Part shown: positions 1 to 64,000 of the stretch, in pieces
How positions within the stretch are numbered: position 1 is the stretch's first letter
Layout: each line of letters opens with the position of its first letter
DNA from: Streptomyces sp. NBC_01237
Lineage (GTDB): Bacteria; Actinomycetota; Actinomycetes; Streptomycetales; Streptomycetaceae
Assembly: GCF_035917275.1 (NCBI RefSeq)
Contig: NZ_CP108508.1
Coordinates: 2,170,001-2,234,000 of the forward strand
Direction of reading: 5' to 3'
Length of the DNA: 64,000 nucleotides
Program-made: the position numbers and the translations under genes
Notes under the pieces: generated by a model
Seen by the model: the letters and a program-made list of their open reading frames with translations, nothing else
Told to the model about the DNA's origin: nothing
Database searches by the model: none

Positions 1-2743
1 CCTCACCGGTGTTGGACTTGCCGCCCAGCTGGTTCATGGCGATGGCGAGGGTCTCGTGCGCCTCGCGGGAGATCGAGCCGTAGGACATGGCGCCGGTGGA
101 GAAGCGCTTGACGATGTCGGCGACGGACTCGACCTCGTCGATGGCGACGGGCTCGCGGTCCGAGGTGAAGCCGAACAGGCCGCGGAGCGTCATGAGGCGC
201 TCGGACTGCTCGTTCACCCGGCCCGTGTACTTCTTGAAGATGTCGTAGCGCCGGTTGCGGGTGGCGTGCTGGAGGCGGAAGACCGTCTCCGGGTCGAACA
301 GGTGTGGTTCGCCCTCGCGGCGCCACTGGTACTCGCCGCCGATCTCCAGGGCGCGGTGCGAGGCCGCGATGCCGGAGGCGGGGTACGCCTTGGTGTGCCG
401 GGCGGCGACCTCCTTGGCGATGACGTCGAGTCCGGCGCCGCCGATCTTGGTGGCGGTGCCGTTGAAGTACGTCGCGACGAAGGACTCGTCCAGGCCGACG
501 GCCTCGAAGACCTGGGCGCCGCGGTAGGAGGCGACGGTGGAGATGCCCATCTTGGACATGACCTTCAGGACGCCCTTGCCGAGCGCGTAGATCAGGTTGC
601 GGATGGCCTGTTCGGCCTCGATGCCGTCGATGAACGTGCCGGCGCGGACCAGGTCCTCGACGGACTCCATCGCCAGGTACGGGTTGACCGCGGCGGCGCC
701 GTAGCCGATCAGCAGCGCGACGTGGTGGACCTCGCGGACGTCTCCGGCCTCGACCAGCAGACCCACCTGGGTGCGCTGCTTGGTACGGATGAGGTGGTGG
801 TGGACGGCCGAGGTGAGCAGCAGCGAGGGGATCGGCGCGTGCTCGGCGTCGGAGTGCCGGTCGGACAGGACGACCAAGCGGGCGCCGTCCTCTATGGCGG
901 CGTCGACCTCCGTGCAGATCTCCTCGATCCGGGCGGCCAGCGCGTCGCCGCCGCCGCCGACCCGGTAGAGGCCGGAGAGCGTGGCTGCCTTCATGCCCGG
1001 CATGTCGCCGTCGGCGTTGATGTGGACGAGCTTGGCCAGCTCGTCGTTGTCGATCACCGGGAAGGGCAGCGTGACGCTGCGGCAGGTCGCGGCGGTCGGC
1101 TCCAGGATGTTGCCCTGGGGGCCGAGGGAGGAGAGCAGCGAGGTGACGAGCTCCTCGCGGATGGCGTCCAGCGGCGGGTTGGTGACCTGGGCGAAGAGCT
1201 GGGTGAAGTAGTCGAAGAGCAGCCGGGGGCGCTCGGAGAGCGCGGCGATCGGCGAGTCCGTGCCCATGGAGCCCAGGGGCTCGCCCGCGGTGCGGGCCAT
1301 CGGCGCGAGGATGACGCGGAGCTCTTCCTCGGTGTAGCCGAAGGTCTGCTGGCGGCGGGTGACCGAGGCGTGGGTGTGGACGATGTGCTCGCGCTCGGGG
1401 AGGTCGCCGAGCTCGATCTCGCCGGTCTCCAGCCACTCCTGGTAGGGCTGCTCGGCGGCGAGGGACGCCTTGATCTCGTCGTCCTCGATGATGCGGCCCT
1501 CGGCCGTGTCGACGAGGAACATCTTGCCGGGCTGGAGGCGGCCCTTGCGGACGACCTTGGCGGGGTCGATGTCCAGGACGCCGACCTCGGAGGAGAGGAC
1601 GACGAGGCCGTCGTCGGTGACCCAGTAGCGGCCGGGGCGCAGACCGTTGCGGTCCAGGACCGCGCCGACCTGGGTGCCGTCGGTGAAGGTGACGCAGGCC
1701 GGGCCGTCCCAGGGCTCCATCATCGTGGCGTGGTACTGGTAGAACGCGCGCCGGGCGGGGTCCATGGAGTCATGGTTCTCCCATGCCTCGGGGACCATCA
1801 TCAGCACCGAGTGCGGCAGCGAACGGCCGCCGAGGTGGAGCAGCTCCAGGACCTCGTCGAAGGAGGCCGAGTCGGAGGCGTCCGGGGTGCAGACGGGGAA
1901 GATCCGGTCGAGCTGCGCGGGGCCGAAGAGGCTGGAGGCGAGCTGGGACTCGCGGGCCTTCATCCAGTTGCGGTTGCCCTTGACCGTGTTGATCTCGCCG
2001 TTGTGGGCGACGAAGCGGTACGGGTGGGCGAGCGGCCAGCTGGGGAAGGTGTTGGTGGAGAAGCGGGAGTGGACCAGTGCGACCGTGGTGGCGAAGCGGC
2101 GGTCGGAGAGGTCCGGGAAGAACGGCTCCAGCTGCCCGGTGGTGAGCATGCCCTTGTAGACGATCGTGCGGGCGGAGAGCGAGGGGAAGTACACCCCGGC
2201 CTCACGCTCGGCACGCTTGCGCAGGGCGAACGCCTTGCGGTCCAGGACGATGCCGGTCGCCGTGCCGTCGCTGTCCGCGACGAAGATCTGGCGGAACTCG
2301 GGCATGGTGGCGCGGGCGCCGTTGCCGAGGAGGTCGGGGGCGACCGGGACCTGACGCCAGCCGAGGACCGTCAGGCCCTCCTCGCCGGCGATCTTCTCGA
2401 TCTCGTCGACGGCCTCGGTGGAGTCGTCCGCGGGGAGGAAGGCGATGCCGACGGCGTAGGCGCCGGCATCGGGGAGGCCGAAGGCGGCCTCTTCGCGGAG
2501 GAAGGCGTCCGGGACCTGGAGCAGAATGCCGGCGCCGTCGCCCGAGTCGGGCTCGGATCCGGTGGCACCGCGGTGTTCGAGGTTGCGCAGAACGGTCAGC
2601 GCCTGCTCGACCAGCTCATGGCTGGCCACACCGGTCAGAGTGGCCACGAACCCGACGCCACAGGCGTCGTGCTCGTTACGGGGGTCGTACATCCCCTGCT
2701 GGGCGGGGCGACCGTCCATGGGCGACCAGGCGTGAGTACGCAT
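1..2743 (-). CDS. gltB: glutamate synthase (NADPH) large subunit, 5' part only
   Basis: Large subunit of glutamate synthase, which moves the amide nitrogen of glutamine to 2-oxoglutarate to give two glutamates. About 914 residues of a usual ~1500 are in the window; the 3' end lies beyond base 1. The start gives [10 protein letters not shown] and has a GGGAGAG ribosome site just upstream. Cys28 (in HDACGVGF) is the Ntn glutaminase nucleophile exposed after removal of a short propeptide, as known for the family. The class II amidotransferase domain follows (roughly residues 28-430), and the last visible residues, [10 protein letters not shown], belong to the FMN-binding synthase domain. gltD is expected beyond the edge but not seen. 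The 457-base region upstream holds several palindromes. Confidence 0.97.
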
Positions 2744-2800
2744 CGGCTCTCCCGTCGTCGTCGTGGCATATGCAAGTGCCGAGGGACGACGTTGGCCCTC

Positions 2801-2886
2801 TGCGAAATTTCGTGCAGGTTACATGATGGGGCGCTTCTCAAGAAGCGGATAATTCGTTCCAACATACGGACACTGTGGTGACAGTG
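2801..2886 (-). promoter_or_regulatory. cluster of palindromes and a GlnR-box-like site upstream of gltB
   Basis: The space between gltB and the next gene is 457 bases with no convincing gene. Read on the gltB strand, GTAAC-N6-GAAAT (2807-2822) fits the gTnAc-N6-GaAAc half of Streptomyces GlnR boxes. Next to it are a perfect 16-base palindrome with arms CGCTTCT and AGAAGCG (2832-2847) and an inverted repeat with arms CACTGT and ACAGTG (2871-2886). These lie 58 to 143 bases upstream of the gltB start, a sensible place for operators. A further inverted repeat is at 3002-3019. Regulator identity is inferred only from motif similarity. Confidence 0.4.
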
Positions 2887-3001
2887 AGGTGGGGTCGCAG
2901 TCGGAGGATCGGCGCCCGGGGATCCGCAGAGAGCAGGCGTCGTTGCCTGCGGTGTCTACGGCTCATGCCCGGCGGCAACGGAAACGAAACCGCCGAGTAA
3001 T

Positions 3002-3019
3002 GGCTACTTATGTGTAGCC
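3002..3019. repeat. inverted repeat GGCTAC/GTAGCC
   Basis: Perfect 6-base arms around a 6-base AT-rich centre (TTATGT) in an unusually AT-rich patch about 260 bases upstream of gltB. It could be an operator or a short hairpin. A 22-base direct duplication (CCTCCGGCGGCGTGGG followed by CCTCAG) sits at 3160-3204 by the stop of the neighbouring transporter gene. Confidence 0.4.
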
Positions 3020-3200
3020 GTGCATAGAGTCTCATTTTACGTCCGCCGGACCCGATCCGCCCAGTGGCGGACGCCAAGACGTACGTCACACGGGTCGCGG
3101 GCCCGTTTCCGGCCCGGTCCGGACGGCCCGGCGGACGGTAGCCGGGGCAACGGCCGAGACCTCCGGCGGCGTGGGCCTCAGCCTCCGGCGGCGTGGGGCC

Positions 3201-3935
3201 TCAGCCGCCGACGGCCACACCGAACAGCGTGCCGAGACCGTAGGTGACCGCGGCCGCGGCCCCGCCCAGCGCGAGCTGGCGCAGCCCGCTGAACCACCAG
3301 CTGCGGGCCGTCACCCTGGCCACCACCGCGCCGCAGGCGAAGAGACCGATCAGGGCGAGCAGCACGGCGGGCCACATCGCGCTCGCGCCGAGCAGGTACG
3401 GCAGGACGGGCAGCAGGGCGCCCAGCGCGAAGGCGCCGAACGAGGAGACGGCGGCCACGAGCGGCGAGGGCAGGTCACCCGGGTCGATGCCGAGCTCCTC
3501 GCGGGCATGGATCTCCAGCGCCTGCTCGGGGTCGCGGGACAGCTGGCGGGCGACCTCGGCGGCCAGCGCGGGATCGACGCCGCGGGACTCGTAGAGCGCG
3601 GCGAGCTCCGCCATCTCGTCCAGCGGGTGCTTACGCAACTCCCGCCGCTCGACGTCGAGTTCGGCCTCGACGAGCTCACGCTGCGAGGCGACGGAGGTGT
3701 ATTCACCGGCCGCCATGGAGAACGCGCCCGCGGTCAGACCCGCCAGACCGGTGATCACGAGGGTCTGGTGGGAGACGGCGCCGCCCGCGACTCCGGTCAT
3801 CAGCGCGAGGTTGGAGACCAGGCCGTCCATGGCACCGAAGACGGCGGGGCGCAGCCAGCCGCCGTTGACGTCGCGGTGGGTGTGATTGTCCCGGTGCGCC
3901 TCGTGCAGTACGGCTTCGTTCTCGATGATGGCCAC
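3201..3935 (-). CDS. VIT1/CCC1-family Fe2+/Mn2+ transporter
   Basis: Integral membrane protein (244 aa) of the vacuolar iron transporter family, which moves Fe2+ or Mn2+ out of the cytosol. The GTG at 3935 has a strong AGGGGAG ribosome site 3-9 bases upstream, so it is preferred over a longer frame reaching 4004. Near the N-terminus FGAMDGLVSNLALMTGVAG carries the membrane Asp of the transport path and FSMAAGEYTS the conserved Met. A charged, Glu-rich cytosolic segment (about residues 85-155) matches the metal-binding domain, followed by three hydrophobic helices. Divergent from the ADP-ribosylglycohydrolase operon. The shared 266-base gap holds an iron-box-like sequence, which would fit an iron-handling role. 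Confidence 0.88.
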   Translation of the reverse strand: MAIIENEAVLHEAHRDNHTHRDVNGGWLRPAVFGAMDGLVSNLALMTGVAGGAVSHQTLVITGLAGLTAGAFSMAAGEYTSVASQRELVEAELDVERRELRKHPLDEMAELAALYESRGVDPALAAEVARQLSRDPEQALEIHAREELGIDPGDLPSPLVAAVSSFGAFALGALLPVLPYLLGASAMWPAVLLALIGLFACGAVVARVTARSWWFSGLRQLALGGAAAAVTYGLGTLFGVAVGG

Positions 3936-4062
3936 AGTTCTCCCCTTCTCCGGAAGCGGGCTTCCTGCGTTCCGCCCCCGCTCAACACCATCGAAAGTAC
4001 GCACGAAAAAGGCCGCCCGCCAGCAAGGCAGGCCGTACTTACCAGGCCCCTGACCAGGGAAG

Positions 4063-4081
4063 GAAGGCCAGGCTCACCTCC
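4063..4081. promoter_or_regulatory. possible iron box (DmdR/IdeR type) in the divergent intergenic region
   Basis: This 19-mer has the core AGGCTCACCT and matches 13 of 19 positions of the Streptomyces DmdR1 iron-box consensus as I recall it. It lies 128 bases upstream of the VIT1-like gene and 121 bases upstream of the ADP-ribosylglycohydrolase operon. The same bases lie in a hairpin (arms GGCCAGG 4066-4072 and CCTGGCC 4082-4088), so RNA structure is an alternative. On the transporter strand a GC-rich stem followed by a run of five T (4006-4010) resembles an intrinsic terminator in a long leader. Confidence 0.35.
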
Positions 4082-4201
4082 CCTGGCCCGTCATCCGACT
4101 GGCCCTTTTATTGCGATTGTCAGCCTTTCCGCTCGCTCCGCGTGGGACAGATCGGACAGGGACGGGAACCGGAACTCCCGGCACGAACGAAGGGCGACGC
4201 G

Positions 4202-5314
4202 ATGGAATCGATCGCAGGCAATGACCGGGCCCGGGGTGCGCTGCTGGGGCTCGCCGTCGGGGACGCGCTCGGCGCACCCGCGGAGAATCTGCGGCCGTCG
4301 GAGATCCGCCGCCGCTGGGGGCGGATCGAAGGCTTCGTGAGCGAGGACCCCGCGGGGACGGACGACACGGAGTACACGATCTTCTCAGGGCTGCTGCTGG
4401 CCCGGCACGGCGCGGCGCTCACCGTCTCCCATGTGGAACGTGCCTGGCACCACTGGATCGCCGACCTCGACGAGGGCCCCTTCCGCGGCGCCGGGTTCAG
4501 CGAGCGCGGCACGCTGGAGAACCTCCGCCGGGGGCTGGCGGCCCCGATCTCCGCGCAGCACCGGCACGCCTGGAGCGACGGCCTCGCGATGCGGGCGGCC
4601 CCGTTCGGGGTCTTCGCGGCGGGCAGCCCGGCCGAGGCGGCGCGGCTGGTCGCGATCGACGGCCGGGTCAGCCATGACGGCGAGGGCATCTACGGCGGCC
4701 AGGCGGTGGCGGCGGGGGTGGCCGCGGCGATGGTGGGGGCGGGGCTCGCCTCCGTGATCGCCGCCGCGCTGTCGGTCGTGCCGATGGACTCCTGGACGGC
4801 CCGTTCGCTGCGGCGCGCGGTGGCCGCCGCGCAGCGCCCCTATCCGGACCGTCTCACCATGGAACGCGCGGTGCGTTCCTCCGTCGTGATCGGCGGATAC
4901 CCGTGGACGGACCTCGCACCGGAGGCGGTGGGCCTGGCGTTCGGCGCGTTCACGGCGGCGCGCGGCGACTTCCGTACAGCGGTGCTGACGGCCGTCAACA
5001 TGGGCCGCGACGCGGATACGACAGCGGCGGTGGCGGGTGCGCTGGCGGGGGCGCTGAAGGGGGAGTGCGCGATTCCGCCCGACTGGGCGTCGGCGATCGG
5101 ACCGGTCCGGGGCAGCTGTCTGCCGTCGATGCGGGGCTATCACGTCCTGGACATCGCGGAGCTGCTGACCCCGGAGGAACCGGAGCAGCCGGAACAGCGG
5201 GACGGCGCGGAGGAGCGGGGCGGGGGGCGCGGGCCCGGGGTCGCCAGGGAGACGGTGCGTCACATGGCGTACGTGGCGGCGTCCTTCGAGCCGGTACGGG
5301 AGGAGGGCCGATGA
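4202..5314 (+). CDS. ADP-ribosylglycohydrolase family protein 1
   Basis: First gene of a seven-gene operon; 370 aa. The family cleaves N- or O-glycosidic bonds to ADP-ribose or related ribosides using two divalent metal ions. All metal motifs are present: GDALGAP near residues 20-25, TDDT at 53-56, and RDADTTAA with Asp270 and Asp272. The ATG at 4202 has GAAGGG upstream; a start 60 bases earlier lacks a ribosome site. The C-terminus ends in a Glu/Gly/Arg-rich tail not needed for the fold. It overlaps the next gene by 4 bases (ATGA), which implies translational coupling. The substrate cannot be told from sequence; the ribokinase downstream suggests a product containing free ribose. Confidence 0.85.
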   Translation: MESIAGNDRARGALLGLAVGDALGAPAENLRPSEIRRRWGRIEGFVSEDPAGTDDTEYTIFSGLLLARHGAALTVSHVERAWHHWIADLDEGPFRGAGFSERGTLENLRRGLAAPISAQHRHAWSDGLAMRAAPFGVFAAGSPAEAARLVAIDGRVSHDGEGIYGGQAVAAGVAAAMVGAGLASVIAAALSVVPMDSWTARSLRRAVAAAQRPYPDRLTMERAVRSSVVIGGYPWTDLAPEAVGLAFGAFTAARGDFRTAVLTAVNMGRDADTTAAVAGALAGALKGECAIPPDWASAIGPVRGSCLPSMRGYHVLDIAELLTPEEPEQPEQRDGAEERGGGRGPGVARETVRHMAYVAASFEPVREEGR

Positions 5315-6657
5315 CCGCCTCACGCCCGGCCGTCCACCACACCGGCACAGCCCCGCGCCCCGGCCGGGACCACCCCGCCGCGGACGTACGGACCGCCCCG
5401 GACCTTGACCGGAACCTGGCGGCCCGCGACTCCGGCCGGCCGGCCGCCGGCCCGCCCGCCCCCGCCGTCCGCCGGGACCGGATCGAGGGGCTGCTGCTCG
5501 GGCTGGCGGCCGGGGACGCCGCGGGGTGGCCCGCCGCCCGGCACCGGGCGGCCCGGATGCCCGAGTGGACGCGGCGGCTCACCCGGGAGCTGGACACCTT
5601 CGCCGAACTGAACGCCACCACGACGCTCCCGGTCCCGATCGCCCTCAACCAGCCGCCCGAGCCACTCCGGCTCGGTCCGTCCGACGATGCCGAGTGGGCC
5701 GCGTTCGCCGCCCGTACGGTGCTGGCCGGCGCGGCCGACCGGGCCGACCGCCTCTCCCCAGGCCGCCGGATGCGCGACGCGGTGGACCGGTCCTGGAACG
5801 CGCTGGCCGCGAAGGTCGCCGCGGCCGGCGCCCGAGCGCCCGAGGTCGAGGCCGCCGTGCTCCCCCTGCGGGCCCGGATCTCGGTACGGGCCGGGCTCGG
5901 CAATCTCGCCGCCGGTCTCCGCCCGCCCGCCACCGGTCACGACAATCCGCACTACTTCGACGACGCCGCCTGCGTACGGGCCGCCGTGCTCGCCGTCGTC
6001 CACCCCGGTGACCCGGCCGCCGCCGCCGAACTCGCCGAATTCGATGCCCGGTACACACAGGACGGCGACGGGGTGCACGGCGCCCGCGCCATCGCCGCCG
6101 CCGTCGCCGAGGCGCTGGCCGGAGCGGATGTCGAGACGGTGGTGAACGCCGCACTCGCCCAGCTCCCCGAGGGCACCGAGATCGCCCGCAACGCCGAGCA
6201 CGCCGTGCGGCTCGCCCGCGCCTTCGCGGCCGACCCGCACGGGGCCTTCGCCCTGATCCCGGTGCTGGAGCACCAGATCGTCGACCACGTCTACAGCTAT
6301 GGAATCGCGGCGGCCGAGACCGTGCCGGTCGCCCTCGCGCTGACCACGGCGGCCCGCGGCGAGATCGCCCAGGCCGTCCCGGCGGCGGCCTGTCTGTCGC
6401 GGGTCGCGGACTCCGCGCCCGCCCTCGCCGGGGCGCTGACCGGGGCGTTCGGCGGCATCGGCACCGTACCGGCGGGCTGGCGCGATGCCTGCCGCACCCT
6501 GGCCGGGTGTGCGCTGCCCCGCCTCGCGGGCACGGATCTCATCGAACTCGCCGGGCTGCTGGCAGACACGGAACCGGCCCCCACGGGTGGACAATTCCGG
6601 CATGACGCCCACAACGACCGCTCTCCGGACCTCACCGCCCACGCTCGCACTCGATGA
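5311..6657 (+). CDS. ADP-ribosylglycohydrolase family protein 2, altered metal site
   Basis: 448 aa, starting in the ATGA overlap with the previous gene. The first ~55 residues are Pro/Ala-rich and probably disordered; the fold starts at RIEGLLLGLAAGDAAG. The family motifs are changed: TDDT becomes SDDA (residues 124-127) and the second metal motif DxDT becomes VADS (365-368), so the first Asp is lost. It may be a weak enzyme, one with another specificity, or a non-catalytic partner of its paralogues. Its last 56 bases overlap the next gene in another frame. Confidence 0.8.
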   Translation: MTASRPAVHHTGTAPRPGRDHPAADVRTAPDLDRNLAARDSGRPAAGPPAPAVRRDRIEGLLLGLAAGDAAGWPAARHRAARMPEWTRRLTRELDTFAELNATTTLPVPIALNQPPEPLRLGPSDDAEWAAFAARTVLAGAADRADRLSPGRRMRDAVDRSWNALAAKVAAAGARAPEVEAAVLPLRARISVRAGLGNLAAGLRPPATGHDNPHYFDDAACVRAAVLAVVHPGDPAAAAELAEFDARYTQDGDGVHGARAIAAAVAEALAGADVETVVNAALAQLPEGTEIARNAEHAVRLARAFAADPHGAFALIPVLEHQIVDHVYSYGIAAAETVPVALALTTAARGEIAQAVPAAACLSRVADSAPALAGALTGAFGGIGTVPAGWRDACRTLAGCALPRLAGTDLIELAGLLADTEPAPTGGQFRHDAHNDRSPDLTAHARTR

Positions 6658-7786
6658 CCGTGTCACCGGCGCGCTCGTCGGCGCCGCCGTGGGCGACGCG
6701 CTCGGCGGCCCCGTCGAAGGCTGGACCCCCGAACAGATCACCGAGCGGCACGGCGGCCGGGTGCGCGGCATCGTCGGCCCCTGGCACGGCGAACAGTGGC
6801 GCACCGCCCGCCCCATCGCCCCGTACCACAAGGGCGACGGGCACGTCACCGACGACACCCTGATGACACATGCGCTGGTACGGGTCTACGGCACGGTCCG
6901 CGACCACCTCGACGCGTACGACATCGCCGACCATCTCGTACCGGACCTGATCTCCCGCCCTCGCTGGATCCCGGAGCTGGAGGCCGAGGCGCTGCCCGTC
7001 CAGCGGATCTTCCTGGCCGAGAAGTGGATCGTCGCGCGGCTGCACTACGGCCATGTCGACCCGCGCGAGGCGGGCAGCGGAAACATCGTCAACTGCGGTG
7101 CGGCGATGTACATGGCGCCGGTCGGCCTGGTCAACGCCGCCCATCCCGAGGCCGCGTACACCGAGGCGCTGGAGGTGGCGGGGGCCCATCAGTCCTCGTA
7201 CGGGCGGGAGGCCGCCGCGGTCTTCGCCGCCGCCGTCGCCGCCGCCTGCTCGCCGGGCGCCACCCCCGCGTCCGTCGTCGGGACCGCTCTGGCACTGGCC
7301 AAGGACGGGACCCGGTCCGCGATCGAGGCGGTCTGCGAAGCGGCCGTGGAGCACAGCGACTTCGAGTCGGCGCTGGCTCCGCTGCGCGCCGCCGTCGCCC
7401 CCTTCGACACGGTCGGCCCGGACTACCGCGCCCCCTCGCTCGGCGCCCGCCGCCCCTCCCGGCTGCACTCCATCGAAGAACTGCCGATCGCGCTCGGCAT
7501 GCTGCTCGTCGGCGACGGCGACTACCGCCGCACCGTCCTCGGCTCCGTCAACTACGGCCGCGACTGCGACTCGATCGCCACCATGAGCGGTGCCGTCGCG
7601 GGCGCGCTGCACGGCGCGTCGGCGATCCCCGCCGACTGGGCGGCGACGGTCGCCGGGGCCAGCCGCCTCGATCTGCACACCCCGGGGCTGGAGCTGGCGG
7701 CGGTGGCCCGCGAGATCTTCGTACGGGACACGGCCCGCCGCCGGGCGCACGAGTCGGCCTTCGCCGCGCTGGCCGGTGAGCGGTGA
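6602..7786 (+). CDS. ADP-ribosylglycohydrolase family protein 3
   Basis: 394 aa paralogue with intact metal motifs: GDALGGP, TDDT at residues 83-86 and RDCDSIA with Asp321 and Asp323. The ATG at 6602 lies inside the end of the preceding gene and has GGGTGGA about 10 bases upstream; this gives the conserved N-terminus DDRVTGALVGAAVGDALGG. The GTGA at its stop starts the next gene. Among the four paralogues this one and the first look the most complete as enzymes. Confidence 0.85.
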   Translation: MTPTTTALRTSPPTLALDDRVTGALVGAAVGDALGGPVEGWTPEQITERHGGRVRGIVGPWHGEQWRTARPIAPYHKGDGHVTDDTLMTHALVRVYGTVRDHLDAYDIADHLVPDLISRPRWIPELEAEALPVQRIFLAEKWIVARLHYGHVDPREAGSGNIVNCGAAMYMAPVGLVNAAHPEAAYTEALEVAGAHQSSYGREAAAVFAAAVAAACSPGATPASVVGTALALAKDGTRSAIEAVCEAAVEHSDFESALAPLRAAVAPFDTVGPDYRAPSLGARRPSRLHSIEELPIALGMLLVGDGDYRRTVLGSVNYGRDCDSIATMSGAVAGALHGASAIPADWAATVAGASRLDLHTPGLELAAVAREIFVRDTARRRAHESAFAALAGER

Positions 7787-9150
7787 ACGTCCGGCTGACC
7801 TGGGTGCAGCCCGAGGATCTGGTCGGACACGAGCTGCGGCAGGCGGCGCAGGACGGCCGGGACACGCGGGACATCGAGCGGCGCTGGTACGGGGCCGGGG
7901 GCACCCCCGCCCCGGACCGCGCCGGGGCGTCCGAACCGCCCGCACCACCCCGGCTGCGCGCGCTGGCCGAGCGGCTCCTGGATGAACTCGCCCTGCGGGA
8001 ATCCCCGTTGGCGGGCGACGAGCCGACGGACCTGGAGGCGATCCGGGCGGCCTGCCCGCGCTGGCCGGCGCTTCGCACCGACCGGTGCTCCGTCGACCGG
8101 GACCGGCTGCACGCCGCCTGGCTCGGCCGGGCCGCGGGCTGCCTGCTCGGCAAGCCCGTCGAGAAGCTGGAGCTGACCGGTATCCGCGAACTGGCCCGCG
8201 CGGCCGGCAACTGGCCGCTCACCACCTGGTTCACCGCCAGGGGCGTGCCCGTGGCGCTGCTGGAGCGCCACCCCTGGAACCGGCGCTCCGCACCCACCTC
8301 GCTGGCCGAGAACATCGACGGCATGCCCGAGGACGACGACCTCAACCACCCTTTGCTCACGGTGCTGTTGCTCCGCAGTCACGGACGCGCCTTCACCACG
8401 GCCGACCTCGCCCGGCACTGGCTCGCCGAACTCCCGGCGGGCCGCGTCTTCACCGCCGAGCGCATCGCGTACCGCAATCTGCTGGACGGCATCGAGCCGC
8501 CGGACACGGCCCGCCACCGCAACCCGTTCCGTGAGTGGATCGGCGCACAGATCCGGGCCGACGCGCACGGCTGGACGCATCCGGGCGACCCGGCCGCCGC
8601 TGCCGCCCAGGCCCATCGGGACGCGATCCTCACGCACACCGCCAACGGGGTGTACGGGGCGATGTTCACCGCCGCCGCACTCGCCGAGGCGGCCGGTGGG
8701 GAGAGCGATGTCCATGGGTGCCTGGCGGCCGGGCTCCGTGTGGTGCCGCCGCGTTCCCGGTTCACGCACGCGGTCCGCCTCGGTATCGCGACGGCCCGCG
8801 CGGAATGGGACTTCGACACGGTGGTGGACCGGCTGCACGCGGCGTACGCGGGCGTGTACCACTGGGTCCATGTGCTGCCCAACGCGGCGTTGCTGGCCGC
8901 CGCCCTCACCCACGCCGACGGTGACTTCACCCGGTCCATCGGCTGCGCGGTGTCCGGCGGCTGGGACACCGACTCCAACGGGGCCACCGCCGGATCGCTC
9001 GCCGGTCTGCTGGCCGGCCGGCCCGCCGCGCTGCCCGACCACTGGACCGCCCCGCTGAAGAACCGTCTCGCCACATCCGTCGCCGGTTTCGACGCGACCG
9101 GCTTCGACACCCTCGCCGAACTGACCTACCAGGAGGCAATGCGCCCATGA
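7783..9150 (+). CDS. ADP-ribosylglycohydrolase family protein 4 with extra N-terminal region
   Basis: 455 aa, GTG start overlapping the upstream stop by 4 bases. An N-terminal part of about 105 residues (MNVRLTWVQPEDLVGHEL onward) has no counterpart in the other three. The catalytic fold then begins at HAAWLGRAAGCLLGKP. The metal motifs are present in variant form: EDDD at residues 183-186 and GWDTDSNG with Asp395 and Asp397. The W-D-T-D-S-N-G form is typical of a subgroup of ADP-ribosylglycohydrolase-like proteins with poorly known substrates. It overlaps the ribokinase gene by 4 bases. Confidence 0.83.
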   Translation: MNVRLTWVQPEDLVGHELRQAAQDGRDTRDIERRWYGAGGTPAPDRAGASEPPAPPRLRALAERLLDELALRESPLAGDEPTDLEAIRAACPRWPALRTDRCSVDRDRLHAAWLGRAAGCLLGKPVEKLELTGIRELARAAGNWPLTTWFTARGVPVALLERHPWNRRSAPTSLAENIDGMPEDDDLNHPLLTVLLLRSHGRAFTTADLARHWLAELPAGRVFTAERIAYRNLLDGIEPPDTARHRNPFREWIGAQIRADAHGWTHPGDPAAAAAQAHRDAILTHTANGVYGAMFTAAALAEAAGGESDVHGCLAAGLRVVPPRSRFTHAVRLGIATARAEWDFDTVVDRLHAAYAGVYHWVHVLPNAALLAAALTHADGDFTRSIGCAVSGGWDTDSNGATAGSLAGLLAGRPAALPDHWTAPLKNRLATSVAGFDATGFDTLAELTYQEAMRP

Positions 9151-10031
9151 CCGGTATCGCGGTGCTCGGCAGCACCAATATGGATCTCGTCGCCTACGTC
9201 GCCAGGGCACCCGAGCGGGGCGAGACCGTCACCGGACGGGAGTTCCGGACGATCCCCGGCGGCAAGGGCGCGAACCAGGCCGTCGCAGCCGCCCGCGCGG
9301 GCGGGGACGTGGTGATGATCGGAGCGGTCGGCGCCGATGTGTACGGCGACCTGCTCCGCGCCAACCTGTCCGGCTCCGGGGTGGACACCGAGTTCCTGCA
9401 CACCGTCGACGGCCCCAGCGGCACCGCGCACATCGTCGTGGACGACGCCGGGTCCAACGCGATCGTGGTGATCCCCGGCGCCAACGGGACCGTCACCGCG
9501 CTCGGCCCCGGAGAGATCACCGCGATCGCCTCCGCCGATCTGCTGCTCCTCCAGCTCGAACTCCCGCTGCCGGCCGTGCTGGAGGGAGCCCGCGCCGCCC
9601 ATGTCCATGGCGTACGGACGATCCTCACCCCCTCGCCCGTACAGCCGCTGCCCGAGGAACTCCTCGACTGTGTCGACCTGTTGATCCCCAACGAGCACGA
9701 GGCGGCCGCGCTGAGCGGCAGCGCCGATCCGTACGCCGCCGCCGAGCTGCTGCTCCGCCAGGTCCCGGAGGTCGTCATCACGCTCGGTGCGAAGGGCAGC
9801 CTGTACGCGGCCCGGGGCGGCGGGCCGGTCCTCTTCCCCGCCCCCGAGGTCACCGCCGTCGACACGACCGGCGCCGGGGACACCTTCGTCGGCACGCTCG
9901 CGGTGGCGCTCGGCGAGGGCCGCCCGGTCCCCGAGGCGCTGGTATGGGCGTCCTCGGCCGCCGCCCTGTGCGTACAGCGGCCCGGGGCCTCCACGTCCAT
10001 GCCGTACCGAAGCGAGATCGATGCCTCATGA
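9147..10031 (+). CDS. rbsK: PfkB-family carbohydrate kinase, ribokinase type
   Basis: 294 aa, the usual ribokinase length. Ribokinase phosphorylates D-ribose at O5. Seen: N-terminal GSTNMDLVAYV, the first PfkB signature GGKGANQAVAAARAG, and the C-terminal signature DTTGAGDTFVG with the catalytic Asp. Its place inside a glycohydrolase operon, with 4-base overlaps on both sides and no ribose transporter nearby, suggests it phosphorylates ribose (or a ribosyl product) released in the cell. A deoxyribokinase or other PfkB specificity cannot be excluded. Confidence 0.88.
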   Translation: MTGIAVLGSTNMDLVAYVARAPERGETVTGREFRTIPGGKGANQAVAAARAGGDVVMIGAVGADVYGDLLRANLSGSGVDTEFLHTVDGPSGTAHIVVDDAGSNAIVVIPGANGTVTALGPGEITAIASADLLLLQLELPLPAVLEGARAAHVHGVRTILTPSPVQPLPEELLDCVDLLIPNEHEAAALSGSADPYAAAELLLRQVPEVVITLGAKGSLYAARGGGPVLFPAPEVTAVDTTGAGDTFVGTLAVALGEGRPVPEALVWASSAAALCVQRPGASTSMPYRSEIDAS

Positions 10032-11227
10032 AGCACCCTGCCCAGGGCCCCCTGACCGGGCTGAAGGTCATCGACCTCGCCACGCTCTTCGCCGGACCGC
10101 TCGCGGCCACGATGCTCGGTGACTTCGGCGCCGACGTCATCAAGGTCGAGCACCCACGCAGACCCGACCCCTCGCGCGGGCACGGCCCCGCCAAGGACGG
10201 CGTGGGCCTGTGGTGGAAGCTGCTCGGCCGCAACAAGCGCAATCTGACGCTCGATCTGTCCTCCCCCGGCGGCCGTGACGTCCTGCTGCGGCTGGCCGCC
10301 GGCACCGATGTGATCATCGAGAACTTCCGGCCGGGGACGCTGGAGCGCTGGGGTCTCGGCTGGGAGGAGCTGCGGGCCGTGAACCCGCGTCTCGTACTGG
10401 CCCGGGTCACCGGCTTCGGCCAGTTCGGCCCCTACGCGCACCGCCCCGGCTTCGGCACCCTCGCCGAGGCGATGAGCGGTTTCGCCGCGATCACCGGGGA
10501 GCCGGACGGGCCGCCGACGCTGCCGCCGTTCGGACTCGCCGACTCGATCGCGGCGCTCGCCACCGCGTACGCGGTGATGGCCGCGCTGGCCGGGCGCGAC
10601 GCCACCGGCGGGGGCCAGGTGGTCGACATGGCGATCATCGAGCCGATCCTGACGGTGCTGGGCCCGCAGCCCCTCTGGTACGACCAGCTCGGCTACGTCC
10701 AGCCGCGCACCGGCAACCGCTCGCGCAACAACGCCCCGCGCAACACCTACCGTACCCGCGACGGCCACTGGGTCGCCGTCTCCACCTCCGCGCAGTCGGT
10801 GGCCGAGCGCGTCATGCGGCTGGTCGGCCGGCCGGAACTGATCGACGAGCCATGGTTCACGGCGGGCACCACCCGCGCCGAGCACACCGAGGAGCTGGAC
10901 GAAGCGGTCGGCACCTGGATCGCCCGGCACACCCGCGAGGAGGCACTGACCGCGTTCGAGAAGGCGGAGGCGGCCATCGCGCCGATCCATGACGTACGGG
11001 AGGTGATGGAGGATCCGCAGTACCGGGCACTGGACACCATCACCGAGGTCGACGACCCGGAGCTGGGACCGCTGCGGATGCAGAACGTCCTGTTCCGGCT
11101 GTCCGAGACGCCGGGGGCGATCCGCTGGGCGGGCCGCCCGCACGGGGCGGACAGCGAGGAGATCCTCACCGGCCTCGGCCTGTCGGCTCCCGAGATCACG
11201 GCACTGCGGGCGCAGGGAGCCCTATGA
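10028..11227 (+). CDS. family III CoA-transferase (CaiB/BaiF type)
   Basis: 399 aa. Family III CoA-transferases move CoA between carboxylic acids through an enzyme aspartyl-CoA intermediate. Seen: LKVIDLATLFAGPLAATMLGDFGADVIKVEHP at the N-terminus (typical of CaiB/BaiF), GRNKRNLTLDL, and FGLADSIAAL, where the Asp is in the expected place for the nucleophile. The start in the ATGA overlap with the kinase is preferred over an upstream frame. Its partner downstream is a CitE-like lyase, a pairing seen in acid-CoA cleavage pathways such as itaconate/citramalate degradation. The acid substrate is unknown. Confidence 0.87.
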   Translation: MKHPAQGPLTGLKVIDLATLFAGPLAATMLGDFGADVIKVEHPRRPDPSRGHGPAKDGVGLWWKLLGRNKRNLTLDLSSPGGRDVLLRLAAGTDVIIENFRPGTLERWGLGWEELRAVNPRLVLARVTGFGQFGPYAHRPGFGTLAEAMSGFAAITGEPDGPPTLPPFGLADSIAALATAYAVMAALAGRDATGGGQVVDMAIIEPILTVLGPQPLWYDQLGYVQPRTGNRSRNNAPRNTYRTRDGHWVAVSTSAQSVAERVMRLVGRPELIDEPWFTAGTTRAEHTEELDEAVGTWIARHTREEALTAFEKAEAAIAPIHDVREVMEDPQYRALDTITEVDDPELGPLRMQNVLFRLSETPGAIRWAGRPHGADSEEILTGLGLSAPEITALRAQGAL

Positions 11228-12078
11228 CCCCCCTTTTCGTGCCCCTGACCTGGCTGTACGTTCCCGGGGACCGGCCTGAGGTGGTGCGCAAGGCGCTCGG
11301 CTCGGGCGCGGACGTGGTGATCGTCGATCTGGAGGACGCGGTCGCGCCGGACCGCAAGGAGTACGCGCGGGCGGCCACCGCCGAGCTCCTGGCCGACCCG
11401 GTCACCACGGCGCCGGGCGCGGTACCGGTCCATGTCCGGGTGCACGGCGAGGACGACGTACGGGCCCTGGCCGGGCTGCCGGGGCTCTCCGGGTTCCGGC
11501 TGCCCAAGATCACCCATGCGGTGTCCGTGCACCATGTGGCGGCGGTGGCCCCCGGAGTACCGCTGTACCCCCTGCTCGAATCGGCGCTCGCGATCGAGCA
11601 CGCCTACTCGATCGCGACGGCCCATCCGGATGTGCGGGGCATCGCACTCGGCGAGGCGGACCTCCGGGCCGATCTGGGGGTACGGGAGGACGCCGGGCTG
11701 GACTGGCCGCGCAGCCGGACCGTGGTCGCCGCGAGGGCGGCCGGTCTGCCGCCGCCCGCCCAGTCGGTGTTCCCGGACGTCCGGGACCTGGACGGGCTGT
11801 GGACGTCCTGCGGGCGGGGGCGGGCGCTGGGAATGCTCGGCCGGGCGGCGATCCACCCCCGGCAACTGGCGGTGATCGAGCGGGCCTTCAGGCCCACGGC
11901 CCAGGAGATCGAGGCGGCCGAGCAGATCGTGGCCGCCTCGTCGGTGGACGCGGGTGCGCTGGCGCTGCCGGACGGGCGGTTCGTGGACGCCGCGGTGGTG
12001 GCGTCGGCGCGCAGAACGCTGGCGCTCGGACAGCAGAACGCCGGACCGGCTGGAGTTACCAGCCTGTCCGGCGACTGA
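11224..12078 (+). CDS. HpcH/HpaI aldolase/citrate lyase family protein (CitE-like)
   Basis: 284 aa, last gene of the operon, overlapping the CoA-transferase by 4 bases. CitE-like TIM barrels cleave or form C-C bonds in 3-hydroxyacyl-CoA thioesters such as citramalyl-CoA or malyl-CoA with Mg2+. Seen: WLYVPGDRPEVVRKAL at the N-terminus, VIVDLEDAVAPDRKE with the acidic metal ligand, LLESALAIEHA (the Glu of the metal site), GEADLRADLG, and AAIHPRQL near the end. With the CoA-transferase it could activate and split a hydroxy-acid. A hairpin terminator follows. Confidence 0.85.
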   Translation: MTPLFVPLTWLYVPGDRPEVVRKALGSGADVVIVDLEDAVAPDRKEYARAATAELLADPVTTAPGAVPVHVRVHGEDDVRALAGLPGLSGFRLPKITHAVSVHHVAAVAPGVPLYPLLESALAIEHAYSIATAHPDVRGIALGEADLRADLGVREDAGLDWPRSRTVVAARAAGLPPPAQSVFPDVRDLDGLWTSCGRGRALGMLGRAAIHPRQLAVIERAFRPTAQEIEAAEQIVAASSVDAGALALPDGRFVDAAVVASARRTLALGQQNAGPAGVTSLSGD

Positions 12079-12083
12079 GGAGT

Positions 12084-12099
12084 CCGGGGGCGCCCCCGG
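12084..12099. terminator. bidirectional hairpin between citE-like gene and lgt
   Basis: Perfect 16-base palindrome CCGGGGGCGCCCCCGG in the 30-base gap between two convergent genes. No T-run on either side, as is usual in Streptomyces. Confidence 0.55.
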
Positions 12100-12108
12100 G
12101 AAAGACGG

Positions 12109-13155
12109 TCAGATCTTCTCGGCCGCCTCGGGGGCGCCGTTCTTCTCCAGCCGGTTCTTCTCCGCGCTGTCCTTCCCGGCGTCGCTGTCCTTCCCGGCCT
12201 CGTCCTTGTCCGCGCTGTCCTTGTCCGCGTCGTCCTTGTCCGCGTCGTCGGTCACGCCGGTGGCCTCAGCGCCTGAGTCGTCCGTGGACTCGGCGTCGCC
12301 GTCCTTCGTCTCGGGCCCGGCGTCCTTCGACTCCGGGTCGACCGCGGCGGGCTCCACGACCGCCTCGCGTCCGGGGCGTACCTTCGCCGAGATCACGATG
12401 TACGTGACGGCGAGGACGAACACGATGATCGCGGTCCAGACGTTGAGGCGCAGGCCGAGCACGTGGTGGGCCTCGTCGACCCGCATGTACTCGATCCAGG
12501 CGCGGCCCGTGCAGTACGCCGCGACGTACAGCGCGAACGCCCGGCCGTGGCCGAGCTTGAAGCGGCGGTCGGCCCAGATCACCAGCAGCGCGACACCGAT
12601 GCACCACAGCGACTCGTACAGGAAGGTCGGGTGGTAGGTGCCGGCGACCCGGTTCGGGCCCTCGCTGATCTTCAGCGCCCACGGGAGGTCGGTCGGCTTG
12701 CCGTACAGCTCCTGGTTGAACCAGTTGCCCCAGCGGCCGATGGCCTGGGCGAAGGCGATACCGGGGGCCAGCGCGTCGGCCCAGGCGGGCAGCGGGATAC
12801 CGCGCCGGCGGCAGCCGATCCAGGCACCGACCGCGCCGAGCGCGATCGCGCCCCAGATACCGAGGCCGCCTTCCCAGATCTTGAAGGCGTCCACCCAGTT
12901 CTCACCGTCGCTGAAGTACAGCTGATAGTCGGTGATGACGTGGTAGAGCCGGCCGCCGACGAGACCGAAGGGCACGGCCCACACGGCGATGTCGGCGACG
13001 GTGCCGGCTCTGCCGCCCCGGGCGATCCAACGCTTGTTGCCGAGCCAGACGGCGACAAAGACACCGATGATGATGCAGAACGCGTAGCCGCGGAGCGGGA
13101 TCGGGCCGAGATCGATCACGCCGGTCGACGGGCTGGGAATGAAGGCAAGGTTCAT
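12109..13155 (-). CDS. lgt: prolipoprotein diacylglyceryl transferase
   Basis: Membrane enzyme (348 aa) that adds diacylglycerol to the lipobox Cys of prelipoproteins. The signature GRWGNWFNQELYG, the His-containing YHPTFLYESLW and about seven hydrophobic segments fit Lgt. The last ~85 residues form a long, highly charged Asp/Lys/Glu-rich tail with repeats of the type DKDDADKDSADKD; Gram-negative Lgt lacks this, and it is common though variable in actinomycetes. LspA, the next enzyme of the pathway, is at 59609-60277. Confidence 0.96.
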   Translation of the reverse strand: MNLAFIPSPSTGVIDLGPIPLRGYAFCIIIGVFVAVWLGNKRWIARGGRAGTVADIAVWAVPFGLVGGRLYHVITDYQLYFSDGENWVDAFKIWEGGLGIWGAIALGAVGAWIGCRRRGIPLPAWADALAPGIAFAQAIGRWGNWFNQELYGKPTDLPWALKISEGPNRVAGTYHPTFLYESLWCIGVALLVIWADRRFKLGHGRAFALYVAAYCTGRAWIEYMRVDEAHHVLGLRLNVWTAIIVFVLAVTYIVISAKVRPGREAVVEPAAVDPESKDAGPETKDGDAESTDDSGAEATGVTDDADKDDADKDSADKDEAGKDSDAGKDSAEKNRLEKNGAPEAAEKI

Positions 13156-13254
13156 GACGGGGTCGACGCTACCCTGCCGGGTGGCACGTACGGCAAGCCA
13201 CCCGGCAACGTCTGGGTAACGAGGCGTCCCCTTGGACGCCCGCCCCGCACCCCG

Positions 13255-14079
13255 TCAGGACCCCGAGGGGGCCGGAGTGGCCGTGCCCGGCTTCTTGCCC
13301 TTGTTGGCCTCGGCGACCCACTTCTTGAGGTTCGCGGCGGAGATCTGCTCGTCGCCCTTCTTCGGGAAGATGGACACCCCGTTGAGCAGTGCGGTCGGTG
13401 TGCCCTGGAACCCGCCGTTACGGAACGCCGTGTCGGACTTGGTGACCCAGCTGTCGTGCTTGCCGCTCTCCACACAGCTGCGGAATCCGGGCGTGTCGAG
13501 ACCCTCGACCTTGCCCGCCAGCTCGATCAGCTTGCTGTTCCGGCCGAAGGCGTCGTCGGACTCGGCGGGCTGATTGCTGTAGAGGATGTCGTGGTACGCG
13601 GGGAACTTGCCGACGTCCTGGGCGCAGGCGGCCGCGTTGGCGGCGCGCAGCGAGCCGTCACCGCCGAGATTGCCGTCGATGATCGTGGCGAGGTGGTACT
13701 CCACCTTGATCCGGCCGCTGTCCGCCAGCTCCGCGATCGTGTCCCGGAAGGCGTTCTCGAACTGGGCGCAGACCGGGCAGCGGAAGTCCTCCCAGATCGT
13801 GAGCGTGGACGGGGCGTCGGCCGCTCCGACCGGGATGGTGAGCGCGTCCTTGCCGGTGGCGCCCGAGGGGGCGACGGCGGGGCCCGCCCCGTTGCCACCG
13901 CTGTCGTCGTCGCCCGCGTTGGCGGCGATCAGTCCGGCCACGGCCGCCAGGGCCAGCACGCCGACCACTGCGGCCGAGACGATCAGTGTGCGCCGGCGGC
14001 GCTCGCGCGCCTTGTCCCGCTCGCGCTGCTGGGCAAGGCGCTCACGCGCGGCTCTGTTTCCCTCACGGTTCTCGCTCAC
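13255..14079 (-). CDS. membrane-tethered DsbA-like thioredoxin-fold protein
   Basis: 274 aa from the GTG at 14079 (SENREGNRAARERLAQ); a frame reaching 14172 runs through the trpA terminator and is not preferred. Charged cytosolic N-terminus, one transmembrane helix (about residues 33-55), then an extracytoplasmic thioredoxin-like domain with the CPVC redox motif in IWEDFRCPVCAQFE, an inserted helical part with a further Cys pair, and the cis-Pro loop FQGTPTALLNG. It probably makes or rearranges disulfides in exported proteins. A paralogue with CPIC is at 51107-51922. Confidence 0.88.
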   Translation of the reverse strand: MSENREGNRAARERLAQQRERDKARERRRRTLIVSAAVVGVLALAAVAGLIAANAGDDDSGGNGAGPAVAPSGATGKDALTIPVGAADAPSTLTIWEDFRCPVCAQFENAFRDTIAELADSGRIKVEYHLATIIDGNLGGDGSLRAANAAACAQDVGKFPAYHDILYSNQPAESDDAFGRNSKLIELAGKVEGLDTPGFRSCVESGKHDSWVTKSDTAFRNGGFQGTPTALLNGVSIFPKKGDEQISAANLKKWVAEANKGKKPGTATPAPSGS

Positions 14080-14094
14080 ACCCGCAGCAACGAA

Positions 14095-14122
14095 CCGGGG
14101 AGGCACGTACGCGCCTCCCCGG
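14095..14122 (-). terminator. hairpin terminator after trpA
   Basis: Perfect 10-base arms CCGGGGAGGC and GCCTCCCCGG with an 8-base loop, 34-61 bases downstream of the trpA stop on the minus strand. It probably ends the trpC-trpM-trpB-trpA transcript. Confidence 0.7.
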
Positions 14123-14155
14123 TCACAGTTCCACCCATTTGGGTGACGCCTGATA

Positions 14156-14973
14156 TCAGCGCTTTCGAACACCTTCGGCCAGTTCGCCCGCCAGGGCGCG
14201 GACGGCGGCCAGACCGGCCGCCTCGTCGGGGGCGTCCAGCATGCCCTTGACGAAGGCCGAGCCGACGATCACTCCGTCGGCGAAGCCCGCGACCTCGGCG
14301 GCCTGCTCGGCGTTGGAGACACCGAGGCCGACGCAGACGGGGAGGTCGGTGGTGGCACGGGTGCGGCGCACCAGGTTCTGGGCCTCGTCGCCGACCGACT
14401 CGCGGGTGCCGGTGACGCCCATGAGCGAGGCGGCGTACACGAAGCCGGAGCCCGCCGCGGTAATGGTGGCCAGCCGGGCGTCCTGGCTGCTGGGCGCGAC
14501 GACGAACACGGTCGCGAGGCCGTGCTTGTCGGCGTGCTCACGCCAGACGGCGGACTCCTGGACCGGCAGGTCGGGCAGGATGCACCCGGCCCCGCCCGCC
14601 GCGGCCAGCTCGGCGGTGAAGCGCTCGATGCCGTACCGGTCGATGGGGTTCCAGTACGTCATGATCAGGATCGGGGCGCCGGTCGCCTCGTACGCCTCGC
14701 GGACCGTACGCATCACGTCGGCGATCCGGACGCCGCCGCGCAGGGCGATGTCGTCGGCGGTCTGGATGACCGGTCCGTCGAGCACCGGGTCGCTGTGCGG
14801 CAGCCCGACCTCGACGATGTCCGCGCCGCCCGCGACGACCGCCTTCACGGCCTCGATGCCGCCGTCGACGGTCGGGAAGCCGGCCGGGAGATACGCGATC
14901 AGCGCCGCCCGGTCCTCCCCCTTGGCCTTCGCCAGCGTCGAGCTCAGCAGTTCCGTGTTTCCGCTGTGCGTGC

Positions 14974-14977
<4 letters not shown>
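14156..14977 (-). CDS. trpA: tryptophan synthase alpha subunit
   Basis: 273 aa. Splits indole-3-glycerol phosphate into indole and glyceraldehyde-3-phosphate and passes indole to TrpB. Catalytic Glu56 and Asp67 lie in [18 protein letters not shown]. The GTG start ([11 protein letters not shown]) overlaps the trpB stop as GTGA, so the two subunits are translationally coupled, which fits their 1:1 complex. The open frame continues upstream to 15784 through trpB and is not used. Confidence 0.97.
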
Positions 14978-16209
<1,232 letters not shown>

Positions 16210-16347
16210 CCGACGTGCTCCTTGGCATGGCAACGGGTGGATTCACCGTATGCGCCGTGAGCGGAGCGCCACCGCGACCGGCGGGCGGTCGGGGCGGTGC
16301 GGTCGTACGTACGAGTGGGGTGGTGCGGGTACGTCGGCCGGGGCTCG

Positions 16348-16563
16348 CTACAGCGCGGACCCCGTGCGCCATCGCATGCCGTTGACCTGGCCGGGCTCGT
16401 CGCCGATCACATACCGCACCCGCCGGCCGTGGACGCGGCGCGCGGGGGCGCGGCAGCCACGGGGACGGCAGCCGCGCGCCAGCGGGGCGTGCGGGTCCCG
16501 GGCGCTCGCGGCGGCGGGGCGCAGGCCCGGCCGGATGCGGGGCACGGGGCGGTCGGCGGACAT
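16348..16563 (-). CDS. trpM: TrpM-like small protein in the trp operon
   Basis: 71-aa Arg/Pro-rich protein between trpC and trpB. Its core, GCRPRGCRAPARRVHGRRVR followed by YVIGDEPGQVNGMRWRTG, matches my recollection of TrpM of S. coelicolor, a small protein reported to modulate tryptophan synthesis. It starts 8 bases after the trpC stop, in the same direction, so it should be cotranscribed. No known catalytic motif; three Cys-free but very basic stretches suggest binding to a nucleic acid or to a protein partner. Assignment is by context and sequence memory. Confidence 0.75.
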   Translation of the reverse strand: MSADRPVPRIRPGLRPAAASARDPHAPLARGCRPRGCRAPARRVHGRRVRYVIGDEPGQVNGMRWRTGSAL

Positions 16564-16571
16564 GGGCCGGG

Positions 16572-17381
16572 TCAGCCCCGTCCGTGCCGGAGTGCCGGGT
16601 GGGCGCCCGCGGCGACCAGGTCGGCGACGGCGGCGCGCGGGTCACGGCCGGTGACCAGGGACTCGCCGACGAGCACGGCGTCCGCGCCCGCGTTGGCATA
16701 GGCGATGAGGTCGTGCGGGCCGCGGACGCCGGACTCGGCGACCTTGACGATGTGGTCCGGGATCTCGGGGGCGACGCGCTCGAAGGTGGAGCGGTCGACC
16801 TTGAGGTCCTTCAGGTTGCGCGCGTTGACGCCGATGATCCTGGCTCCGGCGTCCACGGCACGCTCGGCCTCCTCCTCGTCGTGCGCCTCGACGATCGGCG
16901 TCAGGCCGATCGACTCGGCCCGCTCGATGAGCGAGACCAGGGCCTCCTGGTCAAGGGCGGCGACGATCAGCAGGGCGAGGTCGGCGCCGTAGGCGCGGGC
17001 CTCCCACAGCTGGTAGGAGGTGACGATGAAGTCCTTGCGCAGGACCGGGATGTCGACCTTGGCGCGGACGGCCTCCAGGTCGGCGAGCGAACCGCCGAAG
17101 CGGCGCTCCTCGGTGAGGACCGAGATGACGGACGCGCCGCCCGCCTCGTAGTCGGCGGCGAGCGCGGCCGGGTCGGCGATCGCGGCAAGGGCCCCCTTGG
17201 AGGGGGACGAGCGCTTGACCTCGCAGATGACGGTGACGCCCTCGCCGCGCAGGGCGGCGACTCCGTCCTTGGCCTGGGGGGCGCGGGCCGCGCGCTCCTT
17301 CAGCTCGTCGAGGCTGACGCGCGCCTGCCGCTCCGCGAGGTCGGCGCGTACGCCGTCGATGATCTCGTCGAGCACACTCAC
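16572..17381 (-). CDS. trpC: indole-3-glycerol phosphate synthase
   Basis: 269-aa TIM barrel that closes the indole ring from CdRP. The active-site signature [13 protein letters not shown] (Glu54, Lys56) and the later [13 protein letters not shown] and GESL motifs are present. The GTG at 17381 has AAGGGGG 9 bases upstream. First gene of trpC-trpM-trpB-trpA; the 115 bases upstream must hold the promoter. No Trp-rich leader peptide was found there, so attenuation like that described for other Streptomyces trp genes is not evident. Confidence 0.97.
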
Positions 17382-17496
17382 GCGAGCGGCCCCCTTCCGA
17401 AACGGTGATGAGGGAACAGGATCAGCCATCCCGATGGTATCCGCAGGAGGCCGCGGGGCTCGCATCCGGCTGGGTTGTGTCCCACTACCTGGGCAT

Positions 17497-18135
17497 TCAT
17501 GGTGCCAGCGCCGATCCGAAAGGCAGATTCCGGACGACGGAGAAGACCAGCAGAACGGCGCCGATCCCCCACCAGTGGACCGGTGCCAGACCGATCCGCA
17601 GGGGCTGCCCCCGGCCCGCCCTGACCATCCAGAGCACCCAGACGACGGCGAAGAGGAAGTAGCCGACGACGGCGACGGCATTGGCGCCGAACGCCGCGCC
17701 GATGTCGCCGTGGGCGAAGGCGTGGGCGCTGCGGAGCCCGCCGCAGCCCGGACAGTACAGCCCGGTGAGCCCCAGCAGCGGGCAGACCGGGTAGTGGCCG
17801 GGTTCATTGGGGTCGACCGTGGCGACGTAACCGAAGGCGGCGACGACGGCGGCCAGGATGCCCACGGGTGTGGCGAAGCGCCGCAGGCGCGAGGGGGGCA
17901 CGGCGGGTGGTCGGGCGGGGGCGCCGTGGGCATGCGGCGGGGGCTCGGTCGCGTACGGGGGGTGCGGGGCGGACTGCGGGACCGGGCCCGGCCGGGCGGG
18001 CTGCGGTCCGGACCCCGGCGGCGCGGGCTGCGGCCCGGACCCCGGCTGCGGGGCCGGGCGGGCCGCCCCGGGGTCGGGGGGCGGGGCTGCGGCGGGAGAA
18101 GGCGAGGCGTCCACCCGCCGATTGTCCCCGCTCAT
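17497..18135 (-). CDS. DUF2752 membrane protein with Pro-rich N-terminus
   Basis: 212 aa. The first ~90 residues are Pro/Gly/Ala-rich and low in complexity; the rest has three hydrophobic segments and the DUF2752 signature [18 protein letters not shown], a Cys-rich loop of unknown function. The ATG at 18135 is preferred over one at 18198 because a strong terminator hairpin (18142-18168) lies between them. It precedes trpC on the same strand, a neighbourhood kept in Streptomyces as far as I recall. Confidence 0.8.
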
Positions 18136-18141
18136 ACGGAA

Positions 18142-18168
18142 AGGCGCAGCCCGTGCCGGGCTGCGCCT
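18142..18168 (-). terminator. hairpin terminator after the HGxxPAAW gene
   Basis: Perfect 12-base arms AGGCGCAGCCCG and CGGGCTGCGCCT with a 3-base loop, 39-65 bases past the stop of the gene at 18207. It separates the trpE-side transcription unit from the trpC-side genes. Confidence 0.75.
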
Positions 18169-18206
18169 CGCGTCGTGTCTCCGGCCGGGGCCGGACATGT
18201 CCCGGA

Positions 18207-18458
18207 TCAGTGGGAGATCTGTGCCTGTCCGGCGCGGGCCCTGGCCGCCGCCATCTCGGACGACTCCTTCGGCATGCCGAGACCGGCGGCCTTCATGGCG
18301 AGGCCGACGACGCCGCCGACGAAGATGACGGCGATACCGGCCCAGAAGCCGAGCGGGTTGGCCGCGACCATGAAGACGCCTGCGACGCAGAAGCCGATGA
18401 ACGAGATGATGACACCGGTCCAGGCGGCCGGGGTGTGTCCGTGGCTGCTGCCCGCCAT
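18207..18458 (-). CDS. HGxxPAAW-family small membrane protein
   Basis: 83 aa with the motif HGHTPAAW at the N-terminus, two transmembrane helices (about residues 13-33 and 36-57) and a charged tail. The ATG at 18458 has GAGGAG 6 bases upstream, so the longer frame is not used. This family is found in actinobacteria, often next to trp genes; function unknown. Confidence 0.85.
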   Translation of the reverse strand: MAGSSHGHTPAAWTGVIISFIGFCVAGVFMVAANPLGFWAGIAVIFVGGVVGLAMKAAGLGMPKESSEMAAARARAGQAQISH

Positions 18459-18565
18459 GAGTTGCTCCTCGTTGGTGTTGCGCTGTGGGTATCGCCGTGG
18501 CTGTCGCCGCGGGGAAAGCTCACGGCCATTGTCCCGTACGTGCCGGTAGGACGTGAGCTGGGGGG

Positions 18566-19234
18566 TCATGCCTCGCGCGTCGGGTCCTCGCCGCGGTCCA
18601 TGGCCTTCCACAGGTCCTCGGGCCGGTCGGGATCCGGAGCGGTGCGGGGGGCCCTGCCGGGGCGCGGGGTGCCGTCGCGTTCGTACCGTCCCGACATGGT
18701 GGGCCAGCGGCTGCCGTAGCGCAGGGCGAGCAGTCCGGCGAGCAGGATCAGCACGCCGCCGACGGCCGTGACGTAGGGCCAGGCGGTGTGGCCGAGGGCG
18801 CCGACCGTGGCAGAGGCGTCACCGGTGGACCGGGCGGCCTTCGCGTCGAGGGCCGAGCTGTCGAAGGCACCGGACCAGGCGCTGAGCGCGGCGCCGAGGC
18901 CGCTGAGGGCGAGGAGCCCGGCGACGGCCAGGCGTCCGGCGCCCCGCACGGCGAAGACGGCGACGAGCGCGGCCAGGGCGACTATGGCCAGGGCGGCCGG
19001 CAGCCCGGTGACATCCTGGCCGTCCGCGGACAGCGGCAGGGCACCGCCGCCCACGGTGGCCCTGCCCTCGGCCCATGTCTGGCCGGAGGCGAGGAGGACG
19101 ACGGTCGCGCCGATCGCGCCGAGGAACAGACCGGCGGCCAGACTGCGTCGGCTTCCCGCGCTGTCGGGGGCGGAGTCGGACGCGGCGGCTCGGGCACGGG
19201 GCTGGGGTACGGGGACGGCACTCACGCCCTCCAC
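18566..19234 (-). CDS. Trp-associated membrane protein (TIGR02234 family)
   Basis: 222 aa, four predicted membrane helices and a hydrophilic C-terminus ending in EDLWKAMDRGEDP, a hallmark of the family encoded beside actinobacterial trp genes. The GTG at 19234 overlaps the trpE stop by one base (TAGTG) and has AGGGGA in front, so it is coupled to trpE. A role in transporting tryptophan or its precursors is only an inference from the neighbourhood. Confidence 0.88.
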   Translation of the reverse strand: MEGVSAVPVPQPRARAAASDSAPDSAGSRRSLAAGLFLGAIGATVVLLASGQTWAEGRATVGGGALPLSADGQDVTGLPAALAIVALAALVAVFAVRGAGRLAVAGLLALSGLGAALSAWSGAFDSSALDAKAARSTGDASATVGALGHTAWPYVTAVGGVLILLAGLLALRYGSRWPTMSGRYERDGTPRPGRAPRTAPDPDRPEDLWKAMDRGEDPTREA

Positions 19235-20742
19235 TATCCCCTACCGCTCCGGTGCTCGCGGAGCCGGTTGGCCGTATGGACGGCCCGCAGGACGGCGGCG
19301 GCCTTGTTGCGGCATTCGGTGTCCTCGGCGACGGGGTCGGAATCGGCGACGATCCCGGCTCCGGCCTGTACGTACGCGGTGCCGTCGCGCAGCAGCGCGG
19401 TGCGGATGGCGATGGCGGTGTCGGAGTCCCCGGCGAAGTCGAGGTAGCCGACGCAGCCTCCGTACAACCCGCGGCGGGTGGGTTCGAGCTCCTCGATGAT
19501 CTGCATCGCCCGCGGCTTGGGGGCCCCGGAGAGGGTGCCCGCCGGGAAGCAGGCGGTGAGGACGTCGAAGGCGGTGCGGTCCTCGGTGACGCGGCCGGTG
19601 ACGGTGGAGACGATGTGCATCACGTGGGAGTACCGCTCGACCGACATGAAGTCGACGACCTCGACGCTGCCGGGTTCGCAGACGCGCCCGAGGTCGTTGC
19701 GGCCGAGGTCGACGAGCATCAGGTGCTCGGCGCGTTCCTTCGGGTCGGCGAGCAGTTCCTCGGCGAGCGCCTGGTCCTCCTGCGGGGTGGCGCCGCGGTG
19801 CCGGGTCCCGGCGATCGGGTGGACCATGGCGCGCCCGTCCTCGACCTTGACGAGGGCTTCGGGGCTGGAGCCGACGACATCGAACCCGTCGAAGCGGAAG
19901 AGGTACATGTACGGCGACGGGTTGGTGGCGCGCAGCACCCGGTAGACGTCCAACGCGCTTGCCGTGCACGGGGTTTCGAAGCGCTGGGAGGGGACGACCT
20001 GGAAGGCCTCACCGGCCCTGATGCGTTCCTTGATGTCCTCGACGGCGTCCTGGAACTCCTCGCCGCCCCACAGGGCGGTGTACGGCGGCAGCTCGGACGG
20101 GGGCAGGACGGCGGGGGCGTTCTCCACGGGGCGGCGCAGGTCCTGCTCCATGGCGTCGAGCCGGGCGACGGCGTCCGCGTACGCCTCGTCGACGCCGGTC
20201 GCCAGGTCGTTGTGGTTGATCGCGTTGGCGATCAGCAGGACCGTGCCGTCCCAGTGGTCCAGGACGGCGAGGTCCGAGGTGAGGAGCATGGTCAGTTCGG
20301 GGAGTTCCAGGTCGTCCCCGCCGTGCTCACCGATCTTCTCCAGGCGGCGCACGATGTCGTACCCGAGGTAGCCGACCATGCCACCGGTGAAGGGCGGCAG
20401 TCCCTCGTCGGCGACCAGGTCGCGCGGGGTGTGCAGGGTCTCGACGGTGGCGCGCAGCGCCTGGAGCGGGTCCCCGGCGGCGGGGACGCCGACGGGCGGG
20501 GTGCCGAGCCAGTGGGCCTGCCCGTCGCGGGCGGTGAGGGTGGCGTCGCTGCGTACGCCGATGAAGGAGTAGCGGGACCAGGTGCGGCCGTTCTCCGCGG
20601 ATTCGAGGAGGAAGGTGCCGGTCCGCTCGGCCGCGAGCTTGCGGTACAGCCCGACCGGGGTGTCGCCGTCCGCGAGGAGCCGGCGGCTGACGGGGATGAC
20701 GCGCCGGTCGACGGCCAGCTTGCGGAAGGTGTCGAGATCCAT
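19234..20742 (-). CDS. trpE: anthranilate synthase component I
   Basis: 502 aa. Makes anthranilate from chorismate together with a glutaminase subunit not in this window. The feedback site for tryptophan (LLES at residues 45-48, then SRYSF) is intact. The chorismate-binding core has [35 protein letters not shown] and [11 protein letters not shown]. It starts 11 bases after the hisI stop, so hisI-trpE-TIGR02234 look like one transcript, separate from trpC-trpM-trpB-trpA. Confidence 0.96.
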
Positions 20743-20753
20743 GGCCGGTGACC

Positions 20754-21134
20754 TTACTGCGTCGTGAGGGGGAGGACGTCCGCGTCGAAACAGGTGCGGT
20801 CCCCCGTGTGGCAGGCGGCACCCGTCTGGTCGACCTTCACCAGGACGGTGTCGGCGTCGCAGTCCAGGGCGACGGACCTGACCCGCTGGATGTGTCCGGA
20901 GGTGTCGCCCTTGACCCAGTACTCCTGGCGGCTGCGCGACCAGTAGGTGCAGCGGCCGGTGGTGAGGGTGCGGTGCAGCGCCTCGTCGTCCATCCAGCCG
21001 AGCATCAGCACCTCGCCGGTGTCGTACTGCTGGGCGATGGCGGGGACCAGGCCGTCGGCGCCGCGCTTGAGGCGGGCGGCGATGGCGGGGTCGAGGCTGC
21101 TGGCGGGCGGCGGGGTGCCGGGCGTGCTGGTCAT
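20754..21134 (-). CDS. hisI: phosphoribosyl-AMP cyclohydrolase
   Basis: 126 aa, third step of histidine synthesis. The Zn/Mg ligands lie in [21 protein letters not shown], with [19 protein letters not shown] before them. The start at 21134 (MTSTPGTPP) is chosen; an ATG three codons earlier is possible. It heads the trpE transcript, so one promoter in the 85-base gap to the divergent gene would serve both a His and a Trp gene. Confidence 0.95.
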
Positions 21135-21219
21135 GGGGTCCATTGTGCCGTGGTGGCGGGAACCGGCCGGGCGGGCGTCCACTGGGCGGACCGCGGGGAC
21201 CGGTCGTACGCTGGCGGTC

Positions 21220-21852
21220 ATGTCGACCCATGCGAAGCGTGAACGTCTTCTGCTTGCCGACCTGTTGGAGGCGGCAGGTCCCGAGGCCCCGACCCTGTGC
21301 GACGGATGGAACGCCCGCGACCTGGCCGCCCATGTGGTGGTGCGCGAGCGGCGGCCGGACGCGGCGGGCGGGCTGCTCGTGGGCGCGCTGCGGAGCCGGA
21401 TGGAGCGGGTGCAGGCCGAATTCGCGGCGAAGCCGTACGAGGAGCTGATCCAGCTGATCCGTACGGGCCCGCCGCGATTCTCCCCGTACTCCCTCAAGCA
21501 GCTCGACGAGGTGGCCAACACCATCGAGTTCTACGTCCATACGGAGGACGTGCGCCGGGCCCAGGCCGACTGGTCGCGGCGGGAGCTGGACCCGGTCTTC
21601 GCCGATGTGCTGTGGTCGCGCACCGAGAAGATGGCACGGCTGCTGGGCCGCAGGTCCCCGGTGGGGATGGTGCTGCGCCGGCCGGACGGCCAGACGGCGG
21701 TGGCGCACAAGGGCACCCCGGTGGTGACGGTGACCGGGGAGCCGGGGGAGCTGCTGCTGTTCGCGTTCGGGCGGCAGGACGCGGCGACGGTGGAGCTGGA
21801 CGGCGACAAGGAAGCGGTGACCCGGCTGCACACGGCCCAGCTGGGGATGTAG
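21220..21852 (+). CDS. TIGR03085-family metal-binding protein (DinB/mycothiol-dependent isomerase-like)
   Basis: 210 aa. N-terminal helix-bundle segment with [20 protein letters not shown], which resembles the metal-binding His of mycothiol-dependent maleylpyruvate isomerase-like proteins, and [14 protein letters not shown] for another ligand set. The C-terminal third is a small sterol-carrier-like domain. The substrate is unknown; a thiol-dependent transfer or detoxification role is a family-level inference. Single gene, divergent from hisI. Confidence 0.8.
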
Positions 21853-21867
21853 CCCTCGCACCTCATG

Positions 21868-21898
21868 GGCCCGTACCGGGCCGGGTCCGGTACGGGCC
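21868..21898. terminator. bidirectional hairpin terminator
   Basis: Perfect 12-base arms GGCCCGTACCGG and CCGGTACGGGCC with a 7-base loop in the 97-base gap between two convergent genes. Confidence 0.7.
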
Positions 21899-21949
21899 GG
21901 TGCGTGCGGGGGCCGAGGCGTACGGGGCCGGGCCCGTGACGTGCCGGGC

Positions 21950-23206
21950 TCAGCCCGGCAGCTCGGCGTGGCGGAGCCGGGTGAAGGACAGGCCGATGAC
22001 GGCGCCCGCCGCGCACAGCGCCGCGCTGGCGACGAAGACCGGGCCGGTGCCCCAGGCGGCGACGGCCGCGCCGGTGACCGGGTAGCTGAGCGGTGCGACG
22101 GCGTGGGTGAAGAGCGTCGAGACCGAGGTGACCCGGCCGAGGTAGGCGGGTTCGGTCGCGGTCTGCACGAGCGCCGAGCACAGGGCGCCGCCGAGGCCCA
22201 TGAAGAGCCCGACGAGGGCGGCGACCGCGGCGGCCAGGGCCACCGACGGGGCGTACGCGAGGGCACCGACGCCGACCGCGCCGGTCAGCACGGTCACGCA
22301 CATCACGAGCCCGCCGCGCGGCACCCGGCCCCGGACCGCGAGCAGCAGGGCGGCCGCGCCCGCGCCGATACCGAACGCGGCGGCGATCCATCCCATGCCG
22401 GTGGCGCCCCAGTCGCGCTGCCGGGCGAGCAGGATCAGTCCGAGGTTGAGCGGTCCGACGAAGCCCAGTTCGCTGACGGCGATGACGAGCAGCAGCGGCC
22501 CGAGCAGCGGATGGCGGCGGATGTGGCGCAGCCCGTCGGTCAGCTCCTGCCAGGCCGTGCCGGATCGCTCGGTGGCGTCGCTTTCGGGCAGCGGCCGGAT
22601 CCGTACGGCCAGGAGCAGGGGCAGCGACACGGCGAAGAGCACCCCGGCGGCGGCGAAGGCGAGCACGGGCCCGCCGAGGGCGACCGCGAACCCGCCGAGC
22701 GGGGCGCCGAGGACATTGGCGGCGCGGGAGGAGAGTCCGCGCAGCCCCTGGATCCTGGTGAGCTGTCCGGCGGTACTGATCCGGGGCGGCAGGGCACCGA
22801 CGGCGGGCAGGAACAGGGCGTCGACCACGCCGAAGACCAGCGCGACGGCGATCAGCATCCACAGCGCGGGCGAGGTGAACAGCAGGGCGCCCGCCAGGCC
22901 CAGGACGACGACGCAGCGCGCGATGTCGCTGCCGATGACGACGCGGCGCGGGCCGAACCGGTCGGCGAGCACTCCCCCGCCGAGCATCAGCAGGGCCCTG
23001 GGTATGGAGCCGACGGCGAGCACGATTCCGGTCTGGGAGGCGCTGCCGGTGCGGGCGGCGGCCCAGGCGAGGGCCATGTAGTAGACGCTGTCGCCGATCA
23101 TCGACGCGGTGTACGCGCCGAGCCAGCGCAGCACGTTGCCGTCGCGGTGGGCGGGGCGCTCGGCGGGAGCGGCCGGGCCGGTGGCCGTGAGGGTGGTGCC
23201 GGTCAT
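21950..23206 (-). CDS. MFS transporter (EntS-like exporter)
   Basis: 418 aa with 12 hydrophobic segments. The loop between helices 2 and 3 carries [17 protein letters not shown], the MFS motif A. Overall layout resembles EntS/MefA-type efflux proteins. The ATG at 23206 has GAGAGG upstream. It lies 28 bases after an ArsR-like regulator gene on the same strand, so the two form an operon controlled by the operator at 23850-23871. Its export substrate is unknown; a drug, metal chelate or own metabolite would all fit. Confidence 0.9.
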
Positions 23207-23234
23207 GGGGGTCGTCCTCTCGGGGCGCGCCGCG

Positions 23235-23822
23235 TCAGGTGCGGAACGGGAATCCGTACACATGCAGGGCGACGTTCTCGCGGCCCTCCGTGTCGCCCGC
23301 CTCGAAGCGGTCGCGGCCCCGGTCCTCGTACCGCTTGACCAGGTCGTGCATCTCCCGGCCGAGGGAGGCGAGCTCGTCGGCGGTGAGCGTGGCCAGGTAC
23401 TCGGAGCTGAAGGAGGCACTGCGCCACTGCGCCGACCAGGTCCGGTACGAGTCGAGGAAGCGGCGGTGGAGTTCGATGTGCTGGTCGAACGAGAGGCGGC
23501 CCACGGCGGAGTGCGTGGCGGCCTTCTCGGGTGCGTCGTCGAAGTCCTCGCTGTGGAAGGTCAGCCCCTTGGAGGCGGGCCGCCACCAGCGCTCGCGGCC
23601 GTCCGTTCCCTGCCCCTCGGCCTCCTCGATCAGCCCGTGGTCGGCGAGCCTGCGCAGGTGGTAGCTGACCAGGGAGACGGCCTCGTCGACCTGTTCGGCC
23701 AGCTGGGAGGCGGTGGCCGAGCGGGCGATGTAGAGCGCCCGGTAGAGCTTCATCCGCAGGGGGTGACCGAACGCCTTGAGGGTGTCGAGGTCGGAGACGC
23801 GGCGGGGTTCGTTGCTGGGCAT
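23235..23822 (-). CDS. ArsR-like winged-helix transcriptional regulator
   Basis: 195 aa. Residues ~10-75 form a winged helix: DTLKAFGHPLRMKLYRAL, then ATASQLAEQVDEAVSLVSYHLRRLADHGLIEE. The C-terminal half is rich in Trp/His/charged residues and probably binds a ligand. No Cys-based metal site is seen, so it is not a classical metal sensor. A perfect palindrome lies 28-49 bases upstream of the start, which suggests that it represses itself and the MFS gene. Confidence 0.88.
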   Translation of the reverse strand: MPSNEPRRVSDLDTLKAFGHPLRMKLYRALYIARSATASQLAEQVDEAVSLVSYHLRRLADHGLIEEAEGQGTDGRERWWRPASKGLTFHSEDFDDAPEKAATHSAVGRLSFDQHIELHRRFLDSYRTWSAQWRSASFSSEYLATLTADELASLGREMHDLVKRYEDRGRDRFEAGDTEGRENVALHVYGFPFRT

Positions 23823-23849
23823 GCCCCCACCGTAGAAAGAAAAGGAAAC

Positions 23850-23871
23850 TTGCGCAATATTTATTGCGCAA
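23850..23871. promoter_or_regulatory. palindromic operator of the regulator/MFS operon
   Basis: Perfect inverted repeat: arms TTGCGCAATA and TATTGCGCAA around TT. It is AT-rich against a GC-rich background and lies immediately upstream of the regulator start. A further partial half-site (GCAATAAATGC) adjoins it. Size and symmetry fit a dimeric winged-helix protein. Confidence 0.8.
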
Positions 23872-23917
23872 TAAATGCTGCGGGTTCTCGCCGACTGTCG
23901 GCTGCCGGGTGACGCGT

Positions 23918-24046
23918 GACGGCCCGGCGGGATCGGCGGGTTCGGCGTTTCGGCAGGACCGGCGGGTTCGGCGTTCCGGCGGGATCGGCGGGATCGGCGG
24001 GTCCGGCGGTGTCGGCAGGACCGGCGGGATCGGCGGGTCCGGGGCT
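23918..24046. repeat. tandem 9-base GC-rich repeats (GGCGGGATC / GGCGGGTTC)
   Basis: About a dozen imperfect copies of a 9-base unit fill the gap between the PucR-type gene stop and the operator above. No gene seen in it. Such a minisatellite may vary between strains. Confidence 0.7.
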
Positions 24047-24047
24047 C

Positions 24048-25493
24048 TCAGGCGCCCAGCAGCCGTCGAGCGGCCAGCGCCAGGGACACCTCGACCGCGT
24101 CCGAGGGCCGGGTCAGGCACCGCCCCGTGAGCTGCTCGAACCGCCGGAGCCGGTTGAGCACGGTGTTGCGGTGGCAGTACAGCCGCGCTCCGGCACGCTG
24201 CGCCGACCCGTCCGAGTCCAGCCACGCCGTGAGGGTCGCGATGAGGACGTCCCGGTCGGCGGGGTCCAGTCGGCCGAGCGGCCCCAGCACCCGGGCCGCG
24301 AGCGCGGCGCCGAGGTCCGGGGAGGAGACGACGAGGGCGGCCGGCAGGTGCTCGTCGAGCAGGACCACTCCCCCGGCCGCCGGGCAGGCCCGCAGCGCGG
24401 TCTGCGCCAGCCTCCTCGCGTCGCCGAGCGCGGCAAGCCCCTCCACGACCGAGCTGATCCCGGTCCGGGTACCGGCCGGGGCCGACAACTCGGCTGCGAT
24501 CAGGGCGAGTTCCCCCGGAGCGGCGGCGGTGTCGGTACCGCCGTCCGGGCCCGCAGCGTCCTCGCCCGTTCCGCCCTCCACCGACGTGTCCGCCGGCGCC
24601 GCCCCGCCCAGCGGCAGGATCGCCAACTCGCCCTCCGGAGCCGAGTGCCAGAGCACCGGCGTGCCCGCGGGCAGGGTCAGCGGCGGCAGGGCGGCGTCGT
24701 GCGGGGCGCGGTGGGCGACCGAGGCGGGCCGGACGGCCGGGACGGCCTGGACAGACGAGATGACCGGGACGGCCGAGGCAGGCGGGACGGCTTGGACGGC
24801 CGGGACGGCTTGGACGGCGAGCACCGCGTACCGGCCGTGCTCCGGGATGCCCAGCATCGCCGCCGCGTCCGGCAGATCCGCGATCCGGGCCGTGCCGTCC
24901 AGCAGCGCGGCCGTGATCAGCCGCTGCTGGTTCTCACGGCGCCAGGTCAGCCGTCGTTCGGCCTGGCGGTAGGCGTCGGCCACCACCCCGCAGTGCTCGT
25001 CCACGAAGTTCCAGACGTCGGCGGCGACATGGACGAGCAGCCGTACGTCGTCGGGGTTCCGACGGGCGGTCTCGTCGACGAGGTCCTGCCAGACCATCGC
25101 CCCGCCCATCCGGAAGGCGTGCAGGACGGCGTCGAGCGGCACGCCCTGCCCGGCCCGGATCTCGCCGATCCACCGCGAGGTGCGGTGGGCGGCCTCCCGG
25201 AACTCCCGTGGCTGGATCAGCGAGCCGACGTTGTGCCGCAGCGAATGGTGGACCTCCTGCCAGACCTCGGACCGGTCGGCCTCGATCGCCGGGCGGTAGC
25301 CGGGTTCCTGTTCGTACAGGGCGTCGACGAGCCGCTCCGTGAGCTCCGGCAGCGCCGCGACGAGGACCCGCGCGGCCCGGTGCAGCACCTCGACGGCCTC
25401 GCGGTCGGCCAGCGAACGGAAGCGTCGCGGCGACGGCACCGCGGAGGGCGGACCGTGCGGTGCCCGGATCCGTGAACGTACGACCTGTGGCAT
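24048..25493 (-). CDS. PucR-family transcriptional regulator
   Basis: 481 aa. The N-terminal ~190 residues are a helical sensor-like region (RsbR-like, with RWIGEIRAGQGVPLDAVLHAFRMGG); the C-terminus holds the PucR helix-turn-helix, ending in LYCHRNTVLNRLRRFEQLTGR. The ATG at 25493 has GGAGG 5 bases upstream. An Ala/Val/Pro repeat of the type AVQAVPAVQAVP at about residues 220-256 is encoded by imperfect repeats of 18 bases and looks like an expanded linker. Targets unknown; the neighbour is another regulator. Confidence 0.87.
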   Translation of the reverse strand: MPQVVRSRIRAPHGPPSAVPSPRRFRSLADREAVEVLHRAARVLVAALPELTERLVDALYEQEPGYRPAIEADRSEVWQEVHHSLRHNVGSLIQPREFREAAHRTSRWIGEIRAGQGVPLDAVLHAFRMGGAMVWQDLVDETARRNPDDVRLLVHVAADVWNFVDEHCGVVADAYRQAERRLTWRRENQQRLITAALLDGTARIADLPDAAAMLGIPEHGRYAVLAVQAVPAVQAVPPASAVPVISSVQAVPAVRPASVAHRAPHDAALPPLTLPAGTPVLWHSAPEGELAILPLGGAAPADTSVEGGTGEDAAGPDGGTDTAAAPGELALIAAELSAPAGTRTGISSVVEGLAALGDARRLAQTALRACPAAGGVVLLDEHLPAALVVSSPDLGAALAARVLGPLGRLDPADRDVLIATLTAWLDSDGSAQRAGARLYCHRNTVLNRLRRFEQLTGRCLTRPSDAVEVSLALAARRLLGA

Positions 25494-25618
25494 GGCGGCC
25501 TCCACCGGGAATCGGCCGGCTCCGGGTCGGGCCGGCTCGGGCACCCGGCCCGGCAGTGGGCGCGAGCACGACCGAATGATCCTGACGGTCGCAGAATGAC
25601 ATACCGCCCGGTCGGTAC

Positions 25619-28498
25619 CTAGAGGTCTGCGGAATACTTCTCATCACGGTCCGGCAACCTCCCGGACACATGAGGGACTTCCGGCCGGCCACCGGCGAAC
25701 AGCCGGGCCAGTTCGGTCCGGGAGCGGATGCCCAGCGCGGCGAAGACATTGCGCAGATGGTGGTCGACGGTCCGGGGGCTCAGGGAGAGCCGCTCCGCCA
25801 CTTCGCGGTTGGTGGCGCCCTCGGCCACACAGCGGGCGATGCGCCGCTGCTGCGGGGTGAGCCCGGCCGACGGCCCGGTCCCTCCGGTCTCCGGTACGTC
25901 CACCGCCTCCCCCGCCGCCCGCAGTTCCCCGCCCGCCCGGACCGCCCAGGCGCGTGCGGAGCAGCGTTCGAAGGCGACGAGGGCGTCGCGCAGCGGGCCG
26001 CGGGCCTCCCTGGTACGGCGCCGGCGGCGCAGCCACTGCCCGTACAGCAGCTGGGTGCGGGCCCGTTCGAAGCCGCCGTCGGCCCGGTCGTGATGGGCCA
26101 GGGCTTCCGCGTACCGGGCGGCGGCCTCCTCCGGGGGTGCCAGCAGGGCCCGGCAGCGGGCGAGCTGGGCGGGGGCCTGCGGGTCGGCGGTGTTCGCGCT
26201 CCACCGAGCGAACTCGGCGACGGCCGTGGCGAGTCCGGCCGCCGTCGCGCCGTCGCCGTCGTCGGCGGCCCGCCCGGAGAGCACGGCCGCCTCGATGTAG
26301 CAGGGCACGGCGAGCATCCGGGCGGCGAAGTGGCCCTGGTGCGGTCCCGGCCGCACCAAGGGCGCGAGCCGGGCCGCCGCCTCACCGGGGCGCCCGCAGG
26401 CCAGGTCCGCGCGGGCGACCGCCCAGGTGGCGAGGGTCACCGCCTGGGCGAGCCCGTGCGGCCCCGCCGCGGCCAGGGCGGCGTCGTGGTGGGCGGCGCA
26501 GACCTCCGCGGGGCCCTCCACCGACGCGGCGAGGGCCAGCACGGCGTGCAGGTGGGCGGAGGCGTTGGGCTGTCCGGTACGGCGCGCGGCGTGCAGTCCC
26601 TCCAGCGCGTGGGCGCGGGCCCCGGCGTGCCGTCCGGCCCGCAGTTCGGCGTAGGCGAGGTGTTCCAGGGCCCGCGGCAGCAGTTCGTCGGGCCCCTTCG
26701 TGCGTACGGCGGCGAGTGCCCGCGCCCCGGCCCGGCAGGCGGCGTCGACCTCGCCGAGCACCAGGGCCGAGACTCCGGCCCGCAGCAGGGCGGGCGGGTC
26801 CTCGGTGCGGTCGGCGAAGTCGAGGCACCGGCGCAGCAGGGCATGCCCTTCGGCGGTACGTGAACCCAGTACGGCGCACATTCCGGCCCGGTACCGGTCC
26901 AGGGCACGGTCGGGCGACGCGAGGGGGATGCGGCGCATCGCGTCCAGGTAGGCGCGGGCGTCGCCCGTCGCCCAGGCGGCCTCGGCCGCGCCGAGCAGGG
27001 CGTCGAGGGTGCGGCGGGGGTCGTGCGGGGCGAGCAGCGCGGCCGCGGCGAGGAGCGCTTCCCTGGCGTCGGCCGCGGGTCCGGCGCGCAGGGCGAGCAT
27101 GCCGTGCACATAGGGGGCGAGGCCGCCTTCCGGGGCACCGGCCGGACCGCGACGGGCCAGCAGCGCGCGGGTCCGGGCCGGGTCGCCCGCGAGCCTGGCG
27201 TGGTCGGCGGCTTCGGCGAACCGCGCGGCGCGCAGGGTGGCGTCGGTGGAGAGCACGGCCGCGCGGACCAGCGCGGCGGACCGTTCGGCGGGCGGGCGCG
27301 GGGCCACGGCGGCGGCCGCCAGCAGTCCGGCGAGCGCGGCGTCGGGGCCCGGGACGGCGCAGGCCCGCTGGACGAGCGCGGGCAGCGGCGGCCGCTGCGG
27401 CGAGGCAGCCGCCAGCAGGGTGGCGAGCAGGCCGTGGGCGGCGCGGCGGCGCTCCGGCGGCGCGTGGCGCAGGACGGCGCGGCCCAGCAGCGGGTGGCGG
27501 AAGTGGACGCGGCTGCCCACGCGTTGGAGTGCGCTCACGGTTCCGGCGGGCCCGAACAGCGCACGGTCCACCACCGCGGGGGCCAGGCCCGCCCGGTTGC
27601 CCGCCCGCAGCAGCAGGGCGGTCTCCGACCCGGTGCCCTCGGGTTCGTGTTCCTGGGCCGCCGCGGCGAGCAGGAGCAGGGTGCGGGTGTCGGCCGGGAG
27701 TCCGTCGAGGTGGGCGGCGTGGTCGGCCAGCACGCTTTCGCCGCCGGGCAGCGGGTAGGGCAGCGGGGTGCGTCCGGTCAGCTGGTCGGGGGTGAGGCGG
27801 CCCGCGAGTCCGGCGAGCAGGCGCGGGTTTCCGGCCGCCTCCCGCAGCAGCTCGCTCCGTACGACCGGGTCGGGCTCACCGGCGTCGTCGGTGAGCCGGT
27901 CCAGGAACGCCGAGGCCGCGTCCTCGTCCAGGGGCCCGAGCCGGACGGCGGGCAGTCCGGCGAAGCAGGTCTCCGCGGCGGCACCGCTCCTGTCGACGGC
28001 ACCGATCCCCTCGACAGCGGTGATCAGCACGGCGACCCGGCTGCCCGCACCGAGCCGGCGGGCCGCGAAGGCGAGGGCGGCCCGCGAGGCGGGGTCCCAG
28101 GCGTGGGCGTCGTCCACGCAGACCAGCAACGGCCGTTCGGCGCCGAGTTCCCGCAGCAGGGCGAGCAGGGCGCCAGGGGTGATGCCGTTGCGCAGTACGA
28201 GGTCGGGCGGTACGGGCAGGGGGCCCGGCGCGGAACAGAGCAGGGCGTGCAGCCCGCTGTGCGGCAGGTGGCGTTCGGCGGGGGCCGCGGCGGCCTGGAG
28301 CAGGTGCCCCGCACCGCGGTCCCGGTGGGCGGCGGCGGCCTGGAGCAGGAGGGCGGTGCGGCCGAGGCCCGGGGGTGCGGTCAGTGCGAGCGCACCGCCG
28401 TCGCCCCGGTGCAGTCGGGCCAACAAGGTTTCCAGGATGGCGAGTTCACCGCTGCGGCCGTACAGCCGGGGCGGACTGTGCACGGTCGATGGGGTCAC
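25619..28498 (-). CDS. large LuxR-family (LAL) regulator
   Basis: 959 aa, the LAL size class. N-terminal AAA-type ATPase: Walker A region APPGLGRT at 41-48, in which the usual Lys is Arg47, and Walker B LLVCVDDAH with Asp129/130. A long Ala/Leu/Arg-rich helical repeat region (TPR-like) follows, and a LuxR helix-turn-helix at about 879-940 (GLTPQQRRIARCVAEGATNREVAERLSLSPRTV). GTG start; the ribosome site is weak. LAL regulators often control secondary metabolism or sugar use; the target is not evident here. Confidence 0.9.
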   Translation of the reverse strand: MTPSTVHSPPRLYGRSGELAILETLLARLHRGDGGALALTAPPGLGRTALLLQAAAAHRDRGAGHLLQAAAAPAERHLPHSGLHALLCSAPGPLPVPPDLVLRNGITPGALLALLRELGAERPLLVCVDDAHAWDPASRAALAFAARRLGAGSRVAVLITAVEGIGAVDRSGAAAETCFAGLPAVRLGPLDEDAASAFLDRLTDDAGEPDPVVRSELLREAAGNPRLLAGLAGRLTPDQLTGRTPLPYPLPGGESVLADHAAHLDGLPADTRTLLLLAAAAQEHEPEGTGSETALLLRAGNRAGLAPAVVDRALFGPAGTVSALQRVGSRVHFRHPLLGRAVLRHAPPERRRAAHGLLATLLAAASPQRPPLPALVQRACAVPGPDAALAGLLAAAAVAPRPPAERSAALVRAAVLSTDATLRAARFAEAADHARLAGDPARTRALLARRGPAGAPEGGLAPYVHGMLALRAGPAADAREALLAAAALLAPHDPRRTLDALLGAAEAAWATGDARAYLDAMRRIPLASPDRALDRYRAGMCAVLGSRTAEGHALLRRCLDFADRTEDPPALLRAGVSALVLGEVDAACRAGARALAAVRTKGPDELLPRALEHLAYAELRAGRHAGARAHALEGLHAARRTGQPNASAHLHAVLALAASVEGPAEVCAAHHDAALAAAGPHGLAQAVTLATWAVARADLACGRPGEAAARLAPLVRPGPHQGHFAARMLAVPCYIEAAVLSGRAADDGDGATAAGLATAVAEFARWSANTADPQAPAQLARCRALLAPPEEAAARYAEALAHHDRADGGFERARTQLLYGQWLRRRRRTREARGPLRDALVAFERCSARAWAVRAGGELRAAGEAVDVPETGGTGPSAGLTPQQRRIARCVAEGATNREVAERLSLSPRTVDHHLRNVFAALGIRSRTELARLFAGGRPEVPHVSGRLPDRDEKYSADL

Positions 28499-28690
28499 AC
28501 CCGCACGTTACTTCCGCGTAACGAGTCCCGGAAGGTCCGCGTCCGCCGGCCCGTCCGGGGCGGCCCGGTGCGGTGCGGACTCACAGGGCGGAGGCGGGGG
28601 CGCTGTGCACGGGCACACACGGGGAGGGGGCGGAAGCGCACGCACGGCCGGGAGCACCTACGCGGAGGGGTTGGGAGCACACGCGTGGAA

Positions 28691-28719
28691 GGGCCGGACC
28701 GTCCGCGCCGGTCCGGCCC
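28691..28719 (-). terminator. hairpin terminator after the cutinase gene
   Basis: Perfect 10-base arms GGGCCGGACC and GGTCCGGCCC with a 9-base loop, 13-41 bases past the cutinase stop on the minus strand. The remaining 190 bases to the LAL gene start hold no gene. Confidence 0.65.
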
Positions 28720-28731
28720 CCCTCCCCCCGA

Positions 28732-29661
28732 CTACGAGGTGTGCGGGCAGTTGCCCCGGTACTCGGCGATGGTCAGGCTCGCCTGCGGGATCGGGCAGAG
28801 GAACTGCTCGTAGCGGGTGTCATTGTCGATGAAGCGCTTCAGCCACGAGATGCTGTACTTGGCGATCGTGGTGTTGGAGCTGTTCGGGGTGAAGTGCGTG
28901 GCGCCCCGCAGCTCCAGGTACGCCTTGTCCAGCGAGCCGGGCAGCGACCTGTAGAACGGATCGGAGTGCGTGGCGACGGGGGCGATCGTGTCGCCGTCGG
29001 CTCCCACCACCAGGGTGGGGGTGCGCAGTTCGGGCCAGGTGGTGTCGAGGTTCCAGCCGGTCAGCGGGATCGCCGCCTTGAGCGAGGTGCGGCTCTTCGC
29101 GGCCTCCAGCGTGCCGCCGCCGCCCATGGAGTGGCCCATCACTCCGAGCCGGGTGGCGTCGACCCGGCCGCGCACCGAGCTGTTCTTGGTCAGGTAGTCG
29201 AGGGCCGCGAGGAGTTGACGGCCACGGCTGTCGGGCTGGTCCAGCGTGGTGTTGGTGTCGATGGTGAAGACGACGAAGCCCTGCGAGGCCAGGCGCGGGC
29301 CCAGCCAGGCTATGGAGGACTGGTAGGCGGTGAAGCCGGGCGAGATGACGACCGCGCCGAAGGTGCCGTCGGCGGTGGACGTCGGGTAGTAGATGGTGCC
29401 GCCGCCGAAGCCGCTGACGCTCAGCGAGGAGACCGAGGTCTGCGAGGTGGCGTAGGAGCCGCGGCTCGCCTCGATGCTGGAGACGGTCGGTGCCGGTCCG
29501 CGCTCGTAGGGGTTGTCGGCGGCCTGGGCGCCGGGGACCAGCGCGGTCATCAGACCCGCGGTCGCGGCTGCGGCGGCCAGCAGGCCCTTGAGGGTACGGG
29601 AGCGGCTCTTGGCGGTCCGGGGGCGCGGGGAGGTGTCGCCGGAGGGGAGGTGCTGCTGCAC
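28732..29661 (-). CDS. secreted cutinase / polyester hydrolase
   Basis: 309 aa. The GTG at 29661 has AGAGG upstream and gives a signal peptide: RSRTLKG, hydrophobic core, then AQA before ADNPYERGP (about residue 48). The mature part closely resembles actinomycete cutinases that hydrolyse polyesters including PET (such as TfCut2). Catalytic triad by alignment from memory: Ser178 in GHSMG, Asp224 in GADGDTIAP, His256 in GATHFTPN. Trp203 and Met179 of the substrate cleft are kept; the oxyanion-hole Tyr is Phe110 (SPGFTAY). Cys289 and Cys305 match the C-terminal disulfide. A long inverted repeat lies upstream. Natural role is probably cutin/suberin or triglyceride hydrolysis. Confidence 0.92.
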
Positions 29662-29731
29662 GAGGGGGGTCCTCTCGGTTGTGGCGGAACCACACCGCAC
29701 GGGGACCGAGAACCCGTCGTCCGGGGCTGTC

Positions 29732-29793
29732 GGGGTGCACCGCGTGGGTACCGCCGTTGTTCGTTGGCGGTCGTCACTTTCGCGGTGCACCCC
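29732..29793. promoter_or_regulatory. nested inverted repeats upstream of the cutinase gene
   Basis: Perfect 13-base arms GGGGTGCACCGCG (29732-29744) and CGCGGTGCACCCC (29781-29793), enclosing a second inverted repeat ACCGCC/GGCGGT (29750-29755 and 29766-29771). The motif GGGGTGC recurs a third time at 29795-29801. The set lies 71-140 bases upstream of the cutinase start, so it may be a multi-site operator or a leader RNA hairpin. Confidence 0.6.
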
Positions 29794-29815
29794 TGGGGTG
29801 CGCATCGGCGAGATC

Positions 29816-29834
29816 GCCGGTCCTGAGGACCGGC
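29816..29834 (-). terminator. hairpin after hisF
   Basis: Arms GCCGGTC and GACCGGC with a 5-base loop, starting 17 bases after the hisF stop on the minus strand. Probable end of the his operon. Confidence 0.5.
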
Positions 29835-29850
29835 CCCCTCGCCGCTTCTG

Positions 29851-30606
29851 TCAGCGGACCGGGTGTCCGGCTTCCCGCAGAGCGCCCTTGACCTCGGAGA
29901 TGCGCAGGTCACCGAAGTGGAAGACGGACGCGGCGAGCACCGCGTCGGCGCCCGCCTCGACGGCCGGCGCGAAGTCCGCGAGCCGGCCGGCGCCACCGGA
30001 GGCGATGACGGGGACGGTGACGTGTGCGCGTACCGCCGTGATCATCTCGGTGTCGTAGCCGTCCTTGGTGCCGTCGGCGTCCATCGAGTTGAGCAGGATC
30101 TCTCCGGCGCCCAGCTCGGCGGCCCGGTGGGCCCATTCCACGGCGTCGATGCCGGTGCCCCTGCGGCCGCCGTGCGTGGTGACCTCGAAGGTCCCCCGCG
30201 CGGTGCGCCGGGCATCGACGGAGAGCACGAGCACCTGGCGCCCGAAGCGTTCGGCGATCTCGCGGATCAGGTCGGGGCGGGCGATGGCGGCGGTGTTGAC
30301 GCCGACCTTGTCGGCCCCGGCTCGCAGCAGCTTGTCGACGTCGTCCGGGGTGCGGACGCCGCCGCCGACGGTGAGCGGGATGAAGACCTGCTCGGCGGTG
30401 CGGCGCACCACGTCGTAGGTCGTCTCGCGGTCGCCGCTGGAGGCGGTGATGTCGAGGAAGGTCAGCTCGTCGGCGCCCTCGGCGTCGTACAGCTTGGCCA
30501 TCTCGACGGGGTCACCGGCGTCCCGCAGGTTCTGGAAGTTGACGCCCTTGACGACCCGGCCGTTGTCGACGTCCAGGCAGGGGATGACGCGTACCGCGAG
30601 GGTCAC
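29851..30606 (-). CDS. hisF: imidazole glycerol phosphate synthase, cyclase subunit
   Basis: 251-aa TIM barrel that joins PRFAR with ammonia from HisH, giving imidazole glycerol phosphate and AICAR. Catalytic Asp residues lie in [15 protein letters not shown] and VLSVDAR; the phosphate loops VGGGVR and ASGGAG are kept. The GTG start overlaps the ridA stop by 4 bases. Last gene of the his operon. Confidence 0.97.
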
Positions 30607-31001
30607 CGCGCACCTGCCCGGTGGGCCTCGACCTCGACCTCGACGACGAGGCCGGGATCGACGAGGCCGGACACGATGATCATGGACGCGGCGGGGCGTA
30701 CGGCGTCGAACAGCTCCTTGTGGGCGCGGCCGACGTCGTCCACGTCGCGGGCGTGGGTGAGGTACATCCGGGTACGGACGACGTCCTCGCGGCCGAGGCC
30801 CGCCGCCTTCAGCGCCTCGAACGCGACCTCGAAGGAGGTGATGGTCTGCTCGTACGGGCTGCCCGCCGAGATCTGGCCGTTGACCACGGAGGTGCAGCCG
30901 GACACCAGGACCAGGCCGCCCGGGAGTTCCACGGCGCGGGAGTAGCCGAACTTCTCCTCCCACGGGGCGCCCGAGGCGAAGCGGCGTACGGAGTCGCTCA
31001 T
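30603..31001 (-). CDS. RidA/YjgF family protein
   Basis: 132 aa. RidA proteins hydrolyse reactive enamine/imine intermediates made by PLP enzymes. Here [43 protein letters not shown] and the C-terminal VEVEVEAH fit the family. Some RidA subgroups lack the catalytic Arg; the Arg in VVRTRMYLT is near the expected place. It is embedded between priA and hisF with 4-base overlaps on both sides (ATGA and GTGA), so it is made along with the histidine enzymes. A protective role for the pathway is inferred. Confidence 0.88.
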
Positions 31002-31723
31002 TCCGAGACCGCCTTCAGTGCCTCTTCCAGGGTGAACGCCTCGGCGTACAGCGCCTTGCCGACGATCGCGCCCTCGACACCGTCCGGGACGAGCGAGGAG
31101 ATGGCCCGCAGATCGTCCAGCGAGGAGACGCCGCCGGAGGCGACGACGGGCTTGTCGGTGGCGGCGCAGACGTTCTTCAGGAGTTCCAGGTTGGGGCCCT
31201 GGAGGGTGCCGTCCTTGGCGATGTCGGTGACGACGTAGCGGGCGCAGCCCTCGGAGTCGAGGCGGGCGAGGGTCTCGTAGAGGTCGCCGCCGTCGCGGGT
31301 CCAGCCACGGCCGCGCAGCGTCGTGCCGCGTACGTCCAGGCCGACCGCGATCTTGTCGCCGTGCTCGGCGATGACCTTGGCGACCCACTCGGGGGTCTCC
31401 AGGGCGGCGGTGCCGAGGTTGACCCGGCGGCAGCCGGTGGCGAGGGCCGCGGCGAGCGAGGCGTCGTCGCGGATGCCGCCGGACAGCTCGACCTTGATGT
31501 CCATGGCGCCGGCCACTTCGGCGATCAGCTTCCGGTTGTCGCCGGTGCCGAAGGCGGCGTCCAGGTCGACGAGGTGCAGCCACTCGGCACCGGCGCGCTG
31601 CCAGGCGAGGGCGGCCTCCAGCGGGGAGCCGTAGGAGGTCTCGGAGCCGGACTCGCCGTGGACGAGGCGGACGGCCTGGCCGTCGCGGACGTCGACGGCG
31701 GGGAGCAGTTCAAGCTTCGGCAT
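30998..31723 (-). CDS. priA: bifunctional HisA/TrpF isomerase PriA
   Basis: 241 aa. Isomerises ProFAR for histidine and, in actinomycetes, PRA for tryptophan, as shown for Streptomyces and Mycobacterium PriA. Catalytic Asp11 ([10 protein letters not shown]), Asp130 (VGLDVRG) and Asp171 (DIAKDGT) are present, as are Arg19 and the [10 protein letters not shown] phosphate loop. No separate trpF is in the trp region, which agrees with the dual role. The start overlaps the hisH stop (TAATG). Confidence 0.95.
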
Positions 31724-32364
31724 TACAGCGTCTCGATCCAGTTGGTCAGCAGCTGGGCGCCGGCATCGCCGGACTTCTCGGGGTGGAACTGGGTGGCCCA
31801 CAGCGCGCCGTTCTCGACGGCGGCCACGAACCGTTCGCCGTGCGTGGCCCAGGTGACCCTGGGGGCGCGGATCTTGGCGTTGGTGACTTCGAGGGACCAG
31901 TCGTGCGCGGCGTAGGAGTGCACGAAGTAGTACCGGGCCTCCGCGTCGAGACCGGCGAAGAGCCGGGAGCCCTCGGGGGCCTCGACGGTGTTCCAGCCCA
32001 TGTGCGGTACGACGTCGGCCTTGAGCGGGCCGACGGTGCCGGGCCACTCGTCCAGGCCGTCCGTCTCCACACCGTGCTCGATGCCGCGCTCGAAGAGGAT
32101 CTGCATGCCGACGCAGATGCCCATGACGGGACGTCCGCCGGAGAGCCGGCGGCCGATGATCCAGTCGCCGCGGGCCCGCTTCAGCCCGTCCATGCAGGCG
32201 GAGAAGGCACCGACGCCGGGCACCAGCAGCCCGTCGGCGTTCATCGCCCGGTCGTAGTCGCGGGTGATCTCGACGTCCGCGCCGACGTGGGCCAGGGCCC
32301 GCTCGGCGGAACGGACGTTGCCGAAGCCGTAGTCGAAGACGACGACCTTCTTGTTGTCGCTCAC
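31723..32364 (-). CDS. hisH: imidazole glycerol phosphate synthase, glutaminase subunit
   Basis: 213-aa class I amidotransferase that supplies ammonia to HisF. The catalytic Cys is in [14 protein letters not shown] and the His-Glu pair in [12 protein letters not shown] start; it ends in the one-base TAATG overlap with priA. A 10-base gap separates it from the small membrane protein gene upstream. Confidence 0.97.
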
Positions 32365-32374
32365 AGCTCGTTCC

Positions 32375-32538
32375 TCAGTCCCAGAGTCCCTGGATCCGCA
32401 GAATGCCTGCCAGCAGGCACATCACGGAGCCGATCGAGAGCAGGACGATGACGCCCTTGGGCATGCCCTGCTTCGCGAAGGAGTAGACGCCACCGGCCAG
32501 GAAGAGGCCGACGACGATCAGGATGGTGTTGAGGCCGG

Positions 32539-32542
<4 letters not shown>
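32375..32542 (-). CDS. 55-aa membrane protein inside the his operon
   Basis: Encodes 55 residues beginning [18 protein letters not shown] and ending [12 protein letters not shown]: two hydrophobic helices joined by a short basic loop ([10 protein letters not shown]). The GTG start overlaps the hisB stop by 4 bases (GTGA) and the stop lies 10 bases before hisH, so it is translated as part of the operon. Codon use is typical coding GC3. Function unknown; similar small proteins are, I believe, kept at this place in other Streptomyces. Confidence 0.85.
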
Positions 32543-35659
<3,117 letters not shown>

Positions 35660-35749
35660 CAGCCACGTCTGTCACTGCTGACCATTAGCGTTCACGCCGT
35701 CACACAACGGGAAGAACAGTTGTACGGCATGTGCACAGAGGGGACGGCA

Positions 35750-37351
35750 GTGACCGAGCCGCAGGATGGCGAAATCCCGGACGGCCTCAGCGCAGCGGAG
35801 CTGGGCATGTGGCAATCCTTCCGTAACGGAACCACCTACGATCTGCGCACCCATGACCCGGCGCGCGACGATCCTTTCGCACCGCACATCTGGGGACCCG
35901 AGCGGTCCGTCGGCGCGCGCACGGTGGCACGGCTGCTGCTGAGCGGGCCGCCCGCGCGGCCGGGCCGGGTGGCCGCGCTGAAGCTCCGGGGCGTCAGGAT
36001 CACCGGAAAGCTGGACCTGGCGGGCGGCCGGGTGGCTCCGTACGTGGAGCTGACGGGCTGCCGGTTCGAGCAGGAAGTGGTGCTGCCCGAGTGCCACTTC
36101 ACGACCTTGCGGATGGTCGGCTGCGCGCTGCCGAGGCTGGAGGCGGCCCGGCTGCACACGGAGGGCGATCTGCATCTGCCGCGCTGCCGCGTCGAGCGCG
36201 GCATCCGGCTCACCGACGCCCAGATCGGTACCGATCTGCTGATCAACCAGATCAGCGTCGGCGCCGACCGGCGCGGCCGCGCACTGGTCGGGGACGGGAT
36301 GAGCGTCGCGCAGGACCTCCAGGCGGAGATGGTCGAGACCCACGGCGAGCTGAGCCTGCGCGGGGCGAAGGTGGGCGGTTCGCTGAGCCTGCGGGGCAGC
36401 CGGCTGCGCGCCAAGGACGGGCGGCGGGCCCTGAACGCCCCGCAGTTGACCGTGGAGCGCACGCTCTACATGACCGAGGCGTGGGTGAGCGTCGACACCG
36501 GGAACCAGGGCACCACTCCCCCGTACGGCATCGTGTTCGGGCCCACCCCGGCGCGGGGGACCCGGGCGCAGATCTTCGAGTGCCGGGGGGCGGTACGGCT
36601 GGACGACGGGCGCTTCGGGGACGCGGTGGACCTGCACAAGGCGCGGTTCGTGCTGTCCCGGCACGAGGAGCTGTCGCTGCGCAGGATCGTCACGCCCGAA
36701 CTGCGCTTCAACGCGGAGCGCCCGGAGGAGGGCCGGGTCGTACTGAACGGCGCGAAGGTGGTCACGCTGATCGATGTGTCGTCCAGCTGGCCGGGCCCCG
36801 GCGGTCTGGCGATGGGCGGTTTCGTCTACGAGAACCTCGTCCCCTACGGGCACTTCCCGCTCTCCCGGCGGCTGGAGTGGGTGCTGGCGGCGACCCCGGA
36901 GTACGTCCCGGAGCCGTACGAACGGCTCGCCGCGGTCCTGCGCAGCTGCGGTGAGGACGCGGACGCCCGTGAGGTGCTGCTCGCCAAGCAGCGCCGCCGC
37001 CGGGAGACGCTGCCGCTCGCCGCCAAGCTGTGGGGTTACCTCCAGGACTGGACGGTGGCGTACGGCTACCGGCCGGGCCGGGCTGCGGTGTGGATGGCGG
37101 TGCTGTGGGCGGCGGGTGCGGTGGCCTTCGCGCAGTACGAACCGGCGGCGATCAAGGGTGACGAGCATCCGCAGTGGAACGCCGCGCTGTACGCCCTCGA
37201 TCTGCTGGTGCCGGTGATCAACCTCGGCCAGGACGGTTACTGGCGGATGGAGGGCGGCTGGCAGTGGTCGGCGGCCGCTCTCGTACTGCTTGGGTGGATA
37301 TTGGCCACCACGGTGGCGGCGGGCGCCTCCCGGCTGCTGCGCCGCGGCTGA
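35750..37351 (+). CDS. membrane-anchored repeat protein (often annotated as membrane-associated oxidoreductase)
   Basis: 533 aa. The GTG at 35750 has AGAGGGGA 6 bases upstream. Residues ~65-385 are built of short repeats with the pattern LRG..I.G.LDL.G, giving a right-handed beta-helix-like fold similar to pentapeptide-type proteins. The C-terminal ~90 residues hold three hydrophobic helices (starting near 445). No redox cofactor motif such as GxGxxG with a Rossmann context or Cys pairs is visible, so the common oxidoreductase label is not supported by what I see. Divergent from hisD. Confidence 0.75.
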   Translation: MTEPQDGEIPDGLSAAELGMWQSFRNGTTYDLRTHDPARDDPFAPHIWGPERSVGARTVARLLLSGPPARPGRVAALKLRGVRITGKLDLAGGRVAPYVELTGCRFEQEVVLPECHFTTLRMVGCALPRLEAARLHTEGDLHLPRCRVERGIRLTDAQIGTDLLINQISVGADRRGRALVGDGMSVAQDLQAEMVETHGELSLRGAKVGGSLSLRGSRLRAKDGRRALNAPQLTVERTLYMTEAWVSVDTGNQGTTPPYGIVFGPTPARGTRAQIFECRGAVRLDDGRFGDAVDLHKARFVLSRHEELSLRRIVTPELRFNAERPEEGRVVLNGAKVVTLIDVSSSWPGPGGLAMGGFVYENLVPYGHFPLSRRLEWVLAATPEYVPEPYERLAAVLRSCGEDADAREVLLAKQRRRRETLPLAAKLWGYLQDWTVAYGYRPGRAAVWMAVLWAAGAVAFAQYEPAAIKGDEHPQWNAALYALDLLVPVINLGQDGYWRMEGGWQWSAAALVLLGWILATTVAAGASRLLRRG

Positions 37352-37585
37352 TACCGGGGCGGCGCGGACCGGGCGGAATCCCTACGGACAGCACGGTCGA
37401 ACGGGTTGCCGAAGTGCGGCCGAAGTGACGAACGGGGTCGGCGGGAAAAGGCGGAATCAAGCCAGTCACACCCTTTTCCTTTGCTCTTTCTTGACCGGCC
37501 CCGGTACAACCCATTCACTCGGCACAGAAGCTTCACAGCGCACCCCTGGCGCCGCCCTCACCAGCGCTTTTCAATGGTCTGCACC

Positions 37586-38614
37586 ATGCCATTGCTTCGC
37601 GCTCTGCTCAGTACCGCGCGCAGGTTCCGGCACAGCCCCCGGCTGTCCGCCGGACTGCCCGCGGACGACGCGGTGCTGCTCGACGCCCCCGACGAGCGGC
37701 TCTCCCCCGCGCTGGTGGCCGCTGCCCTGGGGGAGTACGAACCCGCCGCCAAACTCCTGGCCACCACCCGCGACGGCGCCGAGTGGGAGGACCGCGACCG
37801 GTATCTCGGCCGCCTCGTCATGTTCGCCCACAGCCGGGAGGGCTGGCTCATCGACTGGCTGGCCGCCGCCCCGCGCGACCCGGACGCCCTGCTCGTCAAG
37901 GCCCAGCTGGCCGTCCACCGGGCGTGGGAGTCGCCCGCCAGGGCCGAGCGGCTGCGCGAGGTCGGTCCCCTGATCACCGCGGCGGCCGACGCCGACCCGC
38001 GCGATCCGGTGCCCTGGCGGCTCGCCCTCGACCACGCCCGCGGCACACACGCCACGCACACCGCGTTCGAGGCCCTGTGGGAGCAGGCCGTACGCCGCTC
38101 CGCGCACCACTACGGCTGCCACGTCGCGGCCCTGCGGTACCTCTCCGCCGCCTGGTACGGCTCGCACCGCGAGTGCTTCGACTTCGCCGAACAGGCCGCC
38201 GAGGACGCCCTGCCCGGCTCACTGGTGCAGGCGCTGCCCGTGCGGGCCGCCTTCGCGCTGCTGCTCGACACCCAGCTCGCCGGGCGGACCACCTCCGTAC
38301 TGGAGGAGCGGATCGACACGGCGGCCGATCTGGCGATCAGGCTCTCCGCCTCCTACCGGGCGGGCGACCCGTGGCCCGCGGAGGTCCGCAACCTCCTCGC
38401 GTACGTCCTGGTGGCCAGGGGCCGCTGGGCGGAGGCGCTGGAACAGTTCGAGCTGATCGGGCCCCACTCGACGTCGTTCCCGTGGTCCTCGGTGTCCGAC
38501 GACGCCCTGGGTCATTTCCTCGACGCGAGGGACCGCGCACGGCTCCGGGTGGCCTCCGCGACCCCTTTGCGCAACCGGGCAGGCCGCGCCCGGCCGCGCG
38601 GCCATTACGCTTGA
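37586..38614 (+). CDS. conserved protein of unknown function (DUF4034-like)
   Basis: 342 aa from the ATG at 37586 (MPLLRALLSTARRF); an ATG four codons earlier (37574) is possible and neither has a good ribosome site. Mostly helical, with repeated helix-pair segments and the conserved-looking block AHHYGCHVAALRYLSAAWYGSHRECFDFAEQAA, which recalls DUF4034. No signal peptide or catalytic motif. The upstream 234 bases include TTGACC-N17-TTCACT (37491-37519), a weak promoter match. It is followed after 5 bases by the Lon-N gene. Confidence 0.7.
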   Translation: MPLLRALLSTARRFRHSPRLSAGLPADDAVLLDAPDERLSPALVAAALGEYEPAAKLLATTRDGAEWEDRDRYLGRLVMFAHSREGWLIDWLAAAPRDPDALLVKAQLAVHRAWESPARAERLREVGPLITAAADADPRDPVPWRLALDHARGTHATHTAFEALWEQAVRRSAHHYGCHVAALRYLSAAWYGSHRECFDFAEQAAEDALPGSLVQALPVRAAFALLLDTQLAGRTTSVLEERIDTAADLAIRLSASYRAGDPWPAEVRNLLAYVLVARGRWAEALEQFELIGPHSTSFPWSSVSDDALGHFLDARDRARLRVASATPLRNRAGRARPRGHYA

Positions 38615-38619
38615 CCGTT

Positions 38620-39372
38620 GTGACCACCGCCCGCCTGCCTCTCTTTCCGCTCAACGCGGTGCTGTTCCCCGGCCTCGTGCTGCCGCTCAACGTCTTCGAG
38701 GAGCGCTATCGCGCCATGATGCGCGAGCTGCTGAAGACCGACGAGGACGAACCGCGGCGCTTCGTCGTGGTCGCGATCCGCGACGGCCGCGAGATCGCCC
38801 CGACGGCCACCGGTATGCCGGACACGGTCGCTACGGCCCCCGTCATGCAGCGCGCCCCGGCCGAGGGCTTCGGCCCCGACCCGATCCAGACCTTCCACCG
38901 GGTCGGCTGCGTCGCCGACGCGGCGACGATCCGCGAGCGCTCCGACGGCAGCTTCGAGGTCCTGGCCACCGGCACCACCCGGGTCAAGCTCCTCTCCGTC
39001 GACGCCGACGGCCCCTATCTGACGGCCGAGGTGGAGGAGCTGGACGAGGAGGCGAAGGACGACGAGGCCGGGGCGCTGGCCGAGGGCGTCCTGCGGGCCT
39101 TCCGTGCCTACCAGAAGCGGCTGGCCGGAGCGAGCGAACGCTCCCTGACCACGGGCGCGGACCTGCCGGACGACCCGTCCGTGGTCTCGTACCTGGTCGC
39201 GGCGGCGGCCGTCCTCGACGTCCCGACGAAGCAGCGGCTGCTCCAGGCACCGGACACGGCGACCCGGCTGCGCGAGGAGCTGACGCTCCTGCGGAAGGAG
39301 ACCGCGGTCATCCGGCACCTGCCGTCGCTGCCCGCGGTGGAACTGACCCGCGCCCCCACGCACCCGAACTGA
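38620..39372 (+). CDS. LON peptidase substrate-binding domain protein
   Basis: 250 aa. Starts VTTARLPLFPLNAVLFPGLVLPLNVFEERYR, the classic Lon N-terminal (LON) domain, and lacks the ATPase and protease parts of Lon. Such stand-alone LON proteins are found across bacteria; a substrate-binding or adaptor role is likely but unproven. GTG start 5 bases after the previous stop, with no clear ribosome site, so coupling by termination-reinitiation is likely. Confidence 0.87.
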   Translation: MTTARLPLFPLNAVLFPGLVLPLNVFEERYRAMMRELLKTDEDEPRRFVVVAIRDGREIAPTATGMPDTVATAPVMQRAPAEGFGPDPIQTFHRVGCVADAATIRERSDGSFEVLATGTTRVKLLSVDADGPYLTAEVEELDEEAKDDEAGALAEGVLRAFRAYQKRLAGASERSLTTGADLPDDPSVVSYLVAAAAVLDVPTKQRLLQAPDTATRLREELTLLRKETAVIRHLPSLPAVELTRAPTHPN

Positions 39373-39400
39373 ACCCCTCACCGAACAAGGACCCCGCCCG

Positions 39401-39904
39401 GTGGCGAAGAAGTCGAAGAAGCAACAGTCCGGCGGCACCCCCGCCACGGTCGCCCTGACCGCGGCGGGCACCGCCTTCACGGTGCACGCCTACGACCACG
39501 ACCCGGCCTCCCCCTCCTACGGGGAGGAGGCCGCCGAGGCCCTCGGTGTCTCCCCCGACAGGGTGTTCAAGACCCTGGTGGCCGACGTGGACGGCGAACT
39601 GACCGTCGCGGTCGTCCCGGTCGCCGGCTCCCTGGACCTGAAGGCCCTGGCCTCGGCAGTGGGCGGAAAGCGCGCGGCGATGGCCGACCCCGCATCTGCC
39701 GAACGCACGACCGGCTACGTCCGGGGCGGCATCTCCCCCCTGGGCCAGCGCAAGCGGCTCCGCACGGTACTGGACGCATCGGCACGGTCCCACCCCACCG
39801 TCTGCGTCTCGGCGGGCCGCCGGGGCCTGGAGGTCGAACTCTCCGCGACGGACCTGGCAACCCTGACGAACGCGACATTCGCCGACATCGCCCGGGCAAA
39901 GTAA
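39401..39904 (+). CDS. ybaK: Cys-tRNA(Pro)/Cys-tRNA(Cys) deacylase YbaK
   Basis: 167 aa. YbaK/EbsC proteins hydrolyse Cys mischarged on tRNA(Pro). The fold core is visible: TPATVALTAAGTAFTVHAYDHD, EAAEALGVSPDRVFKTLVADVDG with the catalytic Lys in FKTL, and GYVRGGISPLGQRKRL. A Lys-rich start (MAKKSKKQQ). GTG start 28 bases after the Lon-N stop. The region after it is filled by repeats. Confidence 0.92.
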   Translation: MAKKSKKQQSGGTPATVALTAAGTAFTVHAYDHDPASPSYGEEAAEALGVSPDRVFKTLVADVDGELTVAVVPVAGSLDLKALASAVGGKRAAMADPASAERTTGYVRGGISPLGQRKRLRTVLDASARSHPTVCVSAGRRGLEVELSATDLATLTNATFADIARAK

Positions 39905-40011
39905 ACCCTCCACCCCCAAAGCCCCTCCGGCGCTCTCGGGCCCACCCGACGCTCTTTTCAAGCCCCGCCGGCACCCGCAAGCCGCTCCAGCGCTCTTTTC
40001 AAGCCCCGCCG

Positions 40012-40303
40012 GCACTCTTCAGGCCCGTTCCAGCGCGCATTCCAAGCCCCTCCGCCCCCCTCAAAGCCCGTCCAGCGCGCTTTTCAAGCCTCTCCGGCAC
40101 CCGCAAGCCCGTCCAGCGCTCTTTCAGGCCCCGCCAGCACTCTTCAGGCCCGTTCCAGCGCGCATTCCAAGCCCCTCCGCCCCCCTCAAAGCCCGTCCAG
40201 CGCGCTTTTCAAGCCTCTCCGGCACCCGCAAGCCCGTCCAGCGCTCTTTCAGGCCCCTCCGGCCCTCTTCAAGCCCGTTCCAGCGCGCATTCCAAGCCCC
40301 TCC
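40012..40303. repeat. 125-base tandem repeat, 2.3 copies
   Basis: Copies begin at 40012, 40137 and (partial) 40262, exactly 125 bases apart; the first two are nearly identical. Each is made of 20-40-base subunits of the type AAGCCCGTCCAGCGC, which are degenerate forms of a repeat common between Streptomyces genes. More single subunits extend back to about 39918. The whole 609-base gap (39905-40513) holds no gene. Confidence 0.85.
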
Positions 40304-40320
40304 GGCGATTGAGGAGCGGG

Positions 40321-40446
40321 GTCCGGGGCAGCGCCCCGATTCTTCAGCCCGTCCGGCGCTTGAGGACACCAGGGTCCGGGGCAGCGCCCCGATTCTTAAG
40401 CCCGTCCGGCGCTTGAGGACACCGGGGCCCGGGGCAGCGCCCCGGT
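40321..40446. repeat. 53-base tandem repeat with hairpin core, 2.4 copies
   Basis: Copies begin at 40321, 40374 and 40427. Copies one and two differ at two positions. Each carries a palindrome, CCGGGGCAGCGCCCCG, and the element GTCCGGCGCTTGAGGAC. The hairpins could end transcription from both convergent neighbours. Confidence 0.85.
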
Positions 40447-40513
40447 TTCGGGAAGGGGCGGGTAGGGGACAAGCCCGCCGCAGGCGCCCCACCCCCACCC
40501 CCACCCCACCCCG

Positions 40514-41185
40514 CTAGGACGACACCGCCCCCGGCCCGGCCCCGTCCCCCGGCCCCACTCCCCCGTAAGGAACACCCCACTCCGGCTCAGGATCCCGCGG
40601 CCCGAACACCGCCGTCAGCCCCAGGTGCACGACCATCGCCGCGATCGGCCACGCCAGCACCGCGCCCACCGCGTGCAGCTCCAGCGGCGCGTCGAAGACC
40701 ACGCCCTTGCCGACCTCCCGCGCATGGGCGACCACATCCGACGTGGGCCCGAACCAGACGCCGACGCGCCACGCCAGCAGGGAGCCGAGCAGTCCGCCGA
40801 GCGCCAGCCCGACGACCGGCCAGATGCCCCCGCGGCGGCGGAAGAAGACCACGGCCGCGGCTGTCACCGCCCCGAACACGAGCGCGAGCAGCACAAACGT
40901 TCCGTCGGCCCCGATCGCCTCCTCGCCCTCGCTGTCCTTGAGGAAGACGGCCGTGTCGTCGGAGATCAGCGGCACCCTCGGCGCCAGCCACAGCCACAGC
41001 AGCCCGAGCACGAGGCCGGTGAGGGCCACCAGCACCATGATCACGGCTGCGGGACGGAGCTCCGCCGCCAGATGCGTGGCGTCGTCCGGCGACTCGTGGC
41101 CGGGCGCGGGATGGGAACCCGTCGGCGGAGTCTGCCAGGGATCGTGGGACGGAGGCTGGTGAGGCGGCGTCAAAGGTGCGTTCAC
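40514..41185 (-). CDS. DUF2567-family membrane protein
   Basis: 223 aa. Pro/His-rich N-terminus (~40 residues), then four hydrophobic helices: VIMVLVALTGLVLGLLWLWLAP, a second around residue 100, GIWPVVGLALGGLLGSLLAW, and a last one near 185. The loop after helix 1 (APRVPLISDDTAVFLKDSEGEEAIGADG) is the DUF2567-like feature. GTG start. Function unknown; it is upstream of nothing obvious and 111 bases from the ABC permease gene on the same strand. Confidence 0.75.
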   Translation of the reverse strand: MNAPLTPPHQPPSHDPWQTPPTGSHPAPGHESPDDATHLAAELRPAAVIMVLVALTGLVLGLLWLWLAPRVPLISDDTAVFLKDSEGEEAIGADGTFVLLALVFGAVTAAAVVFFRRRGGIWPVVGLALGGLLGSLLAWRVGVWFGPTSDVVAHAREVGKGVVFDAPLELHAVGAVLAWPIAAMVVHLGLTAVFGPRDPEPEWGVPYGGVGPGDGAGPGAVSS

Positions 41186-41296
41186 TCAGCCATCGTGCCA
41201 GGCGCCCCCGTGCGGCGCCTCACCGGACCGTCGGCGCACAACAACCGCACCGCGGCCGAACGGCCACCGCACCGCACCCGCACCCCGGCCGGACGG

Positions 41297-42139
41297 CTAC
41301 CGCACCGCCGCACGGCGGTACGCCCACGTCGCGACGGCCAGCGACAGCACGCCCACGACCGCGCAGACCGCGAGATCGAGTGCGACGACCGCCCAGTCCG
41401 GCCGGGCGTCGAAGGTCCGGGCCAGCGCCTCGACCCCGTACGTCGACGGCAGCAGATCACGCGCCCACCCCACCGGCTCCGGCATCCGGTCGGCCGGCAG
41501 CACCCCCAGCAGCAGCGCGGCGGACATGCCCAGCTGCCCGAGCAGTGTGGCCAGTTCCTGGCGCGGCGCCAGGAGGCCGAACGCGGCCCCCAGACCCGCC
41601 AGCGCCGCCCCGGCGAGCGGGATCACGGCGACGAGGACCCACAGATGCGTCATCGGCAGCTGGAAGAGCATGCTGCCGGTGACGGCCGTGAAGAGCGTGC
41701 CGGGCACGGTGAAGGAGGCGTACGCCCCGGCGGCGCCCAGCACCACCGCGGCGGGTGGCACCGGCAGCGTGGCGTAGTGGTCCAGGCCGCCGCCGGCCCG
41801 GAGCTGCCCGAAGTACTGGGCCAGCAGGTTCAGCGCGACGAACGCCACGACCAGCACGCTGGATCCGGCGACGACGGCACGGGCCTCGGAGCCGCCGTCG
41901 ACGACTCCGCGCATGAGGATCATGATCCCGACGGACTGGAAGGTCGCCACGAACAGCAGCGGCATCCGGGCGACCCGCGCCCGGGAGAGCTGGGCGCGGT
42001 AGACGGCTGCCAGCGAGGGCAGCAGCCGGGCGCGCGGCGCGAGCGGCGCCGGAAGGGTGCGGGGCGGGCCGGAGGAGCCGTGCGCCGTCCGCTCCCGGAC
42101 GTGCGCGGGCACCGCCTCGGCGGGAACGATGCTCGTCAC
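41297..42139 (-). CDS. ABC-2 type transporter permease
   Basis: 280 aa with six hydrophobic segments, ABC-2 style (short N-terminal cytosolic part, helices, then the conserved late region PLAGAALAGLGAAFGLL and LPSTYGVEALA). GTG at 42139 with GGGGAG upstream. Pairs with the ATP-binding gene 91 bases before it. Probably an exporter of a drug or lipid-like compound; the substrate is unknown. Confidence 0.87.
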   Translation of the reverse strand: MTSIVPAEAVPAHVRERTAHGSSGPPRTLPAPLAPRARLLPSLAAVYRAQLSRARVARMPLLFVATFQSVGIMILMRGVVDGGSEARAVVAGSSVLVVAFVALNLLAQYFGQLRAGGGLDHYATLPVPPAAVVLGAAGAYASFTVPGTLFTAVTGSMLFQLPMTHLWVLVAVIPLAGAALAGLGAAFGLLAPRQELATLLGQLGMSAALLLGVLPADRMPEPVGWARDLLPSTYGVEALARTFDARPDWAVVALDLAVCAVVGVLSLAVATWAYRRAAVR

Positions 42140-42230
42140 CTGGGGCCGCTCCCCTTCACCACGCGCGCCCTCACGCACACCCGCCCCCGTACCCCTGCCC
42201 ACGCGTCTCCGCGCACCCGTCCGTGGATGT

Positions 42231-43256
<1,026 letters not shown>

Positions 43257-43352
43257 GAGGTATGAGGGTACGGGGTCGGATGCCCCGGACCGCGTCCGGG
43301 GCCGCAACCGGGCGGCCCCGCGACGGTGTGGCCGATTCCGGCCGCCGAACGG

Positions 43353-44609
43353 CTACTCCACCGCGGGTACGTGCTCCGCCGCGGCCCGTACGTCGATCTC
43401 GCGCCAGAACCCGGCCCGGATGGCATAGCGGTCGTGCTCGTCGATCTGGTCGTCCTTGTGGGCGAGGAGTCCGAAGCGTGCCGCGTACCGCAGCAGTTCA
43501 CCGTCGATACGGTGCGGGATGCGCGGGTACATGGTGGACAGCTTCTGCAGGTGCACGGTTTCCGGCAGCCGTTCCATCCAGCGCCGGGCGAAGACCTGGC
43601 CCACTTCGAAGGGGTCGCCGCCGACGGTGGTGATGTCCTCCTCCCGGTCCGCCCAGCGCTGTTCGGCGCTGGTGAGCTGGGCCAGGGTCGGCAGGGAGGC
43701 GGTCTCCGGCGGTTCGCCGAGCGGTCCGCCGCGCTCCACCCACCCCTTGTCCGAGGACCAGCGCAGGGTCGCGTTGGCGGGCGGGGGCGCGGGATGCCGG
43801 TCGGTGTGCGCGCCGGGGGCGCGGAGGGCGGCCAGGTCCTTGGGGGTGGGGACGCTCTTGTGACCGGGGGCGGGCGGCGCGTCGGCGGTGGCCTCGACGG
43901 CCGGGGCCAGGGTGCCGTTGCGGGAGGCGGCGGCCTGGGCCTCCGAGGCACGCTCGGCGGAGGCGGCGAGGGCCGCCTCCGGCAGCGGAGCGGACAGGAT
44001 CGCCTGGATCTCGGGGCGCGGGACGGGCGGCGGGGCGCAGATGCCGCCGGTCTCCTTGGCCCGTACGGCCTTGGTGATCCAGGCCCGGTCGAGCACACGG
44101 CGTTCGTCGGCCTCGGCGACCAGGTCCTCGGACTGGTTGTAGTCGCCGTCGGCGGCCTGGACGGCCCACAGGTGGACGGCGACTCCGTGTTCCTTGGCGG
44201 ACATCAGGCCGGGCAGCAGGTCGCCGTCACCGGTCACCAGGACCACATCGGAGCAGGCCCGGTTTCTGGCCAGTTCGGTGAGCTCGGCGTGCATGGCGGC
44301 GTCGACGCCCTTCTGCGCCCACCGTCCGTCACTGCGGGTGAGGGCCCCCAGCCGTACGGTCACCCGGGACATCACCCGGAGTCTGCGGTGCTCCGGCTGC
44401 GGTACCCGGTCGGGGGCGCCGTCGAACCAGTAGATCCGGAGCAGGGGCTGTTCCGTATCGATTTCTGCGCGTTCCCGCAGCCCCTGGATCAGGGCCGTGT
44501 GGTCGACGGTGATGCGGGAACGGGCGGGCTCTCCGGCCAGCAGACTCGCGGCTGCGCCCAGCAAGTAGCCGGCGTCCACCAGGACGACGCAACGGTCCAC
44601 GCGTTCCAC
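43353..44609 (-). CDS. NYN (PIN-like) domain protein
   Basis: 418 aa. The N-terminal ~170 residues are a NYN domain: CVVLVDAGYLLG (Asp12), QKGVDAAMHAELTELA and VVLVTGDGDLLPGL supply the acidic metal site of PIN-like RNases. A disordered Ala/Pro-rich linker and a C-terminal helical domain (from about 310) follow. GTG with GAAGAGGG upstream. Probably an RNA-processing or decay nuclease; RNA target unknown. Confidence 0.88.
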   Translation of the reverse strand: MERVDRCVVLVDAGYLLGAAASLLAGEPARSRITVDHTALIQGLRERAEIDTEQPLLRIYWFDGAPDRVPQPEHRRLRVMSRVTVRLGALTRSDGRWAQKGVDAAMHAELTELARNRACSDVVLVTGDGDLLPGLMSAKEHGVAVHLWAVQAADGDYNQSEDLVAEADERRVLDRAWITKAVRAKETGGICAPPPVPRPEIQAILSAPLPEAALAASAERASEAQAAASRNGTLAPAVEATADAPPAPGHKSVPTPKDLAALRAPGAHTDRHPAPPPANATLRWSSDKGWVERGGPLGEPPETASLPTLAQLTSAEQRWADREEDITTVGGDPFEVGQVFARRWMERLPETVHLQKLSTMYPRIPHRIDGELLRYAARFGLLAHKDDQIDEHDRYAIRAGFWREIDVRAAAEHVPAVE

Positions 44610-44834
44610 CCTCTTCCAGGAATTCGGGAACGGGTTTGCTCAGGGTTTCCTTCGAGTCTGCCCGACCGTGCGGGGGTTAACGTCCGGAACTCGATCATCG
44701 GCGTGGCGGATCCGGAAATCGGTCGACCGCGGATACTGCTACGCACGGTAATGATCCAACATGCGGCCTTTGCGGTGCTATGTGAGTCTGACAGCGGTCC
44801 TGGCCCACAGGATTCCCCACAGGAGGCATTCACC

Positions 44835-45020
44835 ATGGCCAAGCACAAGAACCGCAAGCAGGGCAGCCAGCACGATCGCGCGTCCGCCTCGGAGCGCGGC
44901 GAGGAGCAGGCCAAGTCGACGGCTTTCGAGTCCCAGAACGAGAACCAGCCTCAGTCGCAGGCCCAGGGCAGCCCCGCCGATGTCGCGCGCAAGCACCAGC
45001 GGCGCTTCGGCCACAACTGA
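44835..45020 (+). CDS. small hydrophilic protein of unknown function
   Basis: 61 aa, beginning MAKHKNRKQGSQHDRAS and ending in DVARKHQRRFGHN; rich in Lys, Gln, Ser and Glu, probably disordered. A very strong AGGAGG site stands 8 bases before the ATG and a perfect terminator follows, so it is a real monocistronic gene. Similar small KHK-type proteins are common in Streptomyces; role unknown. Confidence 0.8.
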   Translation: MAKHKNRKQGSQHDRASASERGEEQAKSTAFESQNENQPQSQAQGSPADVARKHQRRFGHN

Positions 45021-45056
45021 CCGGTCGCTTCCGGTCCGGCCGCAGGGCCGCAGACC

Positions 45057-45092
45057 GAGAGGGGCGCCCCGCGGCCGCGGGGCGCCCCTCTC
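45057..45092. terminator. 36-base perfect palindrome, bidirectional terminator
   Basis: Two 18-base arms, beginning GAGAGGGGCGCCCC, with no loop bases between them. It lies between the small gene and dnaE, which converge, and should stop transcription from both. Confidence 0.8.
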
Positions 45093-45146
45093 GTCGTTCG
45101 CCGGTGGCGGCCGTCGGTCCGCGGCTGGTCGGCGGTGGTGGTCCCG

Positions 45147-48100
45147 TCAGCCCGCCAGGCAGGACGGGCCGAGCAGCACCTTCAGGTCGCCGAAGAGCGC
45201 CGGGTCGGGCTTGACCCGGTGCCGGTCGAGCCGGAGCACCGTGGTCTTGCGGGGTCCCTGGAGCCTGATCCGTACCTCGGTGTCGCCCCGGTGGCTGCTC
45301 AGGACCTCCCCGAGCCGGCTGACCATGGGCGGGGTGATCTTCACCGTGGGGATGGTGAGGACGACCGGGGCGTTGGTCCCGGCGTTGGAGATGTCGGGGA
45401 CCTGCATCTCCATGGCGACCAGGCGCGGCACGTCCTCGCGCTTGTCCAGGCGGCCCTTGACGAAGACGACGGTGTCCTCGACGAGCTGGGTGGAGACCAG
45501 CTGGTAGGTGGCCGGGAAGAACATGCACTCGATGGAGCCCGCCAGGTCCTCCACGGTGGCGATGGCCCAGGCGTTGCCCTGCTTGGTCATCTTGCGCTGG
45601 AGTCCGGAGATGATGCCGCCGACGGTCACGATGGCGCCGTCCCCGTGCTCCCCGCCGGTCAGCTGGGAGATCGAGGCGTCGGCCTTGTCGGACAGGACGT
45701 GTTCCAGGCCGAAGAGCGGGTGGTCGGAGACGTACAGTCCGAGCATTTCGCGTTCCTGCGCGAGCAGGTAGGACTTCTCCCACTCGATGTCGGAGAACTC
45801 CACGTCCAGCCCGAAGCCGGGCTCGTCGCTCTCCTCCTCGCCCATGCCGCCGAAGAGGTCGAACTGCCCCTCGGCCTCCTTGCGCTTGACCTGCACCACG
45901 TTGTCGATCATCGGCTCGTGGTGGGCGACGAGTCCCTTGCGGGTGTGGCCCATCTCGTCGAAGGCCCCGGCCTTGATGAGTGATTCCACGGTGCGCTTGT
46001 TGCAGACGACCGCTTCGACCTTGTCGAGGAAGTCGGGGAAGGTGCTGTACTTCCCCTTCGCCTTGCGGCTGCGGATGATCGAGTCGACGACGTTCTGGCC
46101 GACGTTGCGCACCGCGGTCAGCCCGAAGAGGATCACGTCGTCACCCTGGGCGGCGAAGTTGGACAGCGACTCGTTGACGTTGGGCGGGAGCACCTTGATG
46201 CCCATGCGGCGGCACTCGTTCAGATAGACCGCGGACTTGTCCTTGTCGTCCTTGACCGAGGTCAGCAGGGCCGCCATGTACTCGGCGGGATAGTTCGCCT
46301 TGAGGTACGCGGTCCAGTAGGTGACCAGGCCGTACGCGGAGGAGTGCGCCTTGTTGAACGCGTATCCGGCGAACGGCACCAGGACGTCCCACAGCGCCTT
46401 GATCGCCGCGTCGGAGAAGCCGTTCTTCTTGGCGCCGGCCTCGAAGAGGACGAAGTTCTTCGCCAGCTCGTCGGGCTTCTTCTTGCCCATCACGCGGCGC
46501 AGGATGTCGGCCTCGCCGAGCGAGTAACCGGCGACGATCTGGGCGGCCTTCTGCACCTGCTCCTGGTAGACGATCAGGCCGTAGGTGAGGCCGAGGACCT
46601 CCTTGAGGGGCTCCTCCAGCTCCGGGTGGATCGGGGTGATCTCCTGGCGGGCGTTCTTGCGCTCCGCGTAGTTCGTGTGGGAGTTCATTCCCATCGGACC
46701 CGGCCGGTAGAGGGCCGAGACGGCGGAAATGTCCTCGAAGTTGTCGGGCTGCATCTGGCGCAGCAGGGAGCGCATCGGGCCGCCGTCGAACTGGAAGACG
46801 CCCAGCGTGTCACCCCGGCACAGCAGCTCGTACGTCTTGGGGTCGTCCAGCGACAGGGCGAGCATCTCCAGCTCGATGCCCTTGTTGGACTTCACCATCT
46901 TGATGGCGTCGTCCATGATCGTCAGGTTGCGCAGGCCCAGGAAGTCCATCTTCAGCAGGCCGAGCGACTCGCACTGCGGGTAGTCCCACTGCGTGATGGT
47001 GACGCCGTCGGTGTGCCGGACCCAGACCGGGGCGTGGTCGACGATCGGCTCGCTGGACATGATCACGCCCGCGGCGTGCACGCCCATCTGCCGGACCAGG
47101 CCCTCGACGCCCTTCGCGGTGTCGATGACCTTCCGTACGTCCGGCTCGTTCTCGTACATCCCCCGGATCTCGCCCGCCTCGCTGTAGCGCGGGTGCTTGG
47201 GGTCGGTGATGCCGTTGAGGTCGATGCCCTTGCCGAGGACGTCGGCGGGCATGGCCTTGGTGAGCCGGTCGCCCATCGCGTACGGGTAGCCGAGGACACG
47301 GGCGGAGTCCTTGATGGCGTTCTTCGCCTTGATCTTGCCGTACGTGCCGATCATGGCGACCTTGTCGGCGCCGTACTTCTCGGTCACGTACCTGATCACT
47401 TCGACGCGCCTGCGCTCGTCGAAGTCGATGTCGACGTCGGGCATGGAGACACGCTCGGGGTTCAGGAACCGCTCGAAGATCAGCCCGTGCTCGATCGGGT
47501 CGAGGTCGGTGATGCCCATCGCGTACGCCACGATCGAACCGGCGGCGCTGCCTCGCCCGGGGCCGACCGCGATGCCGTTGTTCTTGGCCCACATGATGAA
47601 GTCGGCGACGACCAGGAAGTACCCCGGGAACCCCATCTGGATGATGACGTCCAGCTCGTACTCGACCTGCTTCTGCCGGTCTTCGGGGACACCGCCCGGG
47701 AAGCGGCGCCCCATGCCGACCCGGACCTCCTCCTGGAACCAGGTGACCTCGGTGAAACCGTCCGGGATCTCGAACTTCGGCATGAGGTTCTTCGCCTCGA
47801 ACATGCCGGTGGTGTCGATCTGCTCCGCGACCAGGAGGGTGTTGGCGCAGCCCTCCTGCCAGGCGTCGGAGGAGTCGACGGCGTACATCTCGTCGGTCGT
47901 CTTGAGGTAGTAGCCGGTGCCGTCGAAGCGGAAGCGGTCCGGGTCCGAGAGGTTCTTGCCGGTCTGGATGCACAGCAGGGCGTCGTGCGCCGTGGCCTCG
48001 CTCGCGTAGGTGTAGTGCGAGTCGTTCGTCACGAGCGGCGGGATGTTCAGCTTCTTGCCGACCGCGAGGAGCCCGTCACGGACCCGGCGCTCGATCTCGA

Positions 48101-48686
48101 TGCCGTGGTCCATCAGCTCCAGGAAGTACTTGCCCTCGCCGAAGATGTCCTTGTAGTCGGAGGCCGCCTGGACCGCCTCGTCGAACTGCCCGAGCCGCAG
48201 CCGGGTCTGCACCTCTCCGGAGGGGCACCCGGTGGACGCGATGAGACCGTCGGACCACTGCGCGATGGTCTCCTTGTCCATACGCGGCCACTTCTGCAGC
48301 CAGCCCTCGGCGTACGCGTCCGAGGAGAGCCGGAAGAGGTTGTGCAGCCCGGTCCTGTTCGACGCCCAGATCGTCTTGTGGGTGTACCCACCGGATCCGG
48401 ACACGTCGTCGCGCTTCTGGTGCGGCTGTCCCCACTGCACCTTGCGCTTGTGCTTGCGCGACTCCGGGGCGACATACGCCTCGATGCCGATGATCGGCGT
48501 CACACCCGCCTTGGTCGCGGAGTGGAAGAAGTCGTACGCCCCGTGCAGGTTGCCGTGGTCCGTCATCGCGATGTGCGACATGCCCATCTCGTTGCACGCC
48601 TCGAACATGTCCTTGAGCCGCGCGGCACCGTCCAGCAGCGAGTACTGGGTGTGGACGTGAAGGTGCGTGAAGGGCGGCTTGGTCAC
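45147..48686 (-). CDS. dnaE: DNA polymerase III alpha subunit (DnaE1)
   Basis: 1179 aa, normal for actinomycete DnaE1, the replicative polymerase. The N-terminal PHP domain begins FTHLHVHTQYSLLDG and has AMTDHGN. The catalytic Asp pair is in SMPDVDIDF (about residues 415-422). Tandem helix-hairpin-helix, OB-fold and C-terminal tau-binding regions follow. The GTG at 48686 has GGAGG about 9 bases upstream; the frame is open 29 codons further but without ribosome site. No intein or frameshift. Confidence 0.97.
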   Translation of the reverse strand: MTKPPFTHLHVHTQYSLLDGAARLKDMFEACNEMGMSHIAMTDHGNLHGAYDFFHSATKAGVTPIIGIEAYVAPESRKHKRKVQWGQPHQKRDDVSGSGGYTHKTIWASNRTGLHNLFRLSSDAYAEGWLQKWPRMDKETIAQWSDGLIASTGCPSGEVQTRLRLGQFDEAVQAASDYKDIFGEGKYFLELMDHGIEIERRVRDGLLAVGKKLNIPPLVTNDSHYTYASEATAHDALLCIQTGKNLSDPDRFRFDGTGYYLKTTDEMYAVDSSDAWQEGCANTLLVAEQIDTTGMFEAKNLMPKFEIPDGFTEVTWFQEEVRVGMGRRFPGGVPEDRQKQVEYELDVIIQMGFPGYFLVVADFIMWAKNNGIAVGPGRGSAAGSIVAYAMGITDLDPIEHGLIFERFLNPERVSMPDVDIDFDERRRVEVIRYVTEKYGADKVAMIGTYGKIKAKNAIKDSARVLGYPYAMGDRLTKAMPADVLGKGIDLNGITDPKHPRYSEAGEIRGMYENEPDVRKVIDTAKGVEGLVRQMGVHAAGVIMSSEPIVDHAPVWVRHTDGVTITQWDYPQCESLGLLKMDFLGLRNLTIMDDAIKMVKSNKGIELEMLALSLDDPKTYELLCRGDTLGVFQFDGGPMRSLLRQMQPDNFEDISAVSALYRPGPMGMNSHTNYAERKNARQEITPIHPELEEPLKEVLGLTYGLIVYQEQVQKAAQIVAGYSLGEADILRRVMGKKKPDELAKNFVLFEAGAKKNGFSDAAIKALWDVLVPFAGYAFNKAHSSAYGLVTYWTAYLKANYPAEYMAALLTSVKDDKDKSAVYLNECRRMGIKVLPPNVNESLSNFAAQGDDVILFGLTAVRNVGQNVVDSIIRSRKAKGKYSTFPDFLDKVEAVVCNKRTVESLIKAGAFDEMGHTRKGLVAHHEPMIDNVVQVKRKEAEGQFDLFGGMGEEESDEPGFGLDVEFSDIEWEKSYLLAQEREMLGLYVSDHPLFGLEHVLSDKADASISQLTGGEHGDGAIVTVGGIISGLQRKMTKQGNAWAIATVEDLAGSIECMFFPATYQLVSTQLVEDTVVFVKGRLDKREDVPRLVAMEMQVPDISNAGTNAPVVLTIPTVKITPPMVSRLGEVLSSHRGDTEVRIRLQGPRKTTVLRLDRHRVKPDPALFGDLKVLLGPSCLAG

Positions 48687-48879
48687 GGCGTCGGGCCTCC
48701 GGGAAAACTGGGGATGACGGACTGGGGGGACAGCGTGGAAGTCTACGTCCTGGTGGTGACGGACGAGGGGCACTCCCGGGTACGGTCGCGCGTTGTAGAG
48801 GCTGGGACGCCTGTCCTTTTTGTCATGTCCTCAGTCACGCTTTCAGTCATGTACGTCCGGTACCAGGAGGCACCAAGAA

Positions 48880-50205
48880 ATGTCGGAAACGCAGACCGGC
48901 GCAGCGCAGCGCGGGGAGCAGATTCTCGCCGTTTTCGACACCGCTTTCGGTGAGCTGCTGGCCGCCGACCCCGCGGCCTTCCGGGTCAAGTTCCGCAAGA
49001 TGGCGGGCTCGGCCTTCGCCTTCTACCGGGGCACGGCATGCCTGTTCTACGGCGACCTGGAGCGCGAGCAGCACAGCGGCCAGTACCTGGACGAGCGCAC
49101 CGGCCGGGTCTGGATCCACGGCGATCTGCACGCGGAGAATTTCGGCACGTACATGGACGCCAACGGCCGGCTGATCTTCAACGTGAACGACTTCGACGAG
49201 GCGTATGTGGGCCCCTTCACCTGGGACCTCAAGCGCTTCGCCGCCTCCGTCGCCCTGATCGGTTACGCGAAGGCGCTGGGCGACGACCAGATCAGCGAGC
49301 TGGTACGGGTGTACGCCGCCGCCTACCGCGAGCGGATCCACGCGCTGGCGACGGGCGCGAAGAACGACGAGCTGCCGCCGTTCACGCTGGACACCGCCGA
49401 GGGTCCGCTGCTGGACGCGCTGCGTGACGCCCGCTCGCTGACCCGGTTCTCGCTGCTGGACTCGATGACGGAGATCCGGGACTTCGAGCGGCGGTTCGCC
49501 GCCGGTGGCGGGGCGATCGACCTGGACGCGGCGACCCGCTACAAGGTGCTGTCCGCGTTCGACGGCTATCTGGAGACGCTGCCGGAGTCGAGCCTGACCC
49601 GCCCCGACTCCTACCGGGTGAAGGACGTCGTGGGCCGGCGGGGCATCGGGATCGGCTCGGCCGGGCTGCCCTCGTACAACATCCTCCTGGAGGGCAACAG
49701 CGACGCCCTGGAGAACGATGTGGTGATCTACCTCAAGCAGGCGCAGACCCCGGCGGTCTCCCGGCACATCACCGACGTGGCCGTGCGGGACTACTTCCAG
49801 CACGAGGGGCACCGCACCGTCATCTCGCAGCGCGCGCTCCAGGCGCACGCCGACCCGTGGCTCGGCTGGACCGAGCTGGACGGCGCGGGCCAGCTGGTCG
49901 CCGAGGTGTCGCCGTACGCGGTCGATCTGGACTGGTCCGACATCGACGAGCCGGAGGAGATCGCGGCGGTCGTCGCGGATCTCGGCCGGGCGACGGCGAC
50001 GATGCACTCGGCGGCGGACGACGAGAGCGGACACTCGCTGGTGCCGTTCTCCACGGAGCGGGCGATCGACGCGGCCATCGCGGCCGACGAGGAGGGCTTC
50101 GCGGAGCTGCTGGTCGACTTCGCCCACAGTTACGGGGCCCGCGCCCGCACCGACCACCAGATCTTCGTGGACCTCTTCCGCAACGGCCGTATCCCCGGTC
50201 TGTAG
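48880..50205 (+). CDS. DUF2252 family protein (kinase-like fold)
   Basis: 441 aa with AGGAGG 9 bases before the ATG. HGDLHAENFG (80-89) and NDFDEA (Asp104, Asp106) look like the catalytic loop and metal Asp of aminoglycoside/choline-kinase-type enzymes, and YLKQAQ at ~290 could hold the ATP Lys, though the order is permuted relative to kinases. Substrate unknown. Divergent from dnaE with 193 bases between them. Confidence 0.85.
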   Translation: MSETQTGAAQRGEQILAVFDTAFGELLAADPAAFRVKFRKMAGSAFAFYRGTACLFYGDLEREQHSGQYLDERTGRVWIHGDLHAENFGTYMDANGRLIFNVNDFDEAYVGPFTWDLKRFAASVALIGYAKALGDDQISELVRVYAAAYRERIHALATGAKNDELPPFTLDTAEGPLLDALRDARSLTRFSLLDSMTEIRDFERRFAAGGGAIDLDAATRYKVLSAFDGYLETLPESSLTRPDSYRVKDVVGRRGIGIGSAGLPSYNILLEGNSDALENDVVIYLKQAQTPAVSRHITDVAVRDYFQHEGHRTVISQRALQAHADPWLGWTELDGAGQLVAEVSPYAVDLDWSDIDEPEEIAAVVADLGRATATMHSAADDESGHSLVPFSTERAIDAAIAADEEGFAELLVDFAHSYGARARTDHQIFVDLFRNGRIPGL

Positions 50206-50302
50206 GGCGGTTCGCCGGCCGGGGCCGGGGCGGGCCGATCCGGCCCGTTCACCGGGCCGGGCCAGCAGGTCCAGCCCGTTTAGGGGTCGTTTACAGGTAC
50301 AC

Positions 50303-51046
50303 ATGACACACTCTCGGGCGATGGACATCTCAGGGACGCAATTCAGGGTGGTGCGCGCGGCGCTTTTCACAGCGCTCGTCGTCACCCTGTCCTCGGCGTC
50401 CCATGTACTGCTCTCCCGGGTCCCGCTGCCCCTGAGCGTGGTCGCGATGCTGGCCTGCCTCGTCTTCGCCACCGCGTACGCGCTGGCGGGCCGGGAGCGT
50501 GGCTTCGGGGCGATCGCGGGGCTGCTCGTGCCGCTGGAGCTGGCCGCCGACACCGTCTTCACCACCGGTCAGCACCTCTGTTACGGGGCGGCCGGCGGGC
50601 CCATCGCGGGTCCGCTGCGTTCCGTGGGCGTCGATGTGCTGTGCGGCGGCGAGAGCGGCGCGGGCGGCTCGCAGCTGGCGGGCGTCGGCGCGGTGGGCAC
50701 CCCGCTGGCCGGGGTGACCGGTGCCGGGGACCGGGCGGCCGCCCTGCTGGCGCAGCCGGGGCCCGCGGTGCCGTGGCTGCTGCTCGCCGCCCATGTGACC
50801 GTCGGGCTGCTCGCCGCCGCCTGGCTGCGGCACGGGGAGTCGGCGCTCGCGGGGCTGCTGCGCGCGGTGGCCGCCCTGGCCTTCCGGCCGCTGCTGACCG
50901 CCGTCGCCGCGGTGGGCCACTCGGGCCGGCCCGCGCCCCGGGGCCCGCGCCCCGCCGGACGCCCGCATCCGCTCTTCCCGGCCCGTCTCCTCGTGCACTC
51001 CGTGGGACGGAGGGGACCGCCGCTGCCGGCCCGTGTCACCGCCTGA
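50303..51046 (+). CDS. hypothetical multi-pass membrane protein
   Basis: 247 aa from the ATG at 50303; an ATG six codons later (MDISGTQF) is also possible. Hydrophobic segments at about 17-35, 45-60, 67-85, 150-170 and 185-200, then an Arg/Pro-rich tail. Two Cys (GQHLCYG and DVLCGG) face the loop between helices. No family recognised. It is 60 bases upstream of a tethered DsbA-like gene in the same direction; a shared role at the membrane is possible. Confidence 0.7.
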   Translation: MTHSRAMDISGTQFRVVRAALFTALVVTLSSASHVLLSRVPLPLSVVAMLACLVFATAYALAGRERGFGAIAGLLVPLELAADTVFTTGQHLCYGAAGGPIAGPLRSVGVDVLCGGESGAGGSQLAGVGAVGTPLAGVTGAGDRAAALLAQPGPAVPWLLLAAHVTVGLLAAAWLRHGESALAGLLRAVAALAFRPLLTAVAAVGHSGRPAPRGPRPAGRPHPLFPARLLVHSVGRRGPPLPARVTA

Positions 51047-51106
51047 GCGTGTGACACGTACCCGCACAGCCCCCCGCACATCACCACGTATCCACGGAGA
51101 ACGATC

Positions 51107-51922
51107 ATGAGCAAGCGCAACACCCAGGCCAACAAGGCAGCGGCCCGCGACCGGCTGCGCGCCGAGCGGGAACGCCAGGCGAAGAAGGACAAAGCCCGCA
51201 AGCAGATCGTCGTCGGTGTGTCGGTGGTCGCCGCCCTGGCCGTCATCGGCGGCATCAGCTACGGCGTGATGCAGCTGAACAAGCCCGACGGCTGGAAGGC
51301 CGCCGCGGACGCGAAGAACGTGACCGCCCCGAAGAACACCTCGGGCGACGACGGCACGACCGTGGTCATCGGCAAGTCGACCGCCAAGAAGACCCTTGAG
51401 CTGTACGAGGACTCGCGCTGCCCGATCTGCGCCACGTTCGAGCAGGAGATCGGCGAGACCGTCGCCAAGGACGTCGACGCCGGCAAGTACAAGATCAAGT
51501 ACGTCGGTGCGACCTTCATCGACAACTCCGACAACGGCGAGGGCTCCAAGAACGCCCTCAGTGCCCTGGGCGCCGCGCTCGACGTGAGCCCCGAGGCGTT
51601 CCTGGACTACAAGGCCGCGCTCTACTCCGCCAAGTTCCACCCGGAGGAGCGTGACGACAAGTTCGCCAAGGACAGCTTCCTGATCGAGGTGGCGGACTCG
51701 GTGGACGCGCTGAAGGGCAACAAGGCGTTCCAGAAGAACGTCGAGGACGGCACGTACGACGCCTGGGCGATGAAGATGTCCAAGGCGTTCGACAAGAGCG
51801 GGGTGAAGGGCACGCCCACGCTGAAGATGGACGGCAAGCCCGTCACGGCGGAGGGCAGCGAGAACGCCCCGATGACCGTGGCCGACTTCACCGCCGCGGT
51901 CGACAAGGCGCTCAAGGCGTAA
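51107..51922 (+). CDS. membrane-tethered DsbA-like thioredoxin-fold protein
   Basis: 271 aa with GGAGA 7 bases upstream. Basic cytosolic N-terminus (RDRLRAERERQAKKDKARKQ), one transmembrane helix (about 34-55), an extracytoplasmic thioredoxin fold with CPIC in LYEDSRCPICATFEQ, and the cis-Pro loop KGTPTLKMDG. Unlike its paralogue at 13255, no extra Cys pair is seen. Likely a disulfide oxidoreductase for exported proteins. Confidence 0.88.
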   Translation: MSKRNTQANKAAARDRLRAERERQAKKDKARKQIVVGVSVVAALAVIGGISYGVMQLNKPDGWKAAADAKNVTAPKNTSGDDGTTVVIGKSTAKKTLELYEDSRCPICATFEQEIGETVAKDVDAGKYKIKYVGATFIDNSDNGEGSKNALSALGAALDVSPEAFLDYKAALYSAKFHPEERDDKFAKDSFLIEVADSVDALKGNKAFQKNVEDGTYDAWAMKMSKAFDKSGVKGTPTLKMDGKPVTAEGSENAPMTVADFTAAVDKALKA

Positions 51923-51964
51923 CCGCGTCACCAAGTCACCAAGTCACCGCGTCACCGATGACAG

Positions 51965-51995
51965 CAGGGCCCCGCACCCGAGGTGCGGGGCCCTG
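51965..51995. terminator. bidirectional hairpin terminator
   Basis: Perfect 14-base arms CAGGGCCCCGCACC and GGTGCGGGGCCCTG with a 3-base loop between convergent genes. Four copies of an 8-base unit (GTCACCAA-like) lie just before it at 51927-51957. Confidence 0.8.
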
Positions 51996-52043
51996 TCGTG
52001 TGTCCGGAGCGTCCGGCGCGCCTGCGGCGCGCGAGCGACGCGT

Positions 52044-52613
52044 CTACAGCGTGGCGAGGAAACCGAGCGCGACCTTCCAGGTCTGCTCCGCCGCCGCCTC
52101 GTCGTAGTCGTGCAGATCCGGGTCGGTGAACAGATGCCCGGCGCCCGGGTAGCGGTAGACCTCCACATCGGCACCGGTCCGCTGCATCTGGAGGTACCAG
52201 CTGTTCAGCCAGTCGTGCGACTCGAAGGGATCGGGGTCGGCGACATGCAGCTGTACGGGCAGCTCGTTCACGGAAGCGTTCTCCGCGATGTCCGACGTGC
52301 CGTGCAGCAGGAGCAGTCCGCGGGCCTTCTCGTCGCCGAGCGCCAGGGTCTGCGCGGTGGCCGCCCCCAGGGAGAAGCCCGCGTACACGAGCCCCTGGTC
52401 GGAGTAGGGCGCCGCGGCCAGCACGGCGCGCCTGAGCAGCTCGTCCTTGCCCACCTGCTCCTTGAAAGCCATGCCTTCCTCCACCGTGTCAAAGGTGTGC
52501 CCCTCGAACAGATCGGGCACCCGCACCTCATGGCCGGCGGTCCGGAGCCGGTCGGCCGCGGCGTGCACAGCGGGCCGCAGCCCGTAGGTCGAGTGGAAAA
52601 GCATGATGTTCAT
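52044..52613 (-). CDS. dienelactone-hydrolase-like alpha/beta hydrolase
   Basis: 189 aa. Begins MNIMLFHSTYGLRPAVHAAADRL with the oxyanion region, then YAGFSLGAATAQ, where dienelactone hydrolases usually have Cys (GxCxG) and this one has Ser as nucleophile. The acid is in QLHVADPDPFE and the His in YPGAGHLFTDPD. Small-ester hydrolase; substrate unknown. Divergent from the MscS gene by 45 bases. Confidence 0.85.
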   Translation of the reverse strand: MNIMLFHSTYGLRPAVHAAADRLRTAGHEVRVPDLFEGHTFDTVEEGMAFKEQVGKDELLRRAVLAAAPYSDQGLVYAGFSLGAATAQTLALGDEKARGLLLLHGTSDIAENASVNELPVQLHVADPDPFESHDWLNSWYLQMQRTGADVEVYRYPGAGHLFTDPDLHDYDEAAAEQTWKVALGFLATL

Positions 52614-52658
52614 GAGGCCATGGTGCCAGCTATGTCCCAGAGCTTGGAGGACGAGGCA

Positions 52659-53810
52659 ATGGAGTACGTCCTGCGCCCGCTGATCATCGTCGGCGGTTCC
52701 GTGGTGATCACCCTGCTGGTCGGCTGGCTGGTCGATCTGCTGCTGCGGCGGGCCGACAGCCGCCACCACGACACCCCCCTGTGGGGTCTGCTGCGCCGGT
52801 GCCGGCTCCCCGTACAGCTGGTGCTCTGCACCGCGCTGCTGAGAGCCACCTTCGTACACACCCGGCTCGGCCCGGTGAACGATCACCGGGCCGGTATCGG
52901 CCAGGTCCTCACGCTGGTGCTGATCGCCGCGTCGGCGTGGCTGGTGGTACGGGTCGCGGCGACGGTCATCGAGGCGTCGTACGCGCGCTACGCCGCGGCC
53001 ACCCGTGATCCGGCCCGGGTGCGCCGGGTGCGTACGCAGGTGACGCTGATCCAGCGCGTGGTGACCGCCGTCGTGGCGACCGTCGCCGTCGCGGCGATGC
53101 TGCTGACGTTCCCCGCGATGCGGACGGTCGGCACCTCGATGCTCGCTTCCGCGGGTGTGCTGGGCATCGTCGCGGGTGTCGCCGCCCAGTCCACGCTCGG
53201 CAACCTCTTCGCCGGGCTGCAGATCGCGTTCGGGGACATGGTGCGGATCGGCGACACGGTGGTGGTGGACGGCGAGTGGGGCACCGTCGAGGAGATCACG
53301 CTGACCTTCCTCGCGGTACGGACCTGGGACGAGCGGCGGATCACGATGCCCGTCTCGTACTTCACCAGCAAGCCGTTCGAGAACTGGTCGCGCGGCGGGG
53401 TCCAGATGACCGGGACGGTCTTCCTCCACCTCGACCACTCGGCGCCGGTGGCCGCGATGCGCGAACAGCTGCGCGACATCCTCGGTGAGTGCGCCGCGTG
53501 GGACGGCCGTGACTGGTCGCTCGCGGTCACCGACACCACCCCGTCGACGATCCAGGTGCGGGCCGTGGTCACGGCGAAGGACGCGGACGACATCTGGACG
53601 GTCCGCTGCGCGGTGCGGGAGCAGCTGGTCGGCTGGCTGCGGGACCACCATCCGTACGCGCTGCCGCGGATCGCCACCTCCCCCGCGGTGCTTCCGCCGG
53701 GCGAGCAGTGGGCGGAGCTGACCGGGGCCGCAGGGGGGACCGGCGGCAACGGCAGCGGTCCCGGTGCGGGGAGCGGCGACAGCAGGGCCCCGCGGACAGG
53801 ACGCGGCTGA
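52659..53810 (+). CDS. MscS-family mechanosensitive channel
   Basis: 383 aa. The ATG at 52659 has GGAGG 8 bases upstream, better than ATGs at 52620 and 52632. Three to four helices, then the pore helix and beta domain: AGVLGIVAGVAAQSTLGNLFAGLQIAFGDMVRIGD and VEEITLTFLAVRTWDERRITMPVSYF. The C-terminal cytosolic part ends in a Gly/Ser-rich tail. Releases solutes on hypo-osmotic shock. Confidence 0.92.
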   Translation: MEYVLRPLIIVGGSVVITLLVGWLVDLLLRRADSRHHDTPLWGLLRRCRLPVQLVLCTALLRATFVHTRLGPVNDHRAGIGQVLTLVLIAASAWLVVRVAATVIEASYARYAAATRDPARVRRVRTQVTLIQRVVTAVVATVAVAAMLLTFPAMRTVGTSMLASAGVLGIVAGVAAQSTLGNLFAGLQIAFGDMVRIGDTVVVDGEWGTVEEITLTFLAVRTWDERRITMPVSYFTSKPFENWSRGGVQMTGTVFLHLDHSAPVAAMREQLRDILGECAAWDGRDWSLAVTDTTPSTIQVRAVVTAKDADDIWTVRCAVREQLVGWLRDHHPYALPRIATSPAVLPPGEQWAELTGAAGGTGGNGSGPGAGSGDSRAPRTGRG

Positions 53811-53839
53811 CACCCGCGGAGCACGCCCCCTCACCCCCG

Positions 53840-53989
53840 CGCTCCCGCCGGACGTCCCCGTCGTGCGGCGCACCCCCGCTCGCCCCGGACCTCCCCGTAG
53901 CGCGGTGCGCCCCCGCTCGCCCCGGACCTACCCGTCGTGCGCTGCACCCCCGCGCTCCCGGGACATCTCCGTCAGGTGCCGCGCGCCCC
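53840..53989. repeat. 37-base tandem repeats, about four copies
   Basis: Copies start at 53840, 53877, 53914 and 53951 (the last 39 bases). The consensus begins CGCTCGCCCCGGACCTCCCC. They fill the gap between the MscS and antiporter genes, which converge; no gene seen there. Confidence 0.8.
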
Positions 53990-54015
53990 GCGCCTCCGCC
54001 GCGCTCCGGCGCGCC

Positions 54016-55602
54016 TCAGCGCAGGCTGCGTACGTCCAGGTAGCGCAGCACCCGGTCGACCACCTCGGGGTCGGCGCCCGGTTCACTGCGCGCGGAGAGC
54101 ACCGCGTGGCGGGCGGCCGACATCATCTCGCGCTGGACGCGGCTGACCGCCCTGAACCGGTCCGCGCGCTTCGCGTACGCCTCGCGCCGCTCCTCGTCGA
54201 CCATGTCCGGGCTGATCCGCGCCCCGATGTCGTACGCCGCGCGCTGCAGCCGCTCGATGACGTCCTCCGGGAAGTCCTCGACCTCCTGGATCTCCTTGAG
54301 CCGGTACTTGGCGGCTTTGGCGGCGCGGATCGCGAGGTCCCGCTCCAGGGCCCGCTCGGCGTCCGTGTCGGCGCGCACGCCGAGCTTGCGCACCAGCCAG
54401 GGCAGTGTGAGCCCCTGGAAGACGAGGGTCGCCATGATGACGGCGAACGCGATGAAGATGATCTCGTCGCGGCCGGGGAACGGCTTCCCGTCGTCCGTCT
54501 CCAGCGGGATCGCCAGCGCCAGCGCGACCGAGGCCACCCCGCGCATCCCGGCCCACCACATGACGACGGTCTCCCGCCAACTGGTGGGGATCTCCTCGCT
54601 GACGTCCCGCCGTTTGTGCAGCCGCTTGGCGAGCCAGGTCGCGGGCAGCAGCCACAGCAGCCGTACGCCGACGACCACCACGACGATCGCGAGGCCCCAG
54701 CCCACCATCTCCAGTTCGCGCCCGTCGGCCGTGCCGAAGACGCTGTGGAGTTCGAGGCCGATCAGTCCGAAGGCGACACCGGTGACAAGGGTGTCGACAA
54801 TCTCCCAGAAGGTACGTCCGGTGAGACGTCCGAGGACGTCGTCGGCGTCCGCGGTGTGCTCGGCGAGGAAGAGCGCCGTGGTCAGGACGGCCAGCACGCC
54901 CGACCCCATCAGCTCCTCGGCGAGGACGTAACTCACGAAGGGCACGAGCAGGGAGAGGCCGACCTGAAGGGTGGCGTCCCCCAGGATGCCCATCAGTTTG
55001 ATGGTGAGCCAGCCGAGCGCGAGTCCGACGGCCACCGCGACGACGGCGGACAGGATCAGCAGCCCGAAGGCCTCGGGCAGCGAGAAGGTCCCGCTCACCG
55101 CGGCGGCGATCGCCACGTGGTAGAGCACGATCGCGGTCACGTCGTTGAACAGCCCCTCGCCCTCCAGGATCGAGACCAGCCTGCGCGGCAGCCCGACCGA
55201 ACCCGCGACGGCCGTCGCGGCGACCGGGTCGGGCGGGGCGACGAGCGCGCCGAGGGCGACCGCGGCGGCGATGGGCAGTCCGGGGACGATCGAGTTGGCG
55301 ACCGCGGCGACCGCGGCCGTGGTGACGAACACCAGCGCCACGGCCAGCAGAAAGATCGGTCGTCTGTTGGCGGCGAACTGCCGCCAGGAGGTGCGCTGCA
55401 CGGAGGCGTAGAGCAGCGGCGGCAACAGCGCGGGAAGGATGATCTCCGGCGGGATGTCGACATTCGGCACGAAGCTGGTGAACGCCATCGCGATCCCGGC
55501 GAGCGTCATCAGCACCGGCGCCGGGAGGCCCAGCCGCTCCCCCAACGGCACCGTGACCACGGCTCCGAGCAGGAGCAGGAGCAGCAGTGCCATTTGATCC
55601 AC
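54016..55602 (-). CDS. Na+/H+ antiporter, CPA1 family
   Basis: 528 aa. About 12 membrane helices, with the ion-binding motifs LVAPPDPVAATAV and EGEGLFNDVTAIVLY (Asn-Asp) of CPA1 exchangers. The C-terminal ~130 residues are cytosolic and helical. GTG at 55602 with AAGG upstream. Exports Na+ for H+ to control pH and salt. Confidence 0.93.
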   Translation of the reverse strand: MDQMALLLLLLLGAVVTVPLGERLGLPAPVLMTLAGIAMAFTSFVPNVDIPPEIILPALLPPLLYASVQRTSWRQFAANRRPIFLLAVALVFVTTAAVAAVANSIVPGLPIAAAVALGALVAPPDPVAATAVAGSVGLPRRLVSILEGEGLFNDVTAIVLYHVAIAAAVSGTFSLPEAFGLLILSAVVAVAVGLALGWLTIKLMGILGDATLQVGLSLLVPFVSYVLAEELMGSGVLAVLTTALFLAEHTADADDVLGRLTGRTFWEIVDTLVTGVAFGLIGLELHSVFGTADGRELEMVGWGLAIVVVVVGVRLLWLLPATWLAKRLHKRRDVSEEIPTSWRETVVMWWAGMRGVASVALALAIPLETDDGKPFPGRDEIIFIAFAVIMATLVFQGLTLPWLVRKLGVRADTDAERALERDLAIRAAKAAKYRLKEIQEVEDFPEDVIERLQRAAYDIGARISPDMVDEERREAYAKRADRFRAVSRVQREMMSAARHAVLSARSEPGADPEVVDRVLRYLDVRSLR

Positions 55603-55839
55603 GATGTGCCTTCCGGGCGTGCGCAGTCGAGCGGTGATCGGTCGATCGGGGCTTCCACCCTGCCATGCAATGCCTGCAAATCAGGCAACACCCCCCTCCG
55701 GCCGTCCTCTTGGCGCCACATTCCTCCGATGTCTTTGCCGTCGCGCCTCTTCCGCCGACCTGGCGAGGGGGGCATTATGCGGCGGGCACGGTTCAGGAAC
55801 ACGAACCACCGCCACGTACATGACCGGCAGGAGAGACCC

Positions 55840-58155
55840 ATGACCGAGTTCTCCCGAAGGCGCTTCGTCTCCACCACGGCCGCCGGAACCACCGCGCTCT
55901 GGCTCGCCGGCTCCCGTACCGCCTGGGCGTCACCGCCCGCCGGCGCGGTCGGCCCGGCCTCCTCGGACCCGTACGAGAACAGCGTCCGTGCGGCGGCCAT
56001 GACCTGGCGGCGGCTCCCCACGGGCTGGCAGGAGGCCCCGTTCCTGGCCAACGGCCACCTGGGCGCCCTGCTGTACGCGGGCGCGACTCCGAACACCCTG
56101 AAGCTGATGCTGAGCCACAGTCAGGTACAGGACCAGCGCGGACAGTGGCGCGGCGGCATCGGCTTCTCCCGGCTTCCCGTCGGGTACTTCACGCTCACGC
56201 TCGCCGGGGAGATCACGGCCGTCGACTGGACACTCGACCTGTACGACGCGGAGCTGCGCGGCACCGTCACCACCACCCGCGGCAGCCTCGCGTTCTGCGC
56301 CCTCATCCACAACGACACCGGTGCGCTGCTGCTCTCCACCCGGCCGACGGCGGGCGAGGAGGCCGCCGCCTGGACCTTCCAGTGGCTGCCCGCCGCCACC
56401 ACCCGTACCAGCGGCAGGCCCGCGGACTACACCCCCAACCCGGCCCCGCGGGTGGGCGACGGCTTCGTCGAGCAGCCGCTGCTCGCGGGCGGCGGCTGGA
56501 CCACCGCCTGGCGCGAGCGCCGCGAGGGCACCGGACGGCTGCTCGCCGCGCACCTCGTGTACCGCTTCCCCGGCGAGCCGGCCGAGGCGACCTCGGCCGC
56601 GCTGCGGGCCGTGGACCGCACCCTCGCCACCGACCCGGACCGGCTGGTGGACCGCCACCGCGGCTGGTGGCACGCCTACTACCGGCGCAGCTTCCTGTCC
56701 GTACCGGACAAGCGGCTGCAGAGTTTCTACGTCACCCAGCTCTACAAGCTCGCCTCGGCGACCCGCGCCCGGGGCCCGGTCATCTCCGAGTGGGGCCCCT
56801 GGTTCCCGGAGGTCGGGAACAACTGGACCGCGGTCTGGTGGAACCTCAACGTCCAGATCGGCATGGCGCCGGTCCACGGCTCCAACCACCCCGAACTCGA
56901 CTCGGTGACCCACGCCTTGCGCCGCTTCGAGCACCACCTGCCCGCCTCCGTCCCGGCCGCGTACCGCGACGGGGAGAGCTACGCCCTCGGCCACCCCTCC
57001 GACTGGCAGCTGCGCGCGGGCGACACCTACGACGTCGGAATACCGGGCTCGGACCGGATCTCCGACAACTTCGGGAACCTCACCTGGGCCCTGCACCACG
57101 TCTGGCTGGCCTACCGGCACTCGATGGACCCGGCCGTCCTGCGCGACGTGGTGTATCCGATCCTCGCGAAGGCGATCACGTTCTACGCCCACTTCCTGCG
57201 CGAGGGCTCCGACGGCCGGCTGCATCTGCTCACCACCCGCTCCCCCGAGTACGCCGACGCCGCGGACTGCACGTACGACCTCTCGCTCATCCGCTGGGGC
57301 GTGCGCACGCTCATCGGGTCGGCGGAGCTGCTGCGCCACGACGACCCCCGGCTGGGGCGCTGGCGGGACATCGGCCGGCGTCTCGCCCCGTACGCCGAGG
57401 ACCCGGCGGCCGGAGTCATGATCGGCAAGGATGTGCCGCTCGCCGCGTCGCACCGCCACCACTCCCATCTGCTCTGGCTCCACCCCCTGCGCGAGCGGAA
57501 CTGGGACCGGGCGCCGGACCGGGCCGTCATGCGGCGCAGCATGGACCACTGGGTGTCCATGCGGGAGCTGTGGCACGGGTACAGCTACGCCACGGCGTCG
57601 TCCATGTACTCCGTGATGGACGAGCCGGAGAAGGCGCTCGACTTCCTGACCTTCTTCACCGACCTGAACGTGGTCGCCGACTGCGCGATGACGGTGAACA
57701 CGATGTACCGGGAGGGCCGCAACCTCGCCCTGGAGAGCCCGCTGTCCGCCGCCCAGTCGATGCTCGACATGGTGGTGCAGGGACACGACGGGGTGGTGAA
57801 GGTCTTTCCGTCCCTCTCGCGGCGGTGGGCGGACGCGTCGATCGCCTCACTGCGCACCCAGGGCGCGTTCCTGGTGGACGCGGACCGCTCGGGCGGTCTC
57901 ACCCGCTGGGTACGGGTACGCAGCGAGGCGGGCGCGCCGCTGACGCTGGAGCACTCGGTGGAGGGCGAGATCGACGTACGGGACGGGCGCGGGCACCCGG
58001 TGCGCCGGCGGGAGACCGGCCCCGGCCGGATCACCCTGGACGTGCCGCGCGGGGGCACCGTGCTGATCACCCCGCGCACCTCGCGCCGCCCGGAGACCGG
58101 TCCGCGCGAGGTGCCGTCGAACGGCGCGTGGACGCGCTGGGGTCTGCCGGACTGA
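55840..58155 (+). CDS. Tat-exported GH95-like glycoside hydrolase
   Basis: 771 aa with GGAGAG 6 bases before the ATG. Twin-arginine signal SRRRFVSTTAAGTTALWLAG, cleavage near AWA-SPP. N-terminal beta domain (FLANGHLGALLYAGATP), then an (alpha/alpha)6 catalytic part with WWNLNVQIGMAPVHGSNHPEL and SPEYADAADCTYDLSL. The layout is that of GH95 (alpha-L-fucosidase/galactosidase) or related families. Export by Tat implies that it folds in the cytosol. Exact sugar unknown. Confidence 0.82.
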   Translation: MTEFSRRRFVSTTAAGTTALWLAGSRTAWASPPAGAVGPASSDPYENSVRAAAMTWRRLPTGWQEAPFLANGHLGALLYAGATPNTLKLMLSHSQVQDQRGQWRGGIGFSRLPVGYFTLTLAGEITAVDWTLDLYDAELRGTVTTTRGSLAFCALIHNDTGALLLSTRPTAGEEAAAWTFQWLPAATTRTSGRPADYTPNPAPRVGDGFVEQPLLAGGGWTTAWRERREGTGRLLAAHLVYRFPGEPAEATSAALRAVDRTLATDPDRLVDRHRGWWHAYYRRSFLSVPDKRLQSFYVTQLYKLASATRARGPVISEWGPWFPEVGNNWTAVWWNLNVQIGMAPVHGSNHPELDSVTHALRRFEHHLPASVPAAYRDGESYALGHPSDWQLRAGDTYDVGIPGSDRISDNFGNLTWALHHVWLAYRHSMDPAVLRDVVYPILAKAITFYAHFLREGSDGRLHLLTTRSPEYADAADCTYDLSLIRWGVRTLIGSAELLRHDDPRLGRWRDIGRRLAPYAEDPAAGVMIGKDVPLAASHRHHSHLLWLHPLRERNWDRAPDRAVMRRSMDHWVSMRELWHGYSYATASSMYSVMDEPEKALDFLTFFTDLNVVADCAMTVNTMYREGRNLALESPLSAAQSMLDMVVQGHDGVVKVFPSLSRRWADASIASLRTQGAFLVDADRSGGLTRWVRVRSEAGAPLTLEHSVEGEIDVRDGRGHPVRRRETGPGRITLDVPRGGTVLITPRTSRRPETGPREVPSNGAWTRWGLPD

Positions 58156-58170
58156 GGTGCGGAGCTCCGC

Positions 58171-58647
58171 TCAGAGCGTGCGGCGCATCGCCCGGTGGGC
58201 GATGCCCGCGTCCGGGAACTCGGGGCCGTAGGCCACATACCCGAGCCGCTCGTAGAAACCGAGGGCATGGGTCTGGGCGTGCAGATCGACGGCGCCCAGG
58301 CCCAGCGTGCGCGCCTGGTCCTCGATGGCGCGCACCAGTGCGGCGCCGACGCCGAGCCCGCGTGCCGTCCGGGTCACGGCGAGCCTGCCGAGCGCGCCGA
58401 CCGTGAGGTCACCGCCGGTCCGGTCCGCCGCGGCGGCGCCGTGCAGCAGCCGTCCCGTACCGAGCGCCGAGCCGTCCGCCGCGAGGGCCAGGACATGCAC
58501 CGCGTCCGCGTCGTGGGCGTCGTACTCGATCTCCTCGGGCACCTGCTGCTCACCGACGAAGACGTCCTTGCGGACCTGGAAGCAGGCAGCCAGTTCGCCG
58601 TCGTCGAGAGCCCTGCGGGTGGTGTACGGGGCGGGAGCGGTGGTCAC
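58171..58647 (-). CDS. GNAT family N-acetyltransferase (ElaA-like)
   Basis: 158 aa. [24 protein letters not shown] resembles ElaA; the acetyl-CoA loop is [22 protein letters not shown] start overlapping the rluD stop (GTGA), so it is coupled to rluD. Substrate unknown. Confidence 0.88.
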
Positions 58648-59585
58648 TCGCTCTCCGCCACGATCGTGTCGAGGGCCTGCTGGAGGTCGTCCGGGTAGCC
58701 GCTGGAGAACTCCACCCAGCTGCCGTCGGAGGGGTGCTCGAAACCGAGGCGCACGGCGTGCAGCCACTGCCGGGTCAGGCCGAGGCGCTTGGCCAGGGTC
58801 GGGTCGGCACCGTAGGTGAGGTCCCCGACGCAGGGGTGGCGGTGGGCCGACATGTGCACCCGGATCTGGTGGGTGCGACCCGTCTCCAGCTTGATGTCGA
58901 GGAGGCTCGCGGCCCGGTACGCCTCGATCAGGTCGTAGTGCGTGATGGACGGCTTGCCCTCGGCCGTGACCGCCCACTTGTAGTCGTGGTTGGGGTGGCG
59001 GCCGATGGGGGCGTCGATGGTGCCGCTCATCGGGTCCGGGTGGCCCTGCACGAGCGCGTGGTACTTCTTCTCGACGACCCGGTCGCGGAACTGGGCCTTG
59101 AGCAGGGTGTAGGCGCGCTCCGACTTGGCGACGACCATCAGCCCCGAGGTGCCGACGTCCAGGCGGTGCACGATGCCCTGGCGCTCGGCGGCACCGGAGG
59201 TCGAGATCCGGTATCCGGCCGCCGCAAGACCGCCGATGACCGTGGTCCCGGTCCAGCCGGGGCTCGGGTGGGCGGCGACGCCGACCGGCTTCACGATCAC
59301 GACGATGTCGTCGTCGTCGTGCACGATCTCCATGCCCTCGACGGGCTCGGCGACGATCTGGACCGGAGCGGGTGCCTGCGGCATCTCCACTTCCAGCCAG
59401 GCGCCACCGTGCACCCGCTCGGACTTCCCGGCCACCGCACCGTCCACCTGGACCTTCCCGGCGGCGGCCAGCTCTGCGGCCTTGGTGCGGGAGAAACCGA
59501 ACATCCGGGAGATGGCGGCGTCGACACGCTCGCCTTCCAGGCCATCGGGTACGGGCAGGGTGCGGATCTCGGGATGCGTACTCAC
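58644..59585 (-). CDS. rluD: 23S rRNA pseudouridine synthase, RluA/RluD family
   Basis: 313 aa. An S4 RNA-binding domain (about 15-75) precedes the catalytic domain with Asp143 in [18 protein letters not shown], and [10 protein letters not shown] near 220. The GTG starts 23 bases after the lspA stop. Makes pseudouridines in 23S rRNA (helix 69 in E. coli RluD). Confidence 0.93.
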
Positions 59586-59608
59586 CTGTCGAGTATGCCT
59601 TGCGCCTG

Positions 59609-60277
59609 CTAGTCCTTGTGCACGGTGCCGTCGGGGTCAAGCCCCTTGAAGGAAAGGATCACGATCAGGATGCCGCCGCAGACGATCGCGGAGTCGGCGA
59701 GGTTGAAGACCGCGAAGTGCGCGGGAGCGATGAAGTCGACCACCGCGCCCTTGAACACGCCGGGCGCACGGAAGATGCGGTCGGTGAGATTACCCAGCGC
59801 ACCGCCGAGCAGCAGTCCCAGCGCGATGGCCCACGGCAGGCTGTAGAGCTTGCGGGCGAGCCGGGCGATGACCACGATCACACCGGCTGCGATCACGGTG
59901 AAGATCACCGTGAACGCCTCGCCGATCCCGAACGCGGCACCCGCGTTCCGGATGGCGCTGAGCTTCAGCCAGTCGCCGAAGATCTCGATGGGCTCCTGGT
60001 GCTCCAGCTTCGCGACCACGATCATCTTGGTGGTCAGGTCCAGCAGATAGGCGACGACCGCCACGGCGAAGAGGGCCAGGATCTTCCGCCTGCCCCTGTC
60101 CGTGGCCGTGCTGCCGCCGGGGCCGTCGCCCTCGACCGTGCTCCCGGCCGGGCCTTCGACCGCGCTTCCCGTCGAGCCCACGACCGTGCCGTCGGCGGCC
60201 TTCGGGGGCTCGGCCCCGTCGGCCCCCGCTGCATCAGGGATATCCGGCGTACCGATGATGCGCTCCGCCTCTGCCAC
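59609..60277 (-). CDS. lspA: lipoprotein signal peptidase (signal peptidase II)
   Basis: 222 aa, longer than the usual ~165 owing to a Gly/Pro/Ala-rich N-terminal extension of ~60 residues typical of actinomycetes. Four helices; the aspartic dyad is Asp181 and Asp195 in [18 protein letters not shown], and NAGAAFG is present. Cleaves prelipoproteins after Lgt action. GTG with AGGGA upstream. Confidence 0.95.
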
Positions 60278-60335
60278 GTGAGTCCCTCAACCTAGGTGCC
60301 TGACTGAGGACGAGGGTACGACACACCCCGGCGGA

Positions 60336-61106
60336 TCAGCCGCGTCGCTCCTGCTTCTGTTTGTCCTCCACACACAGGGTGGCCCGGGGAAATGCCTGCA
60401 TCCGTGCCTTCCCGATCGGTTTGCCGCAGATCTCGCAGAGCCCGTACGTCCCCGCCTCCAGCCGGGCCAGGGCCCGCTCGGTCTGCTCCAGCATCTCCTG
60501 GGCGTTGGCGGCGAGCGACAGCTCGTGCTCGCGGGTGATGTTCTTCGTTCCGGTGTCCGCCTCGTCGTCACCCGCGCCGTCGCCGGAGTCCCGCATCAGT
60601 CCGGCCAGCGCGGCCCCCGATGCCTCCAGCTCGCTCCGCAGCCGCATGACCTCGCTGGTCAGCTCCGTGCGCGCCTCGGTGACCTCCTCGGGCGTCCACG
60701 GGTCCTCCCCGGGCCGTACCGCCAGCTCGCCGGGGGCTGTCGCAGCGGCGGCGCGGGCCTGCGGCACCGCCGCCGCCCCCTTTCCGGCAGCTGTGGTCCG
60801 ACCCGCGCTCTTCTTGGCTACCACCGTGGTGGCTCCCGTCTGCTCGGCGGCCTGGGCCGCCCCCATGGCCGCCGCTGCGGCCTTCTTCGAAGCCTTCTTG
60901 ACCGCGCTCTTCTTCGCCGGCGCCTTCTTTGCCGCCGTCTTCCTGCCCGCCGCAGCCCCGGCCGCGGTCTTCTTCGCCGCCGCCTTCTTCGCCGGGGCCT
61001 TCTTCGCGGCCGCCTTCTTCGCCGCCTTCTCGGCCGGTGGCGTCCTGGCGGCCTCCTTCTCGGCCACGGTCTCCACGGTCTCTTTCGCCGTCTTCTTCGC
61101 CACCAT
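60336..61106 (-). CDS. TraR/DksA-type zinc finger protein with histone H1-like tail
   Basis: 256 aa; the ATG at 61106 has AAGGGG 9 bases upstream. Residues ~1-115 are a Lys/Ala/Pro-rich tail with repeats such as AAKKAPAKK, like histone H1. The C-terminal half has a coiled-coil-type helix and the DksA finger, CEICGKPIG and RATLCVED. Cys224, Cys227 and Cys245 are present but the fourth ligand, expected at 248, is Asp. DksA-family proteins bind RNA polymerase; the basic tail could bind DNA or RNA. Confidence 0.88.
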   Translation of the reverse strand: MVAKKTAKETVETVAEKEAARTPPAEKAAKKAAAKKAPAKKAAAKKTAAGAAAGRKTAAKKAPAKKSAVKKASKKAAAAAMGAAQAAEQTGATTVVAKKSAGRTTAAGKGAAAVPQARAAAATAPGELAVRPGEDPWTPEEVTEARTELTSEVMRLRSELEASGAALAGLMRDSGDGAGDDEADTGTKNITREHELSLAANAQEMLEQTERALARLEAGTYGLCEICGKPIGKARMQAFPRATLCVEDKQKQERRG

Positions 61107-61371
61107 GGCCGCGGCCCCTTCACATATTGTGATCTTGCACGCGAATCGTGCTGGGACGATAAATCGACCCCAGCTCCGCGGCAACGGGGCACGCCGCCGT
61201 TCGCCCCTCCCTGTGCCCAGGTCGAGGCGCGCTTGCCTCCGTTGTGCCCAGCTCCCCGCCCGGTAATCCGTTCCCGCCCCGGACCGGAAAGTCCGTCCGC
61301 CCCCCTCTGGCCATTCGGGTCATGCCCGGGGGCGGCGGTTGAACCGGTCGGCCGTCGCCCGTACGGGCCCG

Positions 61372-61377
61372 TACACT
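61372..61377 (+). promoter_or_regulatory. -10 element for the ileS leader
   Basis: TACACT, about 7 bases before the start of the T-box leader structure (GCGAGAGGC). No matching -35 at 17-18 bases; TTGAAC at 61339 is too far (27 bases). Confidence 0.45.
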
Positions 61378-61643
61378 GGCCTCAGCGAGAGGCATGGATG
61401 GGACGAGTAGCGTCGTACGCAGCCAGCAGCGACCCGGGGACGGTGGGAGCCCGGGGGCGAGCGCGTCGTGAAGATCACCCGGAGCCGTCGGAAGAACGCC
61501 GCAAGGCCAGTAGACCCGGCATCGCGACCCCAATGAGGGGGCCAAGGGCACACGCCCGGGGCCAAGGAGGGTGGTACCGCGGGAGCGACATGCTCTCGTC
61601 CCTCCGACGGAAGTGGAAAACGTCCGCCGGAGGAAGCCCGCAC
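61378..61643 (+). ncRNA. T-box riboswitch leader of ileS (translational type)
   Basis: The hallmark AGGGTGGTACCGCG, which pairs with the free CCA end of uncharged tRNA, is at 61568-61581. Upstream are the structured parts, including GGGGACGGTGGGAGCCCGGG (61434-61454), and AUC at 61474-61476, which is a good Ile specifier candidate in GUGAAGAUCAC. After the T-box, CCTCCG (61605-61610) can pair with CGGAGG (61628-61633), the ribosome site. Uncharged tRNA(Ile) would free this site. The 537-base gap to the dksA-like gene holds no other gene. Confidence 0.92.
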
Positions 61644-64000
61644 ATGACATCGCCGCAGTACCGCCAGGTACCCGCCCAGATCGACCTGCCCGCGCTGGAG
61701 CACGCCGTGCTCGACTTCTGGCGCGAGAGCAAGGTCTTCGCCAAGAGCCTCGAACAGTCCGAGGGCCGCCCCGAGTGGGTCTTCTACGAGGGCCCGCCCA
61801 CCGCCAACGGCATGCCCGGCGCGCACCACATCGAGGCCCGCGTCTTCAAGGACGTCTTCCCCCGCTTCCGCACCATGCAGGGCTACCACGTCGGCCGCAA
61901 GGCCGGCTGGGACTGCCACGGCCTGCCGGTCGAGCTCGCGGTCGAGAAGGAACTGGGCTTCAACGGCAAGAACGACATCGAGGCGTACGGCATCGCCGAG
62001 TTCAACGCCAAGTGCCGCGAGTCCGTGACCCGGCACACCGACGCCTTCGCCGAGCTGACGACCCGGATGGGGTACTGGGTCGACCTGGACGACGCGTACC
62101 GCACGATGGACCCCGAGTACATCGACTCCGTGTGGTGGTCGCTGAAGGAGATCTTCAACAAGGACCTGCTGGTCCAGGACCACCGGGTCGCCCCCTGGTG
62201 CCCGCGGTGCGGCACCGGGCTCTCCGACCACGAGCTGGCCCAGGGCTACGAGACGGTCGTCGACCCGTCGGTCTTCGTACGCTTCCCGCTGACGAGCGGC
62301 CCGCTGGCCGGCGAGGCCGCGCTCCTGGTCTGGACGACCACGCCCTGGACCCTGGTCTCCAACACCGCCGTCGCCGTGCACCCCGAGGTCACCTACGTCG
62401 TCGCGACGAACGGCGAGGAGAAGCTCGTCGTCGCGCGGCCCCTGCTGGAGAAGGCCCTCGGCGAGGGCTGGGAGACCACCGGCGAGTCCTTCACCGGCGC
62501 CGAGATGGAGCGCTGGACCTACGAGCGCCCGTTCACCCTGCTCGACTTCCCGGCCGAGGCCCACTACGTCGTCAACGCCGACTACGTGACCACCGAGGAC
62601 GGTACGGGTCTGGTCCACCAGTCCCCCGCCTTCGGCGCCGACGACCTCGTCGTCTGCCGCTCCTACGGGCTCCCGGTCGTGAACCCGGTCCGCCCCGACG
62701 GGACCTTCGAGGAAGACCTGCCGCTGATCGGCGGCGTCTTCTTCAAGAAGGCCGACGAAGCGCTCACCGAGGACCTGGCCGCCCGCGGCAAGCTGTTCCG
62801 CCACGTCCCGTACGAGCACAGCTACCCGCACTGCTGGCGCTGCCACACCGCGCTGCTCTACTACGCGCAGCCGTCCTGGTACATCCGTACGACCGCGATC
62901 AAGGACCGGCTCCTCGAAGAGAACGAGAACACCAACTGGTTCCCCGAGTCGGTCAAGAACGGCCGCTTCGGCGACTGGCTGAACAACAACGTCGACTGGG
63001 CGCTGTCCCGCAACCGCTACTGGGGCACGCCGCTGCCCATCTGGCGCTGCGAGGACAACCACCTCACTTGTGTCGGCTCGCGCGCCGAGCTCGGTGAGCT
63101 GACCGGCACGGACCGGACGGACCTGGACCCGCACCGTCCGTTCATCGACGAGATCACGTTCACCTGCTCGCACGAGAACTGCCAGCTGGAGGCGTACCGC
63201 GTCCCCGAGGTCATCGACGCCTGGTACGACGCCGGTTCGATGCCGTTCGCGCAGTGGGGCTACCCGTACAAGAACAAGGAGATCTTCGAGAGCCGCTACC
63301 CGGCGCAGTTCATCTCGGAGGCCATCGACCAGACCCGCGGCTGGTTCTACACGCTCATGGCCGTGGGCACGCTGGTCTTCGACAAGTCGTCGTACGAGAA
63401 CGTGGTGTGCCTCGGCCACATCCTCGCCGAGGACGGCCGCAAGATGTCCAAGCACCTGGGCAACATCCTCCAGCCCATCCCGCTGATGGACCAGCACGGT
63501 GCCGACGCGGTGCGCTGGTTCATGGCGGCGGGCGGCTCCCCGTGGGCGGCGCGGCGCGTGGGGCACGACACCATCCAGGAGGTCGTCCGCAAGACCCTCC
63601 TCACGTACTGGAACACGGTCGCCTTCCAGGCCCTGTACGCCCGTACGTCGAACTGGGCCCCCTCCTCCGCCGACCCGGCACCGGCGGACCGCACGGTCCT
63701 GGACCGCTGGCTGCTCAGCGAACTCCACGCACTGGTGGACCAGGTCACCCAGGCGCTGGACGGTTACGACACCCAGCGCGCCGGCAAGCTGCTCTCCTCT
63801 TTCGTGGACGACCTGTCCAACTGGTACGTCCGCCGCTCGCGCCGCCGCTTCTGGCAGGGCGACAAGGCGGCGCTGCGCACGCTGCACGAGGTCATCGAGA
63901 CGGTGACCCGGCTGATGGCACCGCTGACCCCGTTCATCACGGAGCGGGTCTGGCAGGACCTGATCGTGCCGGTCGGCCCGGACGCCCCGGAGTCGGTGCA
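61644..64000 (+). CDS. ileS: isoleucyl-tRNA synthetase, type 2 (3' end beyond the window)
   Basis: The first 785 residues of about 1040. Rossmann fold with PPTANGMPGAHH, where the class I HxGH signature is swapped to G59-A-H-H62; editing domain with WTTTPWTLVSNTAV; second signature DGRKMSKHLGN with KMSKH at 600-604. This layout (KMSKH, GAHH) is that of the type 2 (eukaryote-like) IleRS found in actinomycetes. Type 2 is generally mupirocin-tolerant; swapped GxHH versions have been reported as hyper-resistant. Translation is under T-box control. Confidence 0.96.
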   Translation, partial: MTSPQYRQVPAQIDLPALEHAVLDFWRESKVFAKSLEQSEGRPEWVFYEGPPTANGMPGAHHIEARVFKDVFPRFRTMQGYHVGRKAGWDCHGLPVELAVEKELGFNGKNDIEAYGIAEFNAKCRESVTRHTDAFAELTTRMGYWVDLDDAYRTMDPEYIDSVWWSLKEIFNKDLLVQDHRVAPWCPRCGTGLSDHELAQGYETVVDPSVFVRFPLTSGPLAGEAALLVWTTTPWTLVSNTAVAVHPEVTYVVATNGEEKLVVARPLLEKALGEGWETTGESFTGAEMERWTYERPFTLLDFPAEAHYVVNADYVTTEDGTGLVHQSPAFGADDLVVCRSYGLPVVNPVRPDGTFEEDLPLIGGVFFKKADEALTEDLAARGKLFRHVPYEHSYPHCWRCHTALLYYAQPSWYIRTTAIKDRLLEENENTNWFPESVKNGRFGDWLNNNVDWALSRNRYWGTPLPIWRCEDNHLTCVGSRAELGELTGTDRTDLDPHRPFIDEITFTCSHENCQLEAYRVPEVIDAWYDAGSMPFAQWGYPYKNKEIFESRYPAQFISEAIDQTRGWFYTLMAVGTLVFDKSSYENVVCLGHILAEDGRKMSKHLGNILQPIPLMDQHGADAVRWFMAAGGSPWAARRVGHDTIQEVVRKTLLTYWNTVAFQALYARTSNWAPSSADPAPADRTVLDRWLLSELHALVDQVTQALDGYDTQRAGKLLSSFVDDLSNWYVRRSRRRFWQGDKAALRTLHEVIETVTRLMAPLTPFITERVWQDLIVPVGPDAPESV

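Follow-up and report, generated by a model that had tools for sequence, protein, structure and literature searches.

A conserved seven-gene Streptomyces operon of four ADP-ribosylglycohydrolase paralogues, a ribokinase, a CoA-transferase and a CitE-like lyase, with a possible role in glycoside catabolism

What could four ADP-ribosylglycohydrolase (ARH) paralogues be doing in a row with a ribokinase, a class III CoA-transferase and a CitE-like lyase? The seven genes span positions 4202-12078 on the + strand of the 64-kb window, by which we mean the whole stretch of Streptomyces DNA that was analysed. A sequence-only reading of the locus had proposed the catabolism of a riboside with an organic-acid aglycone or, alternatively, the removal or recycling of ADP-ribose marks. 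We consider the chances about even that these genes are the enzymatic portion of an operon for breaking down a glycoside, or a glycosyl ester, that the cell imports.

Layout and conservation of the seven genes

In order, the genes encode ARH1 (4202..5314; 370 aa), ARH2 (5311..6657; 448 aa), ARH3 (6602..7786; 394 aa), ARH4 (7783..9150; 455 aa, with ~100 additional N-terminal residues), the ribokinase RbsK (9147..10031; 294 aa), a homologue of the class III (CaiB/BaiF) CoA-transferases, here CoAT (10028..11227; 399 aa), and a CitE-like acyl-CoA lyase (11224..12078; 284 aa). The shared direction and the overlaps of 4, 56, 4, 4, 4 and 4 bases at successive junctions, both described in the sequence-only reading, are borne out by the coordinates. 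The 56-base overlap of ARH2 and ARH3 hinges on the ATG at 6602 as the ARH3 start; no clear ribosome-binding site was seen there by eye, and later starts are disfavoured because conservation, in an alignment of sequences that passed length filters, begins at about residue 17. Pfam and NCBIfam also uphold the earlier family assignments. All seven proteins exceed the Pfam cut-offs, with PF03747 matches of 205.8, 117.7, 182.7 and 160.6 bits for ARH1 to ARH4 (cut-off 26.2 bits), PfkB for RbsK, CoA_transf_3 (PF02515; 414.4 bits) for CoAT and HpcH_HpaI (PF03328; 93.5 bits, cut-off 25 bits) for the lyase. The whole 10.19 Mb genome contains just 10 PF03747 matches, two of which nearly abut and are probably pieces of one gene, so the presence of four inside 5 kb is not due to chance. 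Values of dN/dS, calculated against two or three relatives, range from 0.11 to 0.43 across the seven genes, and purifying selection appears to act on each of them.

The operon is flanked by a divergent VIT family gene (3201..4004, - strand; PF01988) and by a convergent lgt (12109..13155, - strand; PF01790). A GC-rich hairpin at 12083..12100, between the operon and lgt, is a possible, weak terminator; the folding energy of 12070-12115 is -20.2 kcal/mol (z -1.49), and 18 of 200 shuffles were equally good. Scans of the 64-kb window for tRNA genes and Rfam families found nothing.

Matches to ARH2 at E <1e-160 are present in 41 of 61 Streptomyces genomes. The lyase (E up to 1e-60) follows the same distribution, with matches in 40 of these 41 genomes and in 3 of the remaining 20 (Fisher p 4e-11); in two of the three lyase-positive, ARH2-negative genomes the contigs start at or inside ARH4, and relaxing the threshold to E 1e-30 gives a partial lyase match in a fourth ARH2-negative genome. 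Twenty of the 41 operon-bearing loci were examined gene by gene, genes that match in two pieces (some in L013, L016, L025 and L028) being counted as present. All seven genes occur in the same order in 17 of the 20, two lack the ribokinase only, and one retains just ARH2-ARH3, with CoAT and the lyase elsewhere in that genome. The VIT family gene and lgt are each neighbours of the operon in 17/20 loci. This distribution supports the view that the seven genes form one conserved unit.

A larger operon with regulator and importer in relatives

The sequence-only reading had remarked that no transporter or regulator lies inside the operon and that the substrate may therefore be made in the cell. The first statement holds for the whole 64-kb window, where LacI, the permeases, the binding protein, the glycosidase-like protein and the esterase of relatives have no match at E 1e-3; the second is undercut by what surrounds the operon elsewhere. 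A first sample of the phylum searched with the window's ARH4 gave 12 of 296 genomes, 8 of them in the window's own genus, and a non-Streptomyces ARH4 was used as the query thereafter. Among the best 80 of the 305 relatives from this single query (two of which, L071 and L057, lie on the same contig), a permease and the lyase share a locus with ARH4 in 70. Outside Streptomyces the order is LacI, two sugar-ABC permeases, binding protein, ARH1-ARH2 where present, ARH3, ARH4, ribokinase, then a glycosidase-like protein and a secreted esterase where present, CoAT and lyase. The 70 complete loci, counted on the + strand only, contain LacI in 67 cases, the ribokinase in 63 (it is absent from 7), the glycosidase-like protein in 60 and the secreted esterase in 22. 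Distance correlations are 0.81-0.97, values that may come from species relatedness alone. As a clue to the substrate the binding protein was unhelpful: its best solved match among 503 distinct sequences is Lmo0181 (1e-21), and many of the 60 matches listed are maltose-binding-protein constructs.

The gene set that the sequence-only reading had proposed to look for across actinobacteria thus recurs there, and the association extends in part to rhizobia. The loci of 13 of 27 plasmid records were examined, 12 of rhizobial type and one from Nonomuraea; in one of the 12 (L183) several genes match in pieces. LacI, two permeases, the binding protein and ARH3 are present in 12/12 rhizobial-type loci, and 11/12 have another ARH, extended at its C terminus. 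CoAT is found in 7/12 and absent from 5, the lyase is found in 6/12 (one CoAT-bearing locus stops at the edge of the stretch examined), and the ribokinase lies inside the operon in one. Identity to the window's proteins is 47% for ARH3 (relatives ~42-47%), 44% for CoAT and 32% for the lyase. The rhizobial permeases are 24-27% identical to the actinobacterial ones, and the binding protein has no actinobacterial match at E 1e-4. Divergence is much stronger in the importer genes than in the enzymes, so the link is either old or was made twice. In a same-class genome of 1.8 Mb, where the stretch has 48% GC, LacI, the permeases, the binding protein, ARH3, ARH4, the glycosidase-like protein, CoAT and the lyase are retained; the ribokinase was not found in the stretch examined, which ends at a contig edge past the lyase.

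The glycosidase-like protein and the secreted esterase in the relatives would also fit a case in which the sugar and the acid are distinct parts of a single natural polymer, or of a mixture, freed by different enzymes and not necessarily joined, and relatives of the CoAT-CitE pair do occur elsewhere without ARH genes. We regard this explanation as rather unlikely, given that many genomes keep CoAT and CitE at a tight spacing to the sugar genes and that the two recur in rhizobia, where no relative of the esterase or the glycosidase-like protein was found in the 12 loci.

Within Streptomyces, the complete arrangement is present in S. gossypii: LacI, permeases, binding protein, ARH1-ARH4, ribokinase, CoAT and lyase are found there ~2 kb ahead of lgt and the trp genes, in surroundings that match those of the window's operon. 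LacI, permeases and binding protein also precede ARH1 in 2/20 of the Streptomyces loci, away from lgt. Apart from S. gossypii, just 4 of the 41 operon-bearing genomes have a permease gene no more than a few kb from the operon. The scarcity of linked importers, together with the genome of the window having no homologue of the glycosidase-like barrel beyond short FGE-domain matches, would suit a repurposed operon, which in most Streptomyces would serve the salvage or repair of an internally made or damaged riboside, the unneeded importer having been dropped. However, a close relative of the importer is encoded at a distance from the operon in 27 of the 41 genomes (16/20 and 11/21 in the two parts of the sample), and likewise in the window's genome, and we think repurposing unlikely. 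In the window's genome this is a permease-permease-binding protein set ~5 Mb off, with 61% identity for the binding protein and 68% for a permease. As a candidate for the operon's own importer it is weakly associated: 30/41 genomes with the operon encode a close relative of the permease (3 of them as linked copies only), versus 10/20 genomes without the operon (Fisher p 0.09). The lack of a transporter in the window is probably a lineage effect.

Residues and family tests of the enzymes

In the ARH family a Glu is catalytic, and the DD and DxD(T/S) motifs supply metal ligands. Among the aligned sequences that passed length filters, on which the residue counts for the ARH proteins and CoAT rest, ARH1 keeps these canonical residues (E28, D54, D55, D270, D272 and T273) in 36/36 orthologues and ARH3 keeps its own (E39, D84, D85, D321 and D323) in 91/91. 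ARH4 has the catalytic Glu and the metal-ligand motifs in 41/41, with the first-motif Asp replaced by Cys or Asn. The degenerate ARH2 is missing both the motif Glu and the first Asp of DxDT in 37/37. Four members of the fold do stand in a row, as in the sequence-only reading, but they are not equal hydrolases, ARH2 having neither the catalytic Glu nor one of the Asp residues of the metal site. ARH2 adjoins ARH1 in all 17 of the 80 relatives that show either protein over >30% of its length (a count of the + strand only gives 16, leaving out the pair in L090; in L073 ARH2 is a piece at a contig edge). A separate ARH1 count of 60 takes in cross-hits and was set aside. On these sequence grounds ARH2 is possibly a non-hydrolytic partner of ARH1. 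ARH4-like genes in other genomic settings gave no clear context.

The ARH fold and the intact metal-site motifs in ARH1, ARH3 and ARH4 could also point to the removal or recycling of ADP-ribose marks by a DraG/ARH activity, the ribokinase and CoA genes being unrelated passengers. The S. coelicolor ARH genes would be SCO2028-SCO2031, judging from locus numbers and the nearby trp genes, whose position is given in PMC5036795. Two other papers name these four genes in a homologue list (PMC5087735) and among eight S. coelicolor DraG/ARH homologues (PMC9411070), half of which thus appear to be the ARH genes of this operon. In the enzyme panel of PMC13036486, neither SCO2028 nor SCO2030 is reported to act detectably on U-alpha-ADPr, a single linkage type; by gene order these would correspond to ARH1 and ARH3. 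Other observations also speak against the ADP-ribose alternative, which they leave weakened and, in our view, improbable: Pfam finds no transferase or macrodomain in the seven genes, relatives carry a sugar importer, and scores fall far under the equivalog cut-offs for DraG (TIGR02662; best 73.4 vs 337.05 bits) and Tri1 (NF041672; best 50.7 vs 490 bits).

RbsK passes the ribokinase equivalog TIGR02152 (302.3 bits, cut-off 299.65) and falls below a second ribokinase model, PRK11142 (254.7 vs 341). In CoAT, Gly143 occupies the position of the nucleophilic Asp of the family, whose catalytic role is described in PMC9813914, and is Gly in 94/94 relatives; Glu147, four residues further on, is likewise invariant in 94/94. 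All three full-length CoA-transferase paralogues of the same genome have Asp at that site, as do 3/4 solved relatives among the alignments listed; Gly occupies it in the remaining one, a subunit of a benzylsuccinate CoA-transferase. The best NCBIfam match of CoAT, succinate-glutarate CoA-transferase, is below its cut-off, and the nearest named relatives of CoAT are from Streptomyces (83-91% identical). For the lyase the nearest NCBIfam model is the RipC/Ccl citramalyl-CoA lyase NF038242 (140.6 bits, under the cut-off of 375) and the nearest solved chain is 8khl (4.3e-32). Elsewhere, CoAT-CitE pairs without ARH genes adjoin MmgE/PrpD genes, which supports a role in organic-acid metabolism. The nearest family names hint at a citramalyl-type or hydroxymethylglutaryl-type acid; neither could be adopted as its identity, no equivalog cut-off being reached by the lyase or the CoA-transferase.

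A possible pathway and its relation to known systems

With an importer, LacI, a glycosidase-like protein and an esterase in the relatives, the observed gene content, order, conservation, residue states and co-occurrence are best read as serving the degradation of a glycoside from outside the cell. Under this reading a LacI-controlled sugar ABC importer would take up the compound, as in relatives; in the window's genome the distant importer relative may stand in. Furanoside bonds would be cleaved by the ARH-fold hydrolases, which perhaps pair up as ARH1-ARH2 and ARH3-ARH4, and RbsK would capture the released ribose as ribose 5-phosphate. CoAT would put CoA on the freed acid, presumably a hydroxy-dicarboxylic acid that had been bonded to the ribose, and the CitE-like lyase would cleave the acyl-CoA, giving acetyl-CoA plus a 2-oxo acid, which would be pyruvate in the case of citramalate. 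The earlier riboside-acid proposal is supported in part, the conserved association fitting sugar release, ribose trapping, acid activation and splitting; the ribokinase, on which it relies, is not universal. Counting against the catabolic reading are the lack of regulator and importer beside the window's operon, the weak association of the distant importer relative, the absence of RbsK from 7/70 complete and 2/20 Streptomyces loci, that of CoAT from 5/12 rhizobial loci, the unmatched rhizobial binding protein, and a CoAT that does not have the family Asp. CitE-type reactions are reversible, and ARH2 is not a canonical hydrolase, so that the operon might conceivably run in the synthetic direction, with the CoA-transferase and lyase operating backwards and some ARH proteins binding or transferring sugar to make a ribosylated acid. 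LacI, the sugar importer and, in some relatives, the secreted esterase point instead to breakdown, and we rate synthesis as very improbable.

Building on the catabolic reading, we tentatively advance a joint proposal, of which we are doubtful as a whole: that ARH-fold proteins act as general furanosidases for a ribosyl-acid compound that is common in the environment but has gone unrecognised, that ARH1 and ARH2 form an active/inactive couple, that a CoAT clade has swapped the nucleophilic Asp for a Glu at +4, and that the pathway is common to soil actinobacteria, the 1.8 Mb actinobacterium and rhizobia. No description of this gene set or its function was found among the open-licence papers listed; for the S. 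coelicolor ARH genes, that literature yielded the DraG homologue lists and the one enzyme panel. The component families are known; new, as far as these searches show, are their joint presence in a single conserved pathway, the pairing of ARH1 with ARH2 and the changed active site of the CoA-transferase. For the ARH family, in bacteria usually catalogued as removers of ADP-ribose, the operon would provide an enzymatic setting outside ADP-ribose signalling. That the operon reaches beyond Streptomyces to rhizobia, and to one very small genome, suggests that its substrate, unnamed in the literature searched, repays import; the binding protein of a complete operon makes this substrate directly searchable.

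Several known systems resemble parts of the operon. Unlike the ADP-ribosylhydrolases DraG, ARH1 and ARH3, its ARH genes lie beside a ribokinase and CoA genes, with a sugar importer in relatives and no ADP-ribosyltransferase; one of them is degenerate, and none reaches the DraG or Tri1 equivalog. CoAT resembles the class III (Frc/CaiB) CoA-transferases in a Pfam match over its whole length and differs in having Gly for the nucleophilic Asp and the invariant Glu at +4. Itaconate degradation uses Ict, Ich and RipC/Ccl; the operon likewise has a CoA-transferase and, after it, a CitE-like lyase whose nearest model is RipC/Ccl, but the seven genes include no hydratase, the lyase scores under the RipC cut-off, and sugar genes lie alongside. 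Ribose and nucleoside utilisation operons combine LacI, an ABC importer and a ribokinase, and relatives of the operon likewise have regulator, importer and ribokinase; to these are added, in the window without regulator and importer, the ARH-fold hydrolases and the CoA-transferase/lyase module.

A separate importer-related set

Apart from the operon, the window's genome carries a permease-permease-SBP (binding protein) set (contig C1, 7190.6-7194 kb) that is related to the importer encoded in relatives' operons, and close relatives of this set occur in many Streptomyces, with the operon present or absent.

A split operon, extra ARH4-like genes and a 1.8 Mb genome

In a genome of the same genus (G012; loci L027 and L068) the operon is split, with ARH2-ARH3 at one site and CoAT-lyase at another; a third site probably holds ARH1. 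Additional ARH4-like genes, about 45% identical, lie elsewhere in some genomes of this genus (loci L063, L064 and L065), and the rest of the operon is not near them at these loci. A 1.8 Mb genome of the same class gives nine genes over to the operon (L171), and no ribokinase was found in the fetched stretch, which ends at a contig edge beyond the lyase.

CoAT-CitE pairs and the CoAT active site

CoAT-CitE pairs also adjoin MmgE/PrpD genes, with ARH genes absent, at two loci (L058 and L066), the former additionally holding a branched-chain-type ABC importer, IclR and an Asp/Glu racemase; both clusters are likely organic-acid catabolic. In the clade of CoAT (window 10028-11227), Gly replaces the nucleophilic Asp and the Glu at +4 is invariant; this state poses an enzymology question of its own, open to testing.
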